Assembly: GCA_018398765.1 (NCBI GenBank)
Contig: JAHBMJ010003661.1
Coordinates: forward strand, 22,501-83,881
Length of the DNA stretch: 61,381 bases
DNA from: Chromera velia
Taxonomy: Eukaryota > Sar > Chromeraceae
Direction of reading: 5' to 3'
The notes under the pieces were generated by a model. It worked only from the letters and a program-made list of their open reading frames with translations, did no database searches and had not been told where the DNA came from. This document shows, in pieces, positions 1-61,381 of this stretch. Positions within the stretch are counted from its first letter, which is position 1, and every line of letters starts with the position of its first letter. A program made the translations under genes and the position numbers.

Positions 1-15
1 TCAATTAATGCAGAA

Positions 16-303
16 TTAATTGACGCCCTGTTGAGGGAAGACTGGCTTTGCTGAAGAATTAGACGGAGATGGAGGCAATTGGAAGGACACGATACCAAAA
101 AGCTTCGTAGCCTTAAGCAAATTTCCCCTTTTCTCCCTGTCCTCTCCTATACTATCTCTGGTTGCTGCAGTGCAATCGATCTTCCCGAGTTCGGACTCAG
201 CCTCTCTGAAGGCTTCCAGTCTCTGCTGCCAAGTTGACAGGATACCTGGAGGGCTCGGGAGAGCATTGAATTGGGACTCCAAAACAGAAATGATCTCAGA
301 CAT
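16..303 (-). CDS. Possible first exon of an unknown gene leaving the window on the left
   Basis: An open frame of 95 codons runs leftward from an ATG at 303. The translation is rich in Glu, Arg and Lys in its middle third and looks helical, unlike the repeat-driven frames beside it. I do not recognise a family. It could be a 5' exon whose donor lies near the left edge, or a chance frame. No promoter or neighbour clarifies it. Confidence is low. Confidence 0.25.
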   Translation of the reverse strand: MSEIISVLESQFNALPSPPGILSTWQQRLEAFREAESELGKIDCTAATRDSIGEDREKRGNLLKATKLFGIVSFQLPPSPSNSSAKPVFPQQGVN

Positions 304-398
304 GGACAGTCAGTTCAGAGCAGGACGGAGTTAATTGAAGGGTCGCTCTCTCTGTCTCTGATTGTGTGCGTGCGTGCGTGTGTGCGTGTGCGTGTGTG

Positions 399-850
<452 letters not shown>

Positions 851-2439
851 CTCTAGGAATTGCTGTCGAGATTGTGATGCGCAATTAAGAGAGCACACAC
901 AAACTTTTGTTTGTACATTCGAACCTTCACCTTCCTTCCACTTGCTCGTGCTTCCTTCCGGACCTGCATCAATCTGTCCCTCTCTGTGCACAAGCCCGTA
1001 ATCTTTCTGGAGACACACGGAAAATAAGAATGAATGCATGATTGAATGTACCAGGAAAGCAAACAATGCAGAGCCGGAGAAGGTCAGAAAGGAACAGAAG
1101 GAAAGGAAAGCGGAAAGGGGAAAAGCGGTGGAGAAGACGCAATAACGGAAGAGAAAAACTGGAGAATGCTCTACCAAACCTGTTCGTCCACCTGCCTGTC
1201 GGTGTGTCTTCATGTGTGTCTGTTCGTAAAGAAACAGAGAGGAAAAGGGTGGCATCGTCTGTCTCTCTGTCTCTCTTCTGTCTGTCCGGTGTTGCTATGC
1301 AGTCGTGCCCGACGTTGTCCTGTCTCCGCTCCCCCCCCGGACCCCCGCGCCCTCGCCCCCCCCCTCCGTCTCTCTTGATATGGAGACCCGGACAGACTCA
1401 GAGGACCTGGATCTGAGTCTCTGGAGTGTCCGACAGCCGCCAAGTGCAGAGGCAAGGACACAAGCGGCACTTCTCAGTACGACACCCTCAGACCAACTCC
1501 GATTCTTTGTGGCACTTCAACCTCCCAACAGCAGCACGTCAGTCGATCATTCGTTTCAGTCACTCGATAGTCGCATGTCAATGATTGACTTGATGAGTCG
1601 GAAAAACCTGCAGGTCTCTCTCACCCTGCGCTGAAAGGAGGTCCATTTTGCAGTCAGGGAGTGCACGCTGCAGCGGCAAAGACCGATTGATTCAGCTCTT
1701 TTTCTCTCCTTCCCGCCGCGATTCCCCCCCTCTATTTGCATGCTGGAACTTTTTTTGATTTCTGTCGGAATCGACCGATCAGATCATCTCGGCGTGTGCC
1801 TTTTCGTCCTCTTGACCATCACACAGCTTCCCAGACTGGTCGCCGTAAGGAACGAATAGACAGCCGTACTGGGGATTACCAATCAAATAGCTCGTCGTAT
1901 CGCTCCTAAGTCTCGAATGCGGCCTTTCATAAGTTCAAGCCTGCCACGACCCCTCTATATTTGAACGTCTGTCCCCTTGCAGTGCGACGCCGGTTGCAAA
2001 AGACCTGTCTCTCCGAGAGGCAGCGGCTCTGAAAGTCCTCTTGGAACGCCGTCTTCAACAACTACAAAGGAGAAGGAGACTCGTCTTTCAAGAAACTGAT
2101 GTACTGAATGTGCCGCGGTAGGCAGTCACTGGCAGTCCGCAGTTTGCCAGTGAAAACTTTTGCAGTTAAAACAAAACAAAAACTTTACTGTTACTTCAAA
2201 TCTATCAATGGCTTCATTAATTTGCTGCAGCCTGAGAACTAAAAGCTACAAAATTATAAAGTTACAGTTTCATCATGTTTTATCTAGGGTTTCATACTTA
2301 TTATTCTTGTGTATATCATAATATAGTATGTTTATGTTTTCTATGCTTAAATACCAGTTTTTGGCATTAGGGCGTCGGATATTCACCATTGGGGCGGGAG
2401 GCCAATCCTCCGGACATTAATCTTAATCCTAATCCTAAT
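851..2439. other. Intergenic stretch with no supported gene
   Basis: A pyrimidine-rich area near 1250-1390 contains a 109-codon plus-strand frame (1305-1634) with a Ser/Pro-rich, low-complexity translation that I do not accept as a gene. From about 2150 the sequence turns AT-rich. A short run of CCTAAT units at about 2425-2440 abuts the transposon-like element that follows. Confidence 0.5.
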
Positions 2440-2697
2440 CCTAGTAGTATCACAGTAAAAAAAAAAAGAATTGATAATTAATTGGCTTAATTAATTAATT
2501 AAATTATTTTTCTTCTTTTTTTTGTGCAACATCTAAGCAACAGTTGTGTGACACCAGAATAAGAGTTACGCAACACTTGAACAACAGTTGTTTGTTCTAG
2601 TGTTTGTCACTCAATATCGTCGACAAAAAAAAAGAGTGAGAATTACTACTGAGTAACTGGCTTAAATTATTTTTTTTTTTACTATGATAGGCCTAGG
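2440..2697. mobile_element. MITE-like inverted-repeat element, copy 1
   Basis: The left end reads CCTAGTAGTATCACAGT followed by an A run. The reverse complement of the right end reads CCTAGGCCTATCATAGT followed by an A run, so the termini are imperfect inverted repeats of about 23 bases. The interior holds several CAACA/GTTG-type motifs (for example CAACAGTTG) and two A/T runs. The same internal order and similar ends recur at 16891-17125, so this is a dispersed family. No open frame longer than a few dozen codons is present, so it is non-autonomous. No clear target duplication is seen at this copy. Confidence 0.75.
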
Positions 2698-3306
2698 ATT
2701 TATACATGATCCACTTGGTACAAAGTTTTTTAATCTATCCAACATCTGATTAGGAAGAAGTCCGAGTAACAAGAGGCTCCGTATCTTGCAAAGACCTCAA
2801 TTGTCAACAGATCTATCATGGGTACCACTGAGTAACGACTCTAGCTGATGTATCGCATGATTCGCATCTTGATCCACTGGCAAACAAAAGTGCGGGTTCA
2901 AAACTGTCAACTTGACAGTAATGGCCGCAACCTGCTTGCTTTGCGTGTGTTGCAATATAGGCCTGTGGACCGTCGACCGACCGTCTCGGACGAATCCGAG
3001 GAAGGGAGGGAGATCGGACTCTTTCTCTCCATCCACCCCTCTGGTCGTACCCAGAAGGCCTTTTGACGACAATACACGCATGAATAGGAGTGCCACTGGG
3101 ACCATCACCGATGACCGATAAACACGTCGATACAAGTTTGCACTCGTCCATCGATTGATCGATCGATCGCGGCTGAGTGATCTGATAGAGTAGTACCATT
3201 CTTTCAATATGAACCGAAAAGAGGTTGTCTATCTGTTCGGGCTGAGAGCCCATACAGAAGAGCCCGAACCACAGTCAGTCGATCTCAGTCATAGCTGTCA
3301 GATCGT
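2698..3306. other. Intergenic stretch with no supported gene
   Basis: Two overlapping minus-strand frames of 136 and 145 codons (2797-3253) compete in different frames, and neither resembles a protein family. A CGAT-rich patch (about 3150-3170) is the only local structure. This DNA lies downstream of the secreted-protein gene at 3307-3891 and may include its 3' untranslated region. Confidence 0.4.
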
Positions 3307-4700
<1,394 letters not shown>

Positions 4701-6971
4701 ATGATGACTTCCCAGATGTCTGTCCCCTACTACGGGGACACCATGAATCCAGACCTCCGGAATGAACGCGTCGGGTCAGTCAGTCAGTCCGGCAGGGAGC
4801 ACGCCTGCAGGACCACATGCGCCTAGCTGTCTGCTGTAAAGATTTCTTGTTCTGTCTCTCAGTCGAAACATGCGGACGCTGGTGTCTTTAAATCGAAGAG
4901 CAACATTCGTGTGCCTGCCTGTCCCGGTGAGTGCAGAGCAACCTTCAAGGATACCGACATGACTCAAATCCTGTACGGGGAGCAGTATCTGACCAGACTT
5001 GCTCGGCTCAGGTCCGCATGTGGTGATTTGCTGTGAATGTAATATTACTGCATGTGTCTGGCGCATTCGCTGGCAGCAACCCTCACTCCTCCCATTCCCT
5101 TTTCTGCGCATGCACGGTTACCCTGAAAGATTCTGGTGCAAAAGACGGAGTCCTGTGCTGAAAGGCGTCTCCTCTCCTCTTCGCTTCACTTCTCGTCACC
5201 TCCTCTGCCACCCTGGCCCACCTTTTTGGTACCCGGGAGTGTGGAAACACAGATGTTGAAATGCTGCGTGTGGTCCTATGGCAGCAGACTTCAGCCCCCT
5301 CCTGCGTGTACGTCCTGTGTATACAGAAAAATGATGGCCCACTCGCCCAGTGCGGACCTAAAGGACCTCTGGCAGGGCGGGAAATACGACCGGTACCTGA
5401 AGGCGTGCGAGCGCGCGTATGACTACGTTCGGTGAGTGCCGGTAAGAATCATTTTGTTCTTGGGATAGAACTTTGCGAGTGAAAGGATCTTTTATACTTG
5501 GGCGGAAGTGCTTCGGTTCTGTTGGTTCGATCGTGTCGATCTGGAGATGAAATCTTCGTTCTCGACAGAAGTACAGGAGTGTTTCTGTTCTCCTCGGTGT
5601 TGAGTTTTGTGCGCGGTGAGGCGACGAGAGCGATACCATTTGGTATTTTTTTTGAAAGCAAAAAGAAGAGGCGGGTGGAGAAATGAAGAGTTTGTGCTTG
5701 TACTCATGTTTCCCACCCACCCTGACCAACTTGTACTCACTGCTGATGCACGGTCGGTCTTTCAAAACAAAATGTTGATAGACGACCAAAACGTTGTGAT
5801 GATGGTGGCAGAAGTCAAGCTCGGCCAACTCTAAGCTTCTCGGCTCGTGGTTTCTTTCTTTCTTTCTGTGTTGTACGTTTGTTTGATTTGATTTCGTTTG
5901 CTCCCCTTTCTTGCTTGCAGCATTTCCCGCCAACACCAGCTTTCGAAGGAAGACGGCGACTTGCTGATGATTCTTTTCGGTGAAGACTTTTTCCTGGCAC
6001 TCCATATGATCATGTTCCTGCCCTCTCTGGAGGTCAGAGAGAGAGAAAGGAAATGCTAGAAAGAGAAGTTTCTTCCTGCGGAGGACGTCTTCCTTCTTAT
6101 CTTTTTGATATTCGTCACATGCAGAGACAGACAAATGACAATACCAATGTACATTTTCTACCGCAAGATCACCTGAAAACCCGTATTTTGTTTCAAATTT
6201 TTTTTCCCGAATTGGACAAGTGCCACAGTGCAACTCTCCTGCCTCTCCTCACCTGCAGAGCATGGCAGACGACGAGCAGCAGAGAGAGTGGCTCCCCCTC
6301 GCTCGTGACTTTCGGATCTTCGGGACCTACGCCCAGACGGAGTTGGGCCATGGATCGAATGTTCCGGGAATTGAGACCACTGCGGAGTTTGACAAGTGAG
6401 TGCGTGAGTGATTTGAAAAGAAAAAAAAGTCGAAAAAACTGCACTCATTCCTGGATTGAGACTAGGCACTCATTCCTGGATTGAGACTAGAAGAAGATCA
6501 GAAGTTCGTGTAAGGTCCGCCAAGTTAGCGATCGCTCGCAGCTGAAACAACGGAAACGAATCAGAATTTGAATGAAAAGAGAGACCGACTGTAAGTGAGT
6601 GTAGCGAAAATCCATAGGAGAGACAGACAGGGGAAATTGTCTTTTGTTTTGACACCCGGCGTAGAGGAGAGTCGAATGCCATCGGAAGGGGGGGGGGGGC
6701 GAGTGTCTGTGAAAGCTCCTTTGATGCCTTTGTTTCCTTTCCCGTTCCTTGTATGTGTGCACATGCGCAGGAAAAGCGACCAATGGGTTCTGAACACACC
6801 GATGCTGACTGTTAGTTGGTTGGAGTTGCGTGAGGGCGAAAGCGAAGGGCCAAAAAGTTGAAGGAAAGCACAGAGGGATGAGGGGGATAGAAACAATAGT
6901 ATGAAACGCGCCTGTATGCATGTGCACGCATGGGCTTTTTTGCTACCTTTCGGTTTGCTTCTGTCTCCCTG

Positions 6972-7002
<31 letters not shown>

Positions 7003-8893
7003 TTCTTTTTTTCTGTACATGTGTTCGTGTGTACCATCTCTTTGTCCGTTTTTGGCCCGTTTCCATTTTTTTTTTCTGTTCTTTCTGGTCGAAGAGATTC
7101 AGGCGTACCTTGGTTGGTGCATGTGAATGTGCGTGAGTACAGCATCTGTGCATTTCTCTATATATGTGTATATACGCACTCGTGCATACATACGTGTATG
7201 TGTGTGTGTGGCTTCGTGCAGTCCACCAAATGGTGGCCTGGGGGACTTGCCAAGTGAGTTGCCTGCACGTTTATTGCCTGTCTTTTGTCTGTATTCCTCG
7301 ATTGTTGATTTTTCTGATGCGTGGGTCGCCCCCTTTTGTTTTCCTTTTTCTTCTTTGCGCTGGAGACCCCGACCAGCCTTTCCTTTTGTTTTTGAAGACC
7401 CCCATCTGTTTGAAAGGTCCTTTCTTTTTTGTCACGGAGAAAGAAGACACATCTGTGAGTGAGTTAGTGAGTCAGTGAGTCAGTCTGCTTCTTCGCATCC
7501 GCATTCTGACCAAGGAGAGAAGAAAGAAAATGGCCTTCCAAATTTCTTTTCTGCAGGTCCTGCACTCACTGCATCTTGATGGCACGCGTGGTGATTGACG
7601 GGAAAGATTTCGGGCCGCACCCGTTTTTCTTTCAGGTCCGCAACCTGGCTGTCGAAAGAACCGTCGGCTGTTCGTTTTGAGCAACAGCAGCAGGGGCCTA
7701 TTGGTGCCTGCTGTGCGTTTTTTTTCTTACGTGAATCTTCATTTGGTGCATCAGAAGCAGTTTCTCTTGTGGATGCCAAGCTTTCTGTACGCCACATATC
7801 GCATAGTCAAACGACGACGAAGGAATGCTGTTTTTGTCTGCCGTCCCGGAACTCACAGTGTTCCTTCCTTCCTTCCACACACTCGAATGAATGCATGTCC
7901 GTAGTGCTTCTCTTCTCCCCGGCCCCTAGGAAGGATCCTCATGTTCATGCTTGGATAGAAAATGTGCAAACTGGTCTACGGTGTTGCTTTTCTCTGCGTG
8001 CGTCAATACAGGTGCGTGATCTGAACACTCACGAAAGCCTTCCCGGCGTCTCTCTTTGGGACATCGGGTCGAAACTTGGGTACAATGGAATGGACAACGG
8101 AGCGATGCAGCTGGCGAACGTGAGGATCCCCAGGAGGAATCTCTTGATGAGGTCGGTCAGTCGAGGGAATGGGAATGGGAGCGGAACGGAGGAGGATAGC
8201 AAGGGAAGGATAAAGGGGGAATGAGGTAGATCGGCTGTCCCCTCCCCTTTCTTTCTTTCTTTCTTTCGTTCTGCCCTTCCAGTCTGACTGCCTCGTTTTG
8301 AGAATGTGCTTCGATTCGAGTCCTGCCTGTGTGTTGCTTTACCTGTGTATTTCTCTAATTTCTTCGTTTTTGGCTGTGCGGCTGCATGAGATCTTCTTCA
8401 GGTGTTGACGGACGATGCTGTCCTTGTTCCTCTGGCAATGACCTATTTTTTTGCTTTCCTTGTGAGTGACTGTATTCAGGTACACACGAGTGGACAGGGA
8501 TGGGACCTACTCGAAGGTCGGATTGTTTGCGTACTCTCTCCCTCCCGACTCCTCCTCCTTTCTGATCTTCAAGAGAAAAAGAAGAGAAAAAGGGTCCATC
8601 TGTCGGAGCCGTCTCTCTCCCTTGCGACTTTCATTCCATACCCTGTCTTGGTATCATTCTCGCTTGCTCGCTTCTCTTGTTCCTTCCTCCTTCCTTCCTT
8701 CCTTGTTTCCTGCCTTGTTCTGTCTGTCGATTAATTTATACTTTTCCGGCATCTTCGTTTACAATTTTGTTTCCGAGGTGGAGAGAGGGTGAGCCAGTAG
8801 GGAGTGTCACAGCGGAGAAAAGAATGAAATGCATCGTCCAGGCAAGACGTCTGTTCTCTTTCTGATCGAAGCTTTTATTTGCATTCATTCTCT

Positions 8894-8927
<34 letters not shown>

Positions 8928-11900
8928 GTCACGGCACGGCATTCAGGTCGGGGACCAGAAGATGTTGTACGGCGCCATGACCTACACGCGCATGTCCATC
9001 ATCGCGGCAGCAGGGGCACATCTGGCCAAGGCACTCACCATTGCAGTCAGTCTGTCAGTCTGTTCCTTCCTTCGACTTTCTCTTTTCCTTCCCCTCACTC
9101 TGACTGCATTCACACACAGAGGGATGACACGCGTGAGGCCCTCACGGCTGCATGCAGGGAGCCAACCAGCAATCCAATCAGAGGGTCTCTTTATGACCCC
9201 CCTTTCCTCCCCCTGTAACTGCAGATTCGGTACAGCGCAGTGCGTCGCCAATTCGCCCTTCCTGGAGGCGGCCCCCAGGGCAAAGGCAAGGCGGAGGAGG
9301 AGGAGGCAGAGTTCGAAGCAAGCACCGAGGTGGACCCCTCTATTTCTGGACCTCACGCAGAAAGAGAGGCAAGGAAGGCCGAGGTGGACGGGGAGCGCGC
9401 AGGGGAAAATGTGGTGAAGCGGGTCAGCACGAGTCCCTAGCAGTTGTTGACACGTCGGAAATATTGTTTTTGTTCCAATCGTTCGGACACAATTGATTGA
9501 CTGCACGTGACAAACACACAGATAGATTCACGCATGCCTTGGACTGAACTAAGTGGGTGGAAAAGGAACGAAGAAACGACAAGCGGTCCATAGTTGGAAC
9601 GTGCAAGAAGAAAGCTCATTTAAAATGCTGAAAGCCCTTGCAGTCTGATAAATGTCTGGCTGTTTCGTGCCCTCTCCGCCCTTTTTGCTTCTCCGTTCAT
9701 TGAATGTGTGTTCCTTTTTTCATCCTCTTTGTTTTTCATTTACTCTCTGCGTGTGTGTGTGTGTGCAGGAGATGCGAAGAGAAGCCGCAAGGGCGTTGGA
9801 GAAGGAGGTCCAGGTCCGTCAGTAGGTAGCTGCACGATAGATCCTTTTTTTTTCTTTTGGGGGGGTTGCTGCGCGCTTTTTTTTTGTGTGAAATCTCGTT
9901 GCGGGAGGGATTTGTGCAAGAGGGCCCTCCCTCGTTGGTAGGCGACAATCAAAGGGTTGATTTGATTTGTCTGAGAAAACAGAAAACGAGATCGACGGGC
10001 ATGCGGCACAGAGTCGCGATGCCAGCATGCATGCACCACACACAGAAAAAGACAGTAGATTGTAGAGGAGAGATGAAGTGCCGAGGAATAGGGAGATGCT
10101 CTGCGGGTTCTGGTCCATGAGATGATGCCTTTTCAGGAACTTGAAATCGTTGATCGATTCACTTCTGATGGAGATCGTCCGAAGGAAGGCTGTCTCTCGA
10201 TCTCGCTTGCCAGGCTCGGGTGATGAAGTCTTCTAAGAAGCTGCCCCCCCTTGGTTCATTTCTCTCCCCTCCTCGCATTTCTTGTCAGCTGCATTCCTGC
10301 CCTTTCTTTCTCTTCAAAATTCTCTTTTCCTTCGTATTTGTCACTTTCTTCTCCCTCCTTGCAGGTTCTGGACTACAGTTCCCAGCAGTTCATTCTGTTC
10401 CCCCTTCTAGCAGCAGGTGAGAGACAGAGAGAGATTCTGTGATCGCATCCGTTTCCTATCTTGTTTTGTCCGTCCGTGCTTTTGCTACGTAGAGAAACGC
10501 TGAGAGAAAAAGTCCGTGCAAATTGTCTTGACGAAATGAGACTTCTTTTTCACAATTTCCTTCTTTCTGTCTGCCTTGCTTTGCTTCGGCTTCAGGCTAC
10601 GGTATGCATTTTGCTGGGAAGTGGGTGAGGTCTGCGTACGAGTCTTTCATGGAGAGGGCGAGAGGGGGAGACTTCTCGCGGCTTCAGGACATTCACGTGA
10701 CTACTTGCGGTGAGTTGCGGAGTGTTTTTGGTGCAGTCGGAGAGAGGAGGCTCTTGTCTTTTGTTTGCATATGCGCTTTCATGGAAACCGGAAGTGGCGT
10801 CTCGAACACTCAATTCCTGCGAATGGTCTTCTGAAGGATCTGAAGGGTTTCTTCTTCATATAAGTCAGCTCATTGTTGCAACTTGTGTGTTTGTATGGGT
10901 GCGCATTACTTGGGTTCCCTGGAGAGATGTGTGATGTTGTCGCGTGCTTTCTTCTCTCTCCCTCCCTCTGTATGCGTGTGTGTGTGTGTGTGTGTGCGTG
11001 TGTGTGCGTGTGTGTGTGTGCGTGTGTGTGTGTGTGTGTGTGTGCAGCACTGAAGGCTCATTGCACCCAAGTTGTGGCAGACGGAATGGAACAGGCCCGA
11101 CGTTCTTGTGGAGGACACGGGTATCTTCTGGTAAGTGCCCGCCCATATGCTGTTTTTTTTTTGCGTGACATGGTACTTGACTGCCTGTAGGCATCTCCTC
11201 CTGTGAGGCACCTTTTCGTTTCCGTCTCTGTCTGTCAGTGCTCCTTTGAAGCGAGTTGGGGCCGACGGGTGTGTTGCTAGGTGCTTTGTGTCCTGCGTGT
11301 GATCTGCACACTTGAGGAATTCTTGCCCTATTCTTCAACTCTCTCTCTCTCTCTTGTGTCCCCTTGCTCTTTTCAGTCTGCCGGTATCGGGGGTCAACTC
11401 CAAAACTTTCTCTCTCTCTTGTGTCCCCCTGCTCTTCTCAGTCTGCCGGTATCGGGGGTCAACTCCAAAGCTTTCTCTCTCTCTTGTGTCCCCTTGCTCT
11501 TTTCAGTCTGCCGGTATCGGGGGTCAACTCCAAAACTTTCTCTCTCTCTTGTGTCCCCTTGCTCTTTTCAGTCTGCCGGTATCGGGGGTCAACTCCAAAA
11601 CTTTCTCTCTCTCTTGTGTCCCCTTGCTCTTTTCAGTCTGCCGGTATCGGGGGTCAACTCCAAAACTTTCTCTCTCTCTTGTGTCCCCTTGCTCTTTTCA
11701 GTCTGCCGGTATCGGGGGTCAACTCCAAAGCTTTCTCTCTCTCTTGTGTCCCCTTGCTCTTTTCAGTCTGCCGGTATCGGGGGTCAACTCCAAAACTTTC
11801 TCTCTCTCTTGTGTCCCCTTGCTCTTTTCAGTCTGCCGGTATCGGGGGTCAACTCCAAAACTTTCTCTCTCTCTTGTGTCCCCTTGCTCTTTTCAGTCTG

Positions 11901-12743
11901 CCGGTATCGGGGGTCAACTCCAAAACTTCACCCCCCAAGTGACCTACGAGGGTGATTTCGTTGTCCTCTCTATCCAAACTGGTCGCGCCCTGCTGAAACT
12001 CGTCGCAAAGAAGATGAAGGGAAAGCCCACCAACCTGCCTCCAGAAAGCGAGTTGACGTATATCACAACTCACGATCCTTTTGCGGTACGTATGCTGCTT
12101 GTCGTGACTTTTTTTCTTCTTCTTCTGTCAGTTTTCCTCGAATTTTGTTTTTGCCGCCATAAATGAGTTTTCTGTTGAAACATCGTGATCACCAAATGCA
12201 TGGATGGATCCGCGTGGGCGGTTGTTCAATGCTGCTGTGTTTTCTTTCTCTGTTTTGAGTTTGAGTCATTGAGGAGTTGATTGGAATCCTTTCGGATGAT
12301 TCCTTCCGTGCGTGCAGACCCACAGCCCTTCCGCTCCTGGGTCGCTGCTCGACTTTTCGTGGCAACTGTCCGTCTTCAGGAGGAGGGCTTGCCATCTGAT
12401 CATGACAGCAGCAAAGAAGTTTGCAGACTCGGCAGGGGCAGGAAGAAGCCCGGTAGGTTTCCATCCTTTTTTTTCAAGTTCGGTCTCACCTTTTTTGGCC
12501 CTAAACCCCCTTTCTCTCGTAGCGCGCTCTTCGTGTCCCTTCAAGGAGTCAGTCTAAATGCACGAACGATTTTCGACAAGGGCACTTGGGACACCGTTTG
12601 GTGGTGGAAGCGGGTTTTCTGGGAATTCCGTCTTTTTTGATTGATGCATTTTTTGTGCTTGAATCCACAGAATCCCGATTTCATTCTTCAATTCATTCCT
12701 TTTTTTTTTCTCCTCAATTGTCGCTCCCTCCAGTTAACTCTGT

Positions 12744-12780
<37 letters not shown>

Positions 12781-12988
12781 CAGCTGCTGGCCCTCGATGA
12801 CGTGAAGATAGACATGTGCAGAGTGACCAAAGCCCACGCAGCTGTGTTGGTTCTCACGGTGGGCTTCTGATGTTTCTGTCTTCCTGTCTTGCGCTCTCTT
12901 TTTGGCAGCATCTCCTTCTTTCTTTGTGTTGGGGGGTGGCGGGGATTTCACTAAGTCTTTGGCCATATCTTTCCTCTCCCTAGCTGTG

Positions 12989-13024
<36 letters not shown>

Positions 13025-13057
13025 ATGAAGAAAAGAAGGGAGAAGAAGAAACATATA

Positions 13058-13091
<34 letters not shown>

Positions 13092-13120
13092 GTCTGTCTG
13101 TCTCTGTCTGTCTGTCTGTC

Positions 13121-13159
<39 letters not shown>

Positions 13160-13255
13160 CTGTCTGTCTGTCTGTCTCTGTCTGTCTGTCTGTCTGTCTT
13201 CCTGTCTATCCGAAAGAAAGGAAGTGAAAAAGTGAAGTAAAGGAAAGACGATATA

Positions 13256-13286
<31 letters not shown>

Positions 13287-15031
13287 CGAACTCTGGTACC
13301 CTTCCACTGAGAGAGCGCGCCAAAAGAAGAAAGAAAGAAACAGAAGAGAATGAAAAAGGTAAAAAAGGGAAAGAAAAGACGACATAGTCTGTCCGAAAGA
13401 AAGGAAGCGAAAAGAGAAGTAAAGAAAAGACGAAATAGTCTGTCTGCCTGTCTGTCTCAATTTCTGTCCTTGCTCTCGCTAGAAGGCCCCCATCATGAAT
13501 GGACGAAACGGAAGATCCAACGAGCGATCGAGACGGTCGCTCAGCAGAAGAGATTCGTTCCAAAGCATGCAGATGCACACTAGAATGAACAGTGAGCAAT
13601 TGTGTGCATGCATGTATCCATACATTTGCGCGCTCATACCGTTACCGATGCTTGCATAATATTCTCAAGTGCAGAAGTTCCAGCAAGCAGTCGAGGAAGT
13701 CGAAAGGAAGTGCTCTCAGGCGTCCACTGTGGGCCCTCCTCTGCGAACCCTGTGCAACCTGTACGCTCTCTCGGAGATGGACAGCTGCATGGGTGACTTT
13801 GTGATCTCCAAAGCGCTCCCTGTGGGGGGGGGGCTTGCGGTAAGCCGTCTGCTGCTTTTTGCTTATTCTTCCTGGACGTCGGTGAATTGTTCTTTTCTCA
13901 TCTGTGAGTGTCTAGTAGCGCCTTTCCTTTTTCGTTTTCTTATGGAGTTCAGACTTTGTTTTCTCTGGGGAGCTATATAAAGTGTTCTTCTTTCTAGGTG
14001 CGTGACCAATTTTTGTCGTCTCGCTTGCCCCGCTGATTCAGCTCCTGCGGTCTTTCGTCTTCTTTCTTTTTCTGTATTTGAGTCTTTTTGATTTTTTTTG
14101 CAGCCTTTTCGAATTTCTGAAAGAAGCATGTGCTTTTATCGTGGTGATGTTCTTTTCTGATCCTTCATATGTTTTTTTTTTTTTTTTTTTCTTGCCTCTT
14201 AACATGATGCCATGCAGGACAAGATTCTTGAGGAGATGAAGAGGCTCTGCAGAGAACTCCGGCCGAACGCCGTCTCTCTCGTAGACGCTTGGCAGTTCCC
14301 CGACTATCTCCTGAACTCCGCTCTCGGCAGATACGATGGCAGGGTTTATGAGGTGCGCTCTTGCTCTTGAGTCTCGTTGGTCGATTTCCTTTTTCTGCAT
14401 GCATGGGGGGGGCATCGGATCCCTTAGTTCTTTCTTCCCTTCTCGCTTGTCCCTCGACTGACCAAGAGGATCACAGGTTCCCTCTCTTCCTTTCACGTGA
14501 GTAGCTGCCTGGTAGGCCTTCCTCTTGCTCTTCTCTCTTCCTTACTCGATCCCTGCCTCCTTCCCTCCCCGCAGGCATTGATGGACTCCGTGAGACATGA
14601 GCCCAACAACACCAGCGATGTCCATGAGGTCAGCCCTGATAGGATAGAGGGAAAAGGTGGTCTCTCGCGATCGAATATGTAAATCTGCTTGTCTCTTGCA
14701 CTTTCTCTCTCTTGCTCTCTTCTGATCGGGAGAAGGCGCGAAAATGTCAGGCATTCTTCCTGAAGACACCAATGAAGAATTCATTCGTGTGAGGGCGCAT
14801 TCATGTTTTCCTCTTTACTTCTCTCCATCTCTGACAAGACATCCTGTTCAGTTTTCCCCTTCTCTTGCCGTATCCTCCTTTCTGGCTTCATGAATATTGT
14901 ATCAATACTAATATCGATATAATAAATGATGTATGAATGTGCAGTCCTACTACCGGAGCCTTCAGTACATTCTCCATCCTGAGAGAAAGCAGCAGCAGGG
15001 CGCGGGCATGCCTCTCCGGTCGAGGCTCTAA
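4701..15031 (+). CDS. Peroxisomal acyl-CoA oxidase, 23 exons
   Basis: Flavoenzyme of peroxisomal beta-oxidation: acyl-CoA plus O2 gives trans-2-enoyl-CoA and H2O2. Exons: 4701-4774, 4937-5011, 5327-5431, 5921-6032, 6259-6395, 6771-6810, 7222-7253, 7557-7635, 8012-8151, 8480-8516, 8947-9045, 9225-9422, 9769-9813, 10365-10416, 10596-10709, 11048-11130, 11897-12085, 12318-12452, 12784-12858, 13675-13839, 14218-14352, 14575-14628, 14945-15031. They total 754 codons with every phase consistent. Family marks: start MNPDLRNER (ATG at 4743; an in-frame ATG lies at 4701), [22 protein letters not shown], the flavin-domain CGGHGY, and TYEGD carrying the expected catalytic Glu (about residue 492). The C-terminus SRL is a type-1 peroxisomal signal. 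Exons 12-13 add about 55 charged, coiled-coil-like residues absent from animal enzymes. Introns are pyrimidine-rich, many with GTC donors. The intron 16/exon 17 junction is amplified ninefold. Confidence 0.93.
6455..6490. repeat. Short tandem duplication in acyl-CoA oxidase intron 5
   Basis: The block GCACTCATTCCTGGATTGAG and the few bases after it (GACTAG) occur twice in direct succession just inside intron 5. It is a small instance of the local tandem duplications seen throughout this window. Confidence 0.8.
10975..11047. repeat. (GT)n tract used as the 3' end of intron 15
   Basis: About 65 bases of GT repeat with a few GC steps run directly into TGTGCAG, the acceptor of exon 16 at 11048. 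The polypyrimidine tract normally expected here is replaced by alternating GT. Exons 7 and 13 also follow short GT tracts. Confidence 0.85.
11341..11936 (+). repeat. 65-bp tandem array carrying nine 3' splice sites
   Basis: Eight full 65-bp units plus ends span the intron 16/exon 17 boundary of the acyl-CoA oxidase. Each unit holds a CT-rich tract, the acceptor TTTTCAG, and the first 28-30 bases of exon 17 (starting TCTGCCGGTATCGG). Acceptor-proximal exon starts fall at 11377, 11442, 11507, 11572, 11637, 11702, 11767, 11832 and 11897. Only the last is followed by the rest of the exon. Copies differ by only a few substitutions (for example CTTCTCAG in unit 2 and AAAGC for AAAAC in some), so the expansion is recent or homogenised. 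All three frames are open across the array. Confidence 0.97.
12735..12783. repeat. (CT)n polypyrimidine tract at the acceptor of exon 19
   Basis: A CT dinucleotide run of about 35 bases ends in CTTGCAG, the acceptor for exon 19 (starts 12784). It serves as the polypyrimidine tract of intron 18. Confidence 0.85.
12983..13455. repeat. (TGTC)n microsatellite cluster in acyl-CoA oxidase intron 19
   Basis: Three runs of TGTC/CTGT units (12983-13023, 13058-13208, 13256-13286) and a shorter one near 13438-13455 are separated by A/G-rich spacers that share an AAGACGA(C/A/T)ATAGTCTGTC-like segment. The spacer-plus-run module therefore seems to have been copied several times within the intron. Confidence 0.85.
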
Positions 15032-16882
15032 TTGCTTTGCTTTCTTTAATTTGGTCAAACTCTCCGAGTGTCTGTGCGTCCGTGTACACATCTAGCTGTC
15101 AACGGCAGGCAGTCGCTCGGCTGGAGTCGGGTCATGCGTGGAGTCGATCTTTCTGTTTATCTCTCCGCTCCTGAGAAGCTTTCTGCCGGTCCTCTCTTCT
15201 CTCTCTGTCTTTCTCCCGGCCCTCTTTTAGCTTGTGCCGTCCTATGATCCTATTCGGTCAGGACTTCAAACAGAAGACTGACAGAACCTCCTCTCATGCA
15301 CCAGCGTCGGTACTCCATCACACTGAAAACGTTTTCTTTGTTTCGTTCTTTCTTTCTCCCCCCCATCCTCTTTTTCTCTTTCTGGCTCTTGTAGTAGACG
15401 GACTGACTCCATGGCTTCATTCTCATGCGTGTGTTTGTGCTTTCCTTTCCAGCTTACGGACAGCTGCACAGGGTGAAAAAAGGTTGAGGTAAAGGCGCGT
15501 AGGTAAGCAGAGCAGTTTGCTGCATTGCTTCCACGTTTGCATGTAGAGCGGGTGGGACGGGGGGAAAAGAGAAACAAACGGCATTGTTTGTTTGGACAAT
15601 GAACCTCTTTGACATGAATGCTTGACAACCTCTCGAGCACCAGTGAAAGGGGAGTGAGAAAGACAGTAAAGAAAGAAAAAAAGAATCGCACGCTTAGCAG
15701 AAAGGGCCCGCGGGAATTCTCCTCCTCGTTTCTGTATTCCTTTATTTGTCCCCTCCAACTTTCTTTCCTTTCTTCTTCCTTTCACCATTCCATTTGTCCA
15801 TTCATTCAATCATCCTTCGAATATGCGTGTCTTCGTTCACGTGGCTGTTATCTTTGTGGGTGGGTGTCCGGGGAGATGACCGGAATGTGCAGTGCAAAGT
15901 TAAGGAAGCGTCCATGCATTTTCTCTCCATTGTTCCAAATTTCAATTTTATTTTTGATTTCTACTGAATTGTCAAGCTCAGCAGGGGGCTGGGTGGAGAG
16001 GGCCCAAGAAGTGGATGTGCAGTAACGGGTCTGAGAGGGGGAGGGGGGGGGCAGAGCCAGGCTGTTATCGTACGACGCTGCATTTGTTTTTGTAACAAAC
16101 AAACGAACGAATACATTTCCTTCCGCTTTCTGGTTCCTCCTTCTGCCTCGCTCGAATCGCAACTGCCGGTTCTGATCGAGGAAGATGACGGCCTTGCAGG
16201 AGAAGAGCTCTCGATCCAGCCGTCCGCATGTCAGAATCGGGAGGGGAAAATCGGGGGGGGCCGGGGGAGAATCAAGAGAGGCCATGCACAGGTTGCATGG
16301 TGCACGCGGGCAATCAGTCAATGTCATGTCATTCATACTCGGCATGCATGCATGTGGGTGTTTTTGCGTATGTACTGTCTGACAGTTCTGCGTTTTTTCT
16401 TCCTGCGCTCATTTCTCGGTGCTCGCTTGTGTGTGAATCGGCGGACTTGTCCGTGTCGCACACAAAGCAGAGCAAATACAGAAACAGCCGCTTGGCGCAG
16501 GGGCACTTCAGGCTGTCTTTCTTTACATTCCACGTTGCATGCATGCTTGCGTTGTTCATGCCGCATGTGCCCACATGCGTGAAAATTGATTCAACGAAGA
16601 TTCATTACATACGTGCCAGTCCCTTCAAGTTCACGAATTGAGAACATCTCAGTGGTTACTAGAATCCCGTTGCAAATTGAACGGCTCGCAGCTTGGCTGT
16701 TTAGTTCATTCCAAGTCGATAGAAGACAAAGGCACTTTCGGTCTGGATCATGGATTCATGGTCTACTGACTTGGACCCGAATTGACGAGCGAATTGACCT
16801 CAAATCAATCATCAATAAGAGTACAAATACAAATTATGATAAACAGTGCAGCAGTTAGCACGCTCTACTACTTAGTAGTGGG
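15032..16882. other. Intergenic region with no supported gene
   Basis: This follows the acyl-CoA oxidase stop. Frames of 130-165 codons on either strand (for example 15848-16345 minus) overlap each other and show no family resemblance or clean splice structure. Two TGCATGCA palindromes lie at 16345 and 16536. Confidence 0.4.
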
Positions 16883-17133
16883 TACTGTTGCTAGGCGTAT
16901 CATAGAAAAAAAAAAAAAAGTAAACTAGAATTGGCTTTAATTATTTTTTTCTTATTGTTTTTTCTTGTAACACATAAGCAACAGTTGTGCAACACCCAAA
17001 CAACCCTTGCGCAACACTTGAACAACATGCAGTTGTTTGTTACCCAACATCGCAAAAAAAAAAATCAATTAAGCGAGAATTAGTTTTAATTATTTATTTA
17101 TTTTTGCTGTGATCGATACGCCTAGTACTGTTG
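16883..17133. mobile_element. MITE-like element, copy 2, with 8-bp target duplication
   Basis: The element proper (16891-17125) begins CTAGGCGTATCATAG plus an A run. Its right end, read in reverse complement, begins CTAGGCGTATCGATCACAG plus an A run, giving matched terminal inverted repeats. The eight bases TACTGTTG lie immediately outside both ends (16883-16890 and 17126-17133), a perfect target-site duplication. An 8-bp duplication is typical of hAT-type (and P-type) DNA transposons. The 235-bp interior has no coding capacity and shares the CAACA/GTTG-rich layout of copy 1 at 2440-2697. The superfamily assignment is inference. Confidence 0.85.
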
Positions 17134-17139
17134 TACACT

Positions 17140-17400
17140 ACAAAAAATTATGAAAATCGTTGGAAAATCTGTGGGAAATTGATAGGAAATCTTAGAGAAA
17201 TCCTAGTGAAATCTAAGGGAAATCCATAGGAAATTAATGGGAAATCTCACATGGGAAATCTGCTGCAGATTTCCATTTTTATGGGAAATCAGCCAAATTT
17301 CCGTAAATTTCCTATAATTATGGGAATCTGATGGGAAATGTATGGAAATGCTTACAATCTGCACAGAATTGACATTTCTGCACAGAAAAGCGAGGTCGCC
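17140..17400. repeat. Degenerate short-period GGAAATC tract
   Basis: The motif GGGAAATC or a one-base variant recurs at least a dozen times at spacings of about 10-14 bases, in both orientations near the centre (GGGAAATCTGCTGCAGATTTCC forms an inverted pair around CTGCAG). It abuts the right target duplication of the MITE. I see no gene in it. Confidence 0.6.
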
Positions 17401-18190
17401 GAATCTTGTAGCCCCCCACTGGTAAGCACCAAATCGATTTATTGAGGATGCGACAGAGAATTATAAAAGTAGCGAATTGTCTGGTACGAACAACCGAAGT
17501 AAGTCCCTACACTGATCGGCCACATTGTGGGTTCTCTTTCTTTCCTCCTTAAATCTCTTCTTTGTTCATCTAAATTGTTCGGGTTCTCTCTCTCAGGATT
17601 CTTTCGAAGCTTTTTCCCCTCTTGTCCCTGTCTGTTTTCTTCTTTCTTTCCTCTCTCATTTCTTTCCTTCCATCAGTTGTTCATTCATTCATTTATTCAT
17701 TCTCAGAAAGAAGGAGTGACCCTAGAGAGTGACCGAAGGATACCGAAGGAGCTGTGCTAAGGGAGGTGCTCTCTGCCCTTGTCCCTTTTACTCTTTGAAA
17801 GTTTTAAGGAAAGAAGGGAAGGAAGAAAGTGAGAAAATGAGGAGGAAAAAAAAAAAAAGAAAGAAATAAAGAAAAAAAGAAAGAAAGGAGTCTCAAACTC
17901 ACTTACCTATACGTGCAGTCACATTTAAAACATGAAAACGGAGAAGAGAGGACACAAGAGAAACCTTTTTTGCGCCGCCGCAGTCTGCGCCGCCGCGTGC
18001 ACATATCGCATGCAGGATGCCACTTCCACGCTCCAGTGGCGTACCGGGGCCCAGTAAAAAATCGTCTAGACTAAACCCAGGCTCTATTGATAAAAAGAAA
18101 CGTCGTGTAAAAAGACTGTCTGGACGATGATATCTACGGCTTGCATGCATATAAGATATATGATATAGCAAAACCCTCAATCATCAATTC
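17401..18190. other. Intergenic stretch with no supported gene
   Basis: A pyrimidine-rich segment (17525-17700) is followed by a purine-rich one (17805-17890). The frames inside are low-complexity Phe/Ser/Leu and are not credible. One TGCATGCA lies at 18142. Confidence 0.4.
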
Positions 18191-18380
18191 GTCGATGAAA
18201 GTGGAAAGACCATCATGAAAAGATTCATCATGCAAATAAACAGAAAGACGAAAGTGAAGCGGCTAGAAACGGCTGTTATTCAAGTAAAAAAGATGAGAGT
18301 GGCTGTTACATTTAAGTAAAAAAGATGAAAGTAGAAAGAAATTTAACGTCTGCATGTCTACTTTGATATAGGACTTCTGG
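18191..18380. repeat. Diverged left block of the 38-bp minisatellite
   Basis: Units related to the array at 18890-20175 are recognisable (for example GTGGAAAGACCATCATG and CATGCAAATAAACAGAAAG) but decayed. The block ends in a 60-base segment (18321-18380) that recurs, about 80% identical, at 20161-20220, the end of the main array. Confidence 0.65.
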
Positions 18381-18889
18381 TGTGTTCATGTGTGTTCTAG
18401 CTTTTAATAAGCCTTTCATTGTTGTTTCAGTATTCCACGATCAACCATTTAAAACAATTTTGACTATATATCAAAAAAAAAATTGTTTATACTTTGAAAG
18501 TTCTTAAACCAAAAGTATCCAAAATTTGTAATGGTAAACTATGCAAAGTTGTACTTAAATTTTAACTTAAATAAATAAATTCATACTTTTTTTTCATTTC
18601 TATATGTAGTTTTATATGTCCAGCCGCAAATAAGCGTAAGCCCATTCAGTTTTTCATGCAGAACTTTTTCTACTAAATTCCTACCTAGGAAGAATTTTAT
18701 AGAAACGTTAACTCACAATGTATTGCTATAGTGAATATGTTGAAAATTCTACTAGAAATTCCATGTGAGGAACTTGTTCTTTATTTTTTATTGTTGTAAA
18801 CTCCATCCTCCCAATGATTCTGCTTTTCACATTTTAGGAAGGCAAAAACATTCTATTTGGTCCAGGAAAAGCCCATATCCAAGCATATG
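18381..18889. other. AT-rich spacer separating two minisatellite blocks
   Basis: About 500 bases of AT-rich DNA with no open frame of note. It splits the 38-bp repeat family into a small left block and a large right block, as expected if the array was duplicated with its right flank, or if foreign DNA inserted. No terminal repeats were seen. Confidence 0.5.
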
Positions 18890-20220
18890 AAAACAGAAAA
18901 GAAAACCAGAAAAATGAAACTGGAGCAGACGTCATACACGCAGACAGACAAGAAAGATGAAGACTGAAAGGTCGTTATGTGAGGAGACAAGGAAGATGAA
19001 AGTGAAGCGGACTTTCTGCAAGCAGACGGGCTAATGACAGGCTAGCAGATAGAAAAGATTGATGAAACTGGAGAGGCCGTCATATACGCAGACAGGAAAG
19101 TTGGGAGCGCCGAGACCCGTCATGCAAGCAGGCAAGACGGACGAAAGCGGAGGAAAGTGGAAAGTCATCGTGCATGCACAGGAAAGATGGGACCTGAGAA
19201 GACGTCATACAAACCGACAGGAAACATGGAAGCGGAAAAGCTTTCATGCAAGTCGACAGAAAAGATTCATGAAACTGGAGAGGCCCTTAACACGCAGGCA
19301 GGAAAGATGGAAGCTAGCGGAAAGGAGTCATGCAAGCCGGCAAGATAGACAAAAGTGGGGAGTCGGCGTGCAAGCAAACAGCGAAGGTGGAAGCTGAGAA
19401 CACGTCATGCAAACCGGCAGGAAACATGGAAGCAAAGACGCTTTCATGCAAGTCGACAGGAACGACGCAAGTAGAGAGGTGGTCAAACACGCCGGCAGGA
19501 AAATTAAGATGGAAGCGCGGAAAGCCGTCATGCAAGCACACACGACAGGAGAAAGTAGAGACCCACCAGGCAAGCAAAAAGGAAAGATGGGAATATGAAA
19601 GTGGAGAGGTCGTCATGCAAACAGACAGAAAGATGGGAGTGGAGAGGCCGTCGTGCAAACAGACAGAACGATGAAAGTACAGAGGCCTTCGTGCAAACAG
19701 ACAGAACGATGAACGTGGAGAGGCCGTCATACAAACAGAGAGAACGATCAAAGTGGAGAGGCCGACATGCAAACAGACAGAACGATCAAAGTGGAGAGGC
19801 CGTCATGCAAACAGACAGAAAGATGGAAGTGGAGAGGCCGTCATGCAAACAGACAGAACGATCAAAGCGCAGAGGCCGTCATGCAAACAGACAGAACGAT
19901 CAAAGTGGAGAGGCCGCCATGCAAACAGACAGGACGATCAAAGCGCAGAGGCCGTCATGCAGACAGACAGAACGATCAAAGTGGAGAGGCCGTCATGCAA
20001 ACAGACAGAAAGATGGAAGTGGAGAGGCCGTCATGCAAACAGACAGAACGATCAAAGTGGAGAGGCTGTCCTGCAAACAGACAGAACGATGAAAGTGGAG
20101 AGGCTGTCATGCAAACAGACAGAACGATGAAAGTGGAGAGGCTGTCATGCAAACAGACAAAAAGATAAAAGTGGAGAGAAGTTCAACGTCTGCGTGTCTA
20201 TCTTCATATAGGAATTCTGG
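18890..20220. repeat. 38-bp minisatellite, homogeneous toward its right end
   Basis: The unit begins GTGGAGAGGCCGTCATGCAA and continues ACAGACAGAACGATCAAA, 38 bases in total. Copies are diverged between 18890 and 19600 and nearly identical between 19600 and 20170 (about 15 units). Because 38 is not a multiple of 3, the three plus frames each cycle through the same three peptides and all stay open, giving frames of 125-165 codons rich in Arg, Gln and Asp. These are probably not genes: they have no unique sequence at either end and no non-repeat coding context. Confidence 0.93.
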
Positions 20221-20724
20221 CCTGAAGATTCGATTCTCCCAACAGGCGTCCAGATAAATGCTTGATTAATTGAACTGTGCAGAGTACACTCATTCTCGTA
20301 GGAAGGTCAGTCAAAAAGCTGTTGCTTAGCTGTATGCACAGACGCAGGATTGACTGCAAATTTGAACTTACTGGTGGGCCTGTTACTGTTACCTCCATCT
20401 GGTCCAGATGTACAGGAGAATTTGCAGCGACCTCTGTCCACTACCAGTTCTTTTTTGTCATCGAAGATGTGTGGCTAGCTTATGCTTGCAGGTCAGTCAT
20501 TTCCTCGATCATGCAGTGCGGCCCCGATGTTTACGCGAATACGCTTGAGGGGCACGTTTGGGCTTTTTTCGCGGTCAAGTTCAGTTTCGCGGAGCAGTCG
20601 CACCGAGCTGTTGCATTGCATGACGGATGGGTGTCGAAAGCCAGGTCGCGGGGGTGTACAGATCTAGACAAGAGCCGAGGCCCTGGGCCCCGGCATCAAC
20701 ATGCATGCATGCATCAACATCGCA
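20221..20724. other. Intergenic stretch with no supported gene
   Basis: It lies between the minisatellite and the PPR gene. A 163-codon plus frame (20277-20768) has no recognisable similarity and no splice or promoter context. Overlapping TGCATGCA palindromes lie at 20702 and 20706. Confidence 0.35.
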
Positions 20725-21066
20725 TCAACTTGGAAAGCCTTTTTTTTTTTCAAGCCGTACGTACGTGACTGACTGTTGTTTCAACGTTTTTCGAAGTTTA
20801 AGTTTAATCGGATCACCAGTTTGTTTCCGGATATTATTTGGAAGCCACCATCGTTGTAAAGGCTCCTCATTCAACAGTCTATCTTCTTTGGAGGTGGAAA
20901 GCCCATCGGAGTTGACCGAAGTACTCCGCTTTTGGAGCTGCTCCTTGGCGTTGGATCGAGGAATGCATGGTTGTTTTACGGTCACCCTGGAGGTGCTCAT
21001 CAGTATCGAATAAGTCTGCCTCTCGTTTGGGTCCAGCCCTCTGTAGAGTACATCAATCCCGCTCAT
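20725..21066 (-). CDS. Possible small hypothetical protein, divergent from the PPR gene
   Basis: A 113-codon frame opens with an ATG at 21066, only 36 bases upstream of the PPR start and in the opposite direction. The composition (basic, Ser/Gln-rich, few hydrophobics) is more protein-like than the surrounding frames. There is no recognised domain. The spacing is so short that it would have to share the PPR gene's promoter or 5' leader, which makes a chance frame quite possible. Confidence 0.22.
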   Translation of the reverse strand: MSGIDVLYRGLDPNERQTYSILMSTSRVTVKQPCIPRSNAKEQLQKRSTSVNSDGLSTSKEDRLLNEEPLQRWWLPNNIRKQTGDPIKLKLRKTLKQQSVTYVRLEKKKGFPS

Positions 21067-21102
21067 TTTTCTGATTGACAGCTGTTCAAACGTCCTGATG
21101 TC

Positions 21103-24100
21103 ATGAGTTTTTTCCTCTCGATCCTCCTAGCCTTTGTTCTGTGTGGAAGTTCGCCCGACGCTTTCCGCCTTCCTCACTTTCCAGTTAAGTCATCACGTCT
21201 GGCGCTGCAGTCTTCCAGACAAGACACCATACTCACGAGACGACACCGCCTCCTTCCCATTCCAGACAAGGCCTTCCGGATTCCGATGCAGCCGTCGCTG
21301 TATTCGTCTGAAGACACGTACACGGAGACGGACAACAGGCCGCCGTCTCCTCAATTCACCCGTTCCGTGCACGTGAAAGTGAAGCACACAGGCGGGCCTG
21401 TCGCAGCCCGGAAGCGCAGAATTGTGAAAGAGGCCGAGAACCTCTATCTGCGTGCTCAGACGGCCCAGCGCAAGCATGACATCGTAGCTTGCCTGGATGT
21501 TGCGGTTGCTGCTGCGCTCGAGGGCGACCTTTGCCATTATGTTCCTGAAGGGGGGGGGGAGGTGAAGGAGATTCTCGGGTTGTTGGTAGAGAATGCGCTG
21601 AAACGTACCCGCAGACTAGGAAAGTCAGACGACGCCCTGAAAGTTCTTAAGCGCGTTGCGTCAGGCAGGTACCCTGTAGCGCTTTCCGAGTCCTTCCTGG
21701 ACGCGGGAATGGGGACCTGCTGGAATCATATGCTGAGGCTGAAGGCGCAGCGTCTGGATAAGTGGAAGCTGCGAGAAGAGGTGCAGAGAGTGGCGGATTG
21801 CGCACTTGCGATGCGGCGTGTGCAGGCAGATTCCGGTCTCTCTGTCGTGTCGTCAACGGAGGATGGGCCGGGGGCGTCTGGTGATTCGCATGTGTTCGGG
21901 TATTTGTTTTTGCGTTGTATGGGGAGGGCAGGGTATGTGAAGGAGGCACTAGAGATGCTGAAAGAGGTTTTGAGAGGACTGAGTCAGCGGGGTCGAACGT
22001 CTAATCTCACTCACCTATACAATGCTGTGCTGAGTGCCTGTCAGACCTCGGACGAGGTGAGGTCGTTAGGGACTGCGACGAAGTTGATTGACCAACTGGT
22101 CGCGTCCCCCGGTTCCTCACCCGGTGTTTCCAGTTTCAATCTGGCAATCGGGTCTTGTGCGCTTGGAAGGCGATGGAGGGCAGCGAAACGGCTCTATAAG
22201 CGCATGCAGTCGCTAGGGCTTCAGCCTGATTCGTACACATTCACAGCGCTCTTGCACGCCTGTGCAGGCAAAACAACGGTGGGGGCAAAAAAGCAATTCC
22301 ACCAGAGACGTCCGGTGGAGGGTCCGGCTAGTCGGTCGTTTGAATTGAGGGAGACACGGGAGGGGGTGGAATTCGCGATGGAAATATTGGAGGTAGAGAT
22401 GCCTCGGCAGAAAGTGCCTCCTTCTTCGTTTCACTTGACTAGCGTTTTGAAGGCTTGTGCTCAGTTGAAGTTGCTAGTCAATCCGCGCCGTGAGTGGGCA
22501 AGGGGGTGGCCGGGCGAGGGTTTGATTCCGCGTCTAAAGAAGCTCCCAGAGGAAACAAACATCAGGCTTGCAAACGGCACGTCTGTCAGTTCGACCGATT
22601 TGTCGTTTCATCTTTTTGAGAGACTGCGGGAGTTGGTAGAGCGGGGGGCGGGGGAAGGGGGGGCGCATCGGGCGGACGGATCGTCTTTGCTTGTTGCCAT
22701 AACCCCTGACCTCCCACTTCTTGATGAGAGGGAGAAGGGGGTGAGTGTGAAAGACCTCACGGACATGAAAGTTCCGTGTGGATGGTCAACAAACGAGCCT
22801 TCGAGAATGCATGACCCTTCATCATTCTTTGCTAGGTCTTCCGAGCTTAGAGACTCTCAGTGGGCCTCTACAGCTCTGTTGGTGAGTGCCTTGGAGCGGC
22901 AGAAGGTCCCGCTGACCCGGGACATGTTCAATGTCTTGCTTGCAAAGTGTGCAGAGGCGGCAAAGTGGGCCAAGGCACGTGAGTTCATAGAAGAGATGAA
23001 GAGAAGGGGGGGGGAGACATCGCCCGACGAATTGTCGTTTACATGGCTGCTCCGCTCGTTTGCGAAGGCCGGGAGGGTGCCCGAGGCGTGGGGTGTGTTG
23101 AGAGAAATGGAAGAAGCCGGCCTGAAACCGACCGTTTTGACATTCACCTCCCTTTTCCATGCAGTGGCCTCGGCTGTACAACTGGGTCGGGATGTGGATT
23201 TGTCACTGAATGCGGGGAGGGGTGTTTGCGAGAATGTGAGCGCTATGGAGGTTGGGAATCAGCCGGGGGCAGTGGGAAAGGAAGCAGTAGTTGATGAGAA
23301 AGGGAGAGAAGGGCGTGATGGGTTGCTTGCTGAGAGCGTGTCTGAGAAAAAAAATGGGGGTGAGAGGGGGGGAACGATGGGGGTGGTGGCGTCTGTGGTG
23401 GATTCGGTTGATATGATTATGTCGGAGATGCGGGAACGGAATGTGGCTCCTGATATTGTTTGCTTGAATGCCGCAATGGAGGCGCGTAGGTGTTTGGGGG
23501 GAGGGAAGAAAGGGGTGACGGCACTGTTTGCGGAAATTTTGGAGAGAGATCTTTTGCCAGAATCCGCTACATACTCCGTTCTTTTGAATACGCTTTGGAG
23601 AGAGGGGAGGTCTGGGGTGCGTGTGAATTCAGAAGAGTGGTCTCTGATTGCAGAGTCGATGCATGAAGATCGATCACGTGTCGATTCGTTTGCGTTTGCG
23701 TTGTTATTTCGTGTGTTGCTTGAGAGTCGAGAGTTCGAATTGCTGCTCTCTGTTTGGGACCGGTTGGTCCGAGAGGAGAGGTCGGAGAGGTGGTTGGGGA
23801 GACGGAGTATGCGGTACGCCCTTATCGCATGCAAAGAACTGGGTGAGAGGGAAGGGTACAGTAGAGAGCATGCGATGGGTTTGAAGGGGAAAGTGTTGGT
23901 GGGAGCATTTCGTTTGGGTTTGATTGATTCTAGGAGGGAAAACCCGGATGCTGGGGTGAGGGCAGATGCCGAGGCGGTCTGGAGGGAGGCCGTCCTTGCG
24001 GTCGGTCAGGGGCGGCTTTATGATGAAATGGAAATTCTTCTTGATCTCCGTATGCAAAGGGGGTTGGGTGAGGAGGAGATGCGCCCCGAATTGGCGGAGG

Positions 24101-24750
24101 ATGCCCATGAGAGAGCACTGGACTTCCTTTTCAATGCGCTGATTGCCAATTCAAATGGCGAAGGGGGGGATGTGGCGGATATGATTGCACTTGAGACTGT
24201 TCTTTTTATTCTCGAGAAAAGGGGGCTGATGCCTGCCCCGTTTGTGTCGGAGGACTGGGGGGCTTCTAGATCTCCGGTGTTTGAGGCGCATGTTGACGCC
24301 TCGGGGGGGTGGTCTGCGTTGGCATGTTTCTTCGCAGTGAAGGGAGCGCTGTTCCGTTTGCGTGGCCCTGTGTGGGCAGTCGTGAATGGGTGGGGGGTCG
24401 GGAGCTCTCACTCTCTTGATGTGAGGGCTTCTGTGACCCTTTCGAGTGGGTCCTCTGCAGAGGAGATGCAGAAGGAAACTGTGGCTGAGATGCCATTGCG
24501 ATACCTTCTCTCGGACTATCTGTCTCCCTCCCTGCGCAGCTGCGTTGAGGTTCGACAAGGAGCCGATGAGCAGTGGCACAGGATTCTGTTTCTCGATCCG
24601 ATGAGCGTTCTCGCCCATGCAGAGCCGCCCTGGCACCCTGTAGAAGAACCGGATTTCCGGGACACTTGGAGGGGTCCTTGGGATGTGGATGAGTTTGGGC
24701 AGGAAGAACGGGCAGAGAAAGTACCATCATTACGGTTGATGAACGGATGA
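21103..24750 (+). CDS. Pentatricopeptide-repeat protein with SMR-like end, plastid-targeted
   Basis: An intronless frame of 1215 codons. Residues 1-20 are a signal peptide (core ILLAFVLCG) followed by SSPDAFRLP, where a cut before Phe would expose a Ser/Arg-rich, acid-poor leader (about 20-75). This is the two-part signal used for complex red plastids. PPR motifs of the V-x-FN-LI, A-LF-M, PD--T-L form are clear at about 344-390 (AAKRLYKRMQSLGLQPDSYT), 607-690 (two repeats, including AWGVLREMEEAGLKP) and 775-880. Insertions rich in Gly and Ser separate the repeat blocks. Near the end (about 1050-1105) the string VVNGWGVGSSHS sits where SMR domains carry their GWGKHS-like loop, so it may be a PPR-SMR protein like plant GUN1 or pTAC2. 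PPR proteins bind single-stranded organelle RNA base by base. Likely role: processing or translation of a plastid transcript. The target is unknown. The absence of introns contrasts with the neighbouring genes. Confidence 0.9.
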   Translation: MSFFLSILLAFVLCGSSPDAFRLPHFPVKSSRLALQSSRQDTILTRRHRLLPIPDKAFRIPMQPSLYSSEDTYTETDNRPPSPQFTRSVHVKVKHTGGPVAARKRRIVKEAENLYLRAQTAQRKHDIVACLDVAVAAALEGDLCHYVPEGGGEVKEILGLLVENALKRTRRLGKSDDALKVLKRVASGRYPVALSESFLDAGMGTCWNHMLRLKAQRLDKWKLREEVQRVADCALAMRRVQADSGLSVVSSTEDGPGASGDSHVFGYLFLRCMGRAGYVKEALEMLKEVLRGLSQRGRTSNLTHLYNAVLSACQTSDEVRSLGTATKLIDQLVASPGSSPGVSSFNLAIGSCALGRRWRAAKRLYKRMQSLGLQPDSYTFTALLHACAGKTTVGAKKQFHQRRPVEGPASRSFELRETREGVEFAMEILEVEMPRQKVPPSSFHLTSVLKACAQLKLLVNPRREWARGWPGEGLIPRLKKLPEETNIRLANGTSVSSTDLSFHLFERLRELVERGAGEGGAHRADGSSLLVAITPDLPLLDEREKGVSVKDLTDMKVPCGWSTNEPSRMHDPSSFFARSSELRDSQWASTALLVSALERQKVPLTRDMFNVLLAKCAEAAKWAKAREFIEEMKRRGGETSPDELSFTWLLRSFAKAGRVPEAWGVLREMEEAGLKPTVLTFTSLFHAVASAVQLGRDVDLSLNAGRGVCENVSAMEVGNQPGAVGKEAVVDEKGREGRDGLLAESVSEKKNGGERGGTMGVVASVVDSVDMIMSEMRERNVAPDIVCLNAAMEARRCLGGGKKGVTALFAEILERDLLPESATYSVLLNTLWREGRSGVRVNSEEWSLIAESMHEDRSRVDSFAFALLFRVLLESREFELLLSVWDRLVREERSERWLGRRSMRYALIACKELGEREGYSREHAMGLKGKVLVGAFRLGLIDSRRENPDAGVRADAEAVWREAVLAVGQGRLYDEMEILLDLRMQRGLGEEEMRPELAEDAHERALDFLFNALIANSNGEGGDVADMIALETVLFILEKRGLMPAPFVSEDWGASRSPVFEAHVDASGGWSALACFFAVKGALFRLRGPVWAVVNGWGVGSSHSLDVRASVTLSSGSSAEEMQKETVAEMPLRYLLSDYLSPSLRSCVEVRQGADEQWHRILFLDPMSVLAHAEPPWHPVEEPDFRDTWRGPWDVDEFGQEERAEKVPSLRLMNG

Positions 24751-25289
24751 CCACCATGAAACGCATTCCGTACATGAACCAGTATAGAGTACTGTATACA
24801 GTGCCCTTAGTATACACTGGCAGCTACAGCTAGGATTTTACTGCTATAGTAGCTGGATTTTACGCTAGGATCGACCTGTTTCGACGTTAAATAATAGTTT
24901 GACATGCTTTTATAAGAAATTTTATTCTGATTATAAAAATAGTACGTAGTGATTAATTAATTGTGTGTACTTTTCTAAATTAACAAAGAGAAAAAAATAA
25001 TTTAAAAATTTTAATAGTTAGGTGACTTAACTTTTAATAAGATTTTACTTAATTGCACGGAGTTTTATTACAAGGTTACAGGATTATATTGTGTTCGAGG
25101 CCGAAGCCCTAGACCTGCGTACCATGTAGTTGTCTGACGTCCGCCTTGTATCATGCATCCATGCATATTACTCCGCTCCATGCACGTGTATCCATGCAAC
25201 GGTGAATTCCATTACAACATATGCATTCTTTCATTTCTCTTTAAAACCTGCAACTGCCGGTACATCATGAATGGGGTAGGCCGGATTGA
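24751..25289. other. AT-rich intergenic stretch
   Basis: It follows the PPR stop. It is AT-rich with small inverted motifs (for example TATAGAGTACTGTATACAGT at about 24783-24802) and no credible frame. A canonical AATAAA is not obvious within the first 100 bases. Confidence 0.5.
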
Positions 25290-26141
25290 TTAATTTATGC
25301 CTGATTCTCTCTGACGAAGTGCGAGTGGAACATAGAATGACAAAGGGCAGAGATAATATGCCGCGTCCTCTATTACTTTAGCGACTTTATGCCTACGTAT
25401 GGAGCCTATCTTTTTTACTCTTTTCATCTGATAAAGTATACTGATCACATTCTCTACCTTGGAACGTGGCTTTCTGTTTCCTTTTTCCTTCTCTTCTTTC
25501 TCGTGGACTTCTGCGAGCTGTTGAGACGTCACATTAGGGAAAGCATCCTTAAGTTCCTCTTTACATCTCCCCCATACTCTGCATCTCATTAGGATCCTTT
25601 TCATGAGTGTGTTCACATGGTAGTCTGCTTCATTAACCAAAAAAGTGAACAAGGCCATTTTGTTGATGTTTCTATCCCCTTCTAACTTTCTTATACTCTT
25701 TGTTCTTTTGTTTCTCTTATTTGTCCATCCCTGTACCAGATTGCCTATGCATTCCTCCTTTTCCTATTCGTGTACTGGGCATTCAGTTAAGACATGGACT
25801 TCATCCTCGAGGACCGAAATATGAAGCAAATCAAAACAGAATGGACAAATTCGTTTCTCTAGTGGCACTCTCTGTTCACCTTTCTGCAGGACTCTTCCTT
25901 TTGTGATAGTGAAGCTTCTTTTACTAAGTTTGAATGCTAGGTCTGAATGTTGCTCTCCTCCTATACACTGACCAGGGTACCAGCTTGGTGTAGCAAAAGG
26001 GAGCCTTTCCAATTCCTTCTTCTCTGATGCACGTACGGAGTGCACCAGTGTCGTTATATTGTGAAGGTTTGAGTGATAATATGCAACACAGTGTGTCAGG
26101 ATGGAATGAGCCGCGCATATTGCGAGTCCGGCATGATGCAT
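25290..26141 (-). mobile_element. Decayed C-terminal end of a LINE-like reverse transcriptase
   Basis: Read on the minus strand, one frame runs from 26141 to 25290 with a single in-frame TAG at about 25764. Before the stop it contains RICPFCFDLLHISVLEDEVH and then ECPVH, the Cys-x2-Cys ... His-x5-Cys knuckle that closes many non-LTR retrotransposon polymerases. After the stop the frame continues through a basic segment (GWTNKRNKRTKS) to a terminal stop. No fingers/palm polymerase motifs or endonuclease are present, so this is a 5'-truncated, inactive relic. A host gene with one nonsense change is less likely. Its upstream end lies in a tandem duplication. Confidence 0.6.
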
Positions 26142-26622
26142 ATATGCACGGCGTGCGTCAGTCTATACATCTGTCCGCCTATCAGTCGTTGCACGCGCCA
26201 TGTAGGTCAGACAGTCTGGAGGCAACAGAGCATTATCTAGGAGAGAAGACTTAGTATGAACCTTGTATGACAGAACTTACTTCTTATGAGCCCTGTACGT
26301 AATGCTTTACTGCGCTACCTGATGTATGGCCAAGGGGGGACGTGGCACGTTTAACTTACATTGTGAAGGTTTGAGTGACAATAGACAACGCACTATGTTA
26401 TGATAGAATGAGCGGCGCGCATTGCGAGTCCGGCATGATGCATGCATGCACGGCGTACGTCAGTCCATGCATCTGTCCGTCTATCAGTCGTTATACGCGC
26501 CATGTAGGTCAGACAGTCTGGAGGCAACAGAGCATTGTCTAGGAGAGAAGTATGAACCTTGTATGACAAAACTTACTTCTTATGAGCCCCGTACGTAACG
26601 CCTTACTGCGCTACCTGATGAT
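26059..26622. repeat. Tandem duplication of a segment of about 265 bp
   Basis: The sequence at 26059-26323 (starting ATTGTGAAGGTTTGAGTGA) recurs at 26359-26622 with roughly 90% identity, the two copies being separated by about 35 bases. The left copy includes the start of the LINE-like frame, so the duplication involves the retroelement relic and its flank. Both copies carry a GCATGATGCAT-type motif. In the right copy it has become two overlapping TGCATGCA palindromes (26439, 26443). Confidence 0.85.
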
Positions 26623-29600
26623 CTAGATCTGATCATTTTTCTCCCAAAGCAGACATCGTTCTTCTGCAGACATGAAGTCTCGCGGCGTAGTTCAGACATT
26701 GAGTGACTGTCATGAATGGGCAGCAATGCAGAGACACAGTCATAGTTCAGGATGCTGAAAAAGATGTGAAATCATCCGTCTGCCCAGATATTTAGTCATG
26801 GGTACAGAGATGCTGTCTCTTGAAGAGCAACTCATTTTTTTACACGCTTCTTTCTCTCTCTGCCTATCTGCGACAGACCATGCTGATACGTTTGCACTCT
26901 TCTGAAGACTTTGAATGATTGTGAAGTGGTGGCAATCAGGGTGCATACGTGATGTGAAAGGTTTGATTGATGAACAGTCGAGCTTTGGAATAAAAATAAA
27001 CAAAACGCAAGTTTCCTTCTTTCTGTTACTTTTCTTTTTCCTCCCCTCTGTCTTTTACTTCTTTTTATGCTTAACTGGGTGAGGGGTTAGTTCCTGAGGA
27101 TCTTTGACTTCTCATTTTGACCTTCTCTCTCCCCCCTTTTCTTGTCTTTTTCTCCTTTCCTCTTCCCCCCACGATGCATGCATCCCAGCAAGAACGAACA
27201 AGAAAAAGAGGCATACACGAATTCCGCACAGTCATGCCCAATACACACAGGAGCCCTTTCCGTCTAAACCTTTCGACTTCACAAGACGGAGCGGTCGCTT
27301 TGTTAACCTACATGTCGTGTATACGAGTACTGCTCTTTTCTTCAGATGTTCACCGTAAACCCCTCTCCTCGCTCCTCCAAAGACTCTTGGGGTGGATGCA
27401 CGTGTGGATGCAGATCAGCCTTCTGTCATATTCCTTGGTCAATCCGCGTGCGCGAGATATCTCTGAACGAACGGACGCCAACGTTTCCTCTCTCTTCATC
27501 GAAGTACACGTGGACTCGCGACATGCCAGGAGATCTTCAACTGGAGATCTCGTACGGAGAAAAGAAGAGATGCTACACCGATACAAATTTTGGTGCTCTG
27601 TATTTGGATTTTTGCCAGATCGGAAGCAAAGATTTGGACAGGTAGGCCGCTGAGAAGTTGATGAAGAAGGAAAGACTGTGACAAGATAGCGATGGCTTTG
27701 CGACTGGCTGTTTGGAGAAGAAGCCATTTTAGGAGAAACTTTGGAAGGGAGGGCTCAGGGCTGGCTGCCCCCCACTTCTGTCACCAACTAATGGAAGTTG
27801 GGTTGACGGTATGTGCAGATCAATCTAGAATGAATTCTTTAGAGATACAGCACTGGCCGGGATTCGTTTCTACGGTCTGATCTACTCTGATCTAGCTAGC
27901 CATGAAGACTCAGCGATGCTGCCGTCCGTCCACTATATGAAGTAGTGTCAGTCTAGTACCTTATTCCATTGTTTGATTGATTGATTGATTGATTGTTATT
28001 CTTTGGACCTCTGTCTTTCTCAATCAGTTCAATCGACTACTTTTCAGTACATCAGACTGATTGCATGCTTCTGCGTATCGCTATTAATTCTGTATGCGTA
28101 CAAAGAATTAATTCCTTCAATACAAAGTTCGCGACTGCACATGCGGCACGGCAAGATTTGCGCTACTTTGGTCCCTCAACGCTCACTGCGCACCGCCATA
28201 AACGGATCAATTAGAAAAGAATGAGTGCGTGCAATCATTGAATGAAGCCTGTATGTGCACCTCCTCAGGGTGAATGGAGAAGCTCAAAAAGGGCAGGAAA
28301 TCTCAACTTCCAACAATAACCTTTATCTTCATATTTTATATAATTTTGTGAGTCTATTCCTGTATGTATTCTTCTTCTGTATGTATATGCTAGCGCTGGC
28401 AACAGATAGACATCAGATAGACATAGTGGGAAGGCCTAGTGCGGAACCTCAACTATCAATCAACTAGTTAATCAATGTCCCGGGAAGTTCATGATTGAAA
28501 ACCGAAAATCTAGTCACTAGCATCGGATAAAAAATTTGATGACGTTGACCGCACACTTTATTAAAAGTCTATAAAAGATGGCGCAGCTCTCTTACGGCTG
28601 CCTCTGTCTGGGCCTCAACGGCTCAGACTGTATAAATCAGAATATTGGGCGATATTGGGCTGCTGTCGATCAATCCTAGGATCAATCATACTTTCCGTCT
28701 CCGTGCCCTGCGTAGTCAGTTAGGCAGCAAGCGGGCTGAGCCTGCATCTATCTGACGCACATCCAGCAGGTCGCCGCAGGAGCTGCCCACCTCGACCCTG
28801 TTCGACCGCGCAGGCAGCCCACTCCTGGTTTGTCGAGATCCCCCTTTCCCATGCAATCTTTTGATCATTGCATGCAACCCAGCGGTACATACCTCCCTCA
28901 CGCGTCTATGAATCGGTCAGGCGGCATCGATTGAAAGAGAAAAAAATTGAAGAAGTGAGCACGACTGTCTGCCCGACTGAATTCACTCCATTCCTTCATT
29001 CTGCCCGACTCCTTCCTTGCGTCTGCATGGAAAATTCCTTCGAGCAGATCTTCTTCCTTCATTCGATCGGTCGAAAGCTGTCGGACGGATCAATGCAAAT
29101 CGACCCGACAGCTCGTGAGGTGATGCACTACGTTCGGCAGGCACAGACAGATGAAAGGGAAGGAAGGAGGCCTAGACGGGAAGGAACACGGCTCACTCTT
29201 TCTCTCATCCACACACACAAACACACAAAATGTGGCTGGGGGTGAAAAAACTTAAAGCACGCCCTGCCCGCCTAGCTGCTGGAGGAGAGATAAATGTACG
29301 TATGGGTGCAAGCAAGCAATACATGGGGGGGACATGCATGATGCGTTGAGTGGGAGGGATTGAGTTGGGTGACCCGTAAAGAAGCTCGGCAGGTTTTTCA
29401 TTTCTTCCCCTTTCGCTGTTCCCTTCCCTTCCCTTCCCTTCACTCTCTTCAAGACTGATCACCCTGCATCGTGCACTCGCACTCTTGAAAGAAACAACAC
29501 AACACAACATGCGTGGGAGTAGCAAACATTGTTAGCAGTCGTTCCCCGACAAACGAACGATGAGACAAATGAACGACGAAGAAAACCAACCGAGACGAAA

Positions 29601-30126
29601 TGAAGGTTAAAACAATTAATTTCAACAAACGGGGATGGAAGAAGATTCGGGGGCTAGAGACAGCGAGATGAAGCAAAAGAGAAAAAAACTGAAACCAAGA
29701 CATCGTTTCTCTATCTGTCCTCCCCCCTGAATCACCAAAAGTTCCATCCGATTTTCCCTTCAGCCTCTCTCTCCCGTCCCTCCTTCAGTCCATTGTGCAG
29801 AGCCCCTTGCACTGCATGTGTCTTCTTCAAGCACCCATGCTCCTATCAAAACAAGCGACAAAAAAGGAGAAGAATGGAAGACCGCTGAAGGCGTCGACGC
29901 ACACGATGCCGACTGCATTCGCGATCTTCACGTCCTTCCTTCTTGTCTAGACGACAATTGCTTGCTCACTCGAATTCTTTCCCGTCCCGCCCTCACGCCC
30001 TCCTGCCCCCCCACCTTCTCTCCAATGAACACATGCAACTACATCTCCTCCCGCCCACCCATCACGACTGCAGGAGCAACAAAATCCGACAGACAGACCC
30101 TCCCGTGCACCCATGCACCCATGCAC

Positions 30127-30158
<32 letters not shown>

Positions 30159-30968
30159 TCAGACCCCCCGCCTGCCTGCCTGGCTGCCCGCTTGACCACT
30201 TTTTCTCCTCTGGTCCATCCATCCCTTCTCCCTCCCTCTTTCACCTCAACGACGCCGCTCAGAAACCTCCTTCCTCTCTGCATGCACGCAACAAAACACG
30301 AAAGCAACCATCCATCCATCCATCCATGCATCTCTTTTTCAAAACCTCTCTACCTCCCTGCATGAGGGAGAAATGCAATCACTCCACACGAACGCCTCGC
30401 CCATCCAAGTAAGTCAACACATACTGGCTTTGCAACGCGTGACTAAGAAGTAAGAAAGAAAGGTTTAAATTCAACCCGCAGTTGAATGGACGAGGAAAGT
30501 GTGTTTCAGATCCGAAGAGAGAAAAGGAAAAACATACGCGGACAGTATAGAAAGTAAGTGCTCTTTTGATCGCGTGACCTCACCCGCCAAAACACACAGC
30601 ATTGACCAAAATGATTATCGAGCACAAGAATGGCACGGCCAAATGACCAAATGATCGAGGGCTCAATCAATCATCCAATTATTTCCCTCAAATTGTCCAA
30701 AACATTCCAAACTCCTAAATCAGACAGACGACGCCCCCTTATTCACTTCCTACTATCACCCCTGTTTGAAAATGCCTCTCTTAAATCTCTGCAACAACAA
30801 TTCTGTGTTAAGCATCATGCTCAAAAACACTCTTTCTTTCCCCTTTTGTCCTTCCCTCAATGCCTTGCCCTGAAATAAACACCCTCACATTCATCGATCC
30901 CGTCTGTCTGTTTGCTTACACGTCTATGTGGCATTCAGATTCCATCCCTTCCTTTCTCCCTCCCTCCC
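26623..30968. other. Gene-poor region downstream of the synthase gene
   Basis: I find no frame with a domain or a consistent splice pattern. Contents: a GATT run at 27973-27994, a hairpin GTCTGGGCC..GGCTCAGAC near 28606-28630, a 125-codon plus frame at 28868-29245 without known similarity, a GGGAA/TTCCC run near 29420-29440, a CAGA run at 30128-30158, and C/T-rich plus-strand DNA from about 29940 to 30400 and 30690 to 30960. TGCATGCA occurs at 27175 and 30279. A small gene could be hidden here, but I cannot support one. Confidence 0.4.
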
Positions 30969-32055
30969 TCACTTGCCATTTTTCTCTGCTTCTGGCAGCG
31001 GCGCTGTGAGTGCCTTCTTATAGGCCGCCCTCAGAGGCTCCTGGACTTTCAGAGTAGCGGGAAGGAGGGGACCCCGAATGCCTTCTGCATGCATGCATTC
31101 ATTCATTCATTCGCTGATCGACCACCCAGACAGACACACAGACACATAGATAGATAGACAGAAAGACAAACAGGGACAGACAGGTGGGACGGTTTGGAGG
31201 GCCGCGCATGTCGTCAGGAAGGGAAGCAGAGAGGACAGAGGGGGGTGGAGACGCGCTCTGCGTGAGGTCTCCCTCCGGCCTTTGTGTGTCATCTCAGTGA
31301 GATCGAGCGAGAAAGGAAACACTGAGATCGAGCGAGAAAGGAAAGAGATCACTGGAGAGGAACTCAGCGCGTGGCCTGCAGGGCCGAACACTCATTCATC
31401 ACTTTGAGCCTCCAACCAGGCTCGATCAAGGGAGAGGGACAAGAGACAGAAAGAAAGAAGATCAAAACCTTTCAAGGACCGAATATGCGAGCACACTGAG
31501 ACAAATCAAGTGAACATACTCAGTTTTGAATCTGAAGAAGGAAATGAAGTAAAAGCGGCATACAAAAGAAAGCCAGCCAAACGCCTGAGTGACCGACTGA
31601 CCCTTGATCTTCCCCATCTCCTGAGCCAAGAGAAACTTTACGGGGGCGGGTGACGGTTCGCTGAAGACGGCCTGCACCGGCCCATCCCTCACGAAGACGT
31701 CAAAAGAATCAAGCCAGCATTATAGCGATGCAAAGAATGCGATGCAGAGGATCGGCGGGAGGATGCACACAGCCATCCAATCAGTAAAAACAAAATAGAT
31801 CCACCCAGACCTCCCCACAAAGTCTGACACAAAGAACGGAGAGGAGAGGAGTTAGGTTCATCACAGCCAAGCCTTCGGCCGGGAGGGGCAAGACTAAGTT
31901 CGCGACTTGATCCTCTTCTCTTCTTTGCCCTCCCTAACCAACCAGGCAAATGACCGACAGACCGACCTTGTGGAGATCCTGGAGGCACGCGTCGATTGAC
32001 TTTGCGACGTCAGCCTGTTGTGTTCTCACAAGGCGTGAAAACACACACAAGCACT

Positions 32056-32095
<40 letters not shown>

Positions 32096-33522
32096 TACTG
32101 AGAGATAAAGCCTACAGACACGACAGGATGAAGGAATACCAAAAAAGAGAATGACGAAGCAAAAACACTTCGATGCGATAGGCCTTTTCTGCAAGTCTTC
32201 ATCGACTCGAAGATTCTCCCCCATCACTCACTCACTCACTCACTCACTCACTCTCTCACTCACTGACTCACTCATTCACTCACTCACTCACTCGCTGGCC
32301 TGTAGCCTGGCGGCATACTTTCTTTCTTTGTTCTCTTCTTTCTCTCCTTTCCTGATCTTCCCTTCTTTGTTCTCTTCTTTCTCTCCTTTCCTGATCTTGC
32401 CTTCTTTCTTGAACGGGAGGGACCACAAGAGAAGAGCACCTGGTTCCTACCGATCAGGCAGGGCCTGCATCTCCGAAGGAAAGAAAAACTTTTTTCCTTT
32501 GTAGAGCCAGAGGAAGGGGGGTGAGAGAGAGACTGATCCTATGAATGTGCGAATTTTCTTTCTTCATCAGTGTTGGCGAGGTCTCATTTCTGTCCGCCAC
32601 ACAGACTGCCCATCAGATACGTGCGTGCGTCAATCAATCACTTCCCCTCCCCACCCACCCACCCACCCACCCACCCACCTTGCCCTCCCGAGCTGCCTGG
32701 ATCATGGAGACCATCTGCCGGGGGGCGACGTTGCCTGTCACGCTGATGACCCCGCAACACCCTGAACACTCAGTCAGGGAGGAAGAGAGAGAGAGAGAGA
32801 GAGAGAGGCAAAGCAATAAAGAAAGAAAGGCAGGGAGAGAAACAATAAAGGAAGCCAAAGAAGCAAGGAAGGAAGGAAGAAAAAGAAAGACATGAGAAAG
32901 AAGAGAATGAAGAGAAGAAGAAACGGAGGAAGGAAGGAAGGAAGGAAGAAAGAAAGGAAGGAAGGAAGGAAGGAAGGAAGAAGGAAAGAAAGCATGCCTT
33001 TACTGGAAAGAAGGGCAACAAACAGCCTTGTTGTTGAAGCCTCAGGCCACCGGGGTGTGTGTTGAGGAAGGGGGGTTCAGTCAATTGGGGAATGAAACGA
33101 AAACAAGGCGAGAGAGAATGCAGAACGAAAAGTTTGTCGGTGCCATTGTCCGGCACTCTCAATGAAAATATACAGGCGGGCGGCCTCCTTCCTTTTTTTT
33201 GTCTGCCTGCATGTTTTCCAACGTTCCTTTTGCTCCCCCTGTCGCTTCTGCGTTTCGACAAACTTTTCTCTCTCGTTCAAGTCATCCCAGGCTCCCTCTC
33301 GGCCGTTCGTGCCAAGATCGTGTCTGCCTCTGACTTGGCCCAAGTCGCTCTACTTCCTCCCTTCCCCCGCCTCCGTGAAATTACTTCCCAAGCATGCATC
33401 TATCTCTCTTTCTACCAGAAACAAACAAAGTTGCCAGCCATGAAAAAAGGCAGGCTCACCTGAGAGAACAGCATTGCAGGCCTGTCCGTCCTCCCCCCTG
33501 CAAACCAACGCGCGTCACGCAG

Positions 33523-33568
<46 letters not shown>

Positions 33569-34166
33569 CAGAGAGAGAGAGAGAGGCGGGGCAAATCATA
33601 CAGGAGCCCTGTCTGTAATTTGCTTACCATGAGGAAAGAAGACCTCCAGAAGGGAATGAGAGAAAGGACGAAGAGAGGGATGCCAACATCTGCACTTTGT
33701 CGTGGAGTGCCTCTCTCTCTTCGCCGATTTGTGTGTTTGTGTGTGTGTGTGTGTGTGTGCGTGTGCAGGTTTCGACAGGCAGCTTACTCTGGGTTGCTTG
33801 CCTTGATTCTCTCAGTGAAGTCATGCAGTTCGCTTCCTCCCAGTTTCTCTTTTATCTGTCCCATTCCTTCCTGCCATTCTACAAATACGAAGGTGCCTGT
33901 TAGCAGATTGCCTCGGCACATGCATCAAAGTTGGAAGGATTGCTTGGGCAAAATAGGATGACGGAGCTGCAGTGCAAAAGAAAAGACATAATGACCGGAA
34001 CGGGTGTTGGATCTTACAGATCTTCTTGGATGCCTCCTTCCTTCTTTCCCTTTTTCTCTTCTCTTTTTAAAAACCAGGGTGGAGGAGTCTCGTACGCGCA
34101 GCTCGTCAGCACGATCTCCCTTCTCCCTTCATTCCTGCTCGTCATTCTTTCTTACCGTCAGTTTCT

Positions 34167-34197
<31 letters not shown>

Positions 34198-34418
34198 GGA
34201 CTGACTGACGGACTGGCTGACTGACTGACTGACTGACTGACTGACTGACGGACTGACCGACCGACTGACTGACGGACGGACGGACGGACGAACGGACTGA
34301 CGTGAAGATGAGAAAGCCCTCTTCGCACATCTTTGGCAGCTCCGTGTACCTCTCTTGTTTCCCTGCGACCGATAATCAGACCGATGGGCGGAGGGAGGAC
34401 TTGATTGTTTGCTAGACA

Positions 34419-34471
<53 letters not shown>

Positions 34472-35688
34472 AGAGAGACAGAGAGAGAGGAGAGAGAAAG
34501 AGAGAGAGCGAGAGAGAAAGAGAGAGAGAGAGCCGGGGTTCGACAGCAAGAACAGGCGATCAACGCCCATTCCCAGACGGAGGCAGATTCAGGACAGAGG
34601 ATGAAGAAGCACCGGGCCATACAGACAGCATGAAAGCATCAAGCGTCCCAGTCGTTCACGAAGACTGCAAACCGAATCAGAGAGAGACAGAGAGAGAGAG
34701 AGAGAAAGGCCACACGCACCCACAGACCCGAGGCCTCCTTTGTGGCCACAATGTTGGGCACCTTGGAGAGTCTGCAGGCAGGAGGCAGGAGACAGCGGGG
34801 GAAGGAATTGAATACAATGGGCACCCACACAGCCACAGAGAACACAGGGAGAGAGAGATGAAGGGAAGAGAGAGGAGGAAGGGAGATAGAAAAGAAAGAA
34901 AAAGGGTCAAGAAACGAAGACCGAAAGAGAGAGAGAGAGAGGGAAGATGGAAGGAAGGAAAAAAAGGGATGGAAGGAATTCAGACAGACAGGCGGTATGC
35001 GCAATGGACAGAGGCGAACCAACGAGCGAACCTTTGACATAAGGCAATGCACCACAGTATTAAGAAACAGCGAATTCAGTATGTTTCTTTCTGGCTTCTC
35101 TAGAGCTCTGACCTCTCCTCTCTACATCTACCTCCATGCCCCGTCTTCTTTCTGTTTCCTTCCTTCCCTCCCTCACCTCGCTGTTGTCTCTGGCAGCATG
35201 TCTACTCCAGTTCTCCCGGGCACGTTGTACAGAATGATGGGCAACTCTGGCGCTGCAGCGGCCACTGTGGCGAAGTGACAGTAGAGGCCGTCCTGCATGC
35301 GGGCAGAGGAATCACACATGCAGAGAGTCAACACGAGAAACAAATATGCGGCTTGGCCTTTTTTTTTTTTCTGCTCTCCCTCTTAGTCCTTCAAGGAAGG
35401 AAGGAGGACACGCAAATTTTTTTTTCTGCTCTCCCTCTTAGTCCTTCAAGGAAGGAAGGACACACAATTTTTTTTTTCTGCTCTCCCTCTTAGTCATTCA
35501 AGGAAGGAAGGAAGGAGGACACACAAAAGGACCGAGAGACAGACAAGAAGGTAGCAAGGATACAGGAGCGCATCGACCGGACAGAAGGGCGACGCAGAAG
35601 TGTAGAAAAATGCTTCCACCTGCTGTGTGCCTGCTTGCACATGTTCAAGACCACATCTCCCTATCTCCCTTCCCTCTCTGTCCCTGCA

Positions 35689-35725
<37 letters not shown>

Positions 35726-37962
35726 CTTCGTGTCTATGCGTGCGCGCAAGCGTACATCTGTTTGTGACTCTCTTTCTCTCTCCCTCTGTCTCTCTCTCTG
35801 TCCCACATAGCTGCCTGCCTGTGTGAACCCGTGGTCGTGTTTCTCGTTCGTTCGTGTATCTGTGGGGGGGAGGGGGTGGTCCCTGGGTGTGTGCGTGTGT
35901 GTCAATGAGCAGGTGTTCGTTTGTATGTGTGCGTGTGTGAGTGGGTGTCTCTGTCCCAAACAGCAAGCGAGCCAGCGCGCGCACGAGTGTGTATGTATGT
36001 GTCAGACAGAGAGAGAAAGCAAGAGCGTATGTATCCATTTGAGCCACCTGAGAGGGTTTGTTGTAGTAGGGCGTCACAATCAGAGCTCCGTCAGCTCCGA
36101 GCTGCAGGAGGAAAGGACGAACATGGACGTATACGCACATGTAAACAAACAAACAGAGAGAGAGANNNNNNNNNNNNNNNNNNNNNNNNNNNNNNNNNNN
36201 NNNNNNNNNNNNNNNNNNNNNNNNNNNNNNNNNNNNNNNNNNNNNNNNNNNNNNNNNNNNNNNNNNNNNNNNNNNNNNNNNNNNNNNNNNNNNNNNNNNN
36301 NNNNNNNNNNNNNNNNNNNNNNNNNNNNNNNNNNNNNNNNNNNNNNNNNNNNNNNNNNNNNNNNNNNNGGGGGGGGGGGGGGAGGGAGAGGGAGATGTAG
36401 GGAGTCACGGAAACAGGAGAGAGGGGGGCATGCATCCAACGCTTCCGCCCCCCGAAGAAGAGAATTGCCAAACGCACCGTTGTCTCACACAGAGAATTCG
36501 AGCACACACGCGCACACTTCTGCAGAAAGCTTTCTCGTTTTCGGCCCTCTCCCTTTTCAGTGAGCACGTGAATGCACAGAGATGAAGACATTGCAAGATG
36601 GAATCACACGAGGAAGAACTGGCACAGATGAAGCCAGGGGAAAAGCAGAAAACTTTGGAAGGAACGAAACGGGTCTGACTGAGGAAAGGAACCGGCGGAT
36701 GTTCATGCAGACAGTCAGGCGGAAAGAGACGGCAAGGGGTAGAGTGACACACGGCCTGTCAGACAGACAGACAGACCTTCAGTGCTTTCTTTGTCTTTTC
36801 GATTGTCGTCTTGGTTGAGTTCGTACCCGTCCCTGAGAGTGAACCGATAAGCAAGAGGGAGGGAGTGACGGAAGAGTGCCAGGAGGACACCTCAGATCCT
36901 AGGTTGAAGCAAGAAAGAATCAAGACGAGGGGAGGCAAGAAGGATTGTTTTTTTCTGTTTCTTGACAAGGTTGAAAGAGGTATCGGGAAAGATGAGCGCT
37001 CGGCTTTGCGTCCCGATGTATCTCCAAGCACCCATGCTGAGATCCGGAGGTGCGAATCAACAGATGTTCTTCTAGAAGAACTTAGTCGTGGGTTAACCAT
37101 TTGAAGAGATGCATTGAGGTGCATCCGGCATCCCTCCAGCAAAACGCAAAGAAAGAAAGAAAGAAAGACACAAAAGCTGAACGACTGACCGACCAGCTAC
37201 GATGGGAATCCGTCCGGCCGAATGGGACACAGCGCACTTCACAACTTCCTCGAACTCGTCCACTGTAGGGGATTCTCCTGTTGTGCCCAGCTGCGTCCAC
37301 ACCCACGTACTCACTCATTCTTGAAGAAAAAAGAAAAAAAAAAAAGAAAAAAGGGGATTCTCCTGTTGTGCCCAGCTGCGTCCACACCCACGTACTCACT
37401 CATTCTCTCACTGACTGACTCGCCCATTGACTGACACATTGAACTTGCTCACGGAGACAGCCAAACCTCCACTAGTTCAACGTTACCGAAGGGAGGAGAC
37501 AAAAAGTAGGGACGCAAGAGACAGATCGAGCAGATCGAGAGAGATAGAAGGTCATGGGACCAAGTAAGCAACCAGGCTGGAGAGGGCAGCCACACTGCTC
37601 TGTCAGCACAGGATTCAGCTGAGCCGTGGAAGATCAAAACGATGCAGAGCAAAAGGCAACGATACAGAGCAAAAGGCAGCCGTGCCCTGAACGACGAGAC
37701 AGTCACAGCCAGGTGTATGTAGCCCAGACAGGCGACTTACAACGCAGAGGCCATTTGTGCCCTCAGAGATATGCCAGTCGATCAGTCTCTTGAAAGCCTG
37801 CAGCGAATCCAAGCAAAGCAAACATGGAAGATCTACTATGGAAGTACAAAGCGCATGCGAGACAGCAGGGCAACGAAGAGATACCTCATAGTCAATGTCT
37901 CCATTCTCAAACATTGGAGTCACGATTGCCGGGTAGAGCCCGTGGAAGTTCGCGGGCTTCAT
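30969..37962 (-). CDS. dapA: 4-hydroxy-tetrahydrodipicolinate synthase (DapA family)
   Basis: Condenses pyruvate with aspartate semialdehyde, the first committed step of diaminopimelate-route lysine synthesis. Exons, 5' to 3': 37962-37885, 37797-37741, 37290-37194, 36832-36777, 36101-36048, 35292-35177, 34771-34728, 33878-33788, about 33694-33644, 33497-33460, 32761-32679, 32464-32451, 32024-31967, 31671-31602, 31084-30969 (stop TGA). Marks: [14 protein letters not shown] (47-52), TPYYNKPSQ (106-114), LYNVPGRTG with Tyr136 and Arg141, and VATKEASG with Schiff-base Lys164. The numbering runs parallel to the bacterial enzyme with a shift of about three residues. The C-terminal EPSPAPVK matches the family's EPNPIPVK. 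The exon near 33694-33644 is uncertain: it supplies an expected strand (PLFVLS), but skipping it also keeps frame. An in-frame ATG at 38016 would add 18 residues. No convincing plastid leader is visible, so a missed upstream exon is possible. Confidence 0.9.
31270..31352. repeat. Short tandem duplication in the last intron of the synthase gene
   Basis: The block GAGATCGAGCGAGAAAGGAA occurs twice in succession within the last intron of the synthase gene. It is one of several small local duplications in this gene. Confidence 0.75.
34150..34310. repeat. (GACT)n / (GACG)n microsatellite in a synthase intron
   Basis: About 150 bases of GACT units with GACG variants lie in the intron between the exons at 34771-34728 and 33878-33788. 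The minus-strand Ser/Gln/Val frames across it are repeat artefacts. Confidence 0.9.
35360..35523. repeat. Three tandem copies of a 52-55-bp unit in a synthase intron
   Basis: The segment beginning CTGCTCTCCCTCTTAGTCCT and ending in GGAAGGA plus a T run occurs at 35371, 35426 and 35478. It lies in the intron between exons 36101-36048 and 35292-35177. No splice junction is included in the unit. Confidence 0.85.
36166..36368. other. Assembly gap (203 N)
   Basis: Unknown bases lie within the synthase intron between exons 36832-36777 and 36101-36048. The left edge is a GAGA run and the right edge a run of 14 G, so the gap was probably caused by a simple-sequence tract. No exon appears to be missing, because the coding frame joins cleanly across it (KALK to LGADG). 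Confidence 0.98.
37266..37407 (-). repeat. Duplicated 3' splice site of synthase exon 3
   Basis: On the minus strand the block containing GTGTGGACGCAG (acceptor) and the first bases of exon 3 (CTGGGCACAACAGGAGAATC) occurs twice. Exon starts are at 37375 and 37290, 85 bases apart, separated by a T-rich spacer on that strand. Only the inner copy leads into the rest of exon 3. The outer one would shift the frame. The start of exon 3 encodes the active-site GTTGE loop. Confidence 0.92.
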
Positions 37963-38754
37963 TGTGATGAAACGAGGAAGGGGGACTATCGGTGTATCGA
38001 GTGCCGGGCCAAGCAAGGCTCAATCTGCCGAGATCAAAGAGATTCTCTGGTTTCCTGTCCTTCTCTTCCTCTCGTGGAATGGGGGACTTCTCGATCAGTC
38101 TGGCTGCAAGAAAGAGGATTCCGGCTGCGGAGCTCCTGTAAGTACTTCCCTTCAGCAGACGGTACGACAGACTTCGACTTGTAGAGAGGAGCAGAGGCCA
38201 GGCTGTAAGTTGATTGACTACCTCACGAGTGCTGAAGGACGCCTCTTGCGCAGAAGACCTGACACCAAAGCCTACGAAGAGTCGATCCCTCGACGATCTC
38301 TTGAACATGCAACTGTTCTTCGCGGCCAGACTGAGCAAGCCATCCGGTCCCCGCACTCAATTAAGTTGCAGGCCGCGCACGCGCGCAGAAAAACGGCCCG
38401 GCCCGCAAACCGACTCGCGCGGACCGCGCATGCATGTACTCGATCTTTCGATCCCCCGATTTTTCAACGTCTGACCTTCATCCAATTATATATGCATGAT
38501 TCCAATACATCCGACGATATAGCACCGAGGAGGACCACCACACACAGAATCTCGAGCGTTTGGAAACACTGTAATTTCAACATAAGCCTGGCTACGCGGT
38601 GTATTGTTCCGTCGGAGCAAAAATTCAGTGGTCTTGCGAGTGTTGTTCAGCCGGCTGTCGTCTCTAAACCATTCTGGAATCGGCTGCCGAGCCTCAACGG
38701 TCCATCCATCTATCGGCTTGAGGCCTGGCACTTGAGGGCCTGATAGACTCTCAG
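37963..38754. promoter_or_regulatory. Divergent promoter region between the synthase and membrane-protein genes
   Basis: About 790 bases separate two genes transcribed away from each other. It includes a GC-rich patch with GCGCG steps (about 38370-38430). A plus-strand frame of 259 codons (37964-38743) and a minus-strand frame of 149 codons (37907-38356) overlap here and have no support. The minus-strand frame does contain a basic, acid-poor stretch starting MFKRSSRDR that could be a spliced-in organelle leader for the synthase, but I cannot demonstrate the junction. Confidence 0.45.
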
Positions 38755-40333
38755 ATGATTCCACTCTCAAACATACAGCGGGATGAGGAGGGGGAAGATG
38801 GCCCGCTCCCGGCAGTTTCAAAATTCTTCGACGTTGAACAGAAAGATAAAGAAAAGCAGAGGGACCTGAACAACACAACCTCAGGGGGGGGGGCAAAGAA
38901 GAACCCGGTCTCTCCTCTCGCAGTAACGTACCTGAATGAGAGCATTCCTCTTCGTGAGTCTGCTGTTGACATGGAAGACGAAGAAGAGGGAGAGGGGGGA
39001 GGGAGGGGAAACGGGGATCTCGACTTAGTTCCCGTCAACGATGACATTGTCGACTCGATTGATGAGCCTGTGGAAGCGCGAATGCTCTCTGGAGAAGGTG
39101 CTTCGTGCCTTCCGCCCATTGAGGACACATTCTACAGAACAACCAGGCGACGGCCCTCCATTGCACAGTCCACCTTGAGAGGCGTCGCGCCAAAGTGGGT
39201 CGGGGGGGCGGGACCTACTGCACTTGGCAGTACTGTCGGAGCAGCCAGACAAAACACGCTGGCAACTTCGTACATGGAGAGTGAAAAGAAAGCCGTCTTC
39301 TCATACATGCGCATGATTTTTTTGACAGCTGCCGCTTCCATTGTCTGTTGCGTTCCCCCTCTTCTGCTCCCCCTGGGTCCGCACACAGCGCCAATCCAAG
39401 AGAATCTCCCGTACTTTCTCGTCTATAATGGGTGGATAGCAGGCTTTCTTGCCTTCTCTGCCTGGAAGAGAATGGGGACGCTCCTGGGCATAAAAATTGA
39501 CCCGACAACATGGAAGGTACTTGTCGCTCTTGCGCTCTCGTGCATTGTGGCAATCGCATGTTTTCTGATACCCGCCAGCATCTACCAGGCGGCTACTTCG
39601 AGACAGCCTGCGCCCTACTTGATGATTTACGGCGCATTCTCGTTCATCACCATCGTTGACATTGCCTTCATCCCCTTAGCGAGACTCGCGGACCCCCGCA
39701 GCGTGAAGGTCCCTTTGATGTTTGTTTTGAAACACGGGCCGGTGGTCGCACTTCCCATTTTCGGGTTCTTCGGTGCCGTCACACTTACCCTTCTTTCCCC
39801 TACTGCCCTCGAGAAGTCGGGTATTCTCGGTGCGTACCGTCAAGACGTCCAACGTCTCCTTGACACAGTGACGATCGTTGTCGGGATTTCGCTCGTCGAG
39901 GCAGCCTCCCAGTGGCTCAGCATGAAATACGCCGACGAGGCTCTGGAGGTGTTGAGGAAACACACCCTGGCACAACACGGCAACGGTTTGGTGAGAGCCG
40001 CAACGGCGTTTCAATTCAAATTCGAGCACGTGAAGAGAAAGTTCCCTCTGTTCCTCCTCTACAAATCGGCGCTCACCTTGGGCGTACAGATGTAGGTTAT
40101 GAGTAAGTGTGCATGGTCGGACGATTTTAACTGTTGCGTGCGTGTGGATGTCTTTGGCAGCGGGATCGGGTACTGCGCTTGCTTGGGTGCGCGTCCGTGT
40201 CTGCAACATTGTGTGCGCCTGGGATATGCGAGAGTGTGGGTGCAAAATTGCGTAACTGTATGTAGGGATGCATCATTTTCTGGTCGTGCAAGTTTGAGAG
40301 AGGGCGGAGGATGCTTTCATGTGCATGCGTATG

Positions 40334-40395
<62 letters not shown>

Positions 40396-40451
40396 GTGTG
40401 TGTGCAGTATGTGTGTGCAGTATCTGTGTGTGTGTGTGTGTGTGTGTGTGC

Positions 40452-40521
<70 letters not shown>

Positions 40522-40540
40522 GTGTGTGTGTGTGCGTGTG

Positions 40541-40581
<41 letters not shown>

Positions 40582-42369
40582 GTGTGTGTGTGTGCGTGTG
40601 TGTGTGCGTGTGTGTGTGTCTGAGTGTGTGCGAAGGGGTCTCCCGCTGCAGTTTCATAGCACAAACCTTTTGCGCAGGAAGTAGTCGGAGGTCCTTTCCT
40701 TCTTTTGACCCGAGCTTCCTTATTTCTGTCCTTAGTTCATGAATTGGTTTGTTCTGCTCTTCCAGAAAGGTGTAAGTGGGTCCGCTGTCGTGATGAACCG
40801 GCAAACACCTGTGGGTGGGTGTGTGACGTTTGCGGGAGGGCGGAGGGCAGTTTTGCTCGCGGTGCTGTAATGCGTGATCAACATCTGCGGATGAGTGTAT
40901 ACTCCAATTCTGTGAAGGCGTGCGTGCGTATGTAGAGTGTGTCCGCTGTGGGTCGCATGCAGGACATTTCCTCAAAAGGATGCCTCCTTCCTCGGAATTC
41001 TGGTGTTGATCCGACAGGCGTTCGAGAGGTGAGTCTAGCTGTCGGGCTCTTCAAACTTGTCTTTTTTTGTCTGTCAGAATGCGTCGTCAGGATGATCGTG
41101 AAGCGGTTCTTTTCCGTGCAAATACCAGGTACGGTTAGACAAACTCTCATCTGTCCGTCCGTCTCCAGCATGTCGCAACGTACATGTGTTATATGCATCA
41201 GCTCACGTCTGCCGTGCAAATCCCGGCTGCTGCGTGCATGTCCCTCACATTGCAGGTCTGTGGGGTTCGAAAAGCTTTCTGCTCTCGCAGATCGCATGAC
41301 GATTCTGAACTCCCTCTCCCCTCTTCTTGAAGGCCCAGCCCTGTCTCTTGTTGGGGGTCCCGTTCTTCAAACAGCAGGAGGCACTCATTTTGCTCCTTCT
41401 CAAATAGGATCCCAAATGGGACGAACAGAGGGACGAAACTCACTCGCACACACACTGCAGTCACAGTTGGCAGCACGCCATGCTGCACTAGCAAGACAGG
41501 CGGTCGCGTCGGCAGCAAAAGCTGGACACGCGGGTGCAAGCCAGCCTCCCAGTGCGACGCAATCTGCCACACCCCCTGTTGTCTCTGCGACAATCTGTCT
41601 AACCGGAAGCCCACCTCAGTCAAGAAGACAGAGTGCAGAGAAAACCCCCGGGAGAGAAGGTCCACACCCTAGTTCGGATTCTGCAAAAGCAACCTCAATT
41701 GCCGAAGGAGAAGTCCCCGCTTCCTCAAGCAAGCAGCACCATCACGAGAGGGAAAGGAAGGTGAGTATCAGCGACCCCCTCGAGACTGTCAGAGAGACCT
41801 CCACACCTCAACCAAACCGAAACGAATCCGTCAGACCGACTCAGAGTCTCCCATACCCGTCCCCACTACACACCGGACTCATGACTGCTTATCCAGCAGC
41901 TGCAGCATCGATGATGTCGAATGACGACTTCAATCGATGGCGAGAGAAGACGGAGTATCAATTTGAGCTGCGCCTCTGGCAGATGATTGCAGAGCACATC
42001 ACCTCGATCTCCACTCCCCTAATTTACATTTGTTCCACCAGCGTCATCATGCACTACGGAAATGCCCCAGAATACTTTCTGTATGACTGCCTTGCTGAGT
42101 ACAACAGAAGTGCTTACTGGGAGTCAGTCATTCTGGCGGTGCTCGTCTTCGTCATTTCCGTCACTCTGGCGGTGCGTGACGTTTTGATGATGAGGCGGAA
42201 GGGGTACCACAGGTATCTGTTTGCAGTGGGGACTCGGGAAGTCGTTGAGCTCTTTTCAACTGCAGTGGCGACGCTGACCGGTGTCGCCATTCTGTTCACG
42301 AGTTGTTTCTTCGTCAAACACGACGGTTTGTTCTTCCTCGGGGAGGCCGATTGTAAGGAGGAGTTCTGA
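38755..42369 (+). CDS. Nine-helix membrane protein of unknown function, two exons
   Basis: Exon 1 is 38755-40091 (donor GTAGGT) and exon 2 is 41256-42369 (acceptor CATTGCAG). Joined, they give 817 codons in frame, the junction recreating a Met codon. Without splicing, exon 1 would end at a TAG directly after the donor. Residues 1-180 are acidic and disordered (runs of Glu and Gly). Helices follow at about 182-208, 219-240, 254-278, 288-312, 323-350 and 370-395. A second disordered region rich in Ser, Ala, Pro and Gln (about 460-670) comes next, with three more helices at about 690-712, 733-755 and 774-798. Both helix bundles are preceded or followed by basic-amphipathic stretches. I recognise no family and no catalytic motif. 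Two separate genes are an alternative, but exon 2 then lacks a good start. The 1.16-kb intron carries a GT microsatellite. Confidence 0.72.
40343..40640. repeat. (CT)n-(GT)n microsatellite in the membrane-protein intron
   Basis: A short CT run is followed by about 270 bases of GT with CG interruptions and a threefold GTGTGTGTGCAGTA-like submotif near 40385-40425. All frames across it are open and meaningless. Confidence 0.95.
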
Positions 42370-45281
42370 GGGCATGAATGAATGAATTAATGAGAACATG
42401 CATGCATTAAAAGTGCGAGTTCAAACACTTGCCGTCTAGGCCTTTTGTTCGCAGAAGGCGTAAGAGAAGGGAATGCGGGAAAGATACACAGAGAGGAGGC
42501 AAAATCATCTGTCGATCGCTCAAGGAACTGGGCTGTGCTTTAGCACCAGAGGGGGCCGGGGGAGGTAGGGGGAAACGTGCATGGATCGATTGTCGTCACA
42601 TTTTCAAAGAATGAAAACCAGTGAGTGGATTTTCTCTCTCTGTCTTTTCTTCAAAAACCATTTCATGAGGCCACTGCTTATGAGCAGAGAGATGCTGCTG
42701 CGTGCATGTATGGTGGAACAGTCAATACTTTCAGAAAAATTTGAAAGGCCCAAAGTCCTGTGGTACGTTTCGACTGTTGCCAAAAAACTGTTCTTATGCG
42801 TGACATCTTCATTCACTCGTCTCAGTTGCTTCGTCTGATCTATTTCCACACCTTTCTTGGTTGGAAAGACAATAACACTGGCCAGGTGCAGGTTTGGGTT
42901 CTTCTGACTGCACGACCGAGGTGCCGTCAGATCGATAAGTCGGGAAGGACAATCATGCAATAGCTCAGAAGGGGTGGGGGGGACTTAAAGCAGCACGTTG
43001 CACAGGGGGGTGAGTGAGACTGTCAATAGGTTTGTCTCATAATTTTACTGAATCGATCACACACTCATAGTGCTCCTAGCTGATGGTTGCCGCAAAACAA
43101 CTTGACTCTTGAATTCTTTTGCTTAATAACATTTGTCACATTTCATAATAGTATATTACTATCACAATGCATGTGGTACCATACGTGCTAAACTAGCTAG
43201 ATATGCATCAAACTAGGCATCTAACTACATCAAAGTTAAAAGACTTACCAATGTTGCATAACGAAAAACAGAGTAAAAATCAAATTCAATTTAATTCGAT
43301 CACTAACATTGAAATCCATTTATAAATTCACTACGTAAATTTACTGGAATTCATTTCTAGATTCATTTCAATTCACTTAAATTCATTTGTAAATTCTGTC
43401 AGGTTCTGTTGAGCCTGAGTACTGCTTTTTAAATTTTATCAGAATTTTTGAGTCAGAAAGAAAATGAAGTTACTGAATTTGTAGCCAAAACAATTCATAA
43501 TTTATTATTTTAGAAATTGATCTAGAAATTGATATCAATCATATGAACTTTACCTAGCAAATTATAAGAATACCAGTGGTATTGAATGCAATGCTTCAAT
43601 GCATAAAAAGAATGTTTAGTATGATGACTACTAACTTAGTATTATAATAAGGCTTCCGAGCTAACTAGCTTCCGAGTCGATTAGTAACATGCATTGCGGA
43701 GTGGCATACATGCTGTAACCTTCTATAGGTAACCTATTAGGTAACGATACTACTAGCGTTACTATAACGTACAGACAGAACGTACTTCGTACTAAGCCGT
43801 ACTCTGAGTACGTGCATAAATTCTAGAAACTTGGTATAGAAAGTTATTGCTTAGGTTATATTTACAATTTTAATATTGCTCCATTAATTAAAACAGTCAT
43901 TGCCAGTAAACGCATGATTCGACGGCATGAAAAAGAGTTCAGACTCCGTGACAGACTGCCAATGATTGAATTGAAAAGCAAAAGAAACAGTAAAACGTTC
44001 AATGACATTGTAATCTGATCGACGTGCACGCCCCTCTTTTGTCAAAGAAAGAATGCAACCGAAGTATGAGGATTGCGAATGGAGCAACATGTAGGCTTTC
44101 AGATGAAAAGAAAAGGACGACCATGAACAATCGAACCTGCTCAGTACTGCGCAACTGCAGTTGTAAATCCCCTCAATCCCTCGCATTCCGACCACACAGA
44201 ACTTCTTTTCCTGCACCCACTTATGACACTACATCTCGATCTGCAACGAGAAGAAACGCACCCCTCGCACACGAGAATGAATCACAGAAGCTAGGACGGC
44301 AAATCCATTTCATGCCCTGATATTGCCAGTACGCGTGTCAAACTGTCATGCATCTGACTGCATGAGAGGCTGTGTTTCCTTCAAGGCACAGATCAGATCA
44401 GGCCCTGGACATGCGACTGACTCATCATGGATGAATGTGTCGTTTCATGCACGAATCACGTAGCACGATCGAAGGCGAAGAGCGGATCGACGCCACCAGC
44501 ACTGGTCGACACGTGCAGCCATACACACAATACTCATCTCTCTCTTCCTTTCCACGCCCTCGCTCGATACGCAAGCAAACAGAACAGACAGGCAGGCGTT
44601 CAGGAGAACGACACAACACGAGAGGGACTACTGTACCTCGCACCATTGCATGAACACCCACCCATGCCTCGCTCATGCAAGATCCACTGGTGATCATGCA
44701 GAAGCAGAAAGGAAGAAGTGATAAATCCCCTCGCTTGTTGATGTATGACACGAACAGAAACACAGTTCATCTAAGAGTTGGCAATCTTTTTGCCAACCTT
44801 ATCTCCCTCTCGCCCTCCCTCCATGCCCCCCCTTCTTTCGTTCACAGACCAACGACACCACCACCATAATGGACCGATTTCCCTTTCCTTTCGCGCATAC
44901 ATGTATGTGAAATTGTCTCACGGTTCTTCTTTCACTTTGAGAGCCACGGCAGGGGGGAAAGACAGTCAAACAAACAGAGGAAACACGGAAGTGCAAACAG
45001 TGACGACGAAGGAAAATTTCGTACAAACAACCCGAGCGCCTCACGCCACGCCCTTTCAGCATCAGAAATCCATCCAATCCACCCATCCACCCCAACAAGC
45101 ACCTGTTGATATGTAAGGGTTCCTCTCTCCCCCTCTCCCTCCCTCTCCACTATCTGATTCATGTGGCTGCCCTGACTGTCAACAGTTGGAACGCCTTCTC
45201 CGGCTATATCACAATCCCTCCCCCCTCTCTCCTCCTTTTCCCTCCCACCTCCCTCGCAACCCCTCCCTGTTGTTCTCCTTT
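42370..45281. other. Intergenic region, AT-rich in its middle
   Basis: No credible gene was found. 43020-43900 is strongly AT-rich. Within it, 43275-43405 repeats AATTCATTT/AAATTCACT-like words at about 10-13-base spacing, and 43690-43815 holds GGTAAC, GTACG and ACGTAC words in both orientations. 44420-45280 is C/A-rich on the plus strand and leads to the 3' end of the Hsp20 gene. TGCATGCA occurs at 42399. Confidence 0.45.
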
Positions 45282-45854
45282 TCACTCGATGTTGATCTGC
45301 CGAGCCTGGTGCTCGGGGGGAGGCAGCTTGGGCACAGTGACCTCCAGCACTCCGTCGGTGAACTTGGCCTTGATGTCCTCTTGGTTGGCCGTCTCCGGGA
45401 GTCTGAGAGCTCGGGTGAACTTTCCAGAGGTCCTCTCTCTCACGAACCACTGTTCGTTCTCCCCCTTCTCCTCCCTGGCCTCCTCACGCTGACCGGAGAG
45501 ACGGAGCATCCCGTCCTTGACCTCAATCTTCACGTCTTCCTTCTTCACACCCGGAAGGTCGGCGTGAACAGTCAGACGGTCCTCGTAGTCTCTCACATCC
45601 CAGCGAGGAGCGAAGGCGAACATCGGACTCGCACGGCGAACTCCGAGCCGGTTCTCCCGGCCAGCGCCGGCGCCGTGAGGCACAACCTGTTGCTGCTCCG
45701 GGGTGGTGGCGCGGGTCCTGTTCTGGTCCTCGAGCATCGGGTTCGGGTTCTCCCAAGTTGGAACGAAGTCAGAGAAGAGATCGCGGTGCATTCTGTCCAT
45801 GTCTGCGTGCATCCGCTGAATCTCTCTGAAGGGATCGAAGAAAAAGCTCGACAT
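45282..45854 (-). CDS. Small heat-shock protein, Hsp20 / alpha-crystallin family
   Basis: ATP-independent holdase that binds unfolding proteins and forms oligomers. A single exon of 190 codons with its ATG at 45854. Residues 1-80 are a variable N-terminal arm (start MSSFFFDPFREIQRMHADMD) with alternating aromatics. The alpha-crystallin domain spans about 84-178: WDVRDYEDR, then HADLPGVKKEDVKIEV, GMLRLSGQR, and FTRALRLPE. The strand-8/9 consensus is present as GVLEVTVPK. The tail ends in INIE, which supplies the I-x-I anchor used in oligomer assembly. No signal or transit peptide is evident, so the cytosol or nucleus is likely. Lack of introns fits a heat-induced gene, whose message must be made when splicing is impaired. 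I could not identify a perfect heat-shock element in the 150 bases upstream. Confidence 0.95.
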   Translation of the reverse strand: MSSFFFDPFREIQRMHADMDRMHRDLFSDFVPTWENPNPMLEDQNRTRATTPEQQQVVPHGAGAGRENRLGVRRASPMFAFAPRWDVRDYEDRLTVHADLPGVKKEDVKIEVKDGMLRLSGQREEAREEKGENEQWFVRERTSGKFTRALRLPETANQEDIKAKFTDGVLEVTVPKLPPPEHQARQINIE

Positions 45855-47244
45855 CTTGGATGACAGAATGATCGGTTCAGAAGAAGAAGGCTCTACAGCA
45901 CACAGCGTCTGTTGGAAAACCAGCTAGCAATTCTCGGCAAGCTTCTGCGTCAGCCAATAAGCGTCTCGTTTTGATCTTCAACAACAATTTAAGCAATCTC
46001 TTTGAAGTGGTGATTCTATTTGAACGATGTCTCGATGACTGGTAGATGGACCTTGTTGGGTTGGGAAGTGAGCTGTTCCCTTGAGCAACTGTTTTTTTCT
46101 CTTTGTGAAAGAAAGAAAAGGACGCAGGACACCGAATTGGGAGACAGGACGTCTCTCATGCAGTGTCGTGTGATGCACACTGACGTCTGAATGCATCTGA
46201 CGCATTCTGACGCACGGAGAATCACGGAGGTCCGTGCGAATGGCCCGGAAAGCGAAATCTGACGCACTCCGTGCGAATGCCCCGGAAAGCGATCGAAATT
46301 ACTCTTTTCATCGTCGCTCACGTTGTGTTAAGTGCCCCCTCAGCTCTATTTCCGGGACATGCATCTGCATGCGTCAGATTTCAATCCGAGATTCAGGTAC
46401 GATCATACGCACGCGCTTTCACCTCAACTCTTTGTAAGTGTCCCTTAGCTTCGCTTTCCGGGCCATGGTCCTGGAAAACGAAGCGGGGGGCACTTACTAA
46501 ACTTTTCCCAGCAGCTTTGGTCGGTATCAGACTATATCGGACTAAGCAATATGCAATCCAATATACTAAGGAGAGCTATGGTCTAGACTCTTAGTTCCTC
46601 TCACAATACCTCTCACATAAGATAAGTTAAGCTGGAGGTAGCTGGATGTAAGTTACGCTAGCCATAGTTTGGGCAATTAAACTCTTAATTACATGAGTAG
46701 TTAGTTAGTTAGTTAGAGGATGTCTAACCCCAGTTGGAGCGCTAAGCTTCCGGGCGGCAACTATTATAGTAACTATAATTCAATATAGAGTAGTATGGAG
46801 AGATTATGGAAATGGAATCATGCAAATACAAACAAACAGTAGAATAGACTATACTATTTACTACATATACATACATATGTGTTTAATCAATACTAATGAA
46901 TCAATCAATATACGTGCTAGGAGATGAATCAAAATTATGAAATCTTTAAATCTTTTTTTTCTTAACTTCCTGTTCTTTTGATCATCAAAAGCAGTGACAG
47001 CATGAACGTTACCGATTCCTTAAATTGCTACTAACCTTTTTGAGTCAAGTAACCAGAGATGTGACCAGGACTTGGAGTCTTGGACCGTTGGACGTCTCTA
47101 AATGACAATTCAGCTACCAGTTAGGAAAACTGTCGTGAGCAGTTGACATGACATAAATCAAGATTCGAGCTCTCATGATCCCTCGACGCTGTCTGATTCG
47201 TTCCAGCGGTAGACCAATCAGCTGTCCCGTTGGCGATCCATGCA
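45855..47244. other. Intergenic region upstream of Hsp20
   Basis: Contains the Hsp20 promoter side (45855-46020), a cluster of inverted and direct repeats (46230-46497, listed separately), and an AT-rich tract from about 46590 to 47100 including a TTAG run (46697-46716). No supported gene. Confidence 0.45.
46230..46497. repeat. Foldback cluster built from CCCGGAAAGCGA motifs
   Basis: GTGCGAATGGCCCGGAAAGCGA (46232-46253) is directly repeated with changes at 46270-46291, and its inverse TTCGCTTTCCGGGCCATGG occurs at 46450-46468. GAAATCTGACGC (46254-46265) is matched inversely by GCGTCAGATTTC (46371-46382). The last 64 bases (46434-46497) can pair end to end: GTAAGTG...GCTTCG...TTCC with GGAA...CGAAGC...CACTTAC. 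It has no coding capacity and could be a foldback transposon remnant or a structured regulatory element. Confidence 0.6.
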
Positions 47245-49025
47245 TCAATTGGAAAGGGGCACGATTTCTTCTTCTTCAGCGACAGCGCTTTGCAGCGCCA
47301 CCTTGGGGGGAAGCAGGTCCCGTTTCTGCATACAAACACAACAGATCGAAGGATCAGTCTCTGACAGAAAGAAAGAAAGAAAGAAAGAAAGAACACAAAG
47401 AGGGAAGAAGAAACCACGGCTGGCAGTGTAAGGGATGAATGAAAGCCGTGCTACCCAGATGATATCGAAAGACGGTTCAGTAACCTCCTGCATCTCTTTG
47501 CTTCTTCACGTACCAACTTGTCGTCCACCTTACTGAATGTCAGCACGCAGACTTTCTAAGTCGACTGGCCGACTGACCTTCAGGACGACCTTTGCGGACA
47601 GATTCTCATGGGTGAGTTCGCACACCTCCCCCACAGGTACGGTGTCTGCGAGGAACTCCAAGAGAGTGGCCGTCCATCGCACGAGCTGGGGGGCCTTCCA
47701 CCTGCATGCCATCACGTGCATGCACAGACAGTGGCAACGGGCCATTATCGTGGTGTTCTCGTACTGTCTTGGTGCATGCATGCACATTCCACTGGGCCAA
47801 CAGGCCTGGAGACAGACGGCACGACGAGGTACAAGCACGAAGAAGGAAGAAAGAAAAGTAGCGGCCCACGAATCGAGGACGGATGGATGAAAAACAAGAT
47901 GCCGGAAAGGTTTTCTCCCCCACAGAAAGAACCGATATGAACACCGAATGAAACAAGCTCACCCCGCTGAATCCAACCGCATCCCATCTCGTTTGAGGGT
48001 CGGTACCACCGAATGTTCCTTGCTTGAGAGCCTGCCTATGGCAATGACTTACAGGTATCTTTCCTTTCTGGCCTCCCTAGTAACGTGCATTTACTTTCAC
48101 ACAGGGGGAAAAAAAGACTTACAGGTATCTTTCCTTTCTGGCCTCCCTAGTGACATGCATTTACTTTCATACAGGGGAAAAAAAAAAGACTTACAGGTAT
48201 CTTTCCTTTCTGGCCTCCCTAGTCACGTGTTGGATTTGGGGCAGTCTCTTCACCGTCATGTTCCCCATCGTCTGTCCCCTCTCTGCATCTGCCACCTGCG
48301 TGCAATCACCCAACCAACCAACCACACAGACGAACACCCTTATCCACACTCACACGCACTGAGAGGTAGGACGGGACGGAGAAAGAGAAAGGGACAGAGA
48401 GGGAGAGAGAGAACGGGGGAGAAAGGGGGGCGGGACGAAAAGATAGGAACGAAGCGAGAAAGAAAAAGAAACACATGTCTATTCCCTCACGTCCCTCTAT
48501 GCCACTCAACATCGACGCAGCATCGGCCAACAGAGAGGCTTCTGGGGAGAAGGAGGCAAACTTCAGAGGGAAGGAAGGAAGGAAGGAAGGAAGGACTCGA
48601 TCAATTCATCCATCGTATGGTTACCCAATTCAGCCAATCAAATTCACCCACCCACCGCCAATCTTGAGGGACCCCCAAGCATATGAGAGACCCAAGCGGA
48701 TCGCGCTTGGACCTCGTCCCACTGACGACCACCTGCGGAAACAAAGAGAAACCCACCCCGACACCTATGCAAGAAAGTATGCACCCGCTAAGACTTGATA
48801 GATAAAAACAGTAAACGAAACAGGGGACGGAGGACACACAGAAGAGAGTCCCGTGACTGCAGCCCGTACACTTGTGATGGAGAGAGCCCCAAGAAGAAAG
48901 AGAAAAAAAAGAAAAAAGAAAAGGAGGGGACGAACGACGAAAGAAAAAAATAAAGAACAAATAAATAAAGAAATAAAGAAATAAATAAATAAAGAAAGAA
49001 AGAAAGAAAAGAAAGAAAGAAAGAA

Positions 49026-49057
<32 letters not shown>

Positions 49058-49068
49058 AAAAAAGAAAA

Positions 49069-49100
<32 letters not shown>

Positions 49101-52100
49101 GAAGAAAGAAGGAATAAAGGAAGGGATAGTTGGATGGATGAAAGGAAGGACCTAAGAACGAAAGCGAAGGAAAGTGAAAAAGGAACGGAAAGAAAAGAGG
49201 GAGGGAAGAAAGGAACAAAGCAAGCAACCAAGCAAGGCGATCGGGTCCTCGCTCTTCTTCTGTCCTCCGCTCACCCCTCCTGTGCGCAGCTGACGTAACA
49301 AAAAGACAAAAGGCGGGCACTCTCTTTTCCCCGCCCCTCCCCGAGTCTTGGCTTTCCTTTCTTTGCTACGGCTGCACCCTTCCAAAACTTTTTTGACTGA
49401 ACAAACGGGAGTGAACGTCAGTCCCGAGACAAATCATTCCGTCCAACGATTCCCAATCGAAGAACACCCATCACATTTGCACTCAACAAGCCGATGTTTG
49501 CCTTTCAGGCACTCTACAACTGACTGTTCTCGTAGTAGACGTCGACGCTCAACGAGCCCAATTGTATCAGAGAGGCCACCTTTTCTTCCTCCTCCTCTCC
49601 GAGACGCAAAATGGAAAACCCCGACTCTTCCTTTTCTGCTTTTCTGTGTTCATTCACAGATTCCTCCGCCTTCTCTTTTTCTGTCGAAATCACATGAGGC
49701 CTAAGGAAATCGTCTACCAGAGCCAGACGCCGACTCCATCGAGCTTCTGTGTCCCCCGTCTCAGTGTCTCCCCCCGCCTTCGGAGAGATGCCACCCGGAG
49801 TCTCCTCGAGTGCCGAATTCTCTTTTGACTCCATCATGTCAGAGAAAGAAGGCCACTCACCGAAACGAGAGGACCCGACGGGGTTCCAGTCCCCCGTCTC
49901 CACCTCCACCTCCCCCCCTTCCTTCTCACGTCTCATCGCCCAGATCTCCAAGTCGACCTGCACGGAGTTTACACACACACACACGAAAAAAGTCGTGACC
50001 CCTTTTTGCAAATCACGACTGCGAGAGAGAGAGACTACCAATATACAAGGAGAGTAGAAGAGAGTCGAAGGAGAAGAACAGCCACTCCGCCCAACCCACC
50101 CCGTCGATCACTCCCCCCCCCCCCNNNNNNNNNNNNNNNNNNNNNNNNNNNNNNNNNNNNNNNNNNNNNNNNNNNNNNNNNNNNNNNNNNNNNNNNNNNN
50201 NNNNNNNNNNNNNNNNNNNNNNNNNNNNNNNNNNNNNNNNNNNNNNNNNNNNNNNNNNNNNNNNNNNNNNNNNNNNNNNNNNNNNNNNNNNNNNNNNNNN
50301 NNNNNNNNNNNNNNNNNNNNNNNNNNNNNNNNNNNNNNNNNNNNNNNNNNNNNNNNNNNNNNNNNNNCCCCCCCCCCCCCCCTTCAAACCTGAGGAAGCT
50401 CACTGGCGACCAAGAGAGAAATATTCCTCTTGCTTCCCGGCACCTTCTTTCGAAGAGCCACGAAAGAGGCTTGACGGGGGTCTCGCTCATCTGCCGCAAC
50501 CTCCCTCAACAATTGGTTTCTGTCTCCTACAATGCCTGCACACAACAGGATCAGAGGCCGACTAGCTGATCGTCTCTCTCGTTCGGAACGCCTTCGACAG
50601 GACCCTCGGCGGAAAGGAAGGAAGCAAATTCAGCGGTGCAAAGTACGGATTCGTGCGTGAACAGACAGACATATGCATTCTTCTTGGGCTCTTTTTTCCT
50701 GCCATACCTCCAGGTCGAACCATCGGGAGGGAGGGAGGGAGGGAGGGAGGGAGAAGAATCAAACAAGGCCAGTCGGAATGAAAGCCTTTGCCTGCGAGTG
50801 AATTCTCGATAAGCAAGCAAGGTCCGTCTCACAACAGAATGACAGTTTGCACATTCCGGGAATTTTTACGACGTGCACGATTCAATTCTCATACAGGAGA
50901 GACAGATAGACATGCAGGAAGGAACGCAAACTGGTCATGTGCATGAGAGGTCATCACGGGATCCAATTAAGGGCGCTCAACAAGAGTGACGCACGCAAAA
51001 AGAAGCCAGACGACATCAGGGTAGGCATATTCCAGTTTCACAAAAAAAGAAGGTGAAAGGATCTGTGCACGCTTTTGCTTGGCTTCAGACGTATCTCACG
51101 GACCGACCAGATGCAAAGAAATGATCTTCTGTTGGGTCCTCTCGGTAAATGATGACGCTGCAAGGGGGGGGGCAGAGGATCGAGCAGGATGGGTCTGGGT
51201 GTATGTCTGTCTAGCCTGCCTGATGAGTGAGAGTGGGTGTATGTCTGTCTAGCCTGCCTGATGAGTGAGAGTGGGTGGAATTGACGAAGGGAGCGGCATC
51301 CCTCCCGTGTGGGTCTGATAGAGAAGGGACGAACCGATTTCAGAGAAGAAAATTCAAACATCCATGTGTGTCCTTCAAACTCAGCTTCCGAAGCCATTTC
51401 CTTCCAAGGGAAGGAAGGAAAAGTGTTCCTTCCTTCCTTCCTCCCTCCTTCTTGATGGAAAGCCTCTTACTGACTGCTCAATTCGGTCTTTTGATGCATG
51501 CACAACAAACGGAAGCAGGGCTCTGCTCTGCTCCCTCCAGAAAGCAAAGAACAGTCACAGGAGCAAGGAGAGACATACAAAGGGACGGAAACGAAACCCA
51601 CCCACACGCCACCCCCCGCACTCCCCTAGAGCGCTCCCTCCCATCAAGTCAGAGAGAGCGAGAGAGAGCGGGGGGGAGAGGGGGCGCCAAGAATTCTCGA
51701 CACCACACACCCACCTCCCTCTTCCTCTCTATGCGCTTGTGAATGCATGTTTATGTGTATCCGTGTGCCGTCCATGCATGCAAATGTGTGTATGTGTGCA
51801 AGTGTGAGAGTGAGTGCGAGTCTTAACTGCTTCATTCGTCTGCAGGCACTCCCCTCTTCGTTTAATTCCGCAGGCCCCCCCCTGCGACCCCATGCAACTC
51901 CCCACTCACTCACTCACTTCCTCACTGACTGACTGACTGTTTGCTGTCCGGTCTGTAGATCAAGGCCTTCCATCCCTCCAGGAGCTCTGAGGGAGTCTCG
52001 GCCAGCCGCCGCATCGTATCCATCGTTCCCACAAACTCCACTTGACCCACGTCAGAGTGCATCAAATTCTCACTCCCTCCCTCACCGTCAAACACCATGG

Positions 52101-52933
52101 CAGAAGAAGAACGACAGTCAGCCCCCGACTTTAAAAGCGCCCCATTCTGTCTCAGATGAAGCAGAGCCGCGAGAACGGGACAGAATTTCAACTTGCTCTC
52201 TGGCACCACTCCGACTGATGGAGGTGCAAGAGGTGAAGCGTGACGGGATCTCAGTCTCGCAGGTGTGCCCTTCCTCACTTGCATCACAATTTTCATCACT
52301 TCATTCTCAGCCATACCCAGAAGTCCCCCTACTGTGGTCAGACACTTGTTGAAAGGCTTCATCCCCCTCGCTCTCTCGTCTGTATCATCAAAGTACAGCT
52401 TCAAATCCATCTGGAGGCACACACCGAGAACGAGAAGCGAAAAAACGACATCTACAAACTTCGTCGGAGAGAGTTTGGAGACCTTCGCTGCCTGTTCCCC
52501 GGAGAGTGCTGCCCTGAATGCACGGAATGCCAAGGGCAAATCCCCTGCAGAAATTCCGAGAAGAGAGAGGACTTTGAAGGAACAGCTCCACAGTCCATCT
52601 TTTCTCTGGGAAGTCCCGAGAAAATCCCCTGCCCGAAGATTCACAGGGTAGGGAGCTCGATAGCCTGCGTACCTGCAGGAAGGCAGGCGGGCAGACAGGC
52701 AACCAGAAAAGTGGTGAGAGAAGGACACCATACATCGCTGATTAGTCTCCCCAGTGCAGACACGCTTGAGTCCTCAGAAGCCGTGGACACAGAGAGAGGA
52801 AAACAGAAAACAAAAAAGACAGACACAGAGATGAAAAAGGGAAAGTAAGAAAGGAAGGAGGGAAGAGAGAGAGAAAGAAAGAAAGAAAGAAAGAAAGAAA
52901 GGAAGGAAGGAAGGAAGCAAAGAAAGAAAGGAC

Positions 52934-52964
<31 letters not shown>

Positions 52965-53006
52965 GAAAGGGAGAAAGTCCCGAATTACAGGGCGCGCGCG
53001 CACGCC

Positions 53007-53038
<32 letters not shown>

Positions 53039-53682
53039 CGCAGAGAGAGAGAGAGAGGCACGGACACAGAGTATGGGTAGCAGACGAGGAGGACACGCAG
53101 GTGAGCAAGCAGACGAGTGAGGAAGCCAGCCAGCCAACCTTCGAAGGAATGCAGGTACTCTGAGGGTGTTCCCATCGGAAAATGAAAAAGACACTGCGAC
53201 CTTCCCCTCCTCTCCTTCAAGAGGGTCCTGGGGAAGCACTCCGACGCCATTCGGGACGGTTGGAGATGCAGCAGGAGAAGGCTGAGCGGCAACAACTGGG
53301 GAGGTTTCTTTCGGACCATCTTTCCCCTCCGTCTCCTCTTGCTCCTCTTGTTTTGAATCTCCGTCGGCTTTCTCGTCTTCAACCTGAGTCTGCCCCGCTG
53401 CCTCTCCCCCCCTTTTGTGTGCATCATCCTGAGCCATTTTCTCCACAGACAGCCCCTCAGGGCCCAAGGGAATATTCAGACATGCGATAATACTGCCCTC
53501 TGCCCTCTTTGGGTTGTTCTCCTTGTCGTCATCCGACGTTTCCTCGACTCTTTCTTTCTCTTTCTCCTCATGACTCTCGACAACGCTCGCTGCCATGGCA
53601 AGCTGCTGCTTCGACGCAGACTGCAGAACAGACATAATCATGGGAACGATTTGAGTCTCTCTCTCTCTCTCCCTCCCCCCCC

Positions 53683-53752
<70 letters not shown>

Positions 53753-56700
53753 CGTCATTCTATGCAGCTTTCGGTTGCTTCCAGACCAACGGCACAACGG
53801 GACGACAGGTAGGCAGCCAGTTACAGCAAGACAAAAGAGGAAGCAAGCCATGGGAGTACGTGTAGTTATTCATTCATTCGCCCAGCCTTGGCCCGACAGA
53901 AAAACAATGAGCTCTATCCAGAGGGGCACACAGTCAGTCAGTCAGTCGACTTCACCTACAAAACCACAGTTTCATTCATGGCCATGGAGAAGAATACACA
54001 GGAAGCTCCGCAGACAAAACAAACTCGTTTTCATCTCTCTTGACGCAGCTAGTCAGGTTCATCGACCTACAGTGAAGTAGAGATAGTCCCGCCCATAAAA
54101 AATCCCCAGCCGCTGCAGAAAAAACAAACAGACAAGGGCGGAAGTACAGATCTTCATGTGTATCGACAACGCAAAAATCTTTGTCACAACACGCAGCAGT
54201 TTCTCGCAGGATGTAGTCACAGGTAAGAATCAAACAACAGTAAGAATCACGAAGGGCAAATTCTTCGTCCGCTTGCTTTAGGCAAGCATCGCCTGGCAGG
54301 GTGAGCGCAAGCCATCAAGAAAGGAAGCGGAGAAAAGGAAGGAAGGAAAACAGAAAGAAAGAACGCGCAAGAACATTAGAGACGCACAAATCCATTATCT
54401 ATCAAGCTTAGACACCGACCTCAAAAAGCTCCGCGTTCGATCCCCTTTCCCCTTTGCAGCAGTCATGCATCGTCTTCTTTCTTACGGCCTCGAGCTCGGT
54501 CGCCACCTGCACAGCGGTCTCCCCACACACCCGAACAGAGAACACGGACAGCGATTAAAAACAAAGAAACACCAGTATGTGTGGACGTGTGCTTGTGGGT
54601 ATCGCGCATATATGCAGATGTATCCTTGTGCCTGCGTGAATATTTTGATAGAAGTCTGTTCGCGCGCAACGAGATCAGTTTGTGTGTCCCCTGAAGCCAA
54701 CGAAAAAATGTGAACGTGAACATTGTCTGTGAACCGCAGTAAGAAGATCCTACCGTAGCCACCGGCGCTTTGAGGCACTCACCAAAAAAGTGAAGTGTAT
54801 CTCGATGTTGTGCGCTTTTGACGCACACTTGTGGGGTAAAATCATACACATAGCTTGCAACATTCTTGCCTGATTCGACGATTTTTCTCCAACCCGACCG
54901 ATAGTTGCAGATTCATTCACTCACTCACTCACTCACTCACTCACTCACTTCTTGGGGCATTCTCCACTCAACTGCGTGCAGAGCTTCCGTGGGGTCAGGT
55001 CTCTTCAAGGCGCACCCCCTGGCGGTTGTGAGGACCGTCCTCCCCGAGGTTCCCTTCTTCACCCCTGCGCTGTCTGAAAGGTCCAGCTTGACGTTCACGA
55101 AGGGACTCTGGCTGTCGAACCGGATGTCCAGGGGGTCGGTCTGCAGAGAGGGAGGGAGGGAGGGAGGGAGGGACGGACGGCGTGAAGATTCGTATTGATT
55201 TGATCAGACAGACAGATCGTCAGGAGAAAAATATGTTGGGGAGGTCAGACTGCAGTCAGGGAGGGAAAGAAGCAGTGCGGCGTGAATTAAGCGGCCAAGT
55301 AAGGGAGCCAGAAACAGAAACTAATTGTCTGGGTGTCCGTGCCAGAGGAGGGGCAAAAGAGGAGAAAAGAAAAGAAGGAAAAGTAACACGATGACTTTGT
55401 CCTTCCTGGTACAAAGACCCCCGCAAGCCCCGTCCACCCCCCTCCCTCCCAATCCCCTCTCTTTCTATGAATACGTGTGTGTGCAGACAGACCGACCTGG
55501 TTTTCCTCAGGCATTTTCTGCCACCACAATGCCGGCACTCTGAGGAAGCTGACGTAAATGGTCCCTTCCCCGCTCCCGCTAATGGCAGAACCACGCGACC
55601 CCAGACCTCCGTGGGCATGAATGGGACCCTCAAAGAGGACTCCAAAGCTTCGGTAAGGCTCCGGTGTGTGCTTAGGAGGGGGGCCCATCAGTACTCCCTT
55701 CACCCTCAACCTGCTTGTGAAGGTTTCTTTGTGGCTCTGCAGACTCGACCCTGGTTTCAGAAGGGGAACAAGGTCGCTTTTCAGTCGAATGGGACGGTGC
55801 ATGTCTTCTCCGAACATCGTCAACGGGTTGTACACTGCTGTTGGGGGTCCGGAGGCCTTCAGTACTTCTTCCTCTGCACTGATGCTCGCAATCAACTCGA
55901 CGATTCCCTGCGCTGCGGTGAATACTTGACCCAAGCCCCCGGTGATGACGACTGCGTTCTCCCTTGCGAAATTGGTCCCCTCTCTGGACCTGGAATCTCT
56001 CTCTTTTTCTTTCTCTCTGTTGTTCCTCTGATAAATCCTTGAGGGCATCTCTATCCCAGCCATCGACCGCGCACGTATCCCGTCGATTGTGGCACCCTTC
56101 GCTCCTGCACGAAAGTACGTCGATTCGATGAGGTAAAGATCGAGTGATGAAATTCGACAAGGGGTCGAACCGTTTGCCCTCAGTCAAGGCGAGAGAAGAG
56201 ATGGGGTAAAGATCGAGTGATGAAATTCGACAAGGGGTCGAACCGTTTGCCCTCAGTCAAGGAGAGAGAAGAGATGAGGTAAAGATCGAGTGATGAAATT
56301 CGACAAGGGGTCGAACCGTTTGCCCTCAGTCAAGGAGAGAGAAGAGAAAGCGACGAGTGGTTAGACGAAGGAAAAGCGGGGCGTGCATGGAGGTCTGCTG
56401 AAATGAGAACGAAACCAGCCGTGTCTGTGGGGGATCAGAAGAGACTGGAGACGGCGTGCAGCACTCGATCCCGACGAGCGGGGAGACGGCGGGGTGAGAC
56501 GTGCAGCACTCGATCCCGACGAGCGGGGAGACGGTAAAGGGGGGCTCTTGTATGGAATCCTTGGACCGTGGGCGGGCTCCGAGAAATTTTAGGACACAGG
56601 GCGACTTCTCTTTTGGTTTGGTAGAGCTCACCTATCAGGTTTGCGTAGAAGCGGTCAAGGCCAAACACACGAAGCTCCCATCCGTCGATGTGGTCGCGGA

Positions 56701-57073
56701 TATCCGCACTCTCTGCATGCATCAATGCGCATGCACAAGGATAGGGGAAAGAAAGAGGGGGGAGCACAGGATAAGCCGAGAAGGTAGGGAAGTTGTTGGC
56801 AGTAAGTCCAAGCACACCATTTTTGCTGTTCGCACGGCATGACAGCTGAACTTCGCCTTTCTTGTGGATGGCTTACCGATTGAGGGAGGCATCTCTGCTG
56901 ATGATCGTCCAGCTTAAATCTGAAAATTTCAAAGACGAATAAGCGGCCAGAGCGCCGGTCACCAAGAAAGAACCAACAAACTTGAGAGGAGACAGGAAAC
57001 GCGGTGGTCTCCCCACGTCTCAAAAAAATGCTACGCCGACAATGACGGCAGCACCGCCTTGGATGCTACTCAT
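47245..57073 (-). CDS. Large KH-domain RNA-binding protein, partial exon model
   Basis: Well-supported exons in order: about 56710-56632, 56104-55497, 55140-54949, 54518-54486, 53620-53139, 52672-51941 (approximate end), 50535-50390, 49957-49861, 48288-48195, 47701-47578, 47555-47514 and 47325-47245 (stop TGA). Phases agree wherever consecutive exons are certain. A start at 57073 (MSSIQGG) and a small exon near 56920-56880 are probable. Further exons near 50800-50570, 48740-48655 and 48556-48502 are possible. The first two exons give a type-I KH fold: strand WELRVFGLDRFYANLI, the GxxG loop as GAKG, helix ATIDGIRAR, strand IEMP, a long charged variable loop, then AVVITGG and a final helix. ASCC1 proteins begin similarly, but I see no 2H-phosphoesterase motifs downstream. 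The rest is unrecognised, with an acidic disordered block at 53400-53580. It probably binds RNA. The function is unknown. Introns are purine-rich on the plus strand, as expected. Confidence 0.65.
48040..48222 (-). repeat. Three tandem copies of a 5' splice site
   Basis: On the minus strand the last 30 or so bases of an exon (ending GAAAGATACCT) plus the donor GTAAGTC and about 35 bases of intron are present three times, with units of 70-72 bp. Donors lie at 48194-48189, 48122-48117 and 52-47 of the same thousand (48052-48047). The outermost 5' copy follows the unique exon body (48288-48195). Using either later donor would read straight into a TAA in the likely coding frame. Confidence 0.9.
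48901..49110. repeat. (GAAA)n / (AAAT)n microsatellite in the KH-gene intron
   Basis: About 200 bases of GAAA units with AAAT interruptions. The minus-strand Phe/Leu/Ser frames across it are artefacts. Confidence 0.95.
50125..50367. other. Assembly gap (243 N)
   Basis: Unknown bases lie in the KH-gene intron between exons 50535-50390 and 49957-49861. Both edges are runs of 12-15 C, which suggests a long C homopolymer that defeated sequencing. The exon at 50535-50390 ends only about 20 bases from the gap. Confidence 0.98.
51197..51272. repeat. 38-bp tandem duplication in the KH-gene intron
   Basis: The unit GGGTGTATGTCTGTCTAGCC plus 18 more bases is present twice in perfect tandem. The length equals that of the 19-kb minisatellite unit, but the sequence is unrelated. 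Confidence 0.9.
53655..53755. repeat. (CT)n-(C)n-(CT)n-(GT)n compound microsatellite
   Basis: A CT run, a run of about 18 C, a second CT run and a GT run follow each other immediately upstream (minus-strand sense) of the acceptor for the exon at 53620. Confidence 0.95.
56128..56347. repeat. Three tandem copies of a 73-bp unit in a KH-gene intron
   Basis: TAAAGATCGAGTGATGAAAT starts each unit at 56134, 56207 and 56280. The copies differ at one or two sites. It lies in the intron that splits the KH domain, 25 bases beyond the acceptor of the exon starting at 56104, so the acceptor itself is not duplicated. A second, two-copy repeat of the CAGCACTCGATCCCGACGAG type lies at about 56455-56533 in the same intron. 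Confidence 0.88.
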
Positions 57074-57575
57074 GCCGTGACCGTCTCGAGAGTGAGAAGA
57101 AGCTTTCACGCATGCAATGGGATCGAAGGGACTGAAGTGATGGAATTCGGAGCAGGATGAAGCAGGCTCTGAGAATTAAGCTTTTGAAGAAATCTGCATG
57201 ACTCTGTCGGAAGAACACTTAAATTCACGTCATTTCACGTCTCCTGATAACAAGGGGCCCCGGCATGCCGGGGCCGTTAATTTGCGCCTTCATCTTAATT
57301 AAGCAACTAGATCGATCGAGCTCCGTGGTCCACAATTAACAACAGGCACACAAATGGCACACAATGGCACACATGGGCAGACACGACATGACACGACACG
57401 ATCGGCAGACATAGTGGTGGATCAGTTCCAAGAGGTCGAATCGAACTGTAACGAGCACACGAGAAAAAGCTGAAAGGGTCAGCAAGTTTGTTTCTTGTTT
57501 TCGGTGGCCAGCCCGTTGTTGATTTACGTGTCTGTGCGGGTCGCTGTCTCCTTCTTACAGATCGGCACTCAGCTG
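57074..57575. promoter_or_regulatory. Shared promoter region between the KH and deacetylase genes, with a 20-bp palindrome
   Basis: About 500 bases separate two head-to-head genes. At 57256-57275 lies a perfect 20-base palindrome, GGCCCCGGCATGCCGGGGCC, flanked by AT-richer DNA. Near 57350-57400 the word CACA(A/T)GGCA repeats. The sequence TTCTTACAG at 57552-57560 looks like an acceptor, so the deacetylase may have an extra untranslated or short first exon in this interval. Confidence 0.55.
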
Positions 57576-60500
57576 ATGAGTTCGTCCACGCACCACCAAC
57601 AGGTGGTGGCGGTTGCGTATGAGGAGGATTATTGTCTGAAGCACGAGGCTACACGGTTTCATCCTGAAGGCCCCGAGAGATTGAGGGCCATTTTGAAGAA
57701 GTTGAGGGAATCGAAGTTGATACACAAACTTCGGAAAGTGAAATCGCGTCCTGCCACCGACGAAGAACTGACTCGTGTGCATGACGCCGATTATGTTCAG
57801 CGTCTTGAGACTCTTTCCAGTCAGCTGAGTGAAAAAGGCTCCTCAACAAAGTATCCGGTCAAGACTGATGGTAACGTTCCCTACATCACCCCTGTTGGAG
57901 CAGACACGTACGTCTGTGAGCACACGGCCAAGGCCGCACGACTAGCGGCAGGAAATTGCGTTTCTCTGGTGAACAAACTGTTCGCAGATGACGCCTACTC
58001 AATACGGAAGGGAATGGCGCTCGTGCGTCCCCCTGGCCACCATGCAGGTCGTCGGAGTTTCCAGGGGTTTTGTTTTTTCAATAACGTTGCAGTCGCAGCT
58101 GAACATGCTGTGAAAGCGTATGGGTGCAAACGTGTGTTGATCGTCGATTGGGACGTTCATCACGGTAACGGCACTCAGGAGATTTTCTATAGGGATCCGC
58201 ACGTCTGGTTTCTGTCTGTTCACAGGTACGGGACAAAATTCTTTCCTGGAACGGGGAAGGGCCCAGAGGTTGGGTCCGCGGCGGGGAAAGGGAGCAACAT
58301 CAATGTACCCCTCGAAAAGGGCTTTGGGGACACTGACATGTTTGCAGTATTTCAGGATGTGCTTCTCCTGTCCATCCACTCCATTAAGCCTGACTTCATT
58401 CTTGTGTCGTGCGGATTCGACGCAGTGGAGGGGGATCCCTTGGGGGAGTGTCACGTTTCCCCGGGTCTGTTTGCATGGATGACAAAGCAGGTATGCGTCC
58501 TTGCTGACCTCTACGCAAAGGGGCGACTGATGCTCGTGTTAGAGGGGGGGTACAATTGCTCCGCAGTTGCTGAGTGCACTTCAGAGTGCGTGAGCGCCCT
58601 GATCGAGTCCGTTGAGAACCCAGTCAGTCGCCTCCTTACCAGTCAGCAAGCCGCTCCAGGCCTTGCACTCCCTTCAGAGGCTCGGCTTTCTTTCTCGAAC
58701 GATATGTGCCCCTCCCGAGAAAAGGGGGGGGCTTCTCTAAAAGCAAAGAATGGAGGAGCAGAGAAGGAGAGGGAGAAGATGGGCGGAGAGACAGAAGGGG
58801 AGAGGGAGAGAGAAGTCACACCCCCGTCTCCATGTCACAGCAACACTGGTTCTTCCCTTTCGGTTTCAGGTCGGTTGACTCTTCTCTTCTTTTCTTTTCT
58901 TTTCTCTTGGCACTTCTTTCTCTTTTGTTTGTTTTATTGGTGGACCTTTTTTCACGTGCTCAGGGAGCAGGAATGATGTCTTGGTGGGGTCAAGCAAGCA
59001 TGCATATGGAACGCAAGGATGGACAGATCATGCGCTGTATTCCTTGATGAATTCTCTCTTTCTCAATTAATTGTTTCCCTTTCCGTGCAGCACTTGCGCT
59101 GCGCTTTGCGAAGTATCAATAGATCTGCAAACCCGCATCCGTCTCCATTTCCTGTCTTGTCAGAGCGTTATCTGCGGATAGCAAACTTTGGAATATGAAC
59201 AGTCTATCCACACATCCCTCACATGAATGCGCTCTTCCTTCCTTCCTTCCTGCATGTGCCTGCAGATCCCTGTCTGTTGTCGCCCTTCCATGCCACGCGC
59301 TTCGCACTTCTGAAACCCCCACCCCACCTGTCCATGATAGGAGGGGCACGGCTGCTCACTAGTTCTCTGTTCATGCACGGCGGCCTCCTCGGGTCACCAG
59401 CAGAGTCCGTGTCCCCCTCCCAACGGGCGGCGTCTGCCTCCGATGCAGACGTGCTTGTCCTGCCCCCAGTCGTTCCTTCCCTAGTTCTCACTCCAGGAGG
59501 GGGACCTGGAACTCTGTACCCCTCTCCGCTGCCCTCTGTCCCCATTTCTCAACTAACCGGGGAGTCAGTCGTCGTCAATGAGGGAGAGAAGGCCCCTCCT
59601 GAAAGTTCACCCGGTCATCTGACCCTTTCCCTGCCTCTCGTCCCCTCAGTCGACGGTATTTCTCTCTGTAGCGCTCCCTCTTGTTCGCACCACACCGATC
59701 ATGAGGAGGTCTCTTACTCCAGAGGAACCTGGAAGATCCTCGCGGAGGTCTGTACTCACCACGCAACCCCCCCCCTATGCCTCCCTGTCCCATCAGCCCC
59801 CCCGAAGAAGAAAAAAGGAAGAAAAATGACGAATTCCGCAACTCCAAGCGGGTCCCCCCACCCCTCCCCCTCCGCGATTTCATTTACCAGCCCCCACGCC
59901 TCCCCCCGTCTCCTTCCTGACCTCGATACCACAGCCTGGCTGAAATCTGCAGGGGACCCCTCAGGCTCTCACATGCAGACTCTCCCTCCTTCCAATGCCG
60001 GTCCCCTCGTTAGTAAAGGAAGTGGGGGAGAACAGCAGGAGGGAGACACGAACAGTGACGGTGTTGCATTCGAATTATCTGTCTCTGGAGACCTCAACGG
60101 ACCGGGATCTTTGTTCTCGTCCTTCCCCCTCACCCGAACCTCAAAAGAGGGAGGAGAAATTCAATCCTTGCTCCAGCAGAAGGACAAGGACAAAGAGGAA
60201 AGAACTACAGCAGCAACCCCTTCAGTCTCGTTTCAGGGCCCTTCGTGCGAAGAAGAGGGAGAAACAGAGCCTGGATCGGGAGTAGCACAAACACAGGGGG
60301 TGAGAGTTGTTAGAAGAGGGGGAGGGGACACTCGTGTCTCCGTCCCTAACCAAGCGAACCCGTCTCGTTGCCTTCCCAACATTGCCACCTCGTCGTCTGA
60401 CTCTGTTTCCTCCCCACAGGAGGAGGCGACTGGTCATGGAGATGCTTCTGAAACAGCACCAAAGAAGAAAAAGAAACCGAACAAGAAAGAGAGACAGAGG

Positions 60501-60764
60501 CAGAAAGAAAGGTTACAGAACGGACACCAAGAAAAAGAAAAACCGCCTTCTGCTGAAGATCTGGAGAAGGAGAAGGAAGGGGGGGAGGCACTTGTTGAGA
60601 CACAGGGGGAGCAGACTCCCGGAGGACCAGCTGGCTGTTCTTCATCTCGGAGGGAGAAGAAGCTTCGGGGAGGCCGCACAGCTCCAGCCTGCACATCGAG
60701 AGGGCATGCCGGGGCCCTGTTAGACCACAGTCACCGGCCTGAAGCCACTTGTGCAGTGGTCTGA
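57576..60764 (+). CDS. Class II histone deacetylase with long disordered tail
   Basis: Zinc-dependent removal of acetyl groups from lysine, on histones or other proteins. Exon 1 is 57576-58869 (donor GTCGGT) and exon 2 is 59266-60764 (acceptor CCTGCAG). Together they give 931 codons in frame. The catalytic domain covers residues about 10-350: RPPGHHA (His155-His156 charge-relay pair), DWDVHHGNGT (zinc ligands Asp193 and His195), GFDAVEGDPLG (zinc Asp282) and LEGGYN (catalytic Tyr326). Tyr rather than His there predicts an active HDAC6/10-type enzyme. The remaining 540 residues are Ser/Pro/Gly/Glu-rich with Lys clusters (KKKKGRK, KKKKKPNKKERQRQK) that could be nuclear signals. An upstream in-frame ATG at 57495 exists, but an acceptor-like site at 57560 argues for a start at or after it. 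Without splicing, exon 1 would run on to a stop after 58976. Further exons beyond 60764 cannot be excluded. Confidence 0.9.
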
Positions 60765-61381
60765 TTCAGGAAGGGGAAGGACGGCGGAGTTACTGTGGAT
60801 GGAGGGAGGAAGGTAGGGAGAACGACATGACTGCAGCAGAATGGAAAAAGGAAGCGAGAAAAGCTGCCGTCAGTCTGGCTGGGCAGCTTGTGGTATCAGG
60901 TGTTGATGTGTCGTTGGCCTCTGTCTCCGTCCGTCTGTCTGCCTCCCGCGTGTTTTTGTCTTTGGACTTCCCTCGCCGCCCTTTTTTGTGTGTTCAGAGT
61001 GGCGTGCGTCATTTCTTTTCCCTCCCTCTTCTTCCCTAGCTCTCGTGCATGCGGATGCTGCTTAATTCCCCGTTGGGAAACGAAGAGGGAGAGAGGAAAG
61101 GAGGGAAGAAAGACTGTCCTTCCCGACTGATGAAATGATCCTGCTGTCGGTTGCCTGCCTGCCCGATGGTTTGTCTGCATGCGTTCCTTTTCTTTGTTCA
61201 CAGAAGTATTGCTCTTTGTTTGTTTCGTTACGCTTTGTAAGCAAGAGCTGTGGGGAGTGGTGGAAGGCAGTGGTCCCTTCATCCATCTATCTCCCTGCAG
61301 TGTTCCCCTGAGACAAAGAATGATGGAAACTGCGATGACCGACCAGGCTTCCTGCCTTTCTGTTGTCGGGCCGGGACTTGG
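60765..61381 (+). other. Downstream region with possible additional exons
   Basis: A segment at about 60828-60899 (translation includes AAEWKKEARKAAVSL) is bounded by ACTGCAG upstream and GGTGTT downstream and looks coding. It could be an exon of the deacetylase tail or of the next gene. A second acceptor-like CCCTGCAG occurs at 61295-61302 with open frame after it to the window edge. Neither is certain. Confidence 0.3.

Follow-up and report, generated by a model that had tools for sequence, protein, structure and literature searches.

A nine-copy 65-bp minisatellite over the 3΄ splice site of intron 16 in an acyl-CoA oxidase gene of Chromera velia

In this work, we have used computational approaches to analyse a stretch of 61,381 nucleotides (hereafter the window) from the genome of Chromera velia, a photosynthetic relative of the apicomplexan parasites. 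Our results show that in the acyl-CoA oxidase gene of the window a 65-bp minisatellite of nine copies (11344–11928, + strand) lies over the boundary between intron 16 and exon 17, and that the public annotation joins exon 16 to the last of the nine acceptors contained in it. We consider it probable that this minisatellite was born by chance over the acceptor of intron 16, with productive splicing falling almost wholly to acceptor 9 and the eight copies upstream of it acting as leaky decoys. The array is likely neutral or mildly costly to its bearer.

The oxidase coding region (4701–15031, + strand) was modelled with 23 exons coding for 753 amino acids plus the stop, and Pfam ACOX domains are found in its product. 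The model is fully open and identical over 753 aa to the UniProt entry A0A0G4HS83 (Chromera velia); thus, the public annotation uses acceptor 9, joining the end of exon 16 at 11130 to an exon start at 11897. The available text of the genome paper (Woo et al. 2015, PMC4501334) describes that annotation as predicted by Augustus with the help of intron hints from RNA-seq. Exon 16 (11048–11130, +) ends in GGTATCTTCTG in phase 0, and is followed by intron 16 (11131–11896, +), of 766 bp as annotated and with the donor GTAAGT, and by exon 17 (11897–12085, +), which has 63 codons (189 nt). Splicing to acceptor 9 gives a conserved oxidase protein, in which the glutamate E492, coded by exon 17 and placed 18 residues after the 474/475 junction, aligns to Glu421 of the acyl-CoA oxidase structure 1is2; we take this structure to be that of the rat enzyme, and Glu421 to be its catalytic base. 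When the protein was compared with the contigs of the window's genome, 17 of the 18 matches fell inside this gene and no second close copy was found; the remaining match (contig C3019) was considered as a second gene copy and set aside as weak (38% identity, E 1.6e-6). Other repeats are present in the gene. A (GT)n microsatellite runs into the acceptor before exon 16 (10976–11047) and a (CT)17 microsatellite into the acceptor before exon 19 (12745–12783), so that an acceptor with a repeat tract is found more than once in the gene, and intron 19 has long CTGT-type repeat tracts (12984–13290) with periods of 4 and 18. Elsewhere in the window, open frames code for a histone deacetylase domain (57474–58973, +) and for an HSP20 domain (45285–45923, −).

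The array appears in the TRF output as a single entry (11344–11928) with a period of 65, 9.0 copies, 98% matches and 0 indels, and its head-to-tail, near-identical units of tens of base pairs are those of a minisatellite. Every unit has a CT-rich pyrimidine tract, TTGTGTCCCCTTGCTCTTTTCAG, from which copy 2 departs at two bases, and 32 coding bases belonging to exon 17, with CAG at the acceptor in all nine copies. Seven of the nine units are identical; copy 2 carries three changes and copy 6 one, which it has in common with copy 2. The nine acceptor AGs, all on the + strand, are placed at 11375–11376, 11440–11441, 11505–11506, 11570–11571, 11635–11636, 11700–11701, 11765–11766, 11830–11831 and 11895–11896, with a spacing of exactly 65. 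The initial annotation had proposed a row of near-identical acceptors at this exact spacing in the oxidase gene, only the last of them joined to the full exon, and this is borne out in the assembly. Its description of the unit as a polypyrimidine tract plus the start of the exon also holds, with the correction that the exonic part has 32 bases instead of 28–30, and the TTTTCAG it assigned to all copies is found in the rest but not in copy 2, which reads TTCTCAG. Its term 'complete acceptor module' is right in that the units are acceptor-like, but 'complete' is generous, as the branch motif yTNAy is absent upstream of all nine acceptors within 11250–11896.

How firm is the number of copies? The identical protein suggests that the window derives from the published Chromera assembly, which the available text of the genome paper describes as built from Illumina reads with velvet (k=71) and gap filled with Gapfiller and IMAGE (PMC4501334). 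Such a procedure could have produced the copy number, or even most of the array, while gaps were being filled over a short tandem repeat, and the k-mer content leaves room for the first of these: among sub-arrays of two to nine copies, seven were the fewest that gave the same sets of 71-mers and 100-mers, and a version with 14 copies also had the same sets as the nine-copy array. Nine is thus not fixed by the published data, since seven or 14 copies yield the same k-mers. On the other hand, copies 2 and 6 carry variants of their own, and none of the tested sub-arrays of two to six copies reproduces the k-mers, which argues that a multi-copy array is likely real. We therefore regard an assembly product as quite unlikely; provided that the k-mers are correct, about seven copies or more are credible, and nine should be taken as an estimate.

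The nine acceptors differ little in predicted strength. With a small matrix, built from the other 21 acceptors of the gene, eight of the nine scored 9.45 and copy 2 scored 4.8; these values fall within the leave-one-out range of the 21 (−1.2 to 19.8) and above seven of them, so by this measure the array acceptors are ordinary in strength, not strong. Being near-equal in sequence, they would be chosen by context. Only copy 9 precedes the full 189-nt exon with its own donor, while in the others 32 exon bases are followed by another pyrimidine tract. In classical experiments on duplicated splice sites, a site followed by a full exon is preferred to one followed by little exon, and otherwise the nearer site wins. 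Acceptor 9 would then carry most of the productive splicing, and the upstream copies would leak at some rate. The first-AG model, by which splicing takes the first AG that follows a branch site lying upstream, counts against this interpretation: it would favour acceptor 1 and leave most transcripts unproductive. Taken to its end, it would mean that the gene is mostly unproductive in the sequenced strain, with acceptor 1, the nearest to the original branch region, used first and most of the mRNA destroyed, the array being a slightly harmful recent mutation. A TCAAC (11335–11339, +), a weak candidate for the branch site, and a CT tract do remain in the intron upstream of acceptor 1, and the window's genome showed no second close oxidase copy, which also speaks for this reading. 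Against this, the public model, with its 23 exons all open, takes acceptor 9, and the other 21 introns of the gene skip an earlier AG placed 5–125 nt upstream of the used one, so an upstream AG is not decisive on its own. A mostly unproductive gene seems to us distinctly improbable.

The branch sites themselves do not help to choose between acceptors. In place of yTNAy, TCAAC precedes every acceptor, at 11394+65k in the units and in the original intron in the case of acceptor 1. Branch motifs are uninformative in this gene, as yTNAy was present in 13 of its 22 introns and at 408 of 950 random intronic points. A masking of acceptors by RNA structure was also considered and discarded: the predicted folding of a segment of 194 nt from the last units was no more stable than that of shuffled versions (z −0.19).

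What would each acceptor give? With a unit of 3n+2 bases, the frame is kept at each third acceptor going upstream from acceptor 9. Use of acceptors 1, 2, 4, 5, 7 and 8 would add 520, 455, 325, 260, 130 and 65 nt, respectively, and shift the frame, while acceptors 3 and 6 would add 390 and 195 nt in frame, that is, 130 and 65 aa. From acceptors 2, 5 and 8 the predicted stop is a TGA at 11940–11942 (+), and from acceptors 1, 4 and 7 it is a TGA at 11953–11955 (+); between these stops and the end of exon 17 there remain 143 and 130 nt, respectively, and six introns lie downstream of both. Under the common 50–55 nt rule of nonsense-mediated decay, these transcripts are predicted decay targets. The window's genome codes for UPF1 and UPF3 domains, which makes the decay of early-stop transcripts plausible; a UPF2 domain was not found in it by a search that was also blank in every control genome. 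Stray splicing to the six frame-shifting acceptors may thus end in early stops and decay. Splicing to acceptor 3 would place 130 extra residues, and splicing to acceptor 6 would place 65, after the GGHGY motif and shortly before E492, the residue aligned to the catalytic glutamate, and an oxidase with either insertion is likely inactive. Proteins carrying such an insertion were looked for in the databases. None of the 119 proteins covering the 474/475 junction, the query included, has an insertion at that point (among the best 120 matches, one did not cover it), and no array-derived peptide was found among 26 candidates at E 0.001 or better, in database proteins of about 325–1034 aa. A search for partial Chromera proteins over the junction, in proteins of about 173–551 aa, gave eight matches with a best identity of 44%, none of them named as Chromera.

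Another reading is a regulatory one, in line with the splicing buffer or length-variable switch suggested in the initial annotation. The array would be a rheostat tuned by copy number, in which nine equal acceptors compete, one in nine gives enzyme, and the gain or loss of units changes the yield. The acceptors are indeed near-equal (copy 2, with its 4.8 against 9.45, being the exception), the segment 11341–11936 has no stop codon in any frame, with the frame-shift stops placed just past the array, and the UPF1 domain is encoded. But the unit length is not divisible by three, so the same words of the unit are read in every frame, and stop-free units often arise by chance, in 16% of its base shuffles and in 33% of its dinucleotide shuffles, which makes the openness of the array unremarkable; moreover, the array peptide was missing from the database proteins of about 325–1034 aa that were searched, and tandem TTTTCAG arrays are not enriched over a reversed control (see below). 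We consider such a rheostat unlikely. Its more elaborate form, a heritable splicing dial in which one donor serves all nine equal acceptors, oxidase is made from the last of them only, slippage of units resets the mRNA yield and the reading frame cycles every three units, is in our opinion decidedly doubtful.

The units could alternatively be nascent introns or micro-exons, each with a cryptic donor, the array being removed stepwise. GTCTGC overlaps each array AG by one base and carries the +5 G that is present in all 22 donors of the gene, and the best of the five GTs in the unit, GGG/GTCAAC, scores 3.39, when one real donor, that of intron 6, scores only −0.04. For this last reason, the unit may hold a weak donor. 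However, both scored GTs of the unit (3.39, and 0.99 for GTCTGC) are below 21 of the 22 real donors, which fall at 5.79–10.59 in leave-one-out scoring, and values as high as theirs are frequent, as 829 of the 3619 GTs of the window score no lower than GTCTGC and 372 no lower than GTCAAC. The implied introns would also measure about 49–65 nt, far under the shortest of the gene (162). For the same reason, the low rank of the best GT, a micro-exon or nascent-intron origin was not favoured, and the donor scores, together with the short implied introns, lean against an array of mutually exclusive exons, in which every unit has its own acceptor and donor. Nor is the array of the recursive (ratchet) type, which needs AG/GT: the nine sites read AG/TC, and there is no AGGT in the 65-base unit. 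Judging from these scores, the units are most likely acceptor-only modules and not exons, and we find stepwise removal of the array highly improbable, even though the available text on a potato gene reports an intron gained by such a route (PMC4974935).

We propose that the array is most simply explained as a minisatellite grown from the CT-rich end of the intron. A founding duplication would have joined exon sequence ending in AAAACTT to the CT-rich tract, and the array would then have been enlarged through unequal exchange or slippage; the order of variants at unit base 62 (A G A A A G A A A) would fit the later copying of a block of four units. Coding and intronic minisatellites (VNTRs) are made of head-to-tail, near-identical units and are unstable by nature. 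It is likely that the array is a young minisatellite that happened to take in a 3΄ splice site.

The frequency of such repeats was estimated in a sample of 261,381 bp, consisting of the window and 20 stretches of 10 kb, the latter being the first 10 kb of evenly numbered contigs, whose ends may be repeat-rich. The sample contains 49 arrays with a period of at least 20, 16 of them with at least three copies and five with at least five, and minisatellites are thus common in the C. velia genome. Acceptor-like words reach at least 0.75 per copy in five of the 49, and in one of the 16 with at least three copies, which is the oxidase array, by a rough rule that passes only nine of the 22 real acceptors of the oxidase gene. 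A search for at least three identical acceptor-like octamers, equally spaced at 25–300 and in units more than 80% alike, recovered only the oxidase locus in the 261,381 bp; since the window was chosen for the oxidase array, an unbiased count has to rest on the other 200 kb, where it is 0. In the complete genome, three TTTTCAG at gaps of 33–63 nt gave 43 matches in 16 contigs compared with 95 for the reversed control, these being counts of matches, not loci, for one heptamer only. Arrays with TTTTCAG therefore exist elsewhere, and this count shows no enrichment of them. Among the other 15 contigs with matches, three were read and show acceptor-like arrays of 42 bp (L032), roughly 64 bp (L033) and roughly 49 bp (L034); a position at an exon edge was established for none of the three, and that of L032 looks intronic by eye. 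The L032 array (840–1135) has two CAG acceptor-like words per unit, and that of L033 (770–1230, −) a pyrimidine tract plus CAGGT in most units; having both AG and GT, the latter could be an intron-gain candidate. Within the window and outside the oxidase gene there is a 38-bp minisatellite of 15 copies (19598–20178), and two shorter arrays (35362–35512, 52 bp × 2.8, and 48046–48223, 70 bp × 2.5) carry roughly one acceptor-like word in each unit. No Pfam match was obtained for the long ORF that covers the second of these.

Nine near-equal predicted acceptors in cis, differing in their position and in what follows them, would represent a natural test of spliceosome choice, and the question that the array poses is whether the first AG or the AG with the full exon is taken. 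The array also suggests how a minisatellite can arise at the edge of an exon through slippage in the pyrimidine tracts at intron ends, which may be a step on the way to splicing noise or to the gain of an intron.

How does this array compare with known systems? It shares with minisatellites its head-to-tail, near-identical units, and differs in that its unit takes in coding sequence and a splice acceptor present in the annotation. Among tandem splice sites, the initial annotation had considered that known acceptors come in groups of two or three; according to the available text of the human catalogue (TASS, which includes NAGNAG), about 99% of the sites are in clusters of two to five, although the catalogued sites are within 30 nt of each other (PMC8055015). 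As in TASS, sites of the same type stand in a row and some shifts are in frame and some are out, but the predicted Chromera acceptors are nine and 65 nt apart, beyond the ≤30 nt spacing that defines the catalogue (PMC8055015). In fission yeast, 24-nt tandem repeats with splice-site words have been linked to intron gain (PMC3629103). As far as the available text describes them, these are also multi-copy arrays at a splice junction, and in one of the two genes a spliced EST departs from the annotated intron; there the repeats are tied to a new intron, whereas in Chromera it is an acceptor already there that is repeated. Of the published cases that we found, the closest, again from the available text, is that of the potato RdRp gene, in which a two-copy tandem duplication runs from an intron end, with its pyrimidine tract and 3΄ splice site, into the beginning of the following exon, and a cryptic donor GTAAG makes a new intron (PMC4974935). 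It differs from the Chromera array in having two copies instead of nine, and in its GTAAG donor, while the GTs of the Chromera unit score below 21 of the 22 real donors. The Chromera array thus has its kind of duplication in common with the potato gene, and its row of same-type sites in common with TASS, but it stands apart by its spacing of 65 nt and by a unit with neither AGGT nor a donor of the usual strength.
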